Below are positions 1 to 64,000 of a stretch of DNA of 64,000 nt, piece after piece. How positions within the stretch are numbered: the first letter of the stretch is position 1; the number at the start of each line of letters is the position of its first letter. The translations under genes were made by a program, and so were the position numbers. The notes under the pieces are model-generated. The model made no database searches. It was not told the origin of the DNA and saw nothing but the letters and a program-made list of their open reading frames with translations. This DNA is from Clavelina lepadiformis (taxonomy: Eukaryota > Chordata > Ascidiacea > Aplousobranchia > Clavelinidae), in assembly GCF_947623445.1 (NCBI RefSeq), contig NC_135248.1, forward strand, positions 1,426,001 through 1,490,000, read 5' to 3'.

Positions 1-1804
1 AGTCACGTGTGTGGTTCAATATTTTGCGCCACTGGCGCAAAATCGTGGCGCACGGATTACAATAGCTGTTGGCAAAAACTGCCCTTTTGTCAATAAGCAA
101 GCGCCTAAATGCTTTACGTGGCAAATATTTCGCCAGTTGAGACATCTGCACAATAGCCGAAAATGAAACGTATTAACCTATGGGTTGTTATCTGGATTGA
201 TATAAAAGAACTGACAGACCTGCAACATGCGCACTACACAGTATTATTGTTTGCTTTTAATAACAGCACAAAATGTTTATGTATGTTTTTAATAATCCAA
301 AACATAACGGAAATTGGTCAAATACCTTGAACAAAAATCAATAGCTATGATATGAGAGTTGCGGTCAAACAATGCAGATGGTAACAGATTAATGTAGAAA
401 GCGAGAAAAAAGTCTTTCTGTTTAATTTGTTCTCTTTGTATACTGTAGGTATTAAATTCCTGTCCTTGCCGGAGAATTTTCATTTTTAATATTTGAGAGC
501 TGTTAAATAAATTGGCAATTGAGTTCAGATATTTATCGTTTTTAGATCGATCAAATCAAACAAAGAATCATATGATAAAATTTTTTAACGTCTGGCTGTG
601 GAGACCTCTAAAATTTTTTAAGAGATTGCGAGTTTTAAACACCAAATATTAATTTTCTGCTTTATACTTACAGAAGTAAACGGCTGGAAAAATTAAGAGG
701 TTATTTTTAATCGTTGCCTAAAAAACACCTTAGAACACTGCCTACGACAATGAACCCTTTTTCGGGTCACAAACCGCCATGCTTAGTGTGTGGTAAGATT
801 TTTACGATCGCCTGCACTTAACAATGGACATTGTCGACCCTTTTTAAATTACAAGCGCTCCGGGCATAACAGTGTAAAGATTTCGATCAGGTGAGTTACA
901 TATGAATTCCTTTACGAAATAAAGAAAAACTTGAAAAGTTGTCACCTAATTCTTACAGGAGCAAGTGTCGTTAACGCCTTGCCATTACATTACAACGGTG
1001 TAGCGCCACCGTGTGTACAACGCATGACGCGAGCAATAAGCTATTAATGAGAGGCCAGCGCTCCTCGGTGACAATAAAAATCTCTTGACTGCCTTTAGAC
1101 ACAAATTAGCTTTAAGACCATCTAACCAGGTTATTTGCATTACACGTGGATTTTATGAGCACCGTGTTTTGTTTATCAACGCGTACTGCAAATTTCACTA
1201 ATGAATATATACACCTCCTTGTTATGTCTTTATAAAGCTGTTCTCATGATGCACTTTATTCGACATGACAATGAACTTTGCAGGTTTTTCTGGAGCGCTA
1301 TTTGCTGATTTATGAAGTTGTGTGATATGCTCAATTGCTGTGATCAGGATACAAATACAAGCATCTTCTATGTTCACTGTACAGTGGTGTAGAATGTAGA
1401 TATTGCGAGTTTTACTTGCATGGACGAGGCTGCATGTGACTGAGAAAACTACAACACTGCTGATCACTCCAATAGATATTGGAATGTATACACTCTTTAT
1501 ATTCAATGCGTTAACAACAACAAATGTAAGCTTAGATCACAGCAAACACCAAAGTTTGTTATTTGGTGAAAAACAGAACCTGCTACTTACTCGTAAAAAC
1601 CCTTTTTTGATTTTGATCCTACATCAAAATCGTGCGTAATAAATTACCTGAATGGGAACTTTGTAAAGGTTTCAAAGAGTTGGACTGCATTTTGTGGGCC
1701 CAGTTTCTGAACGTGTTACAGCCACAACACATCTGGATTCACCACACCCAAATAAGAAGAAATGAGAAAAAATACTTGAAAAAAAGTTCACTAAATAGCC
1801 AAAG
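1..1804. other. 3' flank of MLX, no gene recognised
   Basis: This stretch lies downstream of the MLX stop. Short open frames at 289-483, 1222-1506 and 1403-1639 have no recognisable motif, low-complexity composition and no supporting splice structure. I take them as chance frames. Part of the right end is presumably MLX 3' UTR. Confidence 0.5.
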
Positions 1805-3034
1805 TCATCCAATAATGTTATTTCTCGGCTGAGTCATTCCCCTCAGGACTTCATTTGCGGCGTACCTCAGAGTCTGCGGCTTGCATTCTTCTTCGATCCA
1901 GTTAATCGCGCCAAGTGAGAGTTTCTCGAAATCTTCTGGTGAAACTGTGGAACTGAATGACCTGAACAGTTTTTCCATTAACTCTTGGAAGACTCGGAAT
2001 TTAACATCCTCTGAAATCTTTTCATTCATGCTATTGTGCGCACTTTGCTGTTTCACGATCTGTTCGTACCCCGTCTTCATTATCGTCAAGGCAACTTTCT
2101 CTTTTCGGAGTTTGTTCACTTCCTCAGCCTGCTTCTTCTTCTGTTGCTGCAAGTACTCGACGTAGGACAATGTTCTCTGCAGAACGACAGCCTTGCTCAG
2201 TTTCTGTGACGACACACCATCGTTTTGTGCTGTCAAGTTCGGAACTAACCCTTGAAGATTGTCATATCTGAGAAATATGGAAGTATTAGATGTTACCACC
2301 CTGCTGTCGTTGTGATTTTATCAACCGTGCAGTACGTGTGGTTGCAGTTGTTAGATGCCACAAAATAATTTTTACTGTGGACTGCTGTCATAGTGAAATG
2401 CTGAATTATTAGGTACACTTCAGTGGTTCATATTGTTTTACAGAAGTTTTCAAACGTATCAGGTGTCATGCTAATAATAATATCCCAAATTCTATTGTGT
2501 GTATAAGGTTTATGTATATAATGGAAAATTTGAGATGGAGTAAGTTCAAGAAAATGGACAATATCCTTGCGGTGTAGCCCATGAAATGATACATGCAGTT
2601 TTTGACAAAATATCAGGCATATAACGGCACATATATTGGCATCATGGCATCAATCACAGCCTTTTGTCTGTAAATATAACGTTAGCATTCAAACAACTTT
2701 GCTTTGTTTCATAAAAACAGGAATGCACATGGATAAACCAAATGCTTGCGTTTGCCACACTTTCGACTACGTCATCTCATCCTTACCCTTTCCTGATTGC
2801 GTCTCTGCGCTTCTTTTCAGCCTGAGTGTGTGCCTCACGTCTCCTTTCCTTATAAGTTTGAACTTTATCCTGCCCTTCATCATCTTCCTCATCTGTGTTC
2901 GGAACTGAGGATGCTGCACTGGAAGGATTGGAAATTTGCATCATGTTCGATGAGCTGGAAATGTCGATATCCAGAGCGCACGATGATTCATTCAGCTGAT
3001 CAAAGCTCGAATCGATGTAGCTTGACCCTGCCAT
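1805..3034 (-). CDS. MLX: Max-like protein X (MLX), bHLH-zipper transcription factor
   Basis: Two coding exons, 3034-2787 and 2267-1805, joined across a GT/AG intron within a glycine codon, give 236 aa. Human MLX isoforms are about 244-298 aa. The acidic, serine-rich N-terminus (1-60) leads into a basic region at about residues 62-82 with the motifs KERRREAHTQ and AEKKRRDAI. Then come a helix-loop-helix containing SQKLSKAVVLQ, a zipper (EYLQQQKKKQ to about residue 150) and the MLX/Mondo C-terminal dimerisation-localisation region ending in NWIEEECKPQTLR. In the family, MLX pairs with MondoA/ChREBP on E-box/ChoRE sites to control glucose-responsive genes and also pairs with MNT/MXD proteins. 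The start MAGSSY has a good AAAATGG context. An in-frame ATG 13 codons upstream (3073) is an alternative. The whole zipper and tail lie in one exon. Confidence 0.95.
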
Positions 3035-5472
3035 TTTGGGCCTTTGTATATGTATCAGATATGTATACGTCAATGCATTGATTTTAAATTAGACACTTAT
3101 GTTACAAGTAGAAATCACAATGAATCTGAAAACACCGCGCATTAACTATCAATGAACATATATCGAAAGAGAAAACAAAAGTTCGATTATTGCTGTAAGA
3201 CTAAGCTAGACTGATTTCAAAATTTTAAGAAACAGCAGTAATGTTAGCGGATAGACCAGACAGCAGAGTTTGGCTAAGGCACATTTAATACTGCTTGTCG
3301 TGAGCTTCAGTGGCACACTTCTAGCACACAATCTAATTTTACTCTCTAATCGGTGATAACTTCAACTGATTTATAAATGTGAAATACGACTTTGCGTTTG
3401 TGGTACCTAAAAAAGCAAGACACCACAATGCTTTGCATAAAACACAAAGTAAGGACATAATCATAGCAGGGAAAAAGTTCCAAGCAGACTTTGAAAAATG
3501 TTTCCAATCATCGAAAAATAACAAATGAGCAAGGTTGGCTGAATGAATCATAAATTCAGCCATCATTAGAGATGTATATTTTAGAATATCAAATCCTTGA
3601 GAACCAAATCCCAAACTATTCAGTTCTGATTTTTGGAACCGATATTATTCTGACTACAACTATTGCACACAAAGGTTTTGATTTACGTCGTATAATCTTT
3701 GGGAAGAAGATTATTATACGCGATTTCACTCAAAGCGATGCTTACTACTCCACACAATTGCTAAAAGTATTTAACCGTGATGGCAATTAATGCATGGAAG
3801 GAGAAAAGGCAGCAAGTGTATGTGCGATGACAGCAGCGTTTGTGATAAGAGGAACGCAAACGCAATGATCATTGTTGAAAAAGGCAATCAAGGAAAATTT
3901 GAGCACCTCTAAACGATTTATTTTTAAAAGCACACTTGTATAGAATGACGTGTAAGTTGGTTTTCAATTACATCTTGCTTTTATAAATTTTTTATTACGT
4001 TGGGTTTATTCAGATTTGCACAGTGATGCACGATTCACTGCAACGTTACAATGAGAAAAAAGTCCACGTAGCTCGGCTTTAAGTTACGAAACTATTCGAA
4101 TAAATATCATGAACTTGTAAGAAGTTCCACCTTAGCAGACAAAACAAAACTACTCGCCGATACTACAAAGCCGTCTTTCGATCACGACAGACGATATCAG
4201 AATGCAGTTACGATATTAGAAGCCAACATTTCTCGAGGTCGCTTAATAGTATTGCGGACAAAGATGCACGTGATAAAACAAAAACGGAAATGAAGTTGAC
4301 CAGACGTTGCAAATAAAGATTAAGTCTATAAATCTTTATGCTCACGATTTCTTGCTTTTCATATAATTAATTTATTACCGCTGTTAAAAATTGTGACTAG
4401 TTTTGAAAGATCCGTGTAATTTGAGGTCAAAGGTTGACGTCGTTTGTTAAAAGAAAAGTAACTAAAGTAAAAAAATAATGAGCATTCAAACGGCGACTTT
4501 GTACTATGGATCCCACAGGGGTTTTGCTTGGGCGCCTCTTCCGTTTGCTTAATTTTGCCCGCCAGGAAGGAAAGTGTTTAAATTAAACAAGCGTCAACCT
4601 TTTTAGTCAAAAATCTGTATGAATTCATACTTAATTGTTTTATTTAGATAAATTTACTTTACTCATAGCATAGTTTAAAGAGGTAGTGACGTTATCATAA
4701 AAACGGCTGTTATTGTAGTACAGTAGCTTGCTGTTTTCAAATTAACACCCTGCTATTGACTGCTTACTGCTCAACATGTTGCTGTTCTTGATGTAATGAA
4801 CAGCAGACTGTCATTGCTCAAGTAGCACCCTGCGGTAATCGGTTGCTGCTGAAAATTAGACAGCTCACTGTTTGTATATATCCAGGGTGTGCAAGGGTAT
4901 CAAGACGTGAACATAAGCTACGCTATCCACTCACCCACACAATCAAACTTTAATTATATGTATTCAAATATATGAAACATAAACAATATTCTTTTCTAAA
5001 AGTCGATGTACATTTTTCTTGAAAAATTCCAGATCAGCTACTCACTTTTTTGAAAACTAGCCTGCTACTGAGCATGTCACCAACAGCAGTCTGTCTGTTA
5101 GTGAGTCAGCAAGCAGTAGCAGGGAGCTAGCTATTGGAATACTGTAGGGTGCTATCTAACAATAGCACCTGTACTTTTGATTATGACCCTGCCTCCTAAT
5201 TTCGATGAAAATCAATGAAAACTTATCGGGTCCACGACCACAGAATTTCTTGATAAGGTGTCATGTTACGATAGGTAAATTTATTGGCTAGTTACAATTA
5301 CAAGACTTAGCCTGGATATGAACTGAAGAAAGTTTGAACATGTGCCCACTTGGCTACCCGTTGAACACCTGCACACTTGAGTTACCAGGTCATGAATCCT
5401 GCCATGAAATACAAACCGACTTGCAATCACGTTGACTGGTAAGTACGGTAGTTTTCGATGAGAAATCGTGCT

Positions 5473-5553
5473 TGCAAAGATGCAGGTTTTGGCTTGATGG
5501 CGTGCACTGAAGCTTCAGTTTGTTGTTTGCTTATTACAAGTTGGCGTTCAAAC
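5473..5553 (+). repeat. Short dispersed repeat, copy 1 of 3
   Basis: About 80 bp containing TTGGCxTGATGGCGTGCACTG, then a T-rich core and TTGGCGTTCAAAC. The same order of words occurs at 14764-14837 and, inverted, at 45816-46018. No terminal inverted repeats or poly(A) tail are obvious, so the class is unknown. Confidence 0.55.
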
Positions 5554-7540
5554 CACTTGATGTCGTTGATGAATTTTGTGCAGCTGCTACACCTTCCAAT
5601 ATGTCCTGATGCGGAGTAGGCAGTAGCCTATTAGGCTAGATCGGGCTTATACACAGTTACCAAAGTAAAGCCAGCCCGACTTTTTCCAACCCGACTCGTT
5701 TGCGTCGTGGCCTCTACAATTTATGGCATGTAACAAAATCATTTCAAGCAAAGCTGGATATGAAAAAAAACGCAATAAAGTATATCTGTTGGCAACAAAA
5801 CCGCTTAAACTAAAAATATACGGCTTATCTTGCCGGTTCATCCTTTAATTCCATACAAATAGTTAGTAGAATTGTATAGACAGATACAAATATTTAATAA
5901 AATAAACAAAAATGTATAGATATACAAATAGTAGAATTGTTCACCAGATTCAGTCAGCACGCGCCGTTAATGGCCCAAGGACAACAACGGCGCATTACAA
6001 CGGTAGCGGCGGAGCGCGTTTGGGCATCGAACACTGGCCGCAATATTACCAGCCCGCTAGCAACTAGCCTAACCACTCGGTTACCGACTCGATAAACTAC
6101 TATACTTTCGCCAGTATTCTGCTTTACCTTACCAGTAATGTCCTGATACAGTATTATATTCTAGCCAAGCGGTATTCAGACAAAAGACAGTACATTCGAC
6201 AGAAATCGAACAGGAACTATGTTAAATGGCCAATAAAAAAATCGTCAAACAAGAAGGGGGAATCCTAATTATGTGGCGTCAAGTAGAAGCCACATATAAA
6301 TACATAAAACGAATAATCCTTGTTCAAAGAGCTATCTATCTCTATGAATACCCAGCGAAAAAAACAACTAAAAATTAGGGATGTAGAGGAGTCGTAGTGC
6401 TGGCCATTCTTTGCTCTCTGATTAAAATAATGAGTCCACCGGGCAAAAAGTTACACTCTTAACTCTAAAAAATTGACCATACGATACGTAACGTTTTGTG
6501 GGGTTTTCTGCCACAATAAATGCCATCTTCTGTCGCTATGTAACCAAATTTCTTCCCGATTTCAGTGATGATGACATTTACAGAGATGTTTATTGCATAA
6601 CGCCATATTTGCCAGAAGTATATTCTCAGTTCACAACTAAATTGTTACCATATGGAAGAATAATTGATTGACAACCTGATTGGTGAACATGTTCATCTGC
6701 AAGGTTGATCTCGCAATAAGCGCATTGTCATGCTGAAAATACCCGTTTTGATTGACATTTATTTGTTTTATTGAAGATTGTCTTGTTGAAATTAACACCT
6801 AACCTGTAAACCTTGAGTTAAAAATCACGACAATTTCCTGTTGTAATAAGCGCATTGCGCGTCAAGATGAATCCTGTTTCTTTAGTTAATTCAGTGTATG
6901 TATGTTGGTCCTTGTGTTATCCTTGGTTAATCATGTTATTCAAACATTGAATTCTCAAGCGACATATTTTACCCTGTTATGAGTGTTTTCAAGTAGCATC
7001 ACATTTTACAGTGTATGAAGTTAGATGGTACTTGTGGTAAAGAACCTCGGTGACGTAGAATATGTTACATAGCTATACGTAGCAGGATGAAAATAACATG
7101 GCTTTCACTGATTGGCTGATATAAAAACTTCGGCTTGGTTCAAATCGCCCTACGCTTCTCTTCCCTGCTAGCTAATTCGTCATTCAATTGAAGTGAATGC
7201 TCTATTCGGATTAGAAAATGGATATGAAATTGTTTCTGATGTGACTACGACTACATTTTGGAAAATATAACAATTTAGACTTTATGAATGTTGTGCTGAT
7301 TTAAAGAAACAATCAGAGATAGCATATGCAACGGAGTCAAAGATAAAATAGTCAAAGAGTTCTAGAATAAAGACTAAAACCTTGGGCTTTAGGCCAACAT
7401 AAAACAATCCACATCGCCTTCCCCACAATAGATAGATAGAAAAAGATGTGTGAACAATCTGTTAAAATGATCTAATAGTGTTGAAAGATGCATATTAAAT
7501 ACGACGCATAAAAAACAAATCACTAACGATACATTATAAA

Positions 7541-7964
7541 TAGGGATGTGCCGCGAGGAAGATTATTCGGGTTCGTGCGAACCCGAATATCATGAAGGTC
7601 GACACGAACGAATCCCGAATCTATTCGTATTAGAACCAAACAATAAAATTTCCTCCAAAAGTTGTCAAGTCTTGCTTCTAAAATGACGTAATCGATAAAC
7701 AATTCGCTTTCTTTCGAAAAATAGTGTTTAAAAAACGATCGAAGTAGCAAAATCGCGTGGAAAACGACCTTCATTGTAAAAAATGCTGACTCTAGTTTAG
7801 CATTGTCGGGAAACTAGATCATCATTTTTTACGAAAGTCAGTAATTTTATAAGTAATACTGTATTCGGGTTCGCCATTGTTGGTATTCGTGTTCGCCCGA
7901 ATCTTCCATAAAGGCGGTATTCGGCGAATCTATTCGGGTTTGGGTTCGTATCGGCCCATCCCTA
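7541..7964. mobile_element. hAT-type MITE, 424 bp, with 8-bp target duplication
   Basis: Terminal inverted repeats TAGGGATGTGCCGCGA (left) and the complement of TAGGGATGGGCCGATA (right) bound the element. It is flanked on both sides by the perfect 8-bp duplication ATTATAAA (7533-7540 and 7965-7972). An 8-bp duplication is the hAT signature. The interior repeats ATTCGGGTTCG-like words in both orientations and could fold into long hairpins. There is no transposase frame, so this is a non-autonomous copy. The perfect duplication argues for a fairly young insertion. Confidence 0.92.
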
Positions 7965-8042
7965 ATTATAAACACAACCTGCCAGGCAGTTACAAAAGAC
8001 TTTGAAAGAACATATCGTAAAAATCACGCACGTGCAGTAGTT

Positions 8043-11000
8043 CTAGGTTTTAAATTTAAAAGTAAACTGTTTGTTGTTGTGTTGAACGGTGAAAACCTGT
8101 GATTGCTTGGATGGTGTCATCTTTGGAGGCACAGAAATGTCATCTAGTTGACAGGACGCAGGAGCAACAAATACAATAGAATGAGCACAAGAGTAGTTAG
8201 GCAAATGATACTAGATATTAACCCGAAATTAAAAACATAAAATTATAATGTAGTTAACTTTAGGTTGAAAAATATTCATCTACTAGTTTATCTGATATCG
8301 TACTTACCGTTTACGGAAATGTCGTTCGATGTAATCTTCTTTGGAGTCTGCTCAAGACCCTGCGCAAGTTAAAAGCATAATTATTGAAAGTTCAGTTATT
8401 CTTGCCTTTGACAGCAGTAGCACATAAGTTGGTATATAACCTTGAAAATGTTGGCAGAATTTCGAATTGATTCGATTAATACTTTTTGAGGGACTTGTTT
8501 GTGAGCTTTTATGGCAGCATCTTCCGGTTTAACGTTCTCAATGTCAACAAATCTTTCCACCTGTTTGTGATGTAAGGGAAATAACAATATACAGCACTTA
8601 ACAAAAAATAGGCATTCAGCTAGACATGCTTTGAAAGAGCATGACAAGTGGCTTAATACTTACTGGCAGTTTCAGCTTTTTGGCTTCCTCTAACATGGAT
8701 GGACTCAAAATAGGGGCAGTTGACTTGTGTTTGCGATTAACAGTTTCAGTTTCATCCTTCTCGTTAGAAGGTGTAAACTCAGCCACTTCTACTCTTGTGA
8801 ATGGCCTGCATTAATAACAAACAGTTAGGATAAGAACAGTGTAGTTATAATATTAACCACTATTATTAGATACAGACAAAGTTGTTCATCAACTGGGATA
8901 GTTTACTTGGTAAAATAAGTATTGTCAGTTATTGCTATTAGGTTAGGAATTGGCAATATAAAATATAATAAAAATAGTAACTTGTCACCTGTTTATGATA
9001 GTCATGCTCTTTGTTGCAAAATTCAAGGCACGCTGGGTGTCAAATATGGACGACATCTCAGGTGACAAGTTGACCACCATACATGTGTGCGAAGAGCCAC
9101 CGAGCGAGTCCTGCATGAAGAGTCAGGACTTTTATGAGATGACTAAGTTACTGATATGGATATCACTAAAAGTATCCTTCCTTTAAGTAACTAAAAAAGA
9201 AGTTTAAAGTTGACTTTAGTTATTTTAAATCGGCTGAGGATCGGTTTCAAATTGAACAAGATACAAGTTACGTGAACCAGTATGTGTGTTGACCAGACAC
9301 ACTGACCAATCAACCAGAATAGGTCACTTCAGATATACTACTTTTGTATAATGGTAAAATATTGCTTGGAAATATTTGGTTCAATAGATTTGGAAACAAG
9401 ATAGTGATCTCATCAAGCATAAAACGATAATTTTGGAGAAACAAACTTTTGCACTTGACAATTTTACCTGCAAAAGCCTGGTGAGTTTGCTGTCTCTGTA
9501 TGGGACTCTTTGCTGGTTATTCTTGTTCAGGGCAATGACAACTTTCCCCAGAACATGCAGAGATGTGTTTATCGCACTCGACTCTTTTAACCTCACACCT
9601 CTGTTGCCGGTCTGTCGGTTGTCTTCAGAGCCCGCGAGATCGACAATTGAAAGTTTTGCTGTTTTCCTCAGAAAAGGAGCTTTTCTTTCCTGTGTTGTTA
9701 GCTGATTGTGAGAAAGTAATTCGGTTAAACTATGCTTGAATTTATCTGAAAGGCTGTGATACTACTGAAATGATACACATTCCGTCTAAAAAAACGTATC
9801 TTTGAACTGTAGTTCATTGACGGCAGCAGAAAGTAATTCTTTAGAAATTGGAGTATCAGTGAATCTTTTCAAAAGAATAAGTACTAAACTTAATACAATT
9901 CACAAACGTTCCCACCTTGACAATAAGAATTGTGTGAGACCGGCTAGACCTTTCATTCAAGCTTGTTTTCGCCATCCTTCGTTGATGACTTGCTGGTACG
10001 AAATATTTCTCAAAATCGTTGAAATTTTCCACTTTGATTTCTGTAATTCCAGGGATCAGAATATTTCCACAGTTATCTTGACGAAGTGAGAATAATTTTT
10101 TTCGATCACCCAACAAGTCATGCACCTGAAAATGTGATAAAATATTCACTGTAGAGCTTTTTTATTTTAATCTAGTTGACCTGCCGTGGTGAAAAGATGC
10201 GGTTGGATTAACAAGACTTCATAAAACTTTTATCTTATCTCTATGGCACAAATTCTGGACAAACTGAAAGAGAATTGGTTAAACTCACATTTTCCTGGTA
10301 GATTTCAATGTATGACATTGAGAATGTGGCCGTTATATTCGATGACGAACAATTCTTCCTGGTTCTGGCAAACAAATGACGAAGCGTTCTCGGAATAAAA
10401 CCAGGTGTCTCGTCACTACCAAGGATGGTAAAAGTCTTTCCTGAAAAAGTTTTGTCAGTTGTTAGGTTTCTTAGTTTTTACAGAAACAGTCATTGCAGCG
10501 CACTAAATTTTGCGGGAACATTCTATATTGCTTCCTAATTTAAAACTTCTCAACATCCACCATCCCGCTGCCCGAGCTTAACATCAAATTTTACAATATA
10601 TGCATAAATATATATATATATGTTACATTTTACGACTACATATGTTCAATTTTTTGCATATTATTTCTCTTGTTTAAAACAACCACCCTCAAGAAACAGA
10701 TTATGACTTAATTTGAAGGCCAATTTCAAATTTTCGCAAGTAACGTCCTAAAAGCGAAGTAATATCCCAAGGCTCTAAACCACTGGTCTTTGCACAGCGT
10801 ACAAGCCAGCTTAGTTACATATAAGGTTAGGTGTATACAAAATCTATTTAGTGTACACAGGAATGCTATTTACCTGAGCCAGTAGGCCCATAAGCAAACA
10901 CTGAAACATTTTGTACATCATCTGTAAAATGTGAAAGCAATGGTTGCAAGGCTGTGCCAAATACTTCTTCTTGGCTTGAATTTTCGCCGAAAACTTGTTG

Positions 11001-11420
11001 AAATTTGTAACTCACTGTTTCTTGGGTGTTTCTTAAATTAATCATCTGTACAAGATAGAAAGTGGTTTCTTTAAAGTTGCTACGCACTGGATGCTTCACA
11101 GAAGATTAAAAATACCAACATAAAAAGTTTGCTTTTACGTTACACTCCTTAAAACCAAAGCATCAGTGTTTGCCATAACAGGCAGAGCGCAAACTACGAC
11201 GCTTCGCACAAAATTAACGATTGATTTCTTGAAAGAAATGTGATAGGACTAGATTTACACTCACCTCAATGGTGCTGTTGTCTGCGCTCCGAATGCAGGA
11301 ATCCTCTGGTTCTTCATCAGGTTTATGAAACACCGGCCGAAATCTTAGATAAACATTTATCTTAGACATATTTTTACCAGAGTTTGGATCAACCAAGTCG
11401 CTGTGCAAAGATATTAGCAT
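8043..11420 (-). CDS. KIF22: Kinesin-10 (KIF22/Kid-like), short form
   Basis: Ten exons (11420-11265, 11045-10874, 10440-10289, 10125-9916, 9701-9468, 9110-8989, 8805-8664, 8560-8441, 8359-8308, 8143-8043) join in frame to 486 aa. The motor carries the P-loop GPTGSGKT (about 105-112), switch I NERSSRSH (about 217-224) and switch II DLAGSE (about 251-256). Family-specific stretches include [17 protein letters not shown] and the neck motif INRPFT. KIF22 is a plus-end chromokinesin that pushes chromosome arms toward the metaphase plate. Human KIF22 is about 665 aa with a coiled coil and a C-terminal helix-hairpin-helix DNA-binding domain. Here the protein stops about 110 aa after the neck with a basic, low-complexity tail and neither domain. 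The first exon starts at MLISLHSD, but MSKINV, 17 codons on, could also serve. The last three exons are the least certain joins. Confidence 0.9.
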
Positions 11421-13040
11421 TTTACATTTCTGTGTGACTATTTCACAAAAAATAGGTCACACAGCCCATAGTAAAAGATAGGCGGTTAGAAGAATTGGTA
11501 TGGAAAAAGTTAATTTTAGCTGTTTAGGGTTTAGTTGGATTTAGATTACAAGGTAGATTTAAGTTGGGTTGACAAGGAACTGTGAAAAATAGCTTCGAAC
11601 GCTTGATTTTTTTCGGTAAAATTTTGGCAGCCTTTATATTAACATTGCTTCGGCATTTATATTAAAACCATCACAAAAGAAAAATAATCATCATGATAAT
11701 GATCTAAGCACAAAATATATATTAAATTGTTGAGATAGCGACTCTTCAAAAACAAAATACAGTGCCAAGGTGGCCCCTGGCAGGATTCTTGGGATTTTCC
11801 TGTTGCCACAAAAATAAGCCTTAAATCTACAGCAACGTGCTTTGCTGGTAGACAGAAAAGGAAGATCTGAAATCTTGCTACCATACAACCTATCTTCAGT
11901 TGAGTCAAGAGAGTTATGAAAATGCAAAAAAAGCTGATATGCCTTTAATTCAATAAAGAAATGTTGTCTCCACACAAAAACCGCCATTGTGTATAAACGA
12001 ATGAATGAATTTGAAGCCCACAAAAATAAGCCCTAGACAACCTCCTTGGAAGCATAAAACTTTAGTACAAATTTAAGATAAATGTAGTAGCTTTAATGGA
12101 CAAAATTGGCCCCGGTTAATTCATGCAACGACTTCCATATATGGCAATACACAATTAACTACTTTGATAGAGTAATAGTTATATAATAGTGATCCGCATA
12201 AGAAATGTAAATCTTTCAAAAAAACATTTCAGTAAGTGTCAAATCCTCTAACTTCTAATTCTAAAATGAGATATATATGACAGAAATATAAGAGGTATAG
12301 CCTATACAACTATCACAGCTACACCCAACATATAGGAACACCATGCAAAAACAAACTAAAAATAACGCAAGCAAATACAAAAAAACCAAGTAGTGGTAAA
12401 AAGTATTTAAAAATCATGCAACAAACTACCAGTAGTCAACGCAAGTAATCTGTACTAACGAAATTCCAATGAAGACAGGTCGAGTAAATTTTAATTTCTG
12501 AAAATTGATGATGTCACGCCCATTGGTACCCTACTGATATCTGTAATTTGGTAATGGTGTAGCTAAGGCATTAAAGATCAGGCAATACCTACTGACTTAC
12601 TCAAACTGGAATAGATTTGCTAATTAGCAACCTATTACCTAGGTGCCACACTTTCCACTATGGGAGTATATGTGAAAACCAAGCAATATAACCCTACCTA
12701 TAACTGTTAGCTTGGGCTTTTTGGCTGTGCTAACCATTATTCATTGTTATCAAGTCATTTTTTATTTCATGCACGTAAAATGTTTTTGTGCTTTTGCTGC
12801 CATTCTCGTCAGTTGCTCGTTTGCGAAGTAATTAATTATGTTAAACCTTACAGCCTTATATATTGGTTAGCATTTTATTTTCGCTCTCCACACGCCACCA
12901 ACATCAAAACAAACGATACGAAACAAATCATGGTTAAGCTAAGTATGTTGTGCCACTGAACACCATTTTCGAAGTTTCAGAAGGGTGGTAAAAACTAAAA
13001 ACATATTCACAAACAAACAACCAACCTGGTTAGCCTATCC

Positions 13041-13377
13041 CAGTGGTCCACAAATACTTTTTTGCGCGACGCTTAAAAAATAGCCTAGTTCTAAATTCTC
13101 TTGACCCAAGCATTTTATGAGCATATAATTTTGTGGAAAATACTATGTAATTAAATATCGATGTTAAAACTACTATTGACAGTAGCTATTTTCTTGCACA
13201 AAATTGTATGAAACTTAGCACATAAAAGAGTAAGTAAATGAATGCATTTATTCTACATAACGAGAACTATAGGCTTTGTGTTGAAAACAATAAATATTAG
13301 TTAAAATATCTCACGACTCATACTGGAAAGTCTCGCCATCAAAATTTGGGTTGCGACCCACTATTTGTGGAGCCCTG
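13041..13377. mobile_element. hAT/Charlie-like MITE, 337 bp, older
   Basis: The left end CAGTGGTCCACAAATA and the right end (complement CAGGGCTCCACAAATA) form inverted repeats of the CAGTGGTTCTCAAA type used by hAT elements. The flanking octamers GCCTATCC and GTCTAGCC agree at 6 of 8 positions, consistent with a decayed 8-bp target duplication. There is no coding capacity. The end sequences resemble those of the element at 45335-45742, so both may have been moved by the same transposase. Confidence 0.75.
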
Positions 13378-14763
13378 GTCTAGCCTACTTACATTTGCAT
13401 TAAAAAAGAAGTTTTATGACGGATAGAAGCTTGGGCGTTTTGAGAAAATTAAAAATATACATTACCGTATCATTTTATGGTAATCTGCACACTAACGAGA
13501 CCGAGATTAGCCTACAACAGTCCTAGTCAGTCCTTAGTTTATTCTAAATTTTAGCTGCTGAGTCGCCTTGAAATTTTTTTTATTGTGTTTTGAAACTGAA
13601 TCATTTACCCGGTTCTTCATGTAAGATACGGAGCAAACAAAACGGCAGAAAGATCATATTTTAATGGGGCTTAATGTGGATGTGTCAAATCAAATCAGTT
13701 TTTATTACTCAATTCAATTAAATTTCAATTTGATTTGACGCTTTTTAAAATAATTGGTATTTGTTTGGTACTTGTTTGGTATTTTGTTTACTCAAGCAAG
13801 CCAAAAACTAACAAAGAAACAAGTAAAACGTGTCTTCACCACAAACACAACAAAAAGCTGATTTACTTCAAAAGGAAGCTTTTTGGCATAACCCATAAAA
13901 AAGACTTTACAAGTTTATCAGTTTCTGGCAAATTTACCATCTCTTCAGTGTTTATGACTAAATCAAACTGCTATTTTACAGAAGTGTTGTTTATCGGATC
14001 ATTTATTTTGGAAGCATACTGTATCGCGGATCTTGCATGCGTGCATTCACTGCATTGTGAATTCGTTGTACCATGTTTTTGTATACATCGGCAGCCGCAG
14101 TAACCTAATGTATTATAACATATATAGGCTAGTTAAAGAGTAATTTTCAAGAACCATTTCCACTTCTGCATCAATTCGAGAAGGTACACAGTAAGAGTAA
14201 CACGAAATTAAGCAAGGAAAAATAAGTATCGCTACATTGAACGACGAGTATGTTACATATTTAACAGTTAATTTTTGATGGTAAATAAACTACTTAAGGT
14301 AAATATAACGATGTATACGTAGCGTTTTTATTTTATAAGCTAAATTTATATATCTGTTTTATTATGAAATTTTTACTATTTTAATACTTTGACGTAAGGC
14401 TAGGTTAAGGCGATATTACAGTGTTACGTGGTTCTTCTTTCATGCCTGCGGCGTGCAAAATGTCTCCTCGAATTTGTCACCAGCATAGGTTATAGGGCTA
14501 GTTGTTTACCAGTTTTATAGAACAGAACAGAACCTCAGGCAAAGGTTTGTACCTGCTCGAAATAGTCCTGAAAATTTCGGATTTTGATGTCATCATTTCA
14601 GTAGATTATTTATAGCTTGGCTTTCACAACAATCTTATCGCAGATTTAGACTCTGTAATAATATTTAACCTACATGGCACATAGTAACCTAGCATAGTAA
14701 CAAGTACCAATCAGCCAGATTGGAAAGTAGGGCAGTTTTTAACGACACATCATGCATGTAGAG

Positions 14764-14837
14764 ACGCAAATTTTGCGGTGTTGGCGTGCACCAAAGCCTT
14801 AATTCTTTGTTTATTTATTATAAATTGGCGTTCAAAC
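14764..14837 (+). repeat. Short dispersed repeat, copy 2 of 3
   Basis: Contains GGCGTGCACCAAAGCCTTAA, a T-rich stretch (TTTGTTTATTTATTATAAA) and TTGGCGTTCAAAC, in the same order as at 5473-5553. The inverted third copy is at 45816-46018. Confidence 0.55.
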
Positions 14838-14882
14838 AACAAACTTTTTTTTGTATGTTTATGGTGTGAAGATAAAAATACG

Positions 14883-14985
14883 GGGATCTAGTGTAGAAGT
14901 GCACAACCACAGGATGCATTTGTGTACCAGGCCCCAGTTTCTCAAATTATAAGGTCATTTGGTTGTTCACTCCTGCACTAGACCC
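14883..14985. mobile_element. ~100-bp inverted-repeat MITE, copy 1
   Basis: About 26-bp imperfect terminal inverted repeats: left GGGATCTAGTGTAGAAGTGC followed by ACAACCA; right end complement GGGTCTAGTGCAGGAGTGAA followed by CAACCA. A second copy of the same size and ends is at 52490-52590. No clear target duplication, so the superfamily is unassigned. Confidence 0.75.
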
Positions 14986-15351
14986 AAATTCGGCGTACAC
15001 ATTGATAAACCTCGTGCATAAAGCTGCCACACTTCCTACTATGGCCAATCAGATGATTTCTGTAGCATGTTTTGATGTAGCCGTTCAGTAACTCAGTATT
15101 TGCAGGTTCTAAGAATTATGTATTTTTATTGAATCTTTCAGTTTGTGTTGATCACAGGAGCTGGTGCAATAATAGGTAGTTTGTTTCGTTGTTTGATGTT
15201 TATAGATTGAGTTTATCGCATGTATGCTTTACATTGGCTACTTATTAAATCAGTAACTGCTCTTCATTGCAAAGTACGTTTATGAAGTTAAAGAAGCATC
15301 TGTTACTTGAAACCTTTGTTGCTTTTTATCAGGTTAGGGATGCATTAAACC

Positions 15352-16104
15352 ATGGAAACTGTCGTAATAGCTGCAGTAAGTATTTTAGCAGTGGTCTTCA
15401 TCGCGTCTTTTGGAAGTTTAATTTTTATCTGCTATCAGAAGTACAAACAAAAACGGCAATCCTTACTTGCGGACGATGGAAGCAACTTGAGCCAAACAGT
15501 ATTAATGTTTGACGACACTGCAGTTGATAATTCGTCTAGCAATTTGGAATTGGGAGCTGTAATAACTTGTGATGACGGAACGATTCGCCAGTTATTGGAG
15601 ACAGAAGCTTGGGCCAATGATGTCCATGGTGTCATTCCCCATTGTATTGGAATTCTCAAGATGTGCCGAGAAGTCACCGAGAAACTTCTGACCGTTGCCA
15701 TGGATAGAAATCAAAAAAATATCCACCCATCTCACATGTCTGAGATAGTGATTGTAGCAAAGTGTATTTCACCTCGTGTGGATGATGTGATGCGTTCAAT
15801 CTCTCCTCCAATTGACGCCGAACATCTCGAAGCAAGATCAGCGGCATTAATTTACTCAGTACAGCATCTTGCTTTGCTCGTGCGTAATGCTTGGCAATCA
15901 CCAACTTCCCTAGACTGGATCGACGCTGCTCTGGATAACATGTCTCAACATCTAAAGATCCTGCGAAGTGCAAACCTCAATAATCTTCCCGAACCTGATG
16001 CCATGAAAACAGCCCAAGAAGATACTGATAATGATAGCAAGCTGGATGACGACAATCTCGATACACTGCAACCACCAACAAGCCAAGAAAGTTCCCAACT
16101 TTAA
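15352..16104 (+). CDS. TMEM98: Transmembrane protein 98 (TMEM98)
   Basis: A single uninterrupted frame of 250 aa; human TMEM98 is 226 aa. It begins METVVIAAVSILAVVF like its homologues, with one signal-anchor segment at about residues 5-27 and a basic stop-transfer (KYKQKRQ). A globular region follows, with the family stretches PHCIGILKMC, KCISPRVDDVMRSI, SPPIDAEHLEARSAAL and LDWIDAAL. In vertebrates TMEM98 is an ER membrane protein that binds the transcription factor MYRF and blocks its self-cleavage. The C-terminal 40 residues are an acidic, polar extension without homology that I know. The start is preceded by TTTTTATCAG followed by a short leader, which could be a cis or spliced-leader acceptor. 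AATAAA follows at 16205-16210. Its 3' end faces LIN28. Confidence 0.95.
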   Translation: METVVIAAVSILAVVFIASFGSLIFICYQKYKQKRQSLLADDGSNLSQTVLMFDDTAVDNSSSNLELGAVITCDDGTIRQLLETEAWANDVHGVIPHCIGILKMCREVTEKLLTVAMDRNQKNIHPSHMSEIVIVAKCISPRVDDVMRSISPPIDAEHLEARSAALIYSVQHLALLVRNAWQSPTSLDWIDAALDNMSQHLKILRSANLNNLPEPDAMKTAQEDTDNDSKLDDDNLDTLQPPTSQESSQL

Positions 16105-16985
16105 ATACCTCCATCGATGAAATATTTGTTTTTATCTGTGATTTAAATGTTCAATAAGTGTCCTATCATGTGTACATTTTTGACGATGAACATCATAGCA
16201 TGTTAATAAAGTGTAAACTTAATATTGTTACTATATCCATTACCTTAAGATGTCTTGCCTTAACAGAACTTGTATATATATAACAGATATGTTGACCACA
16301 GTATTTGTGTTAGAATGATTTATATGAATTACACATTTTATTCTTCCTACGCTAATTTAATTTTGTTTCAATCAAAGCTGGTGCTTAATAAGTGCAATTG
16401 ACAGGTGCATGATTGCATGTTTACCCAAATTGGTGGTTTAAGATTTGGGATTTTAATGGCTTTGAGATTAGTACACTACAAGGCTGTATTTGGTGAAGAG
16501 TTCGTAAACATTTTCGTCATATATATATAATTAGTATTTTTATATGCCAACTCTTTTGAATAGTGCAATTGCAGTTTCATTTGATCGTACTCTGTTGTTA
16601 AATATTGTCTAATTGCAGTTCACTACGTGTTAGTATCAGTACCATATGTAACCGTCTTCTTGTCTGTTAATATGTAACTTTATTCTTTTCTGTATGTATC
16701 ATTTGCAGAACATAATAACTGCGTTTTAGCAATAATAACATTGTTTATTTTTTCCGATTTGCCGTTTTGGACAGGATTCCTTACTATGTCACAGTTTCAC
16801 AGGACAAATTTCTGGTGGGAATTGCATATCAATGAGTTAAGGACATAGAAGTTGCATTTTGAATTTATAGAATACCAGTAAAATAGGTGTTAGATTTGTT
16901 CAAGGCCTGTTTTATGAGCGCAATGAAATTCTGTATAGCTTCTGTAAAATGCCACACTGAAATGGGAAGCAGAAATTGTAGAAGA

Positions 16986-16991
16986 TTTATT
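16986..16991 (-). terminator. Candidate distal LIN28 poly(A) signal
   Basis: AATAAA on the minus strand, about 965 bp beyond the LIN28 stop. A proximal AATAAA is at 17315-17310. The let-7 8-mer at 17058-17065 lies between the two, so choice of poly(A) site would decide whether it is in the mRNA. Six-base signals occur often by chance in AT-rich DNA. Confidence 0.3.
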
Positions 16992-17057
16992 GACACAAGA
17001 ATTTATATGCAAGAGAAAAATCCATGCAAATATGACATTACCCCAAATACTGTTGTT

Positions 17058-17065
17058 TGAGGTAG
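17058..17065 (-). promoter_or_regulatory. let-7 8-mer seed match, distal LIN28 3' UTR
   Basis: The minus strand reads CTACCTCA, a perfect match to let-7 nucleotides 1-8. It lies about 890 bp downstream of the LIN28 stop and is in the transcript only if the distal poly(A) site is used. Confidence 0.45.
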
Positions 17066-17910
17066 CACGTGAAGTTTAAAAGAATGTACACCTGGAGCAA
17101 TCACTACCACGCCTCCACAATAAACCTGTATATGGTGCTTAAAAGAGACGGTGCAAAAACGTAGCACCCTACAAAAAGTACAAGTATGCCTGAGCTAGTT
17201 TGAAAATGTGTTCTGCAAAATAGCACATTTTGGGAAGGACCTTTGTACAGCATAGCGCTTTGCCAGCGCTAAGGAGAACAAAAGTTGTTTTCAGGCAGTG
17301 CATATGCAATTTATTCAGAGCCCTAAATTTTTTAAATGAAGGTCAGCAATTAAACAATTAGGCAACCGTGTTAAAATCAATGGTAATTTCTACAGTTGCC
17401 ATACAAATATGATAACTTTTCAAGTTACAGAACACAATTGTTTTGGTTTAGCTAATACAGAATTTAGCGACCATGCAGTCTTGGAAGGTACGTTCCCTGA
17501 GAGACGAAGAGCAGCAGAGTACGGTAACTGACAAAGACATGGTTTTCCAAACTTGGCATCAAACAAAACATGTAACAAAAGTCTACGTTGGAGACAAATA
17601 TTAAAACTATAAACTCCGCTTAACAACGGCGAAGTGGACGTTAAAATGCATCGACTGAGAGTACTTTAGCAAGTTCAAATTTTTCCACTGGAATATTAAT
17701 TCATATAACCCCTCGCCAAGTGTGACTACAAAAAATTCATTACAACAGTTACTCACAGATATGTTTTCGCTACACACTGTATAAAGTGATACACATCCGT
17801 ACATTACTTTAACGTTGTTCGTCTTTCACGCTGAACAGCATACAGTAAAAGTAATGAACACGCTCGTCTTTTAATTGCTGTGCGCTCGGCGCGTCTTATA
17901 GAAAAAGGGT

Positions 17911-17917
17911 TGAGGTA
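17911..17917 (-). promoter_or_regulatory. let-7 7-mer site with 3' pairing, LIN28 3' UTR
   Basis: The minus strand reads AACCTGCGTACCTCA about 40 bp after the LIN28 stop. TACCTCA pairs with let-7 nucleotides 1-7, and AACCT can pair with let-7 nucleotides 10-14 after a small internal loop. This is the classic seed-plus-supplementary layout. Pairing is worked out by hand against the canonical let-7 sequence. Confidence 0.6.
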
Positions 17918-17953
17918 CGCAGGTTTTGAGGCTAAAAATACTCCGGAGGTAAG

Positions 17954-20900
17954 TTATTGGGCTGAGGTAGAAACTGGCGAGTGTTCAGGTGCTCTGCTGC
18001 TGGCTGATCGCTCTGAATCAGCCGATTCACCGCGGGAGCTGCTATCCCGTTTCACGGGGCAATCGATGACTAGGTGCTCGACCGATTTGCAGTGATGACA
18101 CCGCTTTGGAAGAGGTGGATAGTGGCACTCTTTGGCGTGATGACCGGCTTCTTGACAGTTGAAACATCTAATAATAAAAATAATAACATGCTAAACCACT
18201 TCTGAAGTAATCAGTAATCATTCAACTAATGTAGACGAGACAAAACTCTGATAAGAAAAGTTTGATTGAAATCATTCTGCTAGAGGGCGTACGCGGTTTA
18301 AAATGAAAGACATGTTGATCACGGCACATGATACTTACAAGCAAGGTTGATAGTTTCAGAGCCAAATATCACAGAGTTTTTAAAAATAGCCAGGCTTCGA
18401 AACTAATAAATTTCTTTTTTCGCTGTGTTAGCTACTTGTGCGAATTTAGGATAATTACAGTATGACTTAAGAAAAATCATCCCTCAGAGCATTGCCGCTT
18501 TTTCCTGTTCGTGGATTGTCTTTTTTGACCAGTCGACAGGGAGGTTAACACCATACTTTTCGCTTCCCACAGTAAAAAATAAGTAATACTACTGCTAATT
18601 TGACAACTTTTACATCGCTGCTTGTTTAGCTCTGTAGTTGACTATTCCTCTTCCCTATCGGCATTATGTCTAGCCCGAGTGGTTGCCAAGCCGGTTCACG
18701 AGCATTTACCTGAGTTTGGAACACAAAGTGGACATTTCAGCTGGAATTCGTACAACTGTTTTCCCCACACTGCCACTCGCAACAGCATAATATACCACGG
18801 TGCAATATACCGTAATAAGCCAGCTTTTTCAACTACAAATGGAAATGCCACTCTCAGGAATTTTCGTTGTTGCCCTATGGGCTTCATAAGCTACCAGTAT
18901 TAGTAACTTGAAAATAGTTACTTTGATGCAAAAATAACCTACTTCGCGTGTAAGCCTCCAAGAAAATTGATCTCGTTTCGGGCTTTTAAGAGCCATCTTA
19001 TAAGTTTATAGATTAAACAATTTAGCTTTTTTTCAAAGTAAGATTTGGCTTTGAGAGAAATTATTTTTCAACCACCCCTACTATTTACTACTAACTACTA
19101 TTACTATACTTACCAGCTATTTCATTTAGTCAACTATAGGCTTACTGTGTTTTAAGCATAATCTAAGACACACTTCGCGAGACTGTAATAACGAACGCCA
19201 GCCAGTGTGTTTCTCTGCCGAAAGAGATCAGCGGAGTAGCTAGTACTAGTAGCCTCCCAACATTCTTGCGACTTCAATTACTAATTACGATAGCAAACTT
19301 TCGATCGCAATTCTGGCATGGCGTGGGATTGCGTTGTTGTAGAAAAGAAAGGATTTTTTAAAATTTTAGCTGTAAACCACGGCCCGTTACTTTCCGTCAA
19401 CATTTTACTGGTCTGTACGCGTAAAAACGGTAAAAACCGCTATGATTAGTCTTGGTTTTATTGAGTTTGTAATGGAATGGTTGATTTATCGTTACTTATC
19501 CTGTAAGGATGATCACTTCAATTACAATGTTTGTCTGTTGAATTGTAGTCCTCGATAATAAATGAGTCTCAGGTCGTTGTTTCGCTTCTCTTAATCTTAG
19601 AATCAATTGTACACCTCGACAACTGTATAATCTGGTTATATTGAAGTTTCATTGAACGAATAAATCAAGATAGAACATTGTGACAGCAACAGCACAAAGA
19701 CATGTTGCGGCGTTGAACGTAGAAACCAAAAGGGGCTTAATAAATCAAAATGCACGCACAGTAAGAGGGAAGCATCGATTACGTCACGCAGTGTTATGCT
19801 TCGCTGATTCGATAGACGAGAATTCTATGTCGTACACAATTTTATATTATATTAATTGATATATTTATCACAAGTTAAATGACATGACAAATTTTATTTT
19901 ACTTTGGCAGCCATTTTACCGGAAAAAATGGAGCAGTCGAATCTGATTTTTACAGTTCCTTATTAACCTAAATTAAATCTTATAACATTATACAGTAGTA
20001 ACTTTTCGCTTACCTAACCTAAATCTAACTCCAACAAAACCTTAAATCAACTTTTTACATACCCATTCTCCTAATGGCCTAACCTAACCGCCTATCTTTA
20101 ACAATGGGCTACGCCACCTACATATGATGAAATAGTCACTTCGTTATTTTTATGCATGACATGATTTTAGCTGCGTGTTTTTTTTTCTGGAAGTACTTTG
20201 TGTCACTCCATGATAAATAAAGCAACGGGTAAAGGACGTCAGTAGGGAAAGTTCAATACTACACGACCAGTCTTGACAATAGCCTGTAACTGCTATATGC
20301 TTCAGTAACAGCCTTGCTTTTTCAACTGGAGATTTGTTGGAAAATTAGCGTAGTTTGCTTGAAACGAGCTCTACAACATGTGGAGAAAGAAAGTAAACAC
20401 AGCGGAAACAGAAGAGCAGTCGCAAGGTAGTTAAAGTTTAATAAGTTTAGTTTAAGTTAAGAGTTTAATGGGCGGAATTGACTCATTGGGAATTTGAGCG
20501 ACATAGGCATATTGGCCATTTACCAAGATCCCTTGCGAAAGACATCGCTGAAGAATTGGCCGCCAAAAGTCGCCCGGGCTTTCTGAAGCAGACGTGCAGA
20601 TCTACTGTGGTCAGTGGGTCTCGGTTAAATGGTCTGCGCTCCAGTCGTCTTGTAACTAATCACGACTACTTCACCCTTCATTAACAGCTGTAGTCTACTG
20701 GGACCGTACTCTTTACCTATACTTGTGGTAACCAATCACCGTCATAACCAGTTCAGTAGCCTAAGTAGGCTCGCTTACCTGTCCGGTCTTTTCTTTCTCT
20801 TTGGCTTTCGTTCGCTTCCCTGACAATTTCCGCCATCAGCTCCGCAAACCTTATGTGCCTCGAGCCCTAATGAGGAAGTCTTGTACCAGATCGTTACTTT

Positions 20901-23900
20901 TTCTCCTTCTCCCAGACTCCGAAAGCCGGACATCTGAATCACGGACTATAAAACAAAGCAAAAAAAAGTCAAGCCAAAGTGTAGGCCTACAGAGTACTCA
21001 ACGTGAAACAAAACTTGCATCATAAAAATATTGAACAGATCTAGCCTACCCTGCCAGAAAAATAAGCGGCCAACAAGTTTCCAGGAACTACTATTAGGTA
21101 GGCATAGTTAGGCTAATACTGTATTTAATCTAAACTTTAGAAAAATTGTATGATTATGCATGTACATTTAAAACCACAACATAAGGAAAATATCAAGAAC
21201 CTTTTCCTAAATTTTACTTTGCCTGATGCCTTCTACAAAGTAGAACTTAATTGTTAGTTTTTCTGAAAGGAGATTATCAATTCCTATAACAAAGTACCTT
21301 GTAGCTAAGTAATGAGCATGTTGAAACCCATGTTTGATGTTGTAATGTTTGCCAACTGTTAGGCGTTTGTTGTAATTTAGAAGTTTTTTCAGAAAAGAAC
21401 TGTGTAGACTCCATCAATTTTATTTTTAATTTGTTACATGATCGACGGAAAATGGTCATGTGAGTCATCTTATATATACTTTTTGTGTTGATTCATGGCG
21501 AAGTGTTCGACTAGCACGATCCTGAAACAGGAAACCCTTAGAAGTATTGCTTGTTTTACTACAGGCCTGAAATCATCACCGTTGAAAGTCCAGTCGTTTG
21601 CGGTCACGCATCGTCAACGCTCCACCACGTGGTCACGACATGACGGGCGTCCATTTTTTTTGCCAGAGCTGGCCTGTAATTCGTAAAGGAATGCGAAATC
21701 CCAGCTTTGATTGTTCAATTATATGTCAACAAATAGAGATTTTTGCGGTTTAAATGATTTAAACGGAAAAAAATAATAATCGGTTTCATGATTTTGATGC
21801 TCAAGTGCTTCGAACGAAATTTCTTTGATCAAGATGTTCATCTGTCAGTTGCTAGAAATGCAGGTCAGCACGCACACCACTAATACTATCTGACGACGCG
21901 ATTAACTGCACAACGGGGAAATACGTTTCGTCTAATAATGTCCATCATTCACTAAATATACTCGTTTTGAGGTCAGTGGCCTACACGCAATGCAATTAAG
22001 GATGTTGTCCAAAGGATATCCCTGTGCTAAAGTCCAGTAGTCAGCCAAATAAACTGGGCCATTGTTATGACACTGTGCCAATTTTCAAAAACGGACTAAT
22101 CAGCGATGGCAACAAGAAGGAAAGCAAACATCCAATTTCAAAGAGGTTTAAGTTTGGAGAACTGCCTTGGCAGGTATCAACTTTCTTTGGTAGAGCCTAC
22201 TGTAGCGTTTTTTCCCATAATAGCCTTATGTGTCACGGAAAACTTTTGCATAGCGAGTTCCCTTGAACACAGGCAATTGTACTGTTGTAAAATTACTGTT
22301 TTGTTGCTGCACTTCAATCCAAATGCATTCGGTTGAAACAATATGCGTACAAACTACTAACGATGATTTGTTCATATATTTTGCAGCTGCTGGAAATGCA
22401 GGTCAGCACCACTAGAGCTATCTGACAACGCGATTAAGGGCAAAACGGGTGAAATCTTACAATGAAAGCACATTTAAGGTTTCCATAAAAATTATTTTAA
22501 AACGTGCAAAAATAAAAGGTACTTAAGTACAATGTTTTCAATCGTACATTTCTCATCAGCATGATATCAATCAAAATCTTTTTTCTAAAACGAATTACCA
22601 AGAATTATTGCGGTCGTGTTTTTTTAATTATCTGTTCATCAAACAAAAGCGGCTTTGCATAAATCTATCTCTAAAATCTCGCGCGTTTTCTTTGTGACGT
22701 CATCGTAGTGGTGCGCTGCAGGTATTCTCTCGGGTGATTGTCCGCTTTGTAGTGGTGGCACGAAGGGCGTGAGCTGAATACTTACGGCGAGGCTAATACG
22801 ACTATTCTTGGACGCCCGCGGCCCTGCGAGCTTGGATTAGAATGTTATGAATGGACACACAAGGTCCACAAGTCAAAGCACTACTTTTCAGCATGCCACT
22901 TAAAAACTAGAATACGTTTAAATGGTCTAATAACGGAGAGTAAAGTGACCAGCAGCAGTTCAAAAATTGCTTGTCACCCACGAATAGCAACTCTAAATTT
23001 GACATCTTGGCCGTTTTAAAAATTTGTTCCGCAACTTTTGCCTATTTTTCTTCTATTTTTTTGTACTTAATTTGCCAAAGGGTAGATGCACATTAAAAAA
23101 GGCTTGATTTACTTTATTCTACAAAGCACAACTTCACCGTACTTTCTGGACAAAATTCTAAGCGGAACTGACCTGGTAAACAAAGATATCTTTTTCTTCG
23201 TCATCGTCATCATCGGCCCTGTCTGGGGTAACGAACCCGTAACCCTTCGCAGAGTTAAACCACTTGCATGTGCCTAAATAGTTAACAAAATGCAAGCATA
23301 AATGTGGGTGAGCGTTAAAATTCGTGCTGTCTAGGCAAATTATCACAGATCACACCAGAAAAGCGGCACACAAGTTTATACAAAAATATTGTTAACATTT
23401 GGAAAAAGTATAAATAAGATCGTTATAGTTCTTACGGCAAACAACAGGGCTGTAGCTGTTTATTGGTTTCACGCTAACCGATATCGGCATTAAGTGTTAA
23501 GTATTTCTTGTTGAAAGCACTTAACAATATCTCCAAAAGTTTCGCAATGTAACGCTGTTTGTGAATGATTGCGGGGCCCTATAGCTATGAAATATAGAAA
23601 TTAGTGATTTAATCAAAAGTTGTCGTCAACTACAGTGACACTGGAACGAATGAATAAGATTCGCTTTGTAACGAAATGACATGAGACCGCCATTTTGGCG
23701 TCACCGTTGGCGACAAATTATGTTTAAATTATCAGTGCAGTGGCACTTCTTCCCCGCGATGATGGCGGGGAAGGAATGAAACACACATGAATGTGTTCAT
23801 CAGAAATAACTCTTGAATTTTCGATATTGACACGTTACAGAGAGACCATTAGTGATTCACAAAACAAGGTTTATGACTCACCAAATCTCCTACAAAGCCC

Positions 23901-26900
23901 CTCCACATCTCCACTGTCCTCGCGTGGTAGAGACTGGCCGTTTTCGTTATCTTTTTCACTTCTGTTTGGGCTCTCGTCGTTGGTCGATTCTGAAAAGCAT
24001 GAAGTTTTACAATGTATTGGTAATAATCGATTCAAACCGCTTACTTGGAAAACAAGCCCAGAAAATTTCCATTCAAGCCGCTTTATCAGCTACTATGTAT
24101 CAGGCTGCATTCAGCGCCCTTTCACATAAGGGGCTGTCCCTTGCAAGATTCAATTTAAGATTTAGTAAAAAGGTCACGAGATATTCGTGAGTTCAAACTA
24201 CGTTACGTCAACTATAAATTACCGATACAATAAACACTAGCGGCGATGATTCACCATTTACCGGATATGTGTGATGTTAATTAATTAGTGAAAAACAACG
24301 CTGTTATTGTCACGTATGTTGAATTTTTGTGGGTGAAATTTAAATTATCTGGATGCGAAGGTCTTGTCGTGTTTGCTGTAGTCAACAACAAACTATACTG
24401 TGTTGTTGTTGTTTACAAAACGGAAACATAGGCCTACTGGTGGATTGTTGCAGTTTTTTATTTTCAGAATATAAGAGTTTTACTTCACAAAGCATCGCTA
24501 AATTGCAAGTGTTTCAGGTTTTTACTAGTTTTATTTGAGTGTACAAACACTCAAGGAACGTGGTCCAGGCGAAAGCTAAAGTGCTGATGTCTCAGGTTCG
24601 GGTATTCGGCATTAGATTTCTCATGGCAAGTTAATTAAATGTTTTTGGGCCATCGCGCACTACCACAGAAATTAATAGGTCACACACAACGCTGAAAAGG
24701 CATTTTGCCGAAATTCAATCAGATCCACCGATAGGTTAAAATATGTAAGCTGCCACTTTTCTCAAATTTAGGCTTTGCTGACAACCGCCATAGATAAGAA
24801 TCGCACTTATGACAATTTCTTCGATCTATTCCGACAACCTGTTCAAACTACTGATTACGGTATTACCAAGCTATGAAAGAAATTACATTTTAATAGATAC
24901 TAATGAGAAGAGCAATGATGTTTTTACATAACTTCTCAAAAACAACGTGTTTGATCTGCAGGGCGTGCTCTGCCGAATACCATATTACGAGTCATATCAC
25001 AAGGCCCGTGATCATAATGTGGCAGCAGTAGAAAAAACAAACACACAGCGTCAATTAAATTTCTTTTAAATTAGCCTGTTGTAATATTTCAAAGAACGAC
25101 AAAGAGAAAGCCATGAGATAAAATTAAAATATATAACGAGCAATAACTTCCTTGAAATTTAAAAGCGCATATTTCAGTGAAATTAAATTCCTTTACTCTT
25201 ATTTTTAAAGTAAATTTGGAATAAGTAAAGTTCTAGTCCATTAATCAAGCAGTTTCTTGTAGCCAGGAACCTAGTTTACTATAAAACCTGGGTGGGGACA
25301 AACTTGGTGTGGTATGCATTGGAAGTTACAGAATACACTTCCAATTGTGATAAACTACGATATAATTGTTCAAAAGCTGAAGGGGACTTGTACACCACAC
25401 CTCTCAAAACAAATCCTTTTTTGTAGCAATGTTCTACTTTCTTGAATTGGAGCAAAAGTATTAAAATAAAAGTTACTAAACAATTTAAAACTTTAATTGT
25501 CAAAGTTGATGAAAAAGTTGAAATTGGAAGTTTATAGACTGGCAACGGATTAGGTAAACGCAAAATGCTTGAATAAAAACCTGTTAATTCTATGAATGAC
25601 GCTTCTGAGTTCTGCGCTTTTCACAAGGAAATTGATTGTGCAAGGCACAAAAACAGCCCTTTAAATTTTACTTTACCTGATAATTAATTTCTATTGGAAA
25701 TTAAGTTATTCAATTTTCCAGAAGGTCGTCGATAATAATTTTGTATAATGGCTGATAAAAAAAATAATGCTACAGTTTTAAAAGAACAAGCAGTCCCAGA
25801 ATGTAAATAAAAAGATTAAATGTGGACATGGCCAAGAGCTATCGATACATTTCTTGCCAGCATTAGCTAAGTTGGCTAAATACAGCTTCAAACCGGTCAA
25901 CAACAGCAACTTTTGCTTCAGAATAACAAGGCAGAAACAGAATTTAACGCGATCGCTACACTTGGTTAGTGAGTCACCTGTATATCTAGGTCAAGTACCG
26001 AATTTCAAAAATAAAAATTATTTTCTTTTACCATTTGCAGTTAAAAGTCATTCACGAATTTATAAGAGGTTATGTAAAATGTAAATATTATATCCAAGCA
26101 AAAAATAAATCCAGAAATATCATTTCTCAAACAACTTGACTTTTTCCTTAATTTCCCATTAAACCATGAAGCAGAATATCATGCTTTTGATAACCCAGCG
26201 GTTTCTTGCCTCAAAAACTGAACGAACCAACGGGTCCCAACCTTAATTCCAACGATGCAATAAGAATTCCAAATAAGTATTCTAGGCGATTTTAAATCAG
26301 TTTATAATACTAACGTCCAAACTAACCTACCCAGCACGGCCACAAATTTATCGGGAAACTTTGGAATTATCGAGAAAGTTCTCATTTTTATCAGATTATC
26401 TTTTATGCGTTGGGATTTCTGTATAATTGTACCGCTGGGTTCTCGTTACAACGGCTAAGAAAGCATGTGACGCAAGGATAAAAATTTATTTGACTCTTTT
26501 CGGAGTGAACAGACCACTTGCAAGTAAAAATGACGTCATAAACACTAGGGTGAGGAAACCTTTTAAAACTTGATTGATTGCCTCTTCATAAATCAACTTT
26601 TACTTTGCTTTACAAATTGGAAAATTACAATCGCAACTTTTTACAAGGCAAAGTGGTGTACAAAAGCGACCAGTAACAGTTTACCCTATATAGGCACAGT
26701 AGTGAAGACGTGAAAAACGTTTCTCGAATTGAAGAAATTATGTAAGATTTAAATCTAAAAACCTAAGCTGGCAGCAGGTTAAAACCTGAACCAAAACCCA
26801 AAAACCTGCTGCTACCCTGCAAAAACAATTGTATATTTATCATATGTAAAACAACTTGCAAAATGACAGTCGGGTGGACGCACGTAAAAAGCAGTGATCA

Positions 26901-26977
26901 ACGTAAAAAAAACTAAAGAAAGGAAGTTCAAATGAAGTAAATAACAAGCAAATGAAAAATATCTTACCAGACGCCAT
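17954..26977 (-). CDS. LIN28: LIN28 RNA-binding protein (cold-shock domain plus two CCHC knuckles)
   Basis: Five coding exons, 26977-26968, 23989-23882, 23273-23173, 20945-20779 and 18167-17954, join in frame to exactly 199 aa (human LIN28A 209). The first coding exon is only ATG GCG TCT G. The cold-shock domain starts at GTCKWF (about residue 40), with RNP1 KGYGFV (49-54) and RNP2 DIFVYQ (68-73), and continues through MSGFRSLGEGEKV. A basic linker (KPKRKKRPDR) leads to two CX2CX4HX4C knuckles at 130-143 (CFNCQEAGHHAKEC) and 152-165. This domain pair is unique to LIN28 among animal proteins. LIN28 binds let-7 precursors through the GGAG-type knuckle contact and loop-cold-shock contact, blocks their maturation and keeps cells in an early developmental state. 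An acidic run (DDDDDEEKD) is inserted in the cold-shock loop. The C-terminal 34 residues are polar and serine-rich. Confidence 0.96.
17963..17970 (-). promoter_or_regulatory. let-7 8-mer seed match overlapping the LIN28 C-terminal codons
   Basis: The minus strand reads CTACCTCA, complementary to let-7 nucleotides 1-8. It falls in the codons for the last Ser-Thr-Ser of LIN28, ending 6 bp before the stop codon. Target sites in the last few coding bases can work because terminating ribosomes clear them, but they are usually weaker than UTR sites. Confidence 0.55.
21849..21934 (+). repeat. LIN28-intron duplicated block, copy A
   Basis: Contains GAAATGCAGGTCAGCA, then CTATCTGACGACGCGATTAA and AACGGGGAAAT. 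The same words recur in order at 22386-22456. Both copies lie in the third LIN28 intron between the two cold-shock exons. Confidence 0.6.
22386..22456 (+). repeat. LIN28-intron duplicated block, copy B
   Basis: Contains GAAATGCAGGTCAGCA, CTATCTGACAACGCGATTAA and AAACGGGTGAAAT, about 540 bp from copy A in the same orientation. It could be a local duplication or two copies of a small mobile repeat. Confidence 0.6.
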
Positions 26978-29051
26978 GCCCTCTGTGGCCAGCCCAGCTC
27001 AGTGGAAACCTTGCAGCAGTTAATACAAACAACTGTTTTTATTTCGTACAAATGAATGATATTTTGAGGAATGATATGAAAACGTCATTCCGATCCCCCA
27101 ACTGGCAGCTTGAAAAAGAAAAAAAAATTATTTTAATGAAGCAACCTCTGTTATAGCTCAATTTGACACTAAACTACAGTTCGCTTGGTTCTATGACTTT
27201 GCGAACAGTTGCAACTAAGTTTCAAAACGAAGCAGCTCGTCTCCCCATTAACTAAAACATTTCAGTCCATTTCTAGACAACTAGAGTAAAATAGAGTTAG
27301 ATCGACTCTCTGACTCTTCATAAATTGCAATCTCGGCTGTCGTCAGCGATTCTGTGCTTAATATTTATGGCTGTGGAACATACATGAAGTCTTTATAGTG
27401 TTATTGTAAAAATAAGGAAAACTTTACAATAAAAACTTCACTCTTATCAACAAGTGTACTTTAAAATATAACACTCAAAGAAACAAACGATAAATTAAAT
27501 AAGGGTTATTGAAAGCGTTTTTGTCTTCTGACATCAAATGAAGATTTAATGACAAGGAAAACCGAGATCATTAGCGCCGTATGGAAATTGTTTCAAACAA
27601 AGCTAATACCGAGCAACTCTGGCAATATCAAGCCGGTACAGTTGCTCAAAAGTGACGGAAAAGTTGGCTCAGCAACCTGCTAATCTGGCAGCATTCAAAC
27701 AATTCCAGAAACTTCGCAAAGAATTCTTTGATGTCACATTTGCGTTCGCTACAAAAATCCCTAGACAAATCTCCAACTAAATGTAGCTTTGTTAAATCAG
27801 TCTTGGCAAAAATAGACACTAACAAACACGTACGTGGCAATACATTTCAAAACCATTTCTTAACTTCATCTCGGCTTGCAAAATGAGCAAGTTGTAAAAT
27901 TAAGACTGCACATCTAAATATAGATTTTGTGGTTCACGACAATGCCAAGTTTATAAACTGCAACCAATTAAACTAACGTCGTGTAGGCGCTTGCGTCAAT
28001 TCTGTACCAAAATAAATTAGTTTCAGATCACTGAAAACTCCTTCGAATTTACACAATTCCTGATTAAGCCGAACACTTCAGATTTCATAGAAATCAACCC
28101 GCAAACTTTTGTCGAAACAAAATGGTCTGTGAGGGGAATGCGGCAATGCCTGCATGCAGCATAGCACGTGGTCGAGATGAAGAATGGAAAGCGGGACAGT
28201 TTTCGTGTTTGCTTCGTCGCGTGTTGAAAGCAGCATCTTTAAGCACTCTACCGCCATTTTGGTGCTACAATTAGGTTACGATGTCAACTCTTCGAAAACT
28301 GCTAACTGAACAAATGCACAACCGTATAGCAAAAAACAACATTAAACATACAAAGGACGACAAACCAGTAACAAAAGATTTGTTATCAAATATTTTCATG
28401 TTTTTAATGCTTTAATGCCCAACATAATACAACCAGAAAAAGGAAAACAGCAAAGCGAACGTTAAGAAAAGAATATCGAATGTTCTGAAATATATTTCCT
28501 ATGACTCATCTCAATCGCAACAAAAACTGTCCACCCAGTAGCTTGCCAGCAGCAAACTCCCTATCTTGATTACACTGCTGCCTTGTTCTACGTCAGCACC
28601 GCCCAACTGCTGGTCATTCGCTTCGCTGTAAACATTCCATTGAGGCAATCGTAGTAGATCACTTTGCGTCATCAAGCTGTCAAGTATGACTCATAACAAC
28701 AAAATGCGATTCTGTTTCTTTCGGATTTTTTTGGACAACTTGCCGGGATACTTCTGGTGCAGCTTCCGCGCCTTTCAAACATTTGCCTTCCCCTCGATAG
28801 CGCCTGAAATCCAGCAAACAAGCGCACATGCCGACACAAAGCAACATTCATGCACCCTGAAGCCACGCTTTGACTAAACACTTTTCGCGCCGATTATGAC
28901 TTATAGTGACATTCGCTGAGATCGCGTTGCAGCCAAACTCAGCAACCCCGCAGCGCCAGCTCGTCGTTGAACGGTGCTTGCAACTTATTTACCTTTTAAC
29001 CCTCGGCGTAGTAAGAAGTGCGCTAAATTTTCCTTTCTTTTTTCTGCGCTC

Positions 29052-29331
29052 TGTTTTAACTGACCACCCGCAAACAAGTTGAACGAACAAATAAGATGTT
29101 TTCCCTTCTTCATTGGTGAGCTTTCAGGCGAAGCGAACCTTGGTCTAAAGACCTTCTAATAACGGGAACCTATCCCGGCAAAGGGAACGCGGCAATCGCG
29201 CTTGTCTCTCTTTTTAGAGCGCTTCGAAGTAGTCGTTTATTTCTTGACCCTGTTCTTTCAGAATAAAACTGGCGCACTACTTGCAAAGGACGCGCGTGTG
29301 TGCGCGCGTGTAAGTGTTGTAATGAAAAAAC
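29052..29331 (+). repeat. ~270-bp direct repeat, copy 1
   Basis: Shares with 33916-34183 the ordered blocks TGTTTTAACTGACCACC, GGTGAGCTTTCAG, TTATTTCTTGACCCTGTTCT and TACTTGCAAAGGACGCGCG. By eye roughly three quarters or more of positions agree. No coding potential and no clear terminal inverted repeats. The class is unknown. Confidence 0.7.
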
Positions 29332-32300
29332 AAAGCGTGTTGACCCTCCCTCCTATTTTGACCGCAAGGCAACGTCACCGGTCATTAAAAAACTGGGTCG
29401 GTAACTCCGTAATGGTCACTTCCACAAGTGCTAAAACGATTTAAGTGCGAAAAGAATTGCGGCCACCAAATATAATGCTGTGTTGAAAAATTGTCCAAGT
29501 TGCCAAAATATTTTTGACTGAATTAACTTATATGCTACGAAAAACCGGAAAAGCTAAAAACGTATTTAAAGATAAAATCAATTATACTCCCATAAAGTTT
29601 GCATTATTTAACAACAACAGAGAATAAAGCAATGGACACTGAATATTTATTTGTTGTTCATGTTGATCATCCAATGTTGATTAAACTAGTCACTGCGGTT
29701 TATAACCAAACACTAAATCATAAAACTGATTCTGTGTAACCGGATCAAAAAAATGATCATCAGCGATCGCCAGAACACGACCGAATCGATTAGGCGAGTC
29801 CACACTCCACACAGAGATTTCTAGCAAACGGCTTTTACGTTTGGTTAAGTGACGCGAGCGGCCAAACGAGCAAAGTAAAACAAACATAAAAATCGACCAT
29901 TTGCAGCGAAAACGTTTTGTGTCTAACTAACCTAAGAAAGATGAAAAACTTACACATGCAGAACACGGCTTTTGAGCAACCAAACAGAACTGCTTTTCTG
30001 AAATAAATTCGTTGTCATTAGTGCTTATATAATCGCTACTAACCTTGCTACTAAATGAATGCGACTGAACTCAACTCACTATTTGTTTGGTTTGATGACA
30101 GCAATAAATAGCCCATGGCCCCCGGATATAGCTGTATTGATTGCCATATTTGTGGGTTACTATTTCACAGAAAAAAAACACACATTTTTTGTTACGTCAC
30201 AATGGCACGCGCTATGACCCGGGCGCTTTTCCCGCCAATTCCAAGGGCTGTGACGTGGAGATTTTGTTGATAAATTACAGATGACGAGTTTGCACTTTTT
30301 GGCGGCTCCACTGAGGGCAGAGAAAAGCGGCCGCCAGTGTCCATATAGGACGTTTAGTAGGTTACCGAGTAGTGAAAAAGACTTCCCACTGTAATAGGAA
30401 TTTTATCGCAGTGTGTAAAGTTTTGTGCCTCATTGTGCACACAGCGGCGTTGATTGAGCTAAATCGGGCAAACGTTTCGGGAAAACTAATTACTTATTAT
30501 TATTACTTACTTTGTACATTTAATCACCGGCTTGTGTTTTTAAACCATTTAGATTGACGTGTTTGCATCGACCTGATGCAGGGGTGCTTTGTCCTTGCCT
30601 GTAATTGGTTCTGGCCGCCAGCTGCTGAGGACGTATTTACAACAACTCATATCTCAAATGTTGTCTGCACTCGGCAGGTAGCGTTCCTCTGTGACCTCAC
30701 AATGCGGATTGACGTCTCATTTGTGATGTCAATTTCCGTTGTAGCGACAAGCAGCGTTCTACATGAAAGCATACGCCAAAGCTTATTAGCCGCCGTTAGA
30801 GTTTCCTTTTTGAGATCTTCAGTTCCGGGTTATGGTTGCAGCGTGCAGATGACGTAATAACGAAAACAAACAGCTTTTAACGACAATGGTAACGGTGCGA
30901 ACCCGAAGCACAAACTACTCAATATTATCGCATGTACAGTTGAAAAAAAAAAAAAACGAATGGAGGGAGTTGAGCAATCTCATTTTAATCAACTTGGGGG
31001 AGGTCCCATTGAAATACTTACATCGAACAAAACTTACATTTGCGGCAACAATACCGACATAATTCGTGTAAAAGCTGCGTCAGTGTGGGCTGTAGGGTGA
31101 AAGGAAATCGATTTTTTATCGATCGAATTGACCAAAGCGTTTTATTGTTGCAAACGAGTTTGTTTGATCCGTTCATTCACCTCTTTTGCTTCGTTTGTTG
31201 AATTTAGGAAAAGCAGCTAAAGTTTTCGGTCGATTTTGTCTCGGATCTTATCCGACACGCTCCATATATACTTGCCTACCATTCGCCTGCTACAACTTAT
31301 TTTATCAACTGTCAATGGTCAACCAATATTGCGTTTTTGTATTTGAAATTTTCTGAAAGCAAATTAGTTCCTCCTGCATTCCAAATTGTCAGCCGATTGT
31401 TAAAATGTGTGATAAAATGGTAAATTGTAATATACTGTAGAAGAATGAAAAGTCATCCTTTTATGACCGCAGATTATTACGCAAGATGAATATATTTGGT
31501 CCTGGATTCCAAAAATAAGCATGTATGCACCATTTTTGCACATTTACAGACATCTTTGTTTTTTGATATATAGAAGTTATCTGATATGGACAGATTCCTT
31601 TGATTGACAGCTTCGTTGTTCTAATATCCTTAAAGTTTCTTCAGGCAAAACGCATTTCTCAATCTGAGATATCCACGAATCACATGCACCAATACATCAT
31701 TCTTACATGTAAGCTTCGCTTCTATACCCGCAGATATCCTGCAAAACACAGATATTTATGCCCCACACCTGTTTTCAGTACATCAACGGGTTTGGCAAAT
31801 TTATGTTGTGGTGCTGACAACTAGTGGAAAACGTTAATCAAGTTAATCTCCGCATGTTGGTGCCAGCAAAACAAATATAAGCTATGGCTTTTTTCTAAAT
31901 ACCGAGAAAGAAACTTAACTTAATTTCCTGCCTTTGTTAATGCTGTTTAACGTTTTCCGGTTGATTGAAACTGCTGGTCTAATTGCAATTCTGAAATCTC
32001 ACGCATCCAGAGTGAATGATATGACGCTGGGTTTTCGACCTGAGCAAAAGCTCGACCATCATTGAATCGCGATTTATTGGAAATCAACAAAAAATCCGAA
32101 GATATCTAGAAGCAAAAGCTTAAGCAAAAAATTGCATAGCTGGATTGAGACATAAAATATCTTAATATATCCGGGGTTTGGTTGTCAAGAGCACTCGTAG
32201 ATATAGAGCGTACAATCTTCAAAACGAGAAAAGCATGCGCCATAATTACGATTCAAAATAAAATACGCCATAAGTTAAAAAACAAAATAAAAAGCGGCAT

Positions 32301-33915
32301 ATAAAACGCAAAAAAACACAGCACAGCAGGATGTGCGTTCTTCACGTTCGGAGATAAGTTGATGTTTGGGTTTCTGAGTCTAGAAAACACGAATAATTGT
32401 TATCGCCTTTTCTACAGCAACAAAAACTTGTGTTGCAAAAATTAACACACAAAGATTTTAATAAATGAATTCTTATTTTCTCAAGAAATTAATGATAGTG
32501 AGTTGCAACTTCTTTTAGGTGGTTGTTATTTTTGTTCTAAATAATTCATATTTCGCGTCTCACAACTTAAAATGGAAACTATACCGACGCTGCGACATTC
32601 CGAAAAACACCAACCATTATTTTTACAGGTAAAGATAAATATTAAAATTACAAAATCAATCAACCATTTGATTTTTCCTCATTGACGCGGCGCGGTATAT
32701 ACAGTAGTTTCATGTCGGACTTTAGATCCACTGGAGCAAGAGCAAAATTATTGATGTATGTGGCTGGACGAGCCTTCGACCAGCAGAAATTTGTTCACCT
32801 AAATGTTTATCATATTACCACAGCAATTTATTGAAATTAAACCATAGAAATTAGACTAGGTCAAAAACACACCAGCAACTCGATCAACGAATTACATGAC
32901 AAGGTTGGGACAGAAAATCACCTGCAGTATCTATCTGATCGTGGTTGGTGAACACATTCGCAGGTAATAAACGTATTTGTACGTCCATTACTGAAGAAAG
33001 CACAAGCTAATGGTTCAGAGGAAGCACGCCATGAGTTAAAATACCAAAAATATGCATCGGGTGAAAACACAAAAACGCAGTATATATAGGATATGAAGAC
33101 TTCCCTAGGTTCGACTGCTTCCCGTGACAAATGTTTGTTGTTATTATGCACCATAGCAATGTGTTTTCAGCACCAAAAAAGAGAACATGTTATGTCACCA
33201 AACGTTCGTACAGTAGTGTAGGTTTGTGTTGAAGAGAGAGAGAGACCGATACATAAGTATTGACTTGACGATGAACTGACAAATGTTTTTAAACGTAATA
33301 CTTAAAACTAACCTCGCCCATAAGGTGCAGAAGGCGCAAAAATGTTGAAGTTGTACGCTCAAAAATACCTCGAAATGAACGGCATTCTCACATTTATACG
33401 TACAATAACAGCAATCCATGGTGTATTTAGTATATATGATTTCCCATATGATGCTTTTAGTTTTTGTCGGATTTTATGAGTTGTGACCAAAATTCCGTAT
33501 TGAGTGTGAATTGACAGTGGTGGAAACTGGCCGTTTATGAATTACCGCATGTATTTAAGAAATACGACCTTGTTTAAATTTTGCACTGGCCCAAACTTAC
33601 TTTCTGGCCCGGGATCCACAATGCGCTCTACATGGCCTTGCTCTCGCTCTACTTGTAAAAATGTCGGACCGTTTAAGTTTGCAAATCCACCCCTGCTTCT
33701 GGGTTTCGCCACGTCAGATACACTCTTTCACTCGTGGGGCAACGAAATGATCCTACCTGCTCCGCTTAAAGCTTTTTGCCCCGGCAAATGAGCAGGCCCG
33801 TCCACTAAAATCAAGATGCCCCTTTGCTACTGTACTCACACTGCACTTGTACAGTATTTATCCTAATTACAGTAAGGTTTAACAAACATCATTTCACAAC
33901 TTATGCATAACTGCT

Positions 33916-34183
33916 TGTTTTAACTGACCACCTGTAAACAAGCGGAACGAAAAAATAAAACGCTTTCCCCCCATTCGGTGGTGAGCTTTCAGACGAAGCG
34001 AACGATGATCTAAAAACGTTCTGGAAAAGGGGTCAATGCGAGCTGAGGGAACGCTGCGATCGCGTTTCTCTCTCGTTTTAAAACGCTTTGAAGCAGTCGC
34101 TTATTTCTTGACCCTGTTCTTTCAGAAGAAAACTCGCATACTACTTGCAAAGGACGCGCGTGTAAGCATTGTAACAGAAAAAC
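33916..34183 (+). repeat. ~270-bp direct repeat, copy 2
   Basis: The diverged partner of 29052-29331, same orientation, 4.9 kb away. The two could be dispersed copies of one non-coding family or the ends of an old composite insertion. The intervening 4.6 kb shows no recognisable protein, so I do not call an element spanning it. Confidence 0.7.
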
Positions 34184-34549
34184 CACGGTAAATATTTAAG
34201 AGCGTTTGCTACAGTTAACACACAAATAGTTTTTAAACTTTACGAAAACGAACATGGTCTTTCCGCCCCATAAAAGGCGTGTTTACGCCGCAGGAGAGAA
34301 TGAAATAGACGTGGTTTCTCTGCAACTCTATATCTTTGTTATCTATTTATCTACACACCTATCTTTGTAAATCAGTCAACTCAGGATGTAATAGGCTGCT
34401 TGTATTGACCACGTATATGTCGAGCTTTTATAACTCTGACGGTCGAACCAATAAAACAACTGAAAAATTAATATGAGTTTATCTGACCACATGCGAGTCA
34501 TTGGCTGCTTCAAACACGACATGTTGTCGGAGTTGCCAGAGAATTTAAC

Positions 34550-35990
34550 AAAGCTATTTGACAACTTACGACTATTTGACGGATAATGGCTGTAGAAAAT
34601 TGGCTAAATTCCCAGCCCTATATATGGTACAAGTGCGGAGTGACAACTCTGCGACGCGGAGGAGCAAACTTTCAACTACTGCATTTCTGATTCTTCAATC
34701 TATCGCATTCCCCACGGAATACATGGCCTGCGAGTTTTTGGCTGATAGCACCACGCACAGACTGCTCAACTCGAGACCTGATATCTAGCCTGCTTGACTG
34801 AACAGCATTTGATTCTCACAAAGGCGATTGTAGTGTCTATGTGTCCGCAAAGTGTATTGTAGTCGATCCATGATAGTAATTTTCATTCGTAGACTTACAG
34901 TATTTAAAAGCTACCGATGCCTTAGTAATTCCTGAAGCCAATGGACACAAGTTAAGTTTCCCAACGGCGTCCACCACTTCAGCGAGCAGGCGCAGGTTTT
35001 TACAGGCAAATAACCCAGCAGCCCGATGTAACCGACCTCATGGAAACTGCACGTCTTGACCCTAAGAACCACGGTGGACATGCTGGTGGCTAAGCGCGTG
35101 TTATTTGTGCAGCCATGACAACCCTAGACAACTTCATCAGCGATTGGTTTTCGCAACCAATTTGGACTCGACTCACCTATATCCTAACGGCGATGGAACT
35201 GCAGATATCAGGAGTAGGTTTGATACAGCTGAACGCCCTCTACCGGCAACCACACATTAGTGGATTTAAGATGATTGTCTTCCAACGAATTTTGAGGTGG
35301 CACTGGATTCGCGACCAAGCTGGCCTATTCAGTATTCTCGTACAGTAGAATGTAATCATAATTGCGCTTTGTCGACACCAAGTGGCTAAATATGTTTTGT
35401 TGAACACTGCTGCTCTGTGCTCTTTGCAGCGTCATTATTGCTAGATTTCAGTGCGCTGTACTTTGCAGGTTATAACGTTTATTTATAACTGGGCTTCTGT
35501 GATGAACACAATCCATTTGCGGCAAACAGCCTCTTTTAGTTTCCTGACCCGTAAAAGACAACCTGGAAGCCATTTCGCTCCAGACGATGGCACATTCTGG
35601 ACAACATCTTCATAAAAATCAAGGGGCTACAGGAGACATCTGAAACGCTCGATTTATGCCAGGGGCAGATGACTGTTGAAAAGATCATCTTGGGATCATC
35701 CTCTTGATGTCAAGATCTGTAGTGCACCAAAACGAACCTCAGCAAACATTTCTCGATGTAGAAGCCACCATCTTACGATGGCACCTGGATTAATCCCACC
35801 AGGTTTTTTGGGAACTTCATGCTGGGTAAAGGCTCCAAGGATCTGTGTCAAGCCGTCATCGATCTGCAGCGAGGAAATGAGGTCGGCACAGATTCCTTCG
35901 AATGAATCGAGATGAGGAAAAACGAAGAGCACCTGTTGGAGCACCGGGCAACATCCTTCATCCACTGTTTCATTTGACTTCTGCTCACGC
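34550..35990. other. Coding-like remnants of unknown origin
   Basis: Several medium open frames on both strands (34558-34788 and 35115-35348 on +, 35696-35965 on -) have locally higher GC and protein-like composition than their surroundings. The minus frame includes FPHLDSFEGICADLISSLQ and NPGAIVRWWLLHREMF. The plus frame includes FISDWFSQPIWTRLTYIL. I recognise no family. They may be decayed pieces of a mobile element or a lost gene. Confidence 0.3.
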
Positions 35991-38900
35991 TTTTTCTATA
36001 CTCACCTATGCTGGGTTTCCAACGTCAAACACGACGTCAAACATCAAACAAAACGTTCAACCGCAAACATCAACGTTCTGAGACCAAACAATAGACGAAA
36101 CCAATGCTTCTGTAAGAGTTGACAAAGACGAATTTTCATATTAACCCTATTAATGGAGCAAATTGCACATTAATAACATTTTATTAATGGGCACCAGAAC
36201 TTTAATTGACATCGCCACACGCGCACACAAAAAAACTTCCCCTAAAGTGAGAAAAAACGCACAAAATCGCAAAAAATGAGCGAATTAAGTCTATGTACAA
36301 CTACCAGCAGAATGTTTCATACCACTTAGATCACAAAGACTATAGTGGCATCACAAACGAAAATTTTTGGGCAAACAACGCATTTTTACAATTCCATTAA
36401 TTGGTTTGAAACAATGAAACAAGAATACAGTATCAACATGTTAGTGGTGCGCGCTATAGTGAACGCAAAAACAAAAAAAGGCGTAGACACAAACAAACAA
36501 AGATACTTGAACCGGTTTAATCAACGCAAACACAGTAAACTAAGCAGCGAAGGCGCAGTGGTGATGAAACGGTACACACGGGAGGTAATCAGTTGTCTTA
36601 ACTCCATGATGGTTTGTTTATGCGTAGAACATTTTCCTTAGAAAGCGGGCAGGGTCGCTCAAAAAGGTAAGATGTCATGGTATCCATGAATGAACTAGTA
36701 ACGTGTGTCAGTTTGAAAGGTTTTGCAATCACAACCCACTTAAAACGTAACCTACTGTACAGTGTATACCCCAAATATCAGACGACAATGCAGCATTCCA
36801 TTTCGGGTATAAGTCAATACTTAAACGTATAACTGAAAGTCACGAAATTGTTTACATATCATAAACGAAACAAACACAAAAAATCTTGGACGTCAGCATT
36901 GTATTCAGGAAACGTCTAAAAACACAAAAAGTGCATCTTTTAATGTGAATTCTACTGATGTTCAATATTGTCAAATGTTTTAGATCTTAGAAGATGCCAT
37001 AGAAGTATAATAATTCAGTAACTTCTATGACAAAAAGTATCAAAAGCTCGTCACGTGACACTGATGATAACGTTAATAACATAAACCGGGTACCTATGAG
37101 TGGTGGTATGACAGGGCGACATAGATGGGCAGTCGGTACTTTGAAAGATCAGTAACGTTACCGGTACTTGGTAAAAAATGTGCCGACGTTACCGAAATTT
37201 GGTACTCTTTCTAAAAAGTAGTTAGTAATTTATCTGTGCGAAGTATCAGTATTTTTTTGTATAAAGTATGCTGCCCCAAGTGTCCCAAGTCAGGCCCAGC
37301 TACAGGTTACTGTAGGTCAAGACGTATGTGATTTTCACTCCTTGCAGCATTGACAAACATTTGTAGGTTAAAAAAGAACAGCCAACGTTAAAGTTGGTAT
37401 CAAGGTTTAATTAAAACGAACTTCTGATAAACCTACTTCTTAAAACCTTGAATTAATCATTTATAAATTTCCGAGATCGACTAGAATTTCTTGAAAAAAG
37501 TAATTCATTTGCCATGAGGATTTGGCACTTTCTTCGAAAAGTACCAACGGTACTGTAAAAGCTGCCATCCAACTGTACTGTAAAAGCACTACGGTACTGC
37601 CCACATCTGCAGGACAACCAACAAGTTTGCTTGTACGCAGAGATTTGGATACTTGCCATTGATAACAAATCAACATTTAGGGTTTAGCATTTTGACACAT
37701 AATAAAAGACAAAAGTTGTAATGAGGTCATAATAACTTTGTTTGTCAATGACAGGTATTTCTATTGATGAAATTCGTCTGGCAGACACAAAGAAAGTGGA
37801 AGAAATAAAAATCAACAACAGAAAGTAATGACTACAAGGCATTAAAAAAACTGGTTTGAAACATGTTTCTGCCAAGAACAAAGTGAATTTGCTTAAAAGA
37901 AGAGATAGAGTGCACACAGATTTATAATTATTAATATAATTTGTCTAAAATTGAAAGACTTTGTGGATAACCTGTGTAAGTATAACTCTGCTGGAACGGT
38001 ATAACAGGCAAGTTTTAGGAACTGACTACACTGCAACATGTGCTCAGTTTCAGCGCGATAGCCAGTCATCTGTGGTCCTGCCGCTGATTTTTGCTCTGGG
38101 GTCGGGGGCCCACCTTAACGGCCATGTTGCTAGATAGAATTGAGCGCGGGATTAACAAGGCAGAAATGTTACTTTTCCAAGCAAATGTTGAATGTTGACC
38201 AAATGAAAAAGAGTTGATTTTGAAAAGTTCTGACATACAGTTCCAGGTCTCATTTTAAAGCAATATTGGTTATAAGAAAAGGCAATAACAACAAGGAAAT
38301 TTTATCATCGCTAGAAACCAAAGATCAGATAAAAATTGCCAAGTGGTTGGGTCCAATTGATGCCACGACAAATAAAGACAAATTATCCAATTCCAGTTTT
38401 TAAAATCTGCCAAAGAGAGGTCAATTAAATGATCAAACATTATAAACTGCACCAAGCAAAAGAACCGGAATTGAACAACGACAAGCTCATATGACACTGA
38501 GATTAGGACATTAGTATGCGTAAGTGGTAGAACAAACTTATGGTAAATTTTAATTGGACGAAAAGTTTGTACTGAGTTTTAAGATTATTTTGTTAGGTTT
38601 AGGAGACAGGTAGACTTTAAGAACAATATAAACCGCCTTTAAATATAAGTCGCTAAACAAACAGAGTAAAATATACCTACAAGCCGCTGTATATCATCGA
38701 AAATTCACTTTACATGTCATATATAGAAAACTTCGCCCCGGGTTGGAGACTTGCAAGTTACCAAAGGCTTAGAGATTGTGAGCCAATTATATGTATCTTA
38801 TGTCGTACAATTTAGGTCTAATAAGTCGGATCATTTTGGTGCGACGTCGTTGGGAATGGTAAAAACAGTAGATGGTTTTTGGCAGAAACACACTCTTTGC

Positions 38901-39385
38901 AAAATTTTGTTTTACTTGCGTTTTTTACATCCTTCTTCGCCTTAATGTGCTGTTTCACACAAAGAAATGTTACCCAAGGTTATGTTACACTGTTCACTTT
39001 TGTGGTAAAGGTTTATTTCAGCAACTGAAAAGGCTCTTTCGAAGTGCCTGCTAAAATGCAACATAACAAAAAAAATCGTAACTTGTAAAACATCCCCATA
39101 CACCTTTTAAGCATTAATCAAACTTAAGTGTATCGAGGTATTCTCTGAATACTCCTAATCGAGCCGTTTCAACATAGAAAATAAATGTGGGTTCATGCAC
39201 ATAACGATATACCAAGTACTGTATTCACATTGTTATGCAGTTAACTAATTCGTTTATGCAGGTTGGCTTATCCGGTTCGATTATTTTGAAATGTTAATTT
39301 GTCTTAAGGCAAGCATATAAAGTATTTCTATACATAGGCAAATTTGTGGGCAGTTCAGCTTCCCTGGTGCTAACAGACTCTGGGT

Positions 39386-42300
39386 TTAATACGACGAGGG
39401 TAACTTACAGCTGGCTGGTCGACTCTGTAGTTGCTGGAAGAGCTGATCCTGGCTGAATTTGACGAATGCATCATATTGCTCTGTAAGGAGAAAAAACACT
39501 GTCTTTTTATCCTCACTAAAGCAAAATAGCAATGAACAAAGAGTGTTTGTTGAAACTGAAGTTGATCATTAAATGAGTATTAAGACGCAACTGGTCATTA
39601 ACATGAAAGACACTGTGTTTAATTGTTAAGCAACAGGCAATAATGTGGTAGCAGTTTTGGAAATGTGGTTTAATCTCAACTATGAAAGACAACGCTGCTT
39701 ACCCGCGGAATAAGATGGCTGTATTAATGCGTTGTTTACTTTCAAAATGTAAAACAAGGTATAAAAAGTTGATTCACTAGAGACTAGACTACTAAATGGC
39801 GCCGGTGATGACAGAATGTCCGAAAGAGACAGTTAAACACTTTTTAACATATTTACTCTTATACTGATTACAAAACATGGTGAAACACTAGCCCCGTTTA
39901 AACACGTGACTGATGAATATCACTAAAAGACACCAAACATATGGACATACCAGAGAGTTTATCAATTAAAGCTTTCTCAAATTCAGAACGTAGTCTGTCT
40001 TCTTGTTCCTTTAAAAGACGTTCACAGATGATTCCAGCCTGGATAATAAATAGCAGTAACAAACTAAGCGAAATGTAAAACATTCGTGAATTCATACACG
40101 GCATCTACGCTACTGGATTGACAATACGTTGTGATTATATACAGCACATCTTTAAGCAGATACGGACAAAAATGAATTGCTGCAACCAACCTGTTTCATG
40201 GAAAGTAGTGGGCTGTCTACATTTTGCTTTCCTTGAATAACAACGGAGCTGGAGCATTTTGGGTCAAGTGACACTGACGGCAGTGGTTGGATTGGCCGGG
40301 ATTGGTTAGCTGAAATATTAACGTAAGTTTTTTCTTTGAATGAGAGAATTAGGACTTCATATTGATTTCACTTCTAAGTTGTGACTTTTGAGTTTGGCTG
40401 CTGACTTCAGATTTTGCTAATGATGTAAATGCAAGCGTTGGATAAAGTATGACGCCACACTGATGAGATTGTGACGCCATAGAACTTGCCTGTTGTTATA
40501 ACACAGTACAAGCATCTCACTACTACGAATAGAGTTTGCTTTTCACTATGACGCCGACTGTACCATACGGCCTGCAGTGCACATGGCTGCAGAAAAGTGT
40601 GAGATTAACATAAATTTATGTACCTACCTCAGGTGCCTATCTCGTCTGTAAGAATAAAAACGAAATGGTTGCACTTCACACAAAGAGCAAAGCCTTACTT
40701 AGACGATTATACCATGACGCAGTTGCTAAGGGCTGACAATTGAAATTATCCAGGCAAGGTTTTATCCATTCTGGCCAAATCACAACGCATTTAGTGGAAT
40801 TGTTGAGAGTGTGGTTACCATGATCGACGTTGTTGATTTGGTATAAGAAAAAATGATTTCCCGGACAGTAACAAAATTAAACATTTTAATGCTATGTATG
40901 TTGAAATCGTGTTTAGAGAGAAATAAAAAAATACAAGACCTGTCGAAAGCTATGAAATGAAATGACTGTGTGTTCAAATTGAAATGATAAAATACAAAAC
41001 ACATTTAATTGGAGGCGAAGATGAGCATTACCAGAAAATTTTACATGGATGGAAATTTGCATTCAGTTGTGACAAAATACCAGGACGAACAACAATGGAC
41101 AAAAAAACTTTTTTGCAAGTGACTTGGCAAATCAATTTCCAAAAATCTTTTTTTCTAAAACTGCATTTGCAAATTGAGTAATCCTTGGCATAGAATTAAA
41201 ATAGTTCATCCAGAGGCCACATATATTTACATGATAGGCACGTGTAATACATCAATATAGGCTATGCGTCAAGCTATCAATCAAAGACGTACTTTACACC
41301 AGTGGCCTAATCTTCTGTTATACAATGTCTTCCCCGAAATTTATGTTCAGGAGGTTTTTAGGTCATATAACAAAATAAAGAGTTGTTGATAATGATTTTT
41401 TGAGACCATATCACCCACATTGTTAAGTGGGTAAACGTTCAGAATCAACAGTGTACTTCTGAGATGCCTGCTTCCTACAACTGAACCTGTGACAACTGTG
41501 GTAAGAATGCCATACTCCCAATTATGCAAACTGAGTTCGATTCGGTGGGGCTCTGTTATTGTTGTAATGCCCTTGGGCAACGCATTAATGAAGCTCGCTC
41601 CAGTTCAGTGCTGCTGGTGGACAGTTCCCAATTAGAGCAACACCCCAAATACCTAAAAAACCAAATCAATCGGAAAATGCACATTAACTAGCTCTGTAAT
41701 CGAGACCTAAACGGAAATCATCACCGAGTTAGTTGTGAAAATGTTTTCCCAACCTGAGAACAAAGTTCCCGATACAGTGTGATACATTCATGGATGACAA
41801 CCCACTTTCAAATGATCGATAATTTGAACTTTAGCTTAACTATTTGATTCGATAAAACAAGTTAAAAGAACCTTTATGAATAAAGAAAAACTCAAAACCT
41901 CACCAGCGGTTAGATGAGAAGCAGCTTCAGCAAACATCGTGCTGCTGCTTGGTGACATTGGAGGGCTGTTGGCAGCTTGCAATTGACGCCTTTTCTTCAT
42001 TCGACGGTATTCTTGGTAGATATGTTTAACAATTTGTTCTACACATAGCATAATATAATGGGATCAATGTGAAAAATGTATACAGTACTATATTATTTTT
42101 TTTATTATAATGTTTTTATAATGCCAGTGTGATTAAACTAACAACCTTCAGAACAAGAGAAGAGACACACGCAAGCAAAGAAAAACATACATCAAAAGCA
42201 ATGCATGGATAGATTGACCTAAGTAATTGAGTATAAATCGATGTAAGTTAATAGATGAAGTGATGTAAAAGTGTACTATATGCCCTTGACAACACCAAGG

Positions 42301-45159
42301 GACATCAAAATAGCAAAATCTAGTAGAATTAAAAACAGATACAGGATTACTAAAGGCCCTCTTATCTACTTTAAATCAATGTTTAAAGCATCTTTTTATC
42401 ATGCTTAAATCAAAAACATTTCTAGCCCATTAATACATTAATTTCTTGTCAATTATTATAATACCATAACACGCAAGGTGAGTGAACCAGAAACTAATAA
42501 TAAATTAAGAAAGAATCAAAGATTAAGAAACAGAATAACTGTTTAAACTATTACGGATAATTATACTGTTCATTTGGGTTACTCTGTGTTATCATTTTCC
42601 CAACTTTATATGATAACATATTTGCATTTTGATTTTCAACGCATGTTGATATATGTTTTAAATGGTCTGTGTCTACCGATTTGATTACTGGTACCCTGAA
42701 ACCCAAGAAGTGGCATAAGGGGGGTAATTTGAGTAATTTTCCACCTATAGCATTAAATAAAATTGGTATGGGTTCATGTAAATTTACTGTTTGTGATTGA
42801 TTATGACATTCCATACACCTACTTTCCAACAATGTAGTTGTAAAAGCATAATTTCTTTCTTTTAAGTAAAAAAATAACGCTTTTTCAGATGACTTCTTTA
42901 TACCCAATTTACCCCAATTTCTGGGGTATTTGAGTACACCACAAAAAATGCAGAAAATTCAACTAAGACTGTTTTATTCTCCAAACTTAACAGGGAAATA
43001 TGTAAATTGGGTACACCTGCATGTTTTAAAAAAAGAAAGCAGATAAATATGCTTTCACACAACAAATCAAAACACATCAACGAAACATGTCCAAAATCAA
43101 CATAACACAAAACGATATATAAAAGCATTTTTCATTACGGAAACATGTATATGCCCAAAGAAATGTGTGACATTGATACCATTACCAAAGATAGGCATTC
43201 AAATTGAAAATAAGTTATCCTCTTCTTCCCGGAGTGGGTGAAGTAACTCTTCCAAATACCTCCTGCTGTGTATTATCTTCAATATCTTTACAAACAGAAA
43301 AGGTGACAATTCTGCCTTGTTGACGGATAGCTTTAAAGCGGACAAAGCTCACTTTTAAAACATTGTCAAAGCTTTCTTCTACTCGGCCGGGAAACTTCTT
43401 TTCTCCATATTGCACAGCTACCGAATCTAATTTTTGAAACTCCTCACTCAAAACTGGCGTGATTCCTATCATTTTTCCATGTATTTCTTTAGAAGATTTT
43501 GTAGATAAACTTTCTGCATTCTGCATCTCAAAGCTTTCATCTAAATCTGTGCTGTCATTCAAAACTAAGGAAATGTCATCTGAACTTGAGCCGCTATAAT
43601 ATGACTTCTTTTTTGTTTGCCTTTTTTCTGATCGCTTGCTACTTCTGCTTTGAGATAATACAGTGAGAGCTCCAATTGACTTCATTACATGTATTTTATT
43701 TCACCTAATGATTTCAAAACGAATACCAGTATCCTTTGAAACGGAGAAGCAGGACCCTCCTGCTTTAACTCCATTCACAGCAACACATAGGTCTTGCTTG
43801 CTGTACCTCACAGGACGCTTTTTAATGTATTTCCTTGACATCACACTTCCCTTGACATATAATTATAGACTTAATCTAACTGAACTCTCAAACACCTAGA
43901 AATATCTGTTGCCGTAAATTGTTTCTTTTAAATAGGACTAAACAAGTTTTTTGCCATTATTGAGTAGTTTTATAAAAACAAAACATTGGCACTCAAATTC
44001 ATCCTATTTTTTGCCTATAACCAATTTACATTAAAATTTTATTTCATTCATAAAAATAAAAAAACAAAATGCTGCATAAAAACAACAAATCTCACAGAAG
44101 CCCATTTTATGAAACAAGTTTGAGCTATGTTTGAGAAAATTCCCTTATCCATCATCTAAGCAATCACAACGTTCAAGTAACCCACTTTTTCAAAAACATC
44201 TGCTTTTGTTTCACATCAAGGCAAATAAATTGTGATATAACACATGTAATTGTTTTGCAAAATCATTATGATAATCTAAAGATGGTCCTTAATAACACAC
44301 ATAACTTTCCTTTTATATTGTCCAGAAATAAAAAAAATTAAATGATTTTAGTCTAACATACTCATGTCCCCCCTCCCCCCCTAGTGTGACAAATGACAAT
44401 GCTTGTGGCAGCACCCTTGATGGAAAAGAGTTATAAAAGCTTATATGTTCAGTAAGCTGACTTACTGTTATAGCCAACGCAAAAGCAGTTTGCATGTAGG
44501 AAAAAAAATCATTTAGTAATAAGACAAATATTTTAGCCAACTCACCAACCCTACCTACCCTAATTAAACATTACAAAAATTCAACAAATTTGTGGCTAAA
44601 TTTTGTGCTGCTTTCACATATGTGTAAACATTTTTCCCCACCTTCTCTCGAAAAGCTGGGTGAGCGAAAAAGACGTAGGACCAGTTTTTTAGCCCTACCT
44701 TGGACATTACAAGATTACTCGAAAATTGAAGGACATTTTAACCTGTGCGAAGTTGGGTTCTACCCTTAATCAGAGTTTGGCAGCATTGGACACTCAAGTT
44801 AAAAACCACTTATTTTATGATTCAGAAACTGCTTAACTAAACCAGAGATAATCATAAATACCTGAAGATATGGAGCATTTTTTTGAAACATTTACGAAGG
44901 GTGATTGCGACGATGCCCCAGCAACGAACGATGGATTATCACAGTTTAAAGAGGAATATTTCCGCCAGACGGAAGGCGCAACTGACGATGTCAGCACACT
45001 TGTCGTTCCTGAAGAGCTGGAGCCACAACGTGGCGTGATTGCGAATCGGCGTCGTTTTGCTGTGGGAGTTGATATGGTGTCATGGCACGATGTGGGTGCA
45101 TTTGTGCCATGCAGTGGGTCAAAATCCAAGCTTCGTTTTAAAGCTACTCCACATGCCAT
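39386..45159 (-). CDS. AKIRIN: Akirin, nuclear transcription/chromatin adaptor
   Basis: Five exons, 45159-44862, 42038-41904, 40309-40191, 40038-39951 and 39480-39386, join in frame to 244 aa (human akirins about 190-203). It starts with the family signature MACGVALKRSLDFDP and has a nuclear localisation signal TAKRRR near residue 33. Exon 2 encodes EQIVKHIYQEYRRMKKRRQL, exon 4 AGIICERLLKEQEDRLRSEF, and exon 5 EQYDAFVKFSQDQL, all diagnostic. Akirins have no enzyme activity. They bridge transcription factors such as NF-kB/Relish and Twist to SWI/SNF (BAP) complexes and act in innate immunity and muscle development. An in-frame ATG four codons upstream (45171) is less likely because MACG is the conserved start. 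The last residues (CKLPSSY) are not conserved. The 2.8-kb first intron contains transposon-derived frames, and a hAT MITE ends only about 175 bp upstream of the start. Confidence 0.95.
41395..41640 (+). repeat. Possible tRNA-type SINE in AKIRIN intron 2
   Basis: The stretch includes a B-box-like GAGTTCGATTCGG and the word CCCTTGGGCAACGCATTAA. The latter resembles the TTGGGCAAGGCACTTAA motif common in metazoan tRNA-derived SINEs. An A-box is not convincing, and no target duplication or tail was identified. Confidence 0.3.
42551..42907 (-). CDS. Unassigned 118-codon ORF in AKIRIN intron 1
   Basis: An open frame with a CMECHNQS cysteine pair and a generally hydrophilic composition, downstream of and on the same strand as the transposon-like frames at 43.2-43.8 kb. 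I recognise no domain. It may be another part of the same inserted element or a chance frame. Confidence 0.25.
   Translation of the reverse strand: MGIKKSSEKALFFYLKERNYAFTTTLLESRCMECHNQSQTVNLHEPIPILFNAIGGKLLKLPPLCHFLGFRVPVIKSVDTDHLKHISTCVENQNANMLSYKVGKMITQSNPNEQYNYP
43215..43685 (-). CDS. Orphan 156-aa ORF, probable transposase tail, inside AKIRIN intron 1
   Basis: An uninterrupted 156-codon frame. The N-terminal half is basic then serine/acid-rich (KRSEKRQTKKK, SGSSSDDISL). The C-terminal half has a compact pattern VAVQYGEKKFPGRV followed by LKVSFVRF, resembling the small Tudor/chromo-like barrel at the end of some pogo/Tigger-type transposases and their domesticated relatives. An upstream frame at 43701-43841 encodes a psq-type helix-turn-helix, which supports a transposon origin. 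No DDE catalytic core was seen between or around them. It lies on the same strand as AKIRIN and could be a nested gene, an alternative exon or a relic. Confidence 0.45.
   Translation of the reverse strand: MKSIGALTVLSQSRSSKRSEKRQTKKKSYYSGSSSDDISLVLNDSTDLDESFEMQNAESLSTKSSKEIHGKMIGITPVLSEEFQKLDSVAVQYGEKKFPGRVEESFDNVLKVSFVRFKAIRQQGRIVTFSVCKDIEDNTQQEVFGRVTSPTPGRRG
43701..43841 (-). pseudogene. Psq-type helix-turn-helix fragment of a pogo/Tigger-like transposase
   Basis: The 46-codon frame begins MSRKYIKKRPVRYSKQDL and continues AVNGVKAGGSCFSVSKDTGI. This matches the layout of the psq DNA-binding domain at the N-terminus of Tigger/jerky transposases (MxRKY...AVxxVKxGxxSxxxAxxxxGI). The frame stops just after the recognition helix, and an ATTAG/GTGAAA donor-like site sits at its end. 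A spliced link to the ORF at 43215-43685 is possible but unproven. It is a DNA-transposon fragment, either decayed or reused. Confidence 0.5.
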
Positions 45160-45334
45160 TTGACAGGTCAATTAACCTAAGGTATTGAATCTGATCAAAA
45201 ACAAAACTATTAGTCATAGTAGAGTCTCATAACAATGACATGACGTTTTTGTCTTTGGTATGGTAATGACTGAATGAATAGCCTAGAATTGTAAAACTAG
45301 GCCTAGTACAGTAACAGTATGCTATAGGCTAAGG

Positions 45335-45742
45335 CGGTGATTCTCAAAATTTTTTCCTTGCGACACCTTTGGAAAAGTTTGCTGGACTTGCGACGCACCA
45401 GCGTTAAGAATCTAATAAAGACGCGTATTCTCAAGGTTGAAATTATTGATACATCAAAGAAAAGAAATATGAATGCCAAAAAAAAAGAAAACGAAAAAGA
45501 AATATGATACAAAAAAATATGAATAAAAAAAAAAATGTCATTTAATGTGATGTTTGGGCTTGCTTGATTTTGCAAAGTTTATCTAATCGTGGGAGAATTC
45601 GAATTCATGTGACAGGAGACAGTAAATTTTTTGTGCGACGAAACTATATATTGTTATGAGCTGATATAAGGTTAGCTATGAAACAAGATTATAGTGTGAC
45701 GCTCTTGGAAAATTAAAACGACACACATTTTGAGAACCATTG
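45335..45742. mobile_element. hAT/Charlie-like MITE, 408 bp, upstream of AKIRIN
   Basis: The left end CGGTGATTCTCAAAA and right-end complement CAATGGTTCTCAAAA form inverted repeats of the CAGTGGTTCTCAAA class. Flanking octamers GGCTAAGG (45327-45334) and GGGTAAGG (45743-45750) match at 7 of 8, a hAT-sized target duplication. No transposase. The near end is about 175 bp from the AKIRIN start codon. Confidence 0.88.
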
Positions 45743-45815
45743 GGGTAAGGGATTGCATTGGGCCGTCAGGCCATAGTGGGCAGTGTGGCATCTTGAATGT
45801 ACGAAATCCACCTAA

Positions 45816-46018
45816 TTATATCTTCACGCCAATTTATAATAAATAAATAAATAAACAAAGAAACATTGGTTGTTTGGTACCATTTGAATGGTATTTGAAT
45901 GGTATACCATTTGAATGGAATATGGAATGGAATACCATTTGAATGGTATTTTATAAAAAAACAAACAAAAAATTGAGGCTTTAGTGCATGGCATCAGGCC
46001 AAAATTTATGTCTTTGCA
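45816..46018 (-). repeat. Short dispersed repeat, copy 3, inverted, with internal expansion
   Basis: Read on the minus strand it shows GCACTAAAGCCTCAATTTTT, then a T-rich block and TAAATTGGCGTGAAG, the order seen at 5.5 and 14.8 kb. It is interrupted at about 45878-45947 by four imperfect units of TACCATTTGAATGG and a short AAAT run. Confidence 0.55.
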
Positions 46019-47086
46019 AGCAACGATTTCTCGTCAAAAACTGCCGCACTTTCTAGTCGAGGTAGTGTGACTGAATACCAGCAATAAGGACCTAAAGGCC
46101 AAATATGGCTGTATGAAATGTAACATAAGTAATTTGTGCACCGGACAGCAAAATTTTCAAAGACTGATGTGCACCGGTATGCGCGAGTGGGGACCAGATA
46201 TTGCTGTTTGGGAATTACTTGCAATGACGTGAGCACCAAAGTAGACTAGTTTTTTGACAGATTTTGTGCACCAGATAGCTACGCTGTGCGCTTTCTTTCA
46301 ATACGGGATAAAGGTCAAGGTAAGTAAGCCTAGTCTAGTCTACTTGAAGTTTCTCTAAATGATACAAATTTAGTAATCTATTTTAAAGGTAACGATTTTC
46401 AGATCATAATTCCTTAACATGGCAACTTTCGTAATTACTTGTGTATTTTGCCAAGTGCTAGGGACATTGGTTTCCGTTAGACCGGTAATTTGCTAAGCTT
46501 GTAACCAGCAAAACAAGTTAACCACAGTTTATCTGCTACTGGTTTTCAGGTATTCAAAGCTTGATTGCTTTCATAAATACCGGAAAATATCGGTTATGAT
46601 AATGAAACACTGTCTGATATAAATGAAAAATCGGACAGTTTATATATCGACAACTTTTCAACCAACACTCCCTCTAAAGTTAATTTAAGACTTCACATTA
46701 CTCAATGCTTTTCTTTCTTTGAGTTGGTCACGGTTGATCGTTCCAACATGACATCATATTTACACAAGTTCTTATATTTTTAAAAGGGATGCTTGTGATA
46801 TTATCACACGCACAACCCTTTAATTAGATACCTAGGTAGCCCACAACATGATTTTATACAAATTTTTATGTCAATTAAATTCAAAACATTCATCTTAAGG
46901 TCTTGTGGCAGTCCGCGGTGATGAGGAATTGCCAAATGTCTTGGACTGGCGGCCACAGTCTAAGCCAGCAGTTTCGTCTTGTTTTCATTATGGCTGTAAT
47001 TAGGGCATGAAAAACAATACTTTGCAAAGTTTTAATTTCTGGTTTATTAATTTTTTTTAAATTATTGACAAAAATATAAGCCTATT

Positions 47087-48669
47087 TTACGCTTTTCCTT
47101 TCCTAAACTTGGTTCCAAAAAGCATGAATACGGAGGCAAAAAGCAAACTTAAGATTATAAAGAGCAGGATATAAGCTATGACTGTCCTGCTGCTAGTTGG
47201 TTGATCAACGCAGGTCGGATTGTCTGTTGTCCAGGCGGCATTTTCTGCACAGGTTCTAGTCTCATCGCCTGTTTATATGGAGCAAAGAGACACATTCCGT
47301 CAACAATATTTTAAACATTTACAGCTTTGCTTTTTTAAGTAGGCTATACCTGGTATAGATACGGACCACATTGAATTAAATTAAGATAGACACATTTTAG
47401 AAAAGAAACTACAGACACTTCGTTTCTGCAAACTGAAAACTCCACTAAGAAAAAAGCTTCGGGCCAAACAAAACAATAGGGCTAGCTTTCACAAACTCTT
47501 TTTGTTTACAAATCGCAGTGTCTATGTTCTGTTGTACCTTTTTGGTCTATAACAGTTTCCCGAAATTAACCCAGTTTCCATAAACGACAATATCCCGAAA
47601 GCAACAACGAATAAAAAGCTCGTGGTGGTCTACTCATCTATAGTCGCGTTATTATCATCTGAAGAAGTGTAGCTTATTTTTCGAAAAGCGACGAGTCCTT
47701 TTGAAGCGAAGATAGATAATTTGTGTTATTGTAATAAGCTGTTGTAGTGGTAACCAGTTATTTTCTTCACACTCTTTCATAATTGTTTATCCGCATATCT
47801 CAGTGATAACTTCGGTTTGATTATTTTGGCGTAAACTTGTGTAGGAATGGAAAATTTCAAATTTTGTTATAACTTACTGTATAATCAATTGTACCCAAAT
47901 AGGCCTACCAGAAACTGAAGCAGGTCTGTTGGTAAGCTACTAGCACCTCGAACCCATAACGTTGTGTCTAAGATGAGTATAGGAAATTGCTGAAAACTTC
48001 CTGAAACTAAACTGTTTATACCTCTTACTATCCGGTTATTAGCACAAGTTACTCTGGCCAAGCATTGGTATTGCAAGCAGTCTGGGCTGAAGCGGAGATC
48101 AGAATGCGGCAAAGGGATGGACAGGGGACAGTAGGCAACTTGGACATGCGAACTATTTGATGGCCCTAAAAATAGAATGAAAAAAATATCTGACATTTAC
48201 TATAAAATAACGTGTATTTTCAATGGAATTTCACCTGAATCTTCCTCAATTGAGTAAATAGTGCCGTTGTCAACTGGCTGCAAAGTTCTGTGGCGAAAGT
48301 CAATCTCAAAGCTATCAGCTGTTTTCTTCAGAACTACCCTGTGATCATTTGAATCTCCTACAATCTACAGTGAGTCAAAGTTGTGTCGGTAAATTCCTTT
48401 GTATTTAACTTCCAAACTACTATAATGATAATTCACTAAACCTGACTTACGGTGGCGGTCCTGTTTGAATTTGCGTAAGAAATATTTGCAACAGTTTCCC
48501 CGTTGACTTTCCACACAATAAGCTCCGTACCGGAATCTCGGATAATTACTTGAAAAACTGCTGGTGCTCCGACAGCGACAGTTTTGTTCTCAAGTCCCTC
48601 GAATGTTGTCCCACTCGTTGTATTTAAAATAGCAACCAAAATTGCAACAAAGCACCAAAACCCAATCAT
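47087..48669 (-). CDS. Type I membrane protein with Ig-like fold and sushi (CCP) domain
   Basis: Four exons, 48669-48451, 48364-48235, 48165-48022 and 47268-47087, join in frame to 224 aa. Residues 1-19 are a signal peptide. About 25-115 look like an Ig V-type domain: a core tryptophan in IVWKVNGE and a DNGTIYS motif where DxGxYxC is expected. No cysteine is present in this part. About 129-184 form a sushi/CCP module with first cysteine in AYCP, later ones in VTC, RTC and NPTC, tryptophan 177, and two extra cysteines (DCLQYQC). A membrane helix follows at about 194-215, with a short basic tail (KFRKGKA). Several N-glycosylation sequons are present. AATAAA lies about 40 bp after the stop. I do not recognise an orthologue. 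Sushi-bearing surface proteins in tunicates include allorecognition and complement-type receptors, so a cell-surface recognition role is possible but inferred. Confidence 0.75.
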
Positions 48670-49090
48670 TTCCAGGCTAGCTTTAACGATTTCTTGACAT
48701 CTTTTACACCGCTTAAGTCTCTAAGATAGTTCTAATTTTTGTATTATTTATCTACCAACTAAAACTTTGACTATGCGATAACAATGGTCGTTATTACGTT
48801 ATAACTCAATGAATTTTGCGTTGGCGTCATATACATTGAATTTGCTATTACAAGATTAAGTCACGGTACCAATTAATAGATACAGCAAATTAATAAAAAA
48901 AAGCTTAACGGAATTGTACGGTAGCAAATACTTCCCTGAAAACAGTATTTGAACGCGTAGCAGCAAATATACACTGCATGTGTATTTAGTTTATATTTGT
49001 TCGTAGAAAAATAAAAAATAGCACCAATAACCCACAAAACAGCAATAAAGCACTGCTATTGCAAAAAAAAATACGAAATACATTTAAATA

Positions 49091-51955
49091 CTACACAAGA
49101 ATATCATCGTCCGATTCAACGTTCGGTTTGCTCAACTTCAAAGGTGGTAGAGGATTGTAATCTGAAGTAGTAACTTTGTTTAAAAATAAGACTAATTCAC
49201 TGGAAGTAATTTACTAGGTCACAACAAATGCTAGAAATGGCTCCCTAACTCACCCAGTTTTCTCACAACTCCTAAGTCCTGAGAACTTTGAGACTGAATG
49301 GATCCACTTTCTGTTGACGCTAATGGAGACAACTTTCCTTTAGGTTTTAAGGGCGCCAGTACAATTGCATGGGGGTGGTCAGGCATTGGTGAAACCCTGT
49401 TCGAGCGCTTACCCTTCTTTTTGCCTTGAATGGACGCTGTTTCATCTAAAAATTTTGAGTTAAAATTTTACATAATGGTAACAGATTTCAAATCATGCCA
49501 TAACTGACTGATGAACAGTAATGGATAAAAATACATGAGAACTCAGTAACATCACCACCCTAGGGACTGACATACACTGGTGCCATTACCGGCATTTGGT
49601 TAAAGTAGGCCAAATTATCAGCAGTTACAATCAGCCATGTACCCATAAAGGTCCCAGAAGTTGTTTTAGCAAATTCCTCTTGTACTAAACTAATCTCGAG
49701 AGTCAAATACATGTAAATAGACAAAAAAAAATTCAGGACTGCAAAAGTTATCTCATAATTGTGGTGTTCCTGTCAAAAGGGTGGTCACAAACTGGAGTCC
49801 CACTGTGCCACAACAATCTATAAATCCATTTCTTCAAAAGTGTATTTATATGGAGTGTACCCAAATTAAAACTAAATAAATAATTTGATAAAATTACTTC
49901 CAATTGATAAATGAAGTCCAGTACACCCTGCGTGCATGAATACAAAGTAGTTCAAAGTGAACTAACCTTTATCTGAAGCATTGATATCAGCTTCACCACT
50001 AGGAGTTGCACAAATAGACGGTGTGTCACGAACTATATCACTAAGTCTGCTTTGAACCCGTCGATATGATTCAGTCCCCGAGTCTTCTCCTGGACAAGTT
50101 CGTTTTGATTGAGCTGAGCCAGGTAAGCTTGGTTCTTCCTCGTCGAGTAATTCGTCACCGAGGCCAGATTTCACGCTTCTCGCTGAGTTGCCGTTGGTAG
50201 ATAAACTACGACCAGTTTGACTTTCCTCTTCTGGTAGGATGGGCAACATTCCGTTTTGATTGGATGTGGTTAAATCCTGTCTGTGTTGGTTATCCACCAC
50301 ATGTCGCTCGTTAAGCGCATTTGTTGCATCATCTGTTCCATTCACTTGTGCAACTACGTGAATGTTTTCATTGCTGCTCCCCACTTGATTTTGAGCTGCT
50401 TCTTCCTCTTCCTTCCGTGCTCTTGTGATGAAGAAAAATGAAAATATGATACAACATTGCAGCCATGACATGTCAACATGAGCTACGATGCACGTACGTT
50501 TTGTCGCATAAACCCTATATCTAGCTACAGTATATGATTAAGTACTTAATCACAAAACATAAATAATAATATACAAAACTTACATAAGTACTTGGATTAC
50601 AGTTAATTAGAGTAAACAGTGATACATACCTTTCTTCTCTGCGAATACGAACTCTTTCAGCTCGTGCAATTCTATCTTCTTCGATTTGGATGTCCCGCTC
50701 TTCGATGTCACGCTCAACTCTGGCGTTTAAGTCTTCGTACATCCCAGCAACCTGGTTTACCAACCAAGTCATGGCATTTTGTAGTGTTCGATCTTTTTTG
50801 CTCTGTGCAGTTGCCGTAATCAACTCCTAAAAAGTTAGAAACATATAGTTTAAATATGATAGAATGTACGTATAATTGTATAACGTAAAGTTATCGTAAA
50901 AGCAAATAAATTGAATTGTTTATAACCACTTGTACCATAAGAAGTAAAAGTACAACACAAACACAACCAACTCAAGAAATACAACAAAAATGGATCATCC
51001 TTACAACTTTACACAAGCAACGGTTGTCATTAACAATCTCTTCAAGATTGAGGAGGTCACAGACGTCTGCCTCACCCATTGCACCATCTTTGTCCTGTTT
51101 GTTGGCCAAGCTGTGAAAACATAAAAGTTTAGCAGAAGCCAACCAATTAAGAGTTGAAATGAAATAATTTGAGGAAAGTGTTGGCTAAGCTGAGTGCTTT
51201 CATTTTAGATAAAAACTCACTGAAAAATGAAGCAAACTTAATTAAGGTTTTGAAAAGTTTCTAAATTTTATGAATCATGTCAGTTAACAAAATTCTACGA
51301 ATACAAGTCTAAGTTTGAATATACACAAATTTACCGTTACAGACTGTACATAGCTTACAGTAAAACTGGCTTCTCTTTAACTAAAGGATTACTGAGAAGT
51401 TGCGTTAATTCATTTTTTGATTCTTCAGCTCTTTCAACATCGCTTGAATCAACAACATAAATTACAGCATGAATCTCCGCAAGATAATTCTTCCAGATGT
51501 CACGAATTCTTCGTCCTCCACCAAGGTCTATTAATGTGACGTTAAACTTTCCTGAAATGGATAAAAAATTGTTTCAATTGGAGCAGGCTTTTAAACAAGA
51601 AGAAACACTAAAAACACATGACCAACCAAATTTAAATGTTTCTGGTGAAAATCCCACAGTTGGGGCAACGTGCTGGATTGAGGCACCCCGAACTCTATTG
51701 GCAGCTGTTGTCTTCCCAGCATTGTCAAGACCGACAATCATCAACGAAATATTTCTAAAATAGAAATCAGAAAATTCCAATGATGTCTTGCTCTGCTCGG
51801 TAGTTTCCTTTTTTTGGCTTTATTTTTTTGATTTTACGGTTTAATTACGTCTTAAGTCTAAAACAATTGTGATATAAAGTTTGGCTATCCTATGCTGTTG
51901 CTATTAGCACTCACCCCCTGAGTTTTCCCTTCGACCATGGAAAACAGTTACCCAT
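49091..51955 (-). CDS. ARL13B: ADP-ribosylation factor-like 13B (ARL13B), ciliary GTPase
   Basis: Eight exons, 51955-51915, 51754-51627, 51551-51359, 51110-51005, 50826-50630, 50421-49967, 49445-49254 and 49161-49091, join in frame to 460 aa (human 428). The G domain shows GLDNAGKT (22-29), DLGGG (65-69) and NKQD (124-127). The glycine in place of the usual catalytic glutamine of DxGGQ is the ARL13 hallmark. A charged coiled coil (about 180-240) and an acidic, disordered tail follow. RVSP at about 390-393 matches the RVxP ciliary targeting motif, and the PLPPLKL near the end resembles the human PLPPLAV. ARL13B sits in the ciliary membrane, acts as exchange factor for ARL3 and is needed for Hedgehog signalling and INPP5E delivery. 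The tiny first exon encodes [13 protein letters not shown], different from the vertebrate CC-palmitoylated start. Confidence 0.95.
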
Positions 51956-53967
51956 AGAATCAATCATAATACATCATAACCAATATGTAAAAAATCTATG
52001 TATATTCTTTTATGCGGTTATACTTTCAATTAAAGTTTTCAGTGTCTGAATAAGTAAGTATGTAGACTTATCAGTCAAGTGAAAACAACCATAATGATAA
52101 AGTATTTATAAACACTTAGTCTATGCGAGCCTATTGCTCTTATCTTAAGTTGTCTGTACTTTGAACAGTAAAAAAGTTGTACGCTTAAAGCTATCATATC
52201 GTTTATTTTTAATCATCGTCAGTGGGGGAACGAAAAATAACATGCTAACCATTAATCCATTATAAGTTATACAAGTAAGCATCACAGTTCATCCAGCCTA
52301 AGCCTAATAATTTCCTGTCATGTTAACATAACTTAAATTTTACCAGTAAGACATGTATATTTAAACAATTCCCTTCTGTAATCCAAAAGACGGAATAAAC
52401 TTAATTTAAAAAAATCATCTTTCAGAAAAATGGAGTAGCTTACTAAAACTTATATGATGCATTTACACAGACAATTGTGAAAAATAAACGGATCTAGTGC
52501 AGAAATGCACAACCAAATTACGCCATAACTTAGGAAGTGGGGTTCTAGTATAATAATGCATGACGTGTTGTGCACTTCTACACTAGACCCAACCCAAGTA
52601 AACTATACCGGTACCACAGTTTTTATATTCTACAAAGAATTGCTAAAAATTAGAGCAGGAGTAAATCCAACACCACAGGCCACAGCTCACTTGTTTCTTT
52701 ACAATCTATGACTAGCCCCGTGCCCGAACAAGTTGGGACACTTCTCCTTTGAACGTCTTGAAAAAATTCATAAATTTTTTAGTAACTTGATATCTGACGT
52801 AACCATATCGCTTGACAACAATAGCAATAAACAGAAACAGAAGCGTCGGGATAGTCACAACATGAAACTGATAGACATCACATACAACTGCGTACAACTT
52901 GTCACAACCATTACCGTAGTTTCTCGAGTTTGTCTTTGTGCAAGTTTTCATTGACTCACATAATTTTTGCTTACTTTATAATATGAAAATTTTTAATATG
53001 AAAATGATCGAACTGAAAAAATGCAGCCTAATTATCTGATCATACTAACAACTGCCGCTTCATCGAAGCATGTTGATTGTTGACTAACATAATAATCGAT
53101 GCATCGACTGAAAGTGCACCAACAGCAAAACATTTCGTCGCCCCGAGGGATATAAGATGAATGTAAATTGAAATATTTAATTTATATTAACCCATTTGTT
53201 TGCTTAGAAATTGCTGAAAATTTCTATTTATTCAATTTATTTTTTGTCTTTGACGCAATGGAGGCAAACAGTACTGGAAAACATATTACGCACTAATGCA
53301 AAAATGTGAAAAACTAACAAAGTTTAGAAAACACGAGACCAATAGGTAATAGGAAAGATGGTTATAGACTTTTCATTGTAAAGTTTACAGTGAAAACCAC
53401 TAAATACACACAATTGAATGATACTTTGGTACATACTGTTGTATAGGCATGTCTGAGTTTTTTTAATATTGAAATACAACGAAATGCAAACAAATATTAA
53501 AAAATTTCATTTCCAATTTTCTGGATTTTCGAAATATCATAATTAAAGCGGAAGTTCCGTTTGCGCATGAGCTGGTTATGGTGACGTCCGTGGTAAACGC
53601 GATGCCGTTCACATGACTACATTTTCACCGGTGGAGCGTTACAATTGACCAGGGAGGTGCCTTAGTTGTAACTAATCCTTTTTGGTGGGTTGGCTGTCTT
53701 CCATCTGTCATAAGATAACTTATAAAGCTGCTATAGGCGCAGCTCGTTTTTTGTTTTAATTACTTCATAATAATCCTTTCCTGTGCTAGACAATGCCAAT
53801 GTGTGAGAATGAAAATTTAATTAAAAGGTAGGCTTATTTTGAGGTTGTTCTAGGGCCTAGGCTACTGTGCAAAATACAATAACAAAATAGTGCTTAGTGG
53901 TAGGCCTGAGTTATGAATTAAACCGAAACTGAGTAAAAGTAATGAAAATTATTTAATTAGTTACTTC
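51956..53967. other. Region between ARL13B (-) and the TMEM101-like gene (+)
   Basis: Divergent 5' flanks of the two genes plus the second copy of the ~100-bp inverted-repeat element (52490-52590). Small overlapping frames at 52712-52954 on both strands lack family features. Confidence 0.5.
52490..52590. mobile_element. ~100-bp inverted-repeat MITE, copy 2
   Basis: The left end GGATCTAGTGCAGAAATGCA followed by CAACCA pairs with right-end complement GGGTCTAGTGTAGAAGTGCA followed by CAAC. Size and ends match the copy at 14883-14985. The middle parts differ more than the ends, so most signal is in the inverted repeats. Confidence 0.75.
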
Positions 53968-54528
53968 ATGGAAAGCTGGTATGATAAATCAATTACTGAC
54001 CACCAAACACAAAGTGAGTTTTTTATGTTATGGTTTGTTTTTAGAAAAAAATGTAACGCGGTTGAAGTTTCCATCTACGCAAGGACACCATTATGGTATG
54101 GAAGTCTGAATGCTTACACGGGAGCGTTGGTGATGGCGGTACATTTTATGTTACATACATATGTGCATGTTATGGCACGCATAACTGTTGGGATTTGTGT
54201 TATAGCAGAAATGCTAATCCTAGTTACTTACTTGAATAAGTGTTTGCGTTTTGAAGTGACATTAAATTTTACAAATTTATTTCATGCCAGTAAAAAAGCT
54301 TTTGGAATCCTTGGTACTGTTGTTTTTTTGTATTCATTGTCTTTATATCTTCCTGTATCATTTCATAGCCTAAAACTTTTGACTACTGACGAATTATTTC
54401 TTATTATTTTGCCAGCATTGTACGCTGTTTCCATTTTAGTTTCTAGTTTAAATTTATCACATGGTGTTTTTTTGAATTCCCATGTTCCAAATTTTATTCT
54501 TGCAATTCTGTTTGCTGTGTATTGGTGA
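53968..54528 (+). CDS. Multi-pass membrane protein, TMEM101-like
   Basis: An intronless frame of 186 aa with four or five hydrophobic helices separated by short loops. Order and local motifs resemble TMEM101 from memory: VSIYAR near the start (human LMLYAE), a DELFLIILPALYAV segment (human GELMIQLFFVLYGI) and AVYW just before the end (human VAYW). Human TMEM101 is about 257 aa and has about 30 residues after that tryptophan. Here a TGA comes immediately after it. The frame then stays open for another 100 codons (to 54831), and the first part, YFQFFFVNRILGRVQFLYG, looks like the expected tail. The protein may therefore be C-terminally shortened, read through, a retrocopy or affected by a sequence error. 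About 40 N-terminal residues of the human protein are also missing, perhaps in an upstream exon. AATAAA lies near 55009. Confidence 0.5.
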   Translation: MESWYDKSITDHQTQSEFFMLWFVFRKKCNAVEVSIYARTPLWYGSLNAYTGALVMAVHFMLHTYVHVMARITVGICVIAEMLILVTYLNKCLRFEVTLNFTNLFHASKKAFGILGTVVFLYSLSLYLPVSFHSLKLLTTDELFLIILPALYAVSILVSSLNLSHGVFLNSHVPNFILAILFAVYW

Positions 54529-54831
54529 TTGTTTATTCGTATGACATCCCACCAAGATTATTTTCAGTTTTTTTTTGTTAACAGAATTTTAGGTCGTGTA
54601 CAATTTTTGTACGGGCCAGCCAAGATAAGTAACCTGAAATGCGACATTATCTGCACAGGACTGTATTGTTTTGTGGTTAAACTTTATCATAGAAACGAGT
54701 TGCATTACCTACATTGCATTGGAAATTATTTTGTTTTGCATGGCGTGTGTGTAATTTGTTATGAGCTTATCACAAAGTGTTCTGTATTGGTTCAAACATG
54801 TACACCACTTATTTTGTCTCTTTTACTTTGA

Positions 54832-56368
54832 CTCTATTTAATTTTTATTAATACCATACTTCTGTGAGTTTTTTTAATTAAAAATTTATCAAATATTTAT
54901 GTCTGCATCTGTAGATTTATGTGTGCATTTCACTAATATTATTTGATATATATGCATGAATAACGATATGAAATTGATACGCAACTTTTGCAGGTTATGA
55001 ATATTATCAATAAAACCATTAATATTTGCTGGTAATGATGAATAAAAGTGAAGAAATCACTGAGGAGAAGTTTAAGCAGGTGATTAACATAGCACATTTC
55101 AAAGAGTTAAATTTTACCCTTATCAAAATCCCGGTCTCTCAATAATTTAAGGATTTCTCTGAGTGGGTACCACTGGCATTATACTAACGCAACATACAAC
55201 TTCATTCTCACCTGGTTACACAAGATTCAGTTTAATGAACATTCAACAAACCATAGCTAACAAGTTGATTCGACTGAGACTCAAGTTGTTAAACAAAACT
55301 ATAGTTTGCATTTCAATTGTTAAACGCTTATTTTGTCATCTTTCCTGAAAACATCAGCAGTGAAACAGAATTTTCGTTTAAAGCAGGTAGGTACCAACAC
55401 ACTCATTGTACGCCAAATTATTTGCAACAATTCTGTACTTAATTGTCAAAGTGACGATCACAAATAGAAGTGTCAAATCCAGCGCTTTCACCTCACATTT
55501 TCATTTTCATGAGAACTTTTCCAATATCTGAACAAAGCAGGGTCATTTCATGCCTGTTTATTGTGAATTACTATCTTTTGGCGTATGTCAAATTAAGCAA
55601 TGTTGCCAGTTGCGCATTTAAAACATTATTAAATTCGAAAGTTTCTCCCGATAGACAACGAATAGGGTCATCCATTGTATCTAGACTGGAGATGTATGTA
55701 ACGTGTGCCAGTAAATTTTTATAATTATAATCCAGGTAATCCATCACACAACTGCAAAAATTTGCCAAGAGGTTTCGGAAGAAACTGGGATAGTTTACAG
55801 CAAACAGGCGATTGCCACATTGGCTGAAATATGTTACAGGTTTGTTAATTTGTGGAAATGATATCACTGATTCTTCTTGTTTGTGCGGTTCAGTTAGATT
55901 ACACTGCTAAGTAGTGCTAGTTCACTAGTTCTAGCGTGAACCACAATCCACACATGACAATTTTCTAAATGACATTCTGAAGAGTTCGTATCCACTTCGT
56001 AAAAACAATAAAAAGTAATATATTTGCCAGCAATGACACATTTTAAATTTAATATTTACACATTTCCTATCAATGAGAAATATGTAAATATTAGAAATGT
56101 ATATAACTTTGTACAGAGCAATAATATAGAAACTGTGGCATAAAATAGCATGAACAATGTAAAAAGTATCAAAATTATATGACTGTAAATTTAAAGAATT
56201 TTAGAGTTGTGTGCACTGTATTCCAGGCAGTCTGAAATGTTTGCAAAGGACTTGGAGTTGTTCACACGCCACGCAAGACGGAAAAAAATATCAGCCGATG
56301 ATGTTTTAATGTTGGCAAGAAAGACATCTTCACTGCACAGACATCTGGAGCAGATGAAAAACTGAGTG
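54832..56368. other. 3' flanks of the TMEM101-like gene and PFN4
   Basis: No gene recognised. A 98-codon minus-strand frame at 55571-55867 has no known motif and sits in sequence without splice support. An AATAAA on the plus strand near 55009 probably serves the TMEM101-like transcript. Confidence 0.45.
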
Positions 56369-59300
56369 CTACCTTCCCTTTTCACGAAAATAGTCCGTTA
56401 GTTTTTCGACTGCTTCCACGCACACGGAAGGATACATTTTTTCAGTGTACGTTGCGATAATCATCAAAGTATTGGCCCGGGTGACGATGAGGCCGTCATT
56501 ATCCTGAAAAATAATTATGTTCTGTTACGTCAGCAACTATTGCACACTCAGTATTTTTGACAAAGGTTTTAGTTGTAATGTTGTAAATGCTTACGTAGAT
56601 ATTATGACATTGCAACATTTAACGTTATATTTTTGGCATACCTCTTTGGTTTACTGAAAAGCTGCTGGCTTATTTAAACAAAACAAACCTATATACTGTT
56701 CAATAGAAAGTTTTTGTTGCTTCTTGTAAATAAAATGTAAAACTGGCAGGTTACTGTAAAAATGGGGACAGTTTTGGGGATTTTATTTCGATTTAACAGA
56801 AAGATATACAGTGGGAACTCGGTATTCTGGAATTCATTAATTTGAAATTCTCACTAACAGGTTCCTCCTAAATGTTTTATGGCATTGTATCTCGTGTTGC
56901 TATTTTAGAATCACGGTGCTCTCGTGACAAATTGGTTTGAATTAGCCGGATCCCTCTGTGTACTTTAAGATATGTTCTCTGCGAGTATTTTAAGTTCAAA
57001 ATTTTATGCCAAGGAGTCCTCAAAGACTGTAGCTTTTTTGAAGTGAATCTTATTACTAAAAGAAGCTGTCAGAGGGCAACAATCCTTCTTGAACTTTTTA
57101 TAGGTAAATACGCGAGTTTAATCGGAAAAGCTATTGGATTGTTGCCAATTGTTTAAAGCTTTCTGAGACTAAAAATAGTCTTTGTCAACAACAACGAGTT
57201 CTTGTTATATTGTTAGGAATTTTTCTTATTACTTAGCAATGTGACTGAGTGACCGTTGTCAAGATACTGGAGACAGCAATTGGGGTCAATTGTCATATCT
57301 TGAAAGATATGTTAAGGATTGAAAAGTGATTTAGTCTTGGAGAAGATTACTTTAACAGAAAAAAATATGCAGCGTCGTTTATTTCCTTCTTATAATACAG
57401 CTTCAGTCCCATTACTTTTGAGACACACCTTCAAGGTATGTCAGAATTTAAAATTCGCAAACGCACTGAGACAAATTTTTAGAGCATAGCAACAGTAGTG
57501 ATGTTGATTTATCTCTAACGCCTTAATAGCAGAATACTATATACATAACTTAGGTGAGTAGGGTAGCACAAATCTCTACAAATACCGATTTTGCATAAAT
57601 TGAATTCTTGTCCGCCCGAATGCATCTATAATTTTTATCAGTGAAGAGTAAGCCTTCTTTCCTTATCATAGAACACTTCTTGAAGCTTTCCTGAAGGTGA
57701 AGAATTTGATCTTTTGGAAGCTGTGAGAAAAAAATTTGGACAGTGAGTGTTATGATTTCTATCTTACCAGTAATGGGGTTGATTTAACCTGCCATGTCCC
57801 ATTGCGATTTTCAAGTACAGAATCTTTCAAAACAATTGGTAGGTCACACAGAAATGTGGTTTTGTTTAAATTCCTTTCGGGCATTGTGGGGACAAAAATA
57901 TTTCTAGCACAAAACTCATTATACATTTCAACATAAAAATAAGTGACAAAGCCTAATAAAAAAATTGACTACTATGGCCAACAAATCCAACTTAAAATAT
58001 ATTCAGCGTTTCATCTCACCGTAAATCCTGGTGATGAAGCTCTTATCTCTCCATCCTTCCGATCAACAATCGCGCACTTCTCCACGTGTTCTGTTGAGGT
58101 CAGTGCATCATGGAGGAGATTACTCAGTTGATTCATCTTCACTCGATCCTGACAAGAAAAATTGAATTCCTGACACAACTGTTAGCATAAGTTCATGCAC
58201 AAATATCTGGTTGACAATTTTTTATCTTTATCTTGATATAAAGCATTAGCTGTAATCGTATTGATAAGTTTTTGTTCCCAAGTTTTTAGTTAACAGTGTT
58301 GAGATCAAGTTATATTGAAACAAAAGTGCATTTATCGTAGAATGTGCAAAAATAAAAAAATACAGCCTGGGCCTGACCATTTATGTAGCCCTAAAACAAA
58401 TAAGTTATGTTGAACTCAAGTATCTTCTGAAACAAACAGCATAATAATGGGATTTTTTTGTCACAAAAATTTTAACTGACTCAGGCAACCTGCTTGCGAA
58501 CTTGCCTTCATGAAAATAAATCGCATGACAATGGAAGTTGTTTGTTCTCGATGCATAATTTTGAAATTAACAACATGTTAAGGTGAGTTGACTATTCACA
58601 AAAACAACTGTTTCTTGATATCAAAATTGTTTTCTTTTGCTTTGGATTTTCAAAGTGAAGCATGTTGGTATATTATATATATGTATTAAATGTAATACTG
58701 TAAAATTTGATGAAATAAATTACATCACAGTATTAAATGTAATACTTTATTACATGAGTTTTTACTAATAAAGCAAAACCGAGTTAACCTCTTAAGGAAC
58801 CCAGCAGCAAAAAAATTTAAAAAGCAACTTTAAGATTAACTCAAAAGGCTATGCTTGATTAGCTAAACAAGCTTTCTGAAAGTTTAGCTTGTTTCATCGG
58901 ATGCAGATGGTTGTATTGTCCATAGCTTCATTTAATAAGTAGGCTCGAGTGCACAGTCACCGTAATGGTGACAAAGATTTTTTACTGTTGGCGTTATATG
59001 ATACAGCAGATTGAGAAAAATTAACACAGATGCAAGTGAGTGAACATTTCCTGTGAGTTATGTCAAAGAGCGGCGTGATCTACAGCCAAGTGGCGGAAAT
59101 TTGGTCTGACCTTGACGTGGCACAGAACAAATATACGGCTTGGAGCAACCAGACTGAATCCATAGCAAATGAATTGATAAGGAAAGGCAGGATCTCTTTT
59201 CGTTTTTATCTTTTTTAGGCAAAAAAGAGCACAAAGTTCACAATTAGCACAATTCTTTTTTATTTTATCTCTGAGCATGCAGTTGGCATAGCACACCTTC

Positions 59301-59996
59301 AGCGTAGTCATAATCTACCACAAATTGACCTTTGGCGCATGCATCACCTGGAATGTATCCTGGCATAAGTGTGAAGCATGACATTGACATTAAAAATTAA
59401 ATTCAAAATTAGCTAGCAAATAAAAGATCACCAACAGTTGCATAAAATTGCTTTGTGTTTTTTTAGTGAGCAACATACGCTAACCATCAAAATAGCTGTT
59501 ATACAAAATGAAAATAATGACTTAGATTCATAACCTATCTGCTACCTGCATGTTTGCTTTGCATATTCCTAAGTTAATCTTGTATGACAAAAAAGTAATT
59601 TAGTTGCAACTATACAAATTATGGGTATAAAAAGCCAATGTTTCACTTGACTATATAGGCTACACAATACAGTTGAATCACTCATTAATGAATAGCAACA
59701 CAAATCAATAAATGTAACTTACTCTCCAAAACTCTTTTTCTTCAAAGTCAATATTCATTATAGCAAAATAAATTAATCTTCTTTACAAATTCAGGCCAGC
59801 AAGCCTGAAGCAAGTTGCACCATAAAGTGCAACTAACAAAGCTATGAGCTACTATATACTGTACTAAGGCAAGCGCTTCCAAAACTTAACTGAATTGTTA
59901 GCGAGTCTTTTATGAAAAGCAACTGCTGTAGATTTATTAACTTACCGGGACTCCTTTGATTTTGTAGCGGTCTGCTTCCATCCACATGTCAGCCAT
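56369..59996 (-). CDS. PFN4: Profilin-4
   Basis: Four exons, 59996-59946, 58148-58020, 57720-57586 and 56503-56369, join in frame to 149 aa (human PFN4 129). From residue 22 the sequence follows profilin-4: MNQLSNLLHDALTST, ASPGFT..LPKDQILHL, EGLLFTDKNYRCIRADKNS and IATYTEKMYPSVCVEAVEKL. Profilin-4 is the divergent testis-enriched profilin. In mammals it binds phosphoinositides rather than actin and is needed for acrosome and manchette formation in sperm. The first exon adds MADMWMEADRYKIKGVP plus DRVK from exon 2 before the usual start. This extension could be real, or translation could begin at the exon-2 methionine with exon 1 as leader. The gene is head-to-head with FAM228, 783 bp apart. 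Confidence 0.92.
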
Positions 59997-60779
59997 GTTT
60001 ACAGTAAACACGTGTCAATTGAACAGGTTAACGGATTTCTGGACAAGTTACCAGTAAGTCTCAACTAAATTAAAAGGCAGTTCGCTGTACTTGCCAGTTA
60101 CCTGGCAACGTCACCTTGCGGTCAATAATTTGTGAGAATCTCCTTGAAATTTTTTAGTTTATTAAAAATATTAAACCACATTTCAATCGTCAGATTGTAA
60201 TTGCTGGAGTAAAAGTGTATGTCATTTTGAATAAAAAGCGCAAAATTGTGATTTTTTTTATTAGAATTAAGAGTCCTTGACAACTAGACATATTTTATAA
60301 AGGCAAACAAATTTTGTCAGTTAAGGATAAGCAAACTTTTACCTCTTAGAAATACTTCAAACAATATAGCTGACAGCAAAATCACTTTTGTGTTTTTTTA
60401 CATTTTTTAACGATTTAGTCCGATTCTTTTATACAGTGAACTTTTAACCCTATAACTTGTATGAATAAAGCAGCCACAGTAAGCGCTAAAGTGTTGTTTC
60501 TACAGCAACAATACAACAATGGCGGATGTGAAGAGACAAATTGATACAAAATAGTTCATGTTACTTGGTGAAAGTTTTAAAATCAAACTAGTAACAAACA
60601 ACAATAACTGCAAGGTATTTTACCGTATTGTTCTTTACCAGGTTTATTTGATTGTGGGTTTACTGAAGTTAGGCTTAGCATGACTTGAAATTAAAAATTA
60701 GTTGCATGAAAGACATCTAATTTTTGCTTGAGTACGATAGCCTAACTGCTTGTTAAGAAAGTTTATTCCAATTAAAGCT
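59997..60779. promoter_or_regulatory. Putative bidirectional promoter of PFN4 and FAM228
   Basis: 783 bp separate the two start codons, which point away from each other. The interval is AT-rich, with no coding frame and no recognised mobile element. The plausible shared role in sperm or cilia makes co-regulation likely, but I identified no specific transcription-factor motif. Confidence 0.5.
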
Positions 60780-63052
60780 ATGGAACGAAACAGACCTACG
60801 CGAACTCAAAGTGGAAAGATCAAATTTTACTCCGAAGAGTTTGGTAATTTGGAAAAAGACGATGAAAGGGTGAATTATACGCTTTGGCCTATACCTGAGC
60901 TGTAGCCTACAGTAGACCTGTCACTATCTTGCTGAAAACATTTAGTTTTTAGCTTAGGCTACTCTTTCATATCTCCATTTTTTCCAATCCTTTGCTAACT
61001 TAACTTTATTTGGATATCACAGTTATTTAAACCAATGAGAATGGACCATTTTGAACTTGACAATTGCAAGAAAATTGTTTTGAAAAAATTGTTATTATTG
61101 ATTTTTTTGCGTGACTTGAAGATATCAAGTCAAAATACAACTTAATCAACTAAATTAGTGGGCCTAAAAATCAATGATTGTCTGTAAAACTTAGTGAGGA
61201 ACATCATAGTTGTCTAAACGTTTTCAATTTTAACTTTGAACAACTAAAATCATCCATCATCGCTTCCATCACTAATTTGCTTTTAATTCCTACAGAATAC
61301 CAAAGTCACCGACTGGAAACTGCCTCATTCTGGAACAAGCAAATCGTCATCAAAATCTCTTTCAGGAAAAATTAGCCGCGTTACTTCCACAACTTCGTCA
61401 AGTTTAGGACACACAAATCAGATCAAGGTTCTGTTACATCCGAGAATAATGCTGTTTTTAACTTGTACCGGTAGTACAAGACTATTCAAATTAAACAAGA
61501 AAAAATATTTTGACAAAACGTTGTGGATTTTTGCTAAACAAGTTTTTTTTCACTCGATAGGATTGGATTAACCAGAAGTCCCTCCAAAGGATACGCGACC
61601 GGCACAGCGTAGAGACTCACCACACGCGGCAATTGTACAATAGGGTTTTAAGCAATGAAGAAAACTTCGTTAAGGTTGACTTGCATGTTGGTATGTTTGG
61701 AAAACCATTTTGTGGCTTACAATAACTTAGTTTGTTTATGCAATAGGGTCTAGAAGAATACCTGAAGGAACAGGATCTTTTAAACCTCCGACGAAAGGAA
61801 CTACTTTACAAGAAGTGGCACCAACGAGTGTACGTGCCACTTAGAAAAGAAGTTGAAAGATCGATTGAGAGCGGGTTTGATAAAATTGACACACAAAGGA
61901 GAAAAGAATACGACCAATATCTAGATTACAGCAACAAAAAAGTAAAGTGCACTTTACGTTGTTGTTAAGTTTTTTTTTCTATGTCTGGCATCTCTCGCTA
62001 CGAGAGGTCATTGTTAAAGTCACCTAGAAATGGAGTTCTTCGAAATGAAATGAAGTTAATTAATCGGATCATCGTTTGTGCTGATTTAATTAAGCTTTTT
62101 CAAACAGTTGCTTTTTGTTGGGGATTGCAAAAATTATACCGACTTATTCGAAAATGAATGAAATGATATTCAGTTGTTTATTTTTCAGGGTGTTGTTTTT
62201 CTTGATGTCATAACAGAAAAAGAATATAACCCGCTTACACTACACAGTGCTTCAAGTCCCTTTGGGTTAAAAGCTCGAACGTGCCGCTTACACGATCCCC
62301 TGCTGGTTTCAGAACGTCGTAGAATCGCGGAAGACAAAGTGAGATACTGTTTTGGAAACAATTTTCATTGTTTTGCTCCACACAAAAGAATTGTTACAAT
62401 GTTAAGTAACAATGAATGATTGCTTAGGTCATAATTCGTTGTGAAACCGGAGAGGTCGAACCTGATAGCGTCGTTCTTGCCAGAAGACTTCCGCCAAGCC
62501 CCCTCGTACCGCTTGGACGCCACGAGACAAACTGTTCCACCTGGCTTGCGATGTCTCTAATAGACATGGAGAGCCCAGAACGGAACCGGAGCAGGTTGGA
62601 TTGAACTTTTTGTTATTTTTTGTCTCGAATTTAAACCTAGTTATATCGGCACAGATTCCAGCAGAACCGAACCCAAAACCTGATGAATAGTTATATTACA
62701 GTAGTTCCGCAGTAGTAACAGCATCCGGGGTAGTTTAGTCGACAGTCAGTGTAGTTTACCATAGTTTACCCCGAATTTGTGGTTTTAGAATAGGCCTAAG
62801 TACCAAACGGGATTATAACCTTCCAATTACGTTTCCAGGCTACGAATAACCCGAACATCCAACCTCGCCAATATTGACTTTTCGACGTGGAACAAAACGA
62901 CCGCACCGGAAGTCGCTGACCGCGAGTTACGGATCCAAAAGCGAAGACGGTTCAATATTCCAACAACGAAGCCGTCGGCTTCAGTACTTGACAATGCGGG
63001 AAAAACCGCGCGCGTTCGATTCGCAAATCCTCCGGTGACAACGACTGCCTGA
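60780..63052 (+). CDS. FAM228: FAM228-family protein
   Basis: Seven exons, 60780-60869, 61296-61427, 61561-61686, 61747-61941, 62189-62338, 62428-62594 and 62839-63052, join in frame to 357 aa. Diagnostic stretches of the FAM228A/B family are DWINQKSLQRIRDRH, NRVLSNEENFVKV, GLEEYLKEQDLLNLRRKELL, YKKWHQRVYVPLRKEVE and the YDQYLDYSNKK/GVVFLDV exon junction. The function is not established; human members are testis- and cilia-tissue enriched. The N-terminal 75 residues are polar and the C-terminal 70 are basic with no motif that I know. The exon-3 donor is taken as CAT/GTTGGT because the nearby GTATGT would break the frame. AATAAA at 63197-63202 follows the stop by about 145 bp. Confidence 0.92.
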
Positions 63053-64000
63053 GTGTTGTGACGTCACGAGTTTATTTTTCACTGTCTTCCACAATTTGTG
63101 CCAACATTGCAATACAAGCCTCGTGCCAAGCTCGCATTCATTGAGCAACAATGGAGAAAATCGTTGCTGTCCTTTGGAACAACGCTGTGTTTTATAAATA
63201 AACTCAACCGAAATGTCAATCGCTTGTCTTTATCTACTAACTAAGACTTTATACTCAGTCCTCCCTACTCTTAGCTTGTTTCCTTTTTAGGCAAATCATT
63301 TAGCGTAGAACGCTCATTTCTCATTTCTCATTTTACCTTTCACATTTAGCTTATTTTCTATGTATTGTGTAGGTAGCTTTTTAATGCACCATGATGTTTC
63401 GTGGCGTTTTAGTAGCTAAGATAATTCCTTTCACCTTTACGGCCGCAATTGGCAAAGCTTTTAAAATCTGTTATTGTTTTAGTCTGAAACCTCTTCTATC
63501 AGTAAAATGCTGTGTTTAGAAATAAAGCAGTTATGTCATTATCACAGAGTTTTAAGCCGTGCCAGAATCTCCAGGCTCAGGTTTGGGTTTAATTCTGAAA
63601 ATACAATTCGGGCTGGATCCAAATTCATAGTCTACTCACACTCTGGCACATTTGTGTCGCAATTTCACTTTCTTTACACGCAAGCGCGCAGAATGCTAAA
63701 AACCTCCTACAGAAAACAAATCTCAACCTATAAAAGAACTACATCAAAAGATGAATTCGATTAATTCAGTAAATTTAACTCTCGGGCTTCTCGGCTCTTG
63801 GTTATAAAAATAAGCTTGGCCAGTTTAAAACTTTGAGTCACCAAGAAAAACTCTTATGTCGGTTCTAGCGTGCGCCAGTTTCTTAAAAATAAAACGTAAA
63901 AGCCGCCCACCTTGCATTATAATCTACCTTTCAGCTCTATGTCGTATCGTTGAAAGATGAGATTTAGAAAGAAAACTGCAAGAGTAGCATTCTAACATTA
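63053..64000. other. 3' flank of FAM228
   Basis: Contains the probable FAM228 3' UTR and poly(A) signal (AATAAA, 63197-63202). An 85-codon frame at 63507-63764 lacks recognisable features. Nothing else was identified up to the window edge. Confidence 0.5.

What the first reader, a model, noticed from the sequence alone, without database searches (positions are those of the whole stretch)
17058..17970. let-7 seed matches clustered at the 3' end of LIN28
On the LIN28 strand there are two perfect 8-mers CTACCTCA (17963-17970, in the last codons, and 17058-17065) and one 7-mer TACCTCA (17911-17917) that can also pair with let-7 nucleotides 10-14. A given 8-mer is expected about once per 65 kb per strand in random sequence, so two within 0.9 kb on the correct strand of LIN28 is unlikely by chance. 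It implies the double-negative LIN28/let-7 loop known from nematodes and vertebrates exists here, with one site inside the coding sequence.
Basis: partly seen in the sequence, partly recalled or inferred. Interest (0 to 1): 0.8.

Follow-up and report, generated by a model that had tools for sequence, protein, structure and literature searches.

The report
let-7 and miR-125 sites in tunicate LIN28

Summary
On the minus strand CTACCTCA lies at 17970-17963 (in the LIN28 coding sequence, ending two codons before the stop) and 17065-17058; the 7mer-A1 lies at 17917-17911. LIN28 is real, one hit in the genome. Two let-7 8mers in a 1.2 kb terminal exon are over 100 times the expectation; 0 of 4418 overlapping background windows had two.

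Of 53 distinct seeds recalled by me, only let-7 and miR-125 have an 8mer in this exon. The genome has six let-7 hairpins and a mir-1473/let-7/miR-125 cluster; GGAG, the LIN28-binding motif, is in five of six let-7 loops. TRIM71/LIN-41, the classic let-7 target, has four let-7 7mers within 0.2 kb.

Best reading: a conserved LIN28/let-7/miR-125 circuit; target side well supported by sequence, function and conservation untested. The distal 8mer may be lost by proximal polyadenylation and is predicted inaccessible. New member of a known kind.

The parts
23882..23989 (-). Probable LIN28 exon for an acidic N-terminal part (phase-compatible; the exon with the start codon was not found)
   Evidence: CAG| acceptor, |GTGAGT donor, joined frame runs open into the cold-shock exon; inferred
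23173..23273 (-). LIN28 exon, first part of the cold-shock domain
   Evidence: translation; Pfam CSD; PDB LIN28A
20779..20945 (-). LIN28 exon, rest of the cold-shock domain and linker
17954..18167 (-). LIN28 terminal exon, coding part with two CCHC zinc knuckles and C-terminal tail, stop TAA 17956-17954
   Evidence: only hit of its 43-aa knuckle query in the genome
17963..17970 (-). let-7 8mer CTACCTCA inside the coding sequence, ending 6 bases before the stop codon
   Evidence: no 3' pairing beyond shuffles, mean unpaired 0.45
17911..17917 (-). let-7 7mer-A1 TACCTCA with pairing of let-7 bases 1-16 around one bulged target base
   Evidence: predicted accessible (mean unpaired 0.80)
17494..17501 (-). 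miR-125/lin-4 8mer CTCAGGGA, the only copy in the window
   Evidence: duplex -16.5 kcal/mol, mean unpaired 0.38
17310..17315 (-). proximal poly(A) signal AATAAA
   Evidence: use not shown
17058..17065 (-). let-7 8mer CTACCTCA, distal 3' UTR
   Evidence: predicted mostly paired locally (mean unpaired 0.10)
16986..16991 (-). distal poly(A) signal AATAAA; the 3' UTR includes the distal let-7 site only if cleavage is here or further on
   Evidence: use not shown

Best explanation
These are real microRNA response elements in the last exon of the LIN28 gene of an ascidian tunicate (most likely Clavelina lepadiformis). let-7 family miRNAs and miR-125 load into Argonaute, pair with the 3' end of LIN28 mRNA and lower its translation and stability as they rise in development. 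LIN28 protein in turn is expected to bind GGAG in the loop of pre-let-7, recruit a TUT4/7-type uridylyltransferase and send the precursor to DIS3L2, closing a double-negative loop. Shown by sequence: the gene, the sites, the miRNA hairpins, the motif, family hits for effector genes. Inferred: expression, 3' end, repression, LIN28 binding. The 3' UTR 7mer with extended pairing and the miR-125 8mer are the likeliest working sites; the coding 8mer is probably weak (sites under translating ribosomes usually are, recalled) and the distal 8mer works only if the distal poly(A) site is used and its local structure opens.
For: Two let-7 8mers, one 7mer-A1 and one miR-125 8mer within 1.2 kb; Poisson product about 2e-7 to 5e-7 for the 8mers by three background rates, one of them with a pseudo-count of 0.5 for miR-125; 0 of 20000 Markov sequences with both; 0 of 4418 overlapping background windows with even one let-7 8mer plus one miR-125 8mer. 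Of 53 distinct recalled seeds only let-7 (2) and miR-125 (1) have 8mers there. None in three LIN28 introns or on the antisense strand. Six let-7 hairpins with seed GAGGTAG and a mir-1473/let-7/miR-125 cluster; GGAG in 5 of 6 let-7 loops. LIN28 domains. DIS3L2 C-terminal and TUTase family hits. Positive control: TRIM71 (PDB TRIM71, 3.5e-122) has four let-7 7mers at +1139 to +1308 after its stop, against at most 2 sites for any other of 53 seeds.
Against: No conservation test: no second tunicate genome is held. The 3' end is not mapped; AATAAA at 17315 would drop the 17058 site. That site is predicted to be paired locally (0.10 unpaired) and the coding and miR-125 sites to be partly paired (0.45, 0.38). 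The coding and distal 8mers have no 3' pairing clearly beyond shuffles. The 17911 pairing is matched or beaten by 4 of 38 other sampled let-7 sites by best of six let-7s. Only 1 of 6 let-7 hairpins passes the Rfam gathering score, and Rfam does not call the miR-125 hairpin at E <= 0.5. One upstream LIN28 coding exon also holds a miR-125 7mer-A1, so weak matches do occur by chance. The miR-125 site was seen by eye first and counted afterwards, and the seed list is from recall. No expression data.
Confidence: 0.78

Rival explanations
1. Chance: the 8mers are accidental, the coding one produced by a serine/threonine-rich tail, the distal one outside the mRNA; LIN28 is not a let-7 target in this animal.
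For: The distal site lies after a proximal AATAAA and is predicted inaccessible; the coding site has no 3' pairing beyond chance. Window-wide, CTACCTCA is not enriched (6 of 100 shuffles reach 3).
Against: [quoted passage not shown] joint chance about 2e-7 to 5e-7; 0 of 4418 overlapping background windows with two let-7 8mers; a third let-7 site with 16 paired bases lies between the stop and the proximal AATAAA.
Confidence: 0.12
2. One-way regulation: let-7 and miR-125 repress LIN28, but LIN28 does not block let-7 here, so there is no double-negative loop.
For: No binding or expression data; GGAG is missing in 1 of 6 let-7 loops; GGAG is only four bases and is part of the Rfam let-7 consensus, so it may be kept for other reasons; the TUTase hit covers only positions 54-107 of 138 of its family.
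Against: LIN28 keeps the cold-shock domain and both zinc knuckles; 5 of 6 loops keep GGAG; family hits for TUT4/7-type and DIS3L2 genes over their cut-offs.
Confidence: 0.2
3. Only the proximal isoform is made; miR-125 and the 17911 let-7 site do the work, and the distal 8mer is outside the mRNA.
For: AATAAA at 17315 followed by a U-rich stretch; the proximal isoform still holds one let-7 8mer, one 7mer-A1 and the miR-125 8mer.
Against: A second AATAAA at 16991 lies 67 bases after the distal site, and both may be used.
Confidence: 0.35

Closest known systems
Vertebrate LIN28A/LIN28B - let-7 - miR-125 circuit
   Same: LIN28 with cold-shock domain and two CCHC knuckles, let-7 and miR-125 sites at the 3' end, GGAG in let-7 loops, TUT4/7- and DIS3L2-type family hits. 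[quoted passage not shown] let-7/LIN28B and miR-125/LIN28 pairs are predicted as conserved in bilaterians (PMC2833159, passages).
   Different: One LIN28 hit in the genome; a let-7 8mer in the last codons; six let-7 hairpins found, in two clusters; nothing tested functionally.
C. elegans lin-28 / lin-4 / let-7 heterochronic pathway
   Same: Same three players; lin-4 (the miR-125 relative) represses lin-28 (PMC3916362 and PMC2833159, passages).
   Different: Direct let-7 regulation of lin-28 is described as subtle in the worm (PMC2833159, passage); site positions were not compared, since no worm sequence is held.
lin-41/TRIM71 let-7 sites
   Same: The LIN28 site at 17911 pairs let-7 through base 16 with one bulged target base, in the manner of worm lin-41 sites (comparison recalled); TRIM71 of this genome has its own let-7 cluster.
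   Different: The TRIM71 sites here are 7mers: two 7mer-m8 and two 7mer-A1 before its AATAAA, a third 7mer-A1 13 bases after it.

Membership tests
LIN28 protein family | Cold-shock domain followed by paired CCHC zinc knuckles | tested here: met
   Pfam CSD 58.9 bits, zf-CCHC 32.0, Lin-28A-like second knuckle 31.4, each over its cut-off; best PDB hits are LIN28A, 6.7e-39
let-7 microRNA family | Hairpin with GAGGUAG seed on the 5' arm matching the Rfam let-7 model | tested here: met
   1 of 6 hairpins over the gathering score (66.6 against 53.5 bits), 5 of 6 below it (47.3, 41.2, 40.9, 32.3, 30.8); the six fold with 0 to 2 of 200 shuffles as good
miR-125/lin-4 family | Mature UCCCUGAGACCCUAA in a hairpin beside let-7 | tested here: inconclusive
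   Sequence and hairpin present (1 of 200 shuffles folds as well); Rfam does not call it at E <= 0.5; identity to miR-125 is from recall
LIN28/let-7 double-negative loop | let-7 seed sites in the LIN28 mRNA | tested here: met
   Two 8mers, one 7mer-A1, unlikely by chance; that all lie in the mRNA is not shown
LIN28/let-7 double-negative loop | GGAG LIN28-binding motif in pre-let-7 loops | tested here: met
   5 of 6 hairpins; the sixth reads GAAG
LIN28/let-7 double-negative loop | TUT4/7-type uridylyltransferase and DIS3L2 present | tested here: met
   PF17877 61.2 bits, positions 1-73 of 87; PF19088 44.7 bits, positions 54-107 of 138; both over cut-off; the genes were not read further
LIN28/let-7 double-negative loop | Reciprocal expression and repression in both directions | not testable with these tools
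   no expression or binding data held
LIN28/let-7 double-negative loop | Sites conserved in related species | not testable with these tools
   the genome search states that this genome has no relatives held

The most novel reading that the evidence does not exclude
In tunicates the complete LIN28 / let-7 / miR-125 switch, including LIN-41, predates the split from vertebrates, and this animal has tuned it: LIN28 is hit by let-7 both in the last codons and at a bulged site whose long pairing fits the animal's own diverged let-7 copy (GGUUUU where the Rfam consensus has GGUUGU), with alternative polyadenylation adding or removing the distal 8mer. In a colonial, budding ascidian such a switch could gate stem-cell behaviour.
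Probability: 0.25. Interest if true: 0.5.

Novelty: new member of a known kind. Interest (0 to 1): 0.4.

Why it matters
[quoted passage not shown] Finding let-7 and miR-125 sites together in LIN28, let-7 sites in TRIM71 and the LIN28-binding motif in let-7 loops in one tunicate genome gives a concrete, testable case that the timing switch was in the chordate ancestor. In the listings of two searches of the open-licence PMC library (20 of 34 papers listed; 4 of 4) no title or abstract start reported LIN28 as a let-7 target in a tunicate; the papers were not read for it, except passages of one, and most subscription papers are not covered. It fills a gap rather than overturning anything.

Tried and rejected
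RF00104 (mir-10) finds nothing in the genome and rang in no control, so absence of miR-10/100 is not shown. The window itself holds no Rfam family at gathering score and no tRNA. The idea that all three let-7 sites have strong 3' pairing failed: only 17911 does, and against the 39 let-7 sites in the window and L028-L047 it ranks 5th by best of six let-7s and 2nd for the copy L005:3685. The idea that every site is accessible failed for 17058 (0.10 unpaired). The listing (15 of 370 papers) showed nothing on invertebrate LIN28 sites; that (12 of 2180) nothing with mir-1473. The other NHL clusters were not compared with the PDB, so a second TRIM71-like gene is not excluded. TMEM98 identity of the neighbouring gene rests on a Pfam GCIP_C match below cut-off (25.1 against 36.2 bits) and recall. 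A first LIN28 exon with the start codon was not found.

Full report
What was checked. On the minus strand CTACCTCA occurs at 17970-17963 and 17065-17058 and TACCTCA, without the C, at 17917-17911. The first is in frame near the end of LIN28 (TCT ACC TCA GCC CAA TAA), ending 6 bases before the stop at 17956-17954; the others are downstream of it.

The gene. The reading frame on the minus strand is LIN28: cold-shock domain, CCHC knuckle and the LIN28-specific second knuckle each pass their Pfam cut-offs, and the best solved relatives are LIN28A (6.7e-39). A query with both knuckles hits one place in the genome. Four exons join in one open frame: 23989-23882 (inferred), 23273-23173, 20945-20779, 18167-17954. 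A neighbouring gene on the plus strand (ORF ending 16104) converges on it.

The genome. The window is part of a genome of 209.1 Mb in 95 contigs. The six contigs C1 to C6, 28.78, 26.53, 25.73, 25.07, 24.62 and 20.77 Mb, agree within about 0.01 Mb with chromosomes 1 to 6 of Clavelina lepadiformis (28.79, 26.54, 25.74, 25.07, 24.62, 20.77; PMC10884593, passages); the paper gives 210.1 Mb in 102 scaffolds, so the held copy is slightly smaller. A mir-1473 match, a family named for Ciona robusta and at least one other tunicate (PMC5399378, passages), agrees. The window is then probably chromosome 9, 1,426,001-1,490,000.

More than chance. In 19 background stretches of the same genome (190 kb) CTACCTCA occurs 4 times and CTCAGGGA 2 times on the two strands together. 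The terminal exon to the distal AATAAA (1199 bases) should hold 0.013 let-7 8mers and holds 2; P about 8e-5, or about 4e-5 with two other background rates. Of 4418 overlapping background windows of that length none has two let-7 8mers and one has three or more let-7 7/8mers. Of 20000 first-order Markov sequences of the exon 3 have two or more.

CTCAGGGA, the miR-125/lin-4 8mer, occurs once in the window, at 17501-17494 on the LIN28 strand, about 450 bases after the stop codon. I saw it by eye in the sequence and then counted it. Among 53 distinct seeds recalled by me only let-7 and miR-125 have an 8mer in this exon. The two are known LIN28 regulators (PMC3916362, PMC2833159, passages). Chance for both together is about 2e-7 to 5e-7 if the counts are independent; 0 of 20000 Markov sequences have both. 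Three LIN28 introns and the antisense strand hold no let-7 or miR-125 7mer or 8mer; of three upstream coding exons one holds a miR-125 7mer-A1.

The miRNAs. Five let-7 hairpins lie in tandem on C2 (L005) and a sixth in a mir-1473/let-7/miR-125 cluster (L006). All six have GAGGTAG; one passes the Rfam gathering score, five do not. The eight hairpins tested (six let-7, miR-125, mir-1473) fold with 0 to 2 of 200 shuffles as good. Rfam does not call the miR-125 hairpin at E <= 0.5; its name rests on the recalled mature sequence. The mir-1473 match (50.2 bits) is below that family's cut-off of 95.

Positive control. TRIM71/LIN-41, found through its NHL repeats and confirmed against solved TRIM71, has let-7 7mers at +1139, +1164, +1216 and +1308 after its stop, before an AATAAA at +1754, and a fifth at +1767; no other of 53 seeds has more than two sites in the 1790 bases counted. 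So let-7 targeting of its oldest partner is visible in this genome by the same method.

How good are the sites. The 17911 site pairs let-7 L005:3685 bases 1-16 around one bulged base (-22.0 kcal/mol, 0 of 300 shuffles) and is predicted open (0.80 unpaired); three of six let-7 copies pair better than 98% of shuffles there, three do not. Four of the 38 other sampled let-7 sites pair better by best of six copies. The coding 8mer and the distal 8mer have no 3' pairing clearly beyond shuffles, and the distal one is predicted closed (0.10). AATAAA occurs at 17315 and 16991; the proximal isoform keeps one let-7 8mer, the 7mer and miR-125.

The other arm. GGAG, bound by the LIN28 knuckles (recalled; a paper on LIN28 and GGAGA motifs is in the reference list of PMC4742387), is in 5 of 6 let-7 loops; the sixth reads GAAG. 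Family hits for DIS3L2 and a TUT4/7-type TUTase (partial) are present. These make the loop possible; they do not show it.

Verdict. The target side of the loop is well supported by sequence; the loop as a whole is likely but untested, and conservation could not be tested here. It is a known kind of circuit in a lineage where the listings of two searches showed no report of it.

Noticed in passing
L006:5253-5333 (minus), C2:5648253-5648333: A mir-1473-like hairpin (50.2 bits, below the family's cut-off of 95) sits in the place of miR-100 upstream of let-7 and miR-125; its arm matches recalled miR-100 at 14 of 22 positions (3 of 10000 shuffles reach that). Tunicate mir-1473 may be a diverged miR-100 with a new seed.
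   Followed up: partly
L005:3458-4380 (minus), C2:15328458-15329380: Five tandem let-7 hairpins in 0.9 kb with diverging loops and 3' halves; Halocynthia has four within 1 kb of one scaffold (PMC5399378 table passage).
   Followed up: partly
L028 (C4:16672001-16682000), minus, 1139-1308 bases after the TRIM71 stop: Four let-7 7mers clustered in the TRIM71/LIN-41 3' UTR.
   Followed up: yes
40624-40631 (+): Third CTACCTCA of the window, not assigned to a gene.
   Followed up: no
15349-16104 (+): 250-aa open frame, probably TMEM98 (recalled; weak Pfam match below cut-off), converging on LIN28; the two 3' UTRs may overlap.
   Followed up: partly
17040-17150 (-): Local predicted structure that pairs the distal let-7 8mer; the stretch also holds a GGAG.
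   Followed up: no
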